Shown piece after piece: positions 1 through 8,215 of a DNA stretch of 8,215 nt (position 1 is the first letter of the stretch; the number at the start of each line of letters is the position of its first letter). The notes under the pieces are model-generated. The model made no database searches, was not told where the DNA came from, and saw only the letters and a list, made by a program, of their open reading frames with translations. This DNA comes from Candidatus Eiseniibacteriota bacterium (GTDB lineage: Bacteria > JAFGKV01): NCBI GenBank assembly GCA_025453925.1, contig JALOPK010000139.1, forward strand, positions 1 to 8,215, read 5' to 3'. A program made the position numbers and the translations under genes.

Positions 1-489
1 CGTTCCGCGCTCACGGTTCTTCCGGGCATTGTCAACGGGCAGCACCTGGCCGTGCATGACCACCCAGACGCCCGGGGGAACGAAGAGCGTCGCGAGGATG
101 GCTTCGGCCAGGTTCTGGAGCCCATCGGAATTCTCGAAGCCCAGCGGAACCATGGCCCCCGTCAGGACCACCGGCACCGTCGGCTCACCAAGCACGGCCT
201 TGATTGCCTTGCCGGTATCGACCATGGTATCGGTACCGTGGGTGATAACGATGGGATAGCCATCCTTCTGTTTCACCGCGACGGCGCGGGCGACCAGATC
301 CCGGTCTTCTTCTCCCATCTGGAGGCTGTCCACATTCATGAGCCGACTGGATCGTATGCGGACATCAGGGAGCCTGAGACGCCGGAGAAAGGAGTCGAGG
401 CGGGCGTCCATGTTGAGGAGGCTCCCGTCGGCCTCCTGGTAGGTCTTCTCGATGGTGCCACCGGTGTTCACCAGATTGATGATGCGCAC
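1..489 (-). CDS. Short single-domain asparaginase-like protein (C-terminus cut by window edge)
   Basis: Probable cytoplasmic amidohydrolase of the L-asparaginase (PF00710) family, which hydrolyses asparagine or a related amide to the acid plus ammonia. The 163 visible residues carry both catalytic signatures: NTGGTIEK at 8-15 (nucleophile Thr12) and ITHGTDTM at 82-89 (Thr86, Asp87). They also carry the substrate-binding DSL at 54-56, LTGAMVP at 109-115 and an ARKN lysine at 157 that probably matches the family's catalytic lysine. The start is GTG at 489, preceded by GGAGG with an 8-base spacer; an in-frame TGA lies just upstream. There is no signal peptide. Canonical asparaginases have about 330 residues and two domains, but the pattern here (KTY after TGGTIE, DSL, then RKNR near the end) matches the short, roughly 165-residue N-domain-only relatives. 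I therefore expect a stop only a few codons beyond the window. Family is confident; actual substrate is uncertain in short forms. Confidence 0.9.
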   Translation of the reverse strand, partial: MRIINLVNTGGTIEKTYQEADGSLLNMDARLDSFLRRLRLPDVRIRSSRLMNVDSLQMGEEDRDLVARAVAVKQKDGYPIVITHGTDTMVDTGKAIKAVLGEPTVPVVLTGAMVPLGFENSDGLQNLAEAILATLFVPPGVWVVMHGQVLPVDNARKNRERGT

Positions 490-504
490 GGCATGGTCCT
501 CCGG

Positions 505-1185
505 TCAGTCGCGGTTGTCCCTGAGGACCAGCAGCCTGATCAGGTTCATCACCGCAACTGCTGCGGCCGCGATATAAGTGAGGGCTGCCGCGCGGAGCAC
601 ACTGCGCGCTCCCGGGATCTCGTCCTCGGCCAGGATTCCCGACCTGGTAAGCTGTGCCAGCGCGCGCTGGGAAGCATTCAGCTCAACGGGGAGGGTGACC
701 ACGTGGAACAACACCGCTCCGGAGAACAGAAGAATGCCCGCGTCCAGCAACTGGTTGCTGCCCATCAGCAATCCCGCGATGGCAAGAGGCCAGGCCAGGG
801 TGCTTCCGATCTGCGCGGGACCCAGGAGCCCGTGCCGGAATCTCAAGGGCAGATAGCCGGAGGCATCTTGCAGCGCGTGGCCGACCTCGTGGGCGGCGAC
901 CCCTACCGCGGCCAGCGACGTACCCCCATAGACGGGCTCTGAGAGCCGGATCCGGCGCGCCCGCGGGTCATAATGGTCAGTCAGAGATCCTCGTTGCGGC
1001 TCGATCTCGATAGCGGCCAGACCGTTAGAGCGCAGAATCGCGGCCGCCGCCTCGGCGCCGCTTAGACCGCGGCGTGCCCGCACGCGTGACTGGGTGGAAA
1101 AGGCTCGCTGCACCATGGCCTGCGCGATCAGCGCCAGGATCATGGCAGGAATGATCAGGATGTACGTGGCGTCGCCGAAGAACAT
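505..1185 (-). CDS. YugP-like membrane zinc metallopeptidase (Zn_peptidase_2)
   Basis: Predicted integral-membrane zinc-dependent peptidase of the YugP family (PF04298); 226 residues, the usual size. The start is ATG 1185, giving the family-typical N-terminus MFFGDATYILIIPAM. It has a strong GGAAGGGGAG ribosome site immediately upstream. An in-frame ATG at 1257 is rejected because it adds 24 polar residues and lacks a ribosome site. Visible parts: first transmembrane helix at about 8-25; conserved TDHYDPRARRIRLSE at 69-83; catalytic HEVGH at 99-103 (His99, His103 zinc ligands, Glu100 base); hydrophobic segments at about 122-142 and 147-166; LPVELNAS at 165-172, where Glu168 is the likely third ligand; and a C-terminal helix at about 195-220. 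It heads a two-gene operon with the asparaginase-like gene 15 bases downstream. Substrates of this family are not well established; a role in membrane-protein turnover is inference. Confidence 0.93.
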   Translation of the reverse strand: MFFGDATYILIIPAMILALIAQAMVQRAFSTQSRVRARRGLSGAEAAAAILRSNGLAAIEIEPQRGSLTDHYDPRARRIRLSEPVYGGTSLAAVGVAAHEVGHALQDASGYLPLRFRHGLLGPAQIGSTLAWPLAIAGLLMGSNQLLDAGILLFSGAVLFHVVTLPVELNASQRALAQLTRSGILAEDEIPGARSVLRAAALTYIAAAAVAVMNLIRLLVLRDNRD

Positions 1186-1188
1186 ATT

Positions 1189-1198
1189 CTCCCCTTCC
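1189..1198 (-). promoter_or_regulatory. Ribosome binding site of the zinc peptidase
   Basis: On the minus strand GGAAGGGGAG lies 3 bases before ATG 1185. It is purine-only and strongly complementary to the 16S rRNA tail. This decides the start in favour of ATG 1185 over the upstream in-frame ATG at 1257. Confidence 0.75.
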
Positions 1199-1201
1199 GG
1201 T

Positions 1202-1208
1202 GTATAAG
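1202..1208. promoter_or_regulatory. Candidate -10 hexamer(s) in the divergent intergenic region
   Basis: The plus strand reads TATAAG at 1203-1208, five of six bases matching the TATAAT consensus. The minus strand reads TTATAC at 1202-1207. No good TTGACA-like -35 sits at 16-18 bases in either direction. Used on the plus strand, it would start transcription at about 1215, inside the palindrome, with a leader of about 100 bases for the sulfatase-like gene. Used on the minus strand, it would start only about 10 bases before the peptidase ATG, inside its ribosome site. The plus orientation is therefore the better guess. Promoter consensus for this organism is unknown. Confidence 0.25.
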
Positions 1209-1214
1209 TCGTCT

Positions 1215-1235
1215 GGATTTCCTGACAGGAAATCC
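1215..1235. promoter_or_regulatory. Perfect 21-bp palindrome, candidate operator
   Basis: Left arm GGATTTCCTG, centre A, right arm the exact reverse complement, so 10 of 10 arm positions match. It lies between two divergent genes and directly next to the TATAAG/TTATAC hexamers, where a dimeric transcription factor would be expected to bind. A 7-bp direct repeat (GTCGTCT) brackets it at 1208-1214 and 1238-1244. As RNA it could also form a 9-bp stem with a 3-base loop, but no T-run follows on either strand, so it is not a typical terminator. I cannot match it to a named regulator's consensus. Confidence 0.5.
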
Positions 1236-1304
1236 GTGTCGTCTTCAATGCGCTCAAAACCCAGCACGCGTGGCCACGGTTCCCGCCGGCCAGCCACTGA
1301 ATGT

Positions 1305-1308
1305 GGAG
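1305..1308 (+). promoter_or_regulatory. Ribosome binding site of the sulfatase-like gene
   Basis: GGAG followed by an 8-base spacer leads to GTG 1317. The alternative in-frame ATGs at 1200 and 1248 have no comparable site and would place a long basic stretch before the hydrophobic signal segment. The GTG start gives a normal signal peptide. Confidence 0.6.
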
Positions 1309-1316
1309 ACAAGATC

Positions 1317-2981
1317 GTGCGTCGTATCCCCGCTGTCATTGGTTTGCTGTTGGTCGCCTCCCCGATCGGCGCTTCCCAGCCGAACGTGCTCCTCATCACG
1401 GTCGATGCCCTTCGGCCGGATCGCCTTGGCTGCATGGACTATCCCCATCGGCTCACGCCTACGCTGGACAGCCTTGCCGCAGCCGGCACCGTGTTTACCA
1501 ACGCATTCACCTCGTCGGCGTGGACATCCCCGGCGCTGGTGTCCTGCCTCACGGGGCGGCACGAACCCGCCCATGGCGTGGACACACGGGAGAAGAGCCT
1601 TGCGCCGGGCGTCCCCACCCTTCCGGGAGAGCTGGTGAAGGCCGGGTATCACGCACCCGATGTCTGCTATCTTGTCGGTTCTCCCAACTATCAGAACCTT
1701 GATTTCCAGGCCTTCGACCGGAAACAGGAGTTCCTGACCGCGGGCCACGAGATCATGTTCCGTTGGCTTGAGACGTATGCACCGTCACATCAGCCGTTCT
1801 TCCTGTACTACCACTACCGCGACCTTCATCAGCCCTATGCCCCGTCCCCGCCGTTCGATACGCGCTACCTGCCGGATCAGCGGCCCCCGGACGACCCCGA
1901 GGCCCTGGCGAGATTCACTGCCGTCAGGACGGCCCTGCTGCTGCCGGAGGGAAGACTCGCGTTCTCCCCCTCGGACACGGGATGGGTCCGAGGGCTCTAC
2001 GACGGCGAGGTTGCCGAAGCGGACGCCCGATTCTTCCGCCCACTCCTGCACCAGCTCCGCATGCTGGGCATCGCCGAGAACACGCTCGTCATCATCAGTG
2101 CGGACCACGGGGAGGAGTTGCTGGAGCATGGCAACGTGGGTCACGCCAGTACCTCGCTGACGAGCACGCTGTATGACGAAGAACTTCGTATTCCACTCAT
2201 AGTCTCATGGCCGGCGGCAACCACGGTGGGCCATGTCGTGCGCGACATGGTCCAGCTCGTGGACGTGATGCCCACCGTGCTCGACCTCACGGGAATCCCC
2301 GTGCCAGAGGGCATCCAGGGAAGGTCGCTGCGACCATTGATAGAGGGAGAGGGCCTTGCTCCGAGGCCGGTCTATGTGTCGTCGGTTCTCGGCGGATATC
2401 AGGCCACAGCGCAGATGCAGGGAATTCGACTCCGAGCGGTGCGCACGGACCGATGGAAGCTCGTTCGCCGTGATGACCAGACCCTGGGTTCCTCACGGAC
2501 GCTCTATGACCTGGCCCATGATCCCTCCGAGCGGGTGGACTGCACCACCACCCACGCTGGTGTCGCCGACAGCCTGGAGGGCCTCCTGGAAACCTGGCTC
2601 GCCCGCTGCCGGACGCTCTACCGGCAGCCGCTCTGGGCGGGCGGAGAGGGGCGGCAGGGCAGCGCGGTGCGTCCAACGGTGCTGAGCCCGCAAACCGGTG
2701 ACAGCCTGCGCTTCGACTCCTCCAAAGGCATGCTCGGAGTCCGTTTACAGGGAACCGGTGCCGGCGACTACGACATTCAATACTCGGTCGGAACAGGCTC
2801 CTATCACGTGGAAGGCGTGATCCCATCCGCGCCGGATGGGGTATTCTACGGTCCCTTTACTCCCACCTTCTGGAACACACTCGTCGGGTACAATCCGTGG
2901 GCGTTTCGCGTCATGCCCTCCGGCAGGAGCGACCTCGCCACCGACTGGGTGACATTCTACCTCCAGCCGTCTGACCCGTGA
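1317..2981 (+). CDS. Exported sulfatase/alkaline-phosphatase-superfamily hydrolase with Thr in place of the formylglycine Cys
   Basis: 554 residues from GTG 1317. The N-terminus is a short signal peptide (basic VRR, hydrophobic core at about 4-17, likely cleavage near GAS at 18-20), so it acts outside the cytoplasm. Residues 22-430 are a sulfatase-type (PF00884) core: NVLLITVDALRPDRLGC at 23-39 (metal ligand Asp30), the active-site loop WTSPALVSCLTGRHEPAHG at 69-87, and LVIISADHGEELLEHG at 257-272 (Asp263, His264). In true sulfatases the loop is CxPSR and the Cys becomes formylglycine; here the matching residues are T70-S-P-A-L74. That argues against a formylglycine sulfatase. A Thr-nucleophile phosphatase, phosphodiesterase or phospho-transferase is more likely, as in other superfamily branches. 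Residues 450-554 are an added beta-rich, Ig-like tail. The stop overlaps the next gene's start. Fold is confident, reaction is not. Confidence 0.88.
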   Translation: MRRIPAVIGLLLVASPIGASQPNVLLITVDALRPDRLGCMDYPHRLTPTLDSLAAAGTVFTNAFTSSAWTSPALVSCLTGRHEPAHGVDTREKSLAPGVPTLPGELVKAGYHAPDVCYLVGSPNYQNLDFQAFDRKQEFLTAGHEIMFRWLETYAPSHQPFFLYYHYRDLHQPYAPSPPFDTRYLPDQRPPDDPEALARFTAVRTALLLPEGRLAFSPSDTGWVRGLYDGEVAEADARFFRPLLHQLRMLGIAENTLVIISADHGEELLEHGNVGHASTSLTSTLYDEELRIPLIVSWPAATTVGHVVRDMVQLVDVMPTVLDLTGIPVPEGIQGRSLRPLIEGEGLAPRPVYVSSVLGGYQATAQMQGIRLRAVRTDRWKLVRRDDQTLGSSRTLYDLAHDPSERVDCTTTHAGVADSLEGLLETWLARCRTLYRQPLWAGGEGRQGSAVRPTVLSPQTGDSLRFDSSKGMLGVRLQGTGAGDYDIQYSVGTGSYHVEGVIPSAPDGVFYGPFTPTFWNTLVGYNPWAFRVMPSGRSDLATDWVTFYLQPSDP

Positions 2982-5900
2982 TGCTGATGCGCGCGCGCGC
3001 GGCCACAGCGCTGCTTCTCCTTGCCGCCACGACCTGCGCGGTCGAACCGCCCCGCCGGCGGGTCTTGCTGCTCGAGCCGCCGGGCGACGATGCCACGCAC
3101 GAGGAGCATGTCCTCGGCTCATGCGGGGTCGCGGTCACATCATTGCGTCCCTTCCCCGAATGGGAAGGCGAGTGGGAATGGATCGCGGACCCGGGCGATA
3201 GCGGCGCGTCAGATGGTTGGGCGCTCGGGAGCGGTCCCGGGTGGCGGAGAATCCGGACAGGCACTCCCTGGCAGGCGCAGGGTATCCGGCATGCGGGAGT
3301 CGCGTGGTACCGCCGAACCTTCCACTGCAGTGGGGTCCCCTCGGTGCCCGTGTGCCTCACGATCCGCTCCGCGGAGGACTCGGCCATGGTGTTCCTCAAC
3401 GGAGCGCGAATCGGCTCAGGAGGGGGAAACTGGGGGGATATCGATGTGCCGCTCGACAGGCTCAGGCAAGGGCGCAATCAACTTGCCATCCGCGTGGTCA
3501 ATCCCGCTGCCTCCGGGGATCCTAACCGTGGAGGCCTATCCGGGCACGTTGACTTCTCGATCATCGCCGGCAGCCTCAACCTGGCCGAAGCCGATCTGGT
3601 CGTCCTCTCCAGTCGCCTGCTCCTGTCGTTCTGGTCAGCCGCGACGCTTGAGGAGCATGTGCGCCAGGGAGGCGCCGTGCTGGCGTTGATGCACGATGCG
3701 GCGCGCAGATGGGAGGATTCCCCCATCGAGCGCATGCTGCCGACCTGTCTCGGGCTCTCCTCCGCGTTGGCGGGAACGGTGCGGCCGATTCCGGCGGGCA
3801 CGCTGGCCGGGGTCATCGACAGGGATGCCGACCCTCTTCAGGTGACCGCCAGCATTCTGCTTCCGAGTCACCCGAACTTCGCCCGGCCCGGAACCCGGGA
3901 GACTGCCCGTTGGAATCTCTCCCCGCTGGCATGGGACCATCGGATCGAAGTCGTCGGTGACGATCCGAAGGCTTCCCCGTTGCTGACCAGTGCGCAGTAC
4001 GGTGCGGGAGTCATCGTTGCGTGCGCCGCTCCAGCATTGTTCGAACCTGCCCGCATACGGGGAATCCTTGCCCGAGCCGGCGAAGGCCTTCCCGGGAACA
4101 CTCCATCTCTGGGGAAAGTGTGGAGCGCCGCGGGCCTGCCGGCCGACCATCTGATCTTCCAGGGACTTGAGCCCTCGGAGCAGGATGATGCGGACGTCGT
4201 TATTGTGGGCGGCGCCACCGCCGCGCAACAGGTCCGCGATGCGGTGTCCGGGGGAAAGACCGCGCTCGTGCTTGACCCGGACATCCTGGCGGACCATCCG
4301 GACCTCAATCCCTGGTCCCAGGAGATCCGAACCCCGGCCACGCCGTTCCCTCTCATGACCCAGGAAGCCTGGTCGAGCATCACACAAAGGGGAGAACCGC
4401 GCACGGTCAGGATAGCCTGCCCGCCGGGATCCAGCCATCAGCTGTGCATTAAGGAAGGCCCGTACGGATCAGTGCGCGGAATATGGACCGCCGAGGAGAC
4501 GGGCCGGCGCTGCGTCGACGGCTCATGGGTCATCTCCCCGGCGGCCTCCCTGCAGGTCGGAGTGTGGACCGACGTGGAGACGGAGGTACCCATCGTACAT
4601 GCAGGCGATCGAGCGATCGTGGTCACGGGAACAGGGATCCGGCTGGGCCAGCCTCTCAACAGGCCCGGGCTTCGACGCCCCGTAGGCGAGGTGCTCTGGC
4701 GCTGGGAGGACGGCGAGCCCGCCCTCGCCGTCAGGCAAGTGGGCTCCGGCAGGGTCGCATCGTTCTCCGTGCCCTTGGAGTGGCAGGATCCGCGCCGGCT
4801 CGACTGGAGCGACGTTCACGCGTCAAAGAGCCGCTTCCTTTCCGAGGACTCCGCCCAGTTGCCGGCGCTGGCCGCCCGGCAGCTGGTCAGCTCGGATCTC
4901 ACACTGGGTCCGGTTGAGACAACCGCGTCGGGCGTGACCGTCGGCCTCGGGGCGACACCCCGGCCCGTGCAAGTGCGCTACCGCTTCAGGGACTGGCAAC
5001 GGAGCCTGCTCAGTTCCCGCAGTGTTGATTTGGCTCCGCAGCGAGAGCGCCGGTCAGTGACGATCCCCTGGCCCGATGACGAGGTACGATCCACCTATGA
5101 GGCTGCGGAGCAGTGCCCGTCGCTGTGGCTGGAGGTTGCGGTAGTATCGGAGCCCGGGGATCGATGCCTCTCCCACCTTGAGCTTGCCGTGCAACGGCCT
5201 GGCCCGCTCCTCTCCGTCTGGCACACGCCCCTCTCCCGACGTGCTCCTCAGCGGCTGGCGACCTGGCCCCGCACGGCCGATCCGGAGTTCCCCCGAGAGC
5301 AGGGTCCGGCGGGACAGTACCCCCTCTTCGTGCCGGGTGAGGATATCACGCTGCTGGCCGAAACCTGGGCGCCGGGGGCCCGGGAGGCCGAGGTACGCGT
5401 GCAGGATCTGATCCACGGCAGGGAAATCGACATTGCCTCGGTTCCTCTTCGGAGGTCGGCCGGTCCCTGGCGTGTGACGGAGTGGCGTATGCCCGCTCCG
5501 GCGCCTTCCCTGTACCGCGTCGAGGCCAGCCTTGACGGAGTCGTCGCAAGTTCGATGCTCGTCGTCTCGACGCCGACCGATCTCAGAAGCGCGTCCTGGG
5601 ACAAGGCGAAGGGGGTCCAGGTTCTGGGAACGCTGCTCCCTTACTGCGACGAAGAGCAATTCGCCGTTGAGAATCTCTGCGCCCACGCCGACAGCGGCCT
5701 CGCCTGGGGACCTTTTGCACATTCGCGCGCCGGGCAACCATGGTGCGATTTCCTTCCGAATCCCTTCAGCATTCTGCCAAACGGCATCCGCTACCGGACC
5801 TGGATCTCGCCCACAATCCGCAGCCTTGCCCGTCACACGTGGACGGGAGAGACGCTTACCATCAGTGCGTCTTTGGTTGACGGGTTCAATGGGGTCCCGT

Positions 5901-7300
5901 GGCCGCCGGCCTTCGTGCATCCGCAACATCTCGCCGCGTTCGCGCGTTGGAAGGCCGGCATGGGCGGGGGCGATCTGCGGGCTCTCCCGGCCGACAGCCT
6001 GGCGGCCCTCGCACTGGGTCCCCTGGCAGCGGAATGGCGCTTTTTCGTTGCCACGGAAATCGCGTTGCCCGCCCATCGAATCGTCAAGGACGAACTGCAG
6101 GCAGCCTCACCTGGCTCAAATCTGACCGACCAGTTCGATCTCCCGTTGCTCCCGACGCTGCTTCGCATTCCAGACGTCGAGCGTTTCGCTGAGTCATGGC
6201 AGGACCTCTTCGCCCTGTCTTCATCGGACGCCTGGAACATCCGCGCAGGGCGGGACTACCACGCGGCCACCTACTTGGTGTGCCTGGGCAAGGCCCTGGC
6301 ACCCCGATCCAGGATCGGGCACTATCACATGGAAATGTTGGGCGGAATCGGCCCGGAGCGAATTGCCAAGGCCGAGCTCATCCGCCGCCAGAACGCCGAC
6401 CTCTTCTGGATGATGGCCGCATCCGATTGGGGCTGGGTCCCCGTCGAGTCATATGCCGACGGTGGAGGTGTTTCCTGGCTGGGAGGGTGGCAAACCTGGC
6501 TGCCTCTCTCGTCGAAGAGCCTCCGAGGGGGCCACGTCGCGTTCCCGGAGGACTGGCAGGCGCTACAGCGTCTCTATGCGATGGCCGAGGCCGTGCGCCC
6601 GCAGCGTCCGCGGGGATTCACTCTGGCGGCTGTGGGGCCGAGAATGCCGGCCGGCGAGGAGGTCATCATGGGCGACCAGGCGAGGCTGTTCGGCATGTTG
6701 CGGGAGACCGGGCTGGTCATCTCGTCCATGGCGCGTCTGGACAAGATCAGCCTTTCAACCGTTCCCGACGGCATCATCGTGCCCGTTCCTGGCGAGCTGA
6801 CCGTGCGCGAGCGCGAGGGGCTGCAGCTCTGCGTGGACGAGGGCATACCGGTCGGAGTCATCGGCCTGGGTCTCTCCGAAGACGCCATTGCGGCATACAC
6901 CGGGATCACTGGATCCCAGTTGAACTCGCCGCCTTTCTCGCTCCTCCGCGGAGGGAACGTCCGCGGACCGTTCTGGCCTGACGGGACCGACGAGGACTAT
7001 CGTGCGGTGGCCGAGTTCGCCAGGGACCTGCGGCAGCGGTGTGCGTTTGACGTATCCGCCGCCGAGGGCGTGTCATCCTATGCCTTCGAAGGGAGCCATG
7101 GTCTCATGGTGGTGCTCCTGGAGGAACGGGGCGAGGCCCGGACGGTTGTCGTGACGCTCCGGACCCAGGCGAAAGGCACCCACGCCGCCGAGTTCCTTCG
7201 AGGAAGGCCGTTGGTCGTTCGCCACACAGAGCGAGGACCAGTCGTTGAGGTTCCCCTGGCGGCGGCCGGAGCAGCACTGGTGCAGATCTCCTATGAATAG
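2981..7300 (+). CDS. Giant exported multidomain glycoside-hydrolase-like protein (GH42-like layout)
   Basis: 1,439 residues from ATG 2981 (TGATG overlap with the previous stop). GTG 2978 or ATG 2987 are alternatives. No Shine-Dalgarno is visible, so translation is probably coupled. Segments, approximate: 1-19 signal peptide (ALLLLAATTC, a poor lipobox because Thr precedes Cys19); 26-58 and 198-350 amidotransferase-like fold with GGAVLAL at 230-236; 85-195 galactose-binding-like beta-sandwich (AWYRRTF 108-114, FLNGARIG 138-145); 380-440 a second Rossmann-like piece (DADVVIVGG); 640-865 two Ig-like domains; 868-1205 a TIM-barrel-like part with RFFVATEIALPAHRIVKDEL at 1020-1039 and HYHMEM, Glu1118 a candidate nucleophile; 1205-1330 a trimerisation-like Rossmann segment; 1365-1439 beta C-terminus. 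Barrel, trimerisation-like domain and beta tail recall GH42 beta-galactosidases. The family is not certain and catalytic residues are unproven. The sulfatase-like partner upstream suggests a decorated glycan substrate. Confidence 0.85.
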   Translation: MLMRARAATALLLLAATTCAVEPPRRRVLLLEPPGDDATHEEHVLGSCGVAVTSLRPFPEWEGEWEWIADPGDSGASDGWALGSGPGWRRIRTGTPWQAQGIRHAGVAWYRRTFHCSGVPSVPVCLTIRSAEDSAMVFLNGARIGSGGGNWGDIDVPLDRLRQGRNQLAIRVVNPAASGDPNRGGLSGHVDFSIIAGSLNLAEADLVVLSSRLLLSFWSAATLEEHVRQGGAVLALMHDAARRWEDSPIERMLPTCLGLSSALAGTVRPIPAGTLAGVIDRDADPLQVTASILLPSHPNFARPGTRETARWNLSPLAWDHRIEVVGDDPKASPLLTSAQYGAGVIVACAAPALFEPARIRGILARAGEGLPGNTPSLGKVWSAAGLPADHLIFQGLEPSEQDDADVVIVGGATAAQQVRDAVSGGKTALVLDPDILADHPDLNPWSQEIRTPATPFPLMTQEAWSSITQRGEPRTVRIACPPGSSHQLCIKEGPYGSVRGIWTAEETGRRCVDGSWVISPAASLQVGVWTDVETEVPIVHAGDRAIVVTGTGIRLGQPLNRPGLRRPVGEVLWRWEDGEPALAVRQVGSGRVASFSVPLEWQDPRRLDWSDVHASKSRFLSEDSAQLPALAARQLVSSDLTLGPVETTASGVTVGLGATPRPVQVRYRFRDWQRSLLSSRSVDLAPQRERRSVTIPWPDDEVRSTYEAAEQCPSLWLEVAVVSEPGDRCLSHLELAVQRPGPLLSVWHTPLSRRAPQRLATWPRTADPEFPREQGPAGQYPLFVPGEDITLLAETWAPGAREAEVRVQDLIHGREIDIASVPLRRSAGPWRVTEWRMPAPAPSLYRVEASLDGVVASSMLVVSTPTDLRSASWDKAKGVQVLGTLLPYCDEEQFAVENLCAHADSGLAWGPFAHSRAGQPWCDFLPNPFSILPNGIRYRTWISPTIRSLARHTWTGETLTISASLVDGFNGVPWPPAFVHPQHLAAFARWKAGMGGGDLRALPADSLAALALGPLAAEWRFFVATEIALPAHRIVKDELQAASPGSNLTDQFDLPLLPTLLRIPDVERFAESWQDLFALSSSDAWNIRAGRDYHAATYLVCLGKALAPRSRIGHYHMEMLGGIGPERIAKAELIRRQNADLFWMMAASDWGWVPVESYADGGGVSWLGGWQTWLPLSSKSLRGGHVAFPEDWQALQRLYAMAEAVRPQRPRGFTLAAVGPRMPAGEEVIMGDQARLFGMLRETGLVISSMARLDKISLSTVPDGIIVPVPGELTVREREGLQLCVDEGIPVGVIGLGLSEDAIAAYTGITGSQLNSPPFSLLRGGNVRGPFWPDGTDEDYRAVAEFARDLRQRCAFDVSAAEGVSSYAFEGSHGLMVVLLEERGEARTVVVTLRTQAKGTHAAEFLRGRPLVVRHTERGPVVEVPLAAAGAALVQISYE
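2989..3001 (+). repeat. Alternating GC dinucleotide tract at the start of the giant gene
   Basis: Thirteen bases of strict G/C alternation lie immediately after the ATG 2987 codon and encode the Arg-Ala-Arg-Ala of the signal peptide n-region. It lies downstream of all three possible start codons, so a gain or loss of one dinucleotide would shift the frame. In GC-rich coding DNA such a tract may arise by chance. Confidence 0.6.
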
Positions 7301-7310
7301 CAGGCGCACG

Positions 7311-8215
7311 ATGAAAACGGCCGCGACGCCCCGATGCCCGGAGAGCCTGACGGCGGCGCACCGGAGAGACGACCACAGGTCACCGCGTTCGCACACCGGC
7401 AGAGCGGAAAAGTCGGGCGGGAAACGCGGGAGGGCGCACGGCAGAGCCTCAGCGGCCGACCGCGTGCGGCTTCATGCCATGCTTGCCGCCGCCCTTCTTT
7501 TCACGGTAACACCTGAGTCCGAACCATCGCCCCTCCTGCGATGGTTGGGAGCGAACACCAGGGTGGTGATCGGCGAAGCCGCTTCGGTACGAGAACGCGA
7601 GGCCGCGCTCAGGGTGTGCGGCACGCTTGTTCCTGAGGACCCTTCGTCGGTGCTCTTGACCGATGCCTGGATCGCCGCCCACCGGATCGAGGCGGGTTCC
7701 CATCACCTCGTTATCGTGGGCACACCGCAGTCAAACAGCGCACTCCGTGACCACCACAGCATGTGGTGGCGGACGGCGGAGTGCGAGGACGCGGCCACCT
7801 TCCCGGTTCGAGGTGTGTATCTGTTCGGTGCGGGGGATCTGCCGGGCAGAGCTGCCGGCGTCATTGAGCCGGTGAGAAACCCATACGCCATTGCCGCCGC
7901 CGAGGCGCCTGCAGCGTCGGGAGCCCCTCTGACGTGGGTGGTGCGGTGCGCGGGAAGGTTTCCCGAGGGCGCTGCCGCCGCGGTTGACGCGCTGCTGGAC
8001 GATGCTATGCTCTCCGGCGCCGTGGTCGACTCCCGGGCGTCAATGGACGCTGCCGCCTGGGAGGTGGACAGAGATCTCCTCACAGCTCAGCCGCCCTCCT
8101 GGTCGACCGCCGCGGAGCTGGAGGGCCTCGAGCTGGTCGGGTGGCACCAGGCAGACCGGTTGCTGGTCGATGGGCTCACTGCCGCGATGGGTGCGCGGCC
8201 GCTGGCGCTCTGGAG
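7311..8215 (+). CDS. Unrecognised, probably exported protein (C-terminus beyond window)
   Basis: An uninterrupted reading frame runs off the right edge; at least 301 residues from ATG 7311. I do not recognise the family. ATG 7311 is preceded by a weak AGCAGG six bases upstream and lies 10 bases after the previous stop. An in-frame ATG at 7293 overlaps the previous gene by 8 bases, and GTG 7464 gives a short signal peptide (VRLHAMLAAALLFTV) without a ribosome site. If 7311 is right, about 51 Arg/Ser/His-rich residues precede the hydrophobic segment. After it come alternating strands and helices resembling a Rossmann-like domain: TRVVIGEAA, SSVLLTDAW, HHLVIVGTPQSN, then GVYLFGAGDL and TWVVRCAGRFPEG further on. 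The same strand, tight spacing and export signal suggest it belongs with the two upstream genes. Reading-frame reality is fairly sure; start and function are open. Confidence 0.7.
   Translation, partial: MKTAATPRCPESLTAAHRRDDHRSPRSHTGRAEKSGGKRGRAHGRASAADRVRLHAMLAAALLFTVTPESEPSPLLRWLGANTRVVIGEAASVREREAALRVCGTLVPEDPSSVLLTDAWIAAHRIEAGSHHLVIVGTPQSNSALRDHHSMWWRTAECEDAATFPVRGVYLFGAGDLPGRAAGVIEPVRNPYAIAAAEAPAASGAPLTWVVRCAGRFPEGAAAAVDALLDDAMLSGAVVDSRASMDAAAWEVDRDLLTAQPPSWSTAAELEGLELVGWHQADRLLVDGLTAAMGARPLALW
7522..7546 (+). repeat. Perfect 9-bp hairpin inside the last gene
   Basis: AACCATCGC and its exact reverse complement GCGATGGTT are separated by a 7-base loop (CCCTCCT). It lies just after the hydrophobic segment of the downstream protein, 58 bases past the alternative GTG start. 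No T-run follows, so it is not an intrinsic terminator. It could influence translation locally or be chance. Confidence 0.45.

Follow-up and report, generated by a model that had tools for sequence, protein, structure and literature searches.

The window, an 8,215-nucleotide stretch of DNA, corresponds to contig C141 in a genome of 3.9 Mb that is 82% complete. It contains a large open reading frame of 1,439 codons on the forward strand (positions 2981–7300; ATG at 2981, stop codon ending at 7300), which encodes a multi-domain protein with a probable signal peptide. Upstream lies a gene for a "sulfatase-like" member of the alkaline phosphatase superfamily (1200–2981, forward strand), and downstream a gene for a small secreted protein (7473–8213, forward strand), which is truncated by the contig end. 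The order of these genes is the same in all three genomes in which they were found.

Gene cluster and distribution

The large open reading frame is a real gene. Full-length orthologs with 61% and 49% sequence identity are present in both other genomes of the phylum in the searched set, and the differences from the nearest ortholog at codon positions 1, 2, and 3 (0.31/0.22/0.57) indicate selection on the protein. The first 21 residues (2981–3043; MLMRARAATALLLLAATTCAV) form a hydrophobic leader, and the N-termini of both orthologs are also hydrophobic, which suggests that the protein is exported.

A profile of residues 861–1439 detected no further orthologs among 386 sampled genomes, and no relative was found in the phyla of genomes G060 (represented by one genome) and G042 (three genomes). 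When the search of the 386 genomes was relaxed to an E-value of 0.5, the hits were at chance level, fell into seemingly unrelated ORFs, and were rejected. Peptide-pattern scans of GTDB genomes and viral contigs, which rest on a few short peptides that divergent relatives could escape, and tblastn searches of plasmids yielded no relatives beyond the two known orthologs; two of the GTDB contigs matched in the pattern scan are titled Candidatus Fermentibacteria. So far, the protein appears to be limited to one small uncultured lineage, represented by three genomes.

The stop codon of the sulfatase-like gene overlaps the start codon of the large gene (TGATG at 2979–2983), and the reading frames of the two genes touch or overlap also in the orthologous loci; they therefore very likely belong to one operon. 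The true start of the sulfatase-like gene is probably located downstream of position 1257. Its product matches the Pfam family Sulfatase (2.7e-34) and has orthologs in the other two genomes. Sulfatases convert a cysteine or serine residue to formylglycine. In an alignment with a mucin sulfatase, the protein encoded in the window has a threonine at this position and lacks the arginine that follows it (WTSPALVSCLTG); the threonine is conserved in all three genomes. In the alkaline phosphatase superfamily, a threonine nucleophile points to action on phosphoesters; a hydrolase or transferase of phosphoesters is therefore more probable than a hydrolase of sulfate esters.

The small secreted protein encoded downstream belongs to no described family, and its own family occurs in only these three genomes among the 145 searched. 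The C-terminal end that the window's copy lacks seems to be encoded on another contig of the same assembly (G000:C321:4668-4913, locus L164), so that C321 and the contig of the window probably adjoin. On the other side of the operon, the reverse strand (1–1257) encodes a divergently oriented asparaginase (PF00710), which is incomplete at the edge of the contig, and a Zn peptidase (PF04298). The peptidase gene is located divergently upstream of the operon in all three genomes; the pair adjoins the operon in the window and at locus L007, and the peptidase does so at L008.

Domains flanking the core

The N-terminal half of the large protein carries accessory domains of carbohydrate-active enzymes. 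Residues 61–178 (3161–3514, forward strand) constitute a sugar-binding jelly roll of the type found in GH2 enzymes and sialate O-acetylesterases: a profile built from the three sequences matches the sialate O-acetylesterase 9ega with 1.8e-8 and the GH2 enzyme 6d1n with 2e-5 among PDB sequences, and there are more matches in other genomes, although the single sequences remain below the Pfam cut-offs. The galactose-binding part that a previous, sequence-only reading of the window had proposed is thereby borne out. By contrast with GH2 enzymes and sialate O-acetylesterases, however, neither a GH2 TIM-barrel catalytic domain nor an esterase domain was detected in the large protein, and Pfam gave no match past the N-terminal domain.

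The jelly roll is followed by a domain (residues 196–366; 3566–4078) that is clearly amidotransferase-like and of the GH42 trimerization type (GH42M). In profile–profile comparisons with alignments of GH42, divergent GH42, and GHL6, it scored 47–56, whereas the best shuffle reached 18–29 (20–30 column shuffles); its earliest sign was a match of 7e-5 within a genuine GH42 gene of genome G048. All shuffle tests used 20–40 shuffles and small, hand-chosen alignments, so that they separate clear from unclear cases but give no exact probabilities; among the many comparisons made, only the scores of this domain lie far beyond every control. The first of three amidotransferase-like segments in the sequence-only reading is strongly supported by this result, and its start may lie in a beta-alpha-beta unit formed by residues 26–60 (3056–3160). 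If this unit begins the domain, the jelly roll would be an insertion in it, a reading that is suggestive only, because shuffled heads equaled the real score in 1, 5, and 8 of 40 trials.

Residues 374–645 (4100–4915) may represent a second, degenerate amidotransferase-like domain, but the signal is weak and comes from residues 565–645 only (27.5 against GHL6; shuffles 17.8). The second segment as originally placed (residues 380–440) received no clear support, and none was found for an Ig-like region. The stretch leading from there to the core gave no match.

Two further domains follow the core. Residues 1205–1335 (6593–6985) occupy the position of the trimerization domain in GH42 and GHL6 proteins, and their amidotransferase-like nature is moderately supported. 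They scored 22–23 against divergent GH42 and GHL6 (best shuffle 16–17); the comparison with divergent GH42 gave 23.3 versus 15.9 when shuffled, but canonical GH42 gave no signal (14.2 versus 19.7), and PF08532 has no match in the large protein. These figures give moderate support to the third amidotransferase-like segment of the sequence-only reading, though not from canonical GH42. When joined to the C-terminus, the domain aligns colinearly with the final 290 columns of the alignment of GHL6-type proteins (35.7 versus 20.2 when shuffled).

The last 90 residues (1348–1439; 7022–7297) were modeled by AlphaFold as a beta sandwich with a pLDDT of 64–81, which resembles the C-terminal domains of many glycosidases (Z 8–12). 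The similarity to the GH42 enzyme 6ptm (Z 9.3 over 76 residues, 2.2 Å) is equaled by many other glycosidase families, and the sandwich was rejected as a family marker for this reason. For the GH42-like order of barrel, trimerization-like domain, and beta tail in the sequence-only reading, the profiles and fold matches agree with the last two parts.

Weak matches to these domains occur also in other phyla. In the 2-Mb genome G017, contigs C40, C105, C114, and C127 (loci L151–L155) contain numerous ORFs, the longest of 1,317 amino acids, with weak matches to GH42, GHL6, or the trimerization domain; large and divergent GH42-like proteins are thus expanded in this genome. Locus L057 of genome G060 (763–3162, reverse strand) encodes a secreted protein of 800 amino acids with a weak trimerization-domain match and an N-terminal part that looks barrel-like by eye. 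Among GH42-type ORFs, it gave the best of the weak HMM matches to the C-terminal half of the large protein outside the orthologs of the phylum; as a relative of the core it was rejected, because the alignment spans only the amidotransferase-like and C-terminal parts.

The core region

Residues 862–1215 (5564–6625, forward strand) occupy the place of a glycosidase barrel and are the best conserved part of the protein: most blocks of 40 residues are 48–72% identical in all three sequences, compared with 12–55% in the region before the core. This core has no relevant match in Pfam or among PDB sequences. PF02449 matched neither the three orthologs nor the core alone, and PF14871 (GHL6) did not match the large protein; a search of the genome for the GHL6 family yielded a match in another gene only. 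Scores of the core against GH42 and GHL6 (17–21) did not exceed those of the best shuffles (18–23), and a stretch of 25 columns aligned with GHL6 was marginal (21.3 versus 19.3 when shuffled). Twenty-five large GH42/GHL6-like ORFs from other phyla (approximately 1,000–1,300 amino acids), tried as intermediates, matched mainly the jelly roll and for the core did not surpass the reversed control. The earlier proposal of an undescribed family fits these facts to the extent that the core matches none of the family models searched.

In its architecture, the large protein resembles GH42 beta-galactosidases (PF02449, PF08532), with a probable amidotransferase-like domain and a C-terminal beta sandwich following the core, but it differs from them by approximately 860 additional N-terminal residues, including the jelly roll, and by the missing signal for a GH42 barrel. 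GHL6-type proteins, in which PF14871 is accompanied by an amidotransferase-like and a C-terminal beta domain, provide the best profile match of residues 1205–1439, yet they lack the N-terminal half, and apart from the 25 marginal columns the core remains at the level of shuffled sequences. A precedent for the reuse of the GH42-type plan is provided by the architecture of GH164 and the GH5 mannosidase Op5Man5. GH42, GH164, and Op5Man5 have one architecture in common although their sequence identity is insignificant (PMC8233224); the missing sequence signal is therefore no argument against a barrel. Op5Man5, however, possesses neither a comparable N-terminal half nor a C-terminal beta domain.

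The position of the core in the chain and the order of its motifs make a barrel plausible. On visual inspection, the core switches between strand-like stretches and amphipathic helices; several of these end in acids that are invariant in the three sequences, namely D967 (SLVD967GFNG; 5879–5881), D1050 and D1053 (LTD1050QFD1053), D1083 (SSSD1083AWN), and E1118 (HYHME1118M; 6332–6334), although with only three sequences the invariance of a single residue means little. This order of motifs tentatively suggests barrel strands, and the sequence following D967 (HPQHLAAFARW) looks similar to the helix that succeeds strand 4 in GH42 enzymes.

It is improbable, in our view, that the core has an unrelated fold other than a TIM barrel, placed between known carbohydrate-active accessory domains. 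Such a fold would agree with the lack of sequence support for a barrel and with AlphaFold models of residues 861–1439 and 861–1225, in which the core consists mostly of helices; these models, however, were based on three sequences, too few for structure prediction, and their mean pLDDT of 38 and 34 in the core makes them too poor to read. The alternation of strand-like stretches and helices argues for a barrel instead, as does the position of the core before an amidotransferase-like domain and a beta sandwich, where GH42 and GHL6 proteins have their barrel.

If the core is a barrel, E1118 is the candidate nucleophile. GH164 and Op5Man5 employ two catalytic glutamates on strands 4 and 7, and the catalytic pair of Op5Man5 (E156, E281) is 125 residues apart (PMC8233224). 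D967 and E1118 are separated by 151 residues. By eye, the core shows no Asn-Glu motif like the one that carries the acid/base residue in GH42, and D967 is the nearest invariant acid. The absence of a visible GH42-type motif would also agree with a secreted, non-catalytic protein that binds glycans or serves as a scaffold, in which a glycosidase-derived barrel has lost its acid/base residue and was retained for binding, and the amidotransferase-like domains and the jelly roll build a large assembly. Several domains of the chain are indeed of non-catalytic kinds that function in assembly or binding, but no other part of the protein is as well conserved as the core, and the core contains several invariant acids, which fits better with an active site than with a scaffold; we consider such a non-catalytic role rather unlikely, although it is the chief alternative to an enzyme.

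Predicted function and significance

A glycan-directed protein is the likeliest interpretation, given the order of core, amidotransferase-like domain, and beta sandwich and the sugar-binding jelly roll that the secreted chain also carries. The best explanation, which we regard as evenly balanced between right and wrong, is a lineage-restricted, secreted multi-domain hydrolase of the GH42/GH164-type plan with a predicted catalytic function. Its central (beta/alpha)8 barrel would be followed by an amidotransferase-like oligomerization domain and a beta sandwich, and preceded by an added N-terminal half in which a further amidotransferase-like domain lies beside, or possibly around, the GH2-type jelly roll. 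Binding of a glycan would most likely fall to the jelly roll, and assembly, without amidotransferase chemistry, to the amidotransferase-like domains. The barrel would cleave a glycosidic bond: E1118, at the end of the presumed strand 7 (HYHMEM), would be the nucleophile, and the proton would come from an acid, for instance D967 at the end of the presumed strand 4. The substrate may also carry a charged group on which the phosphatase-superfamily enzyme encoded upstream acts.

A more specific proposal is tentative and, although possible, somewhat doubtful: the core of 350 residues may found a new glycoside hydrolase family with a GH42/GH164-like architecture and an altered acid/base residue (an aspartate on strand 4). 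The enzyme containing it would be secreted and specific to the lineage, and would have two or three amidotransferase-like domains, the first of them with a jelly roll beside or within it.

With an inactive core, the protein would be of local interest, as a binding protein specific to this lineage. If the core is an active barrel, the large protein would represent a hydrolase family beyond the family models searched, in a little-known bacterial lineage, and a case in which the GH42-type plan has been reused with a new barrel and additional amidotransferase-like domains; it would also provide a hint at the food of these bacteria.
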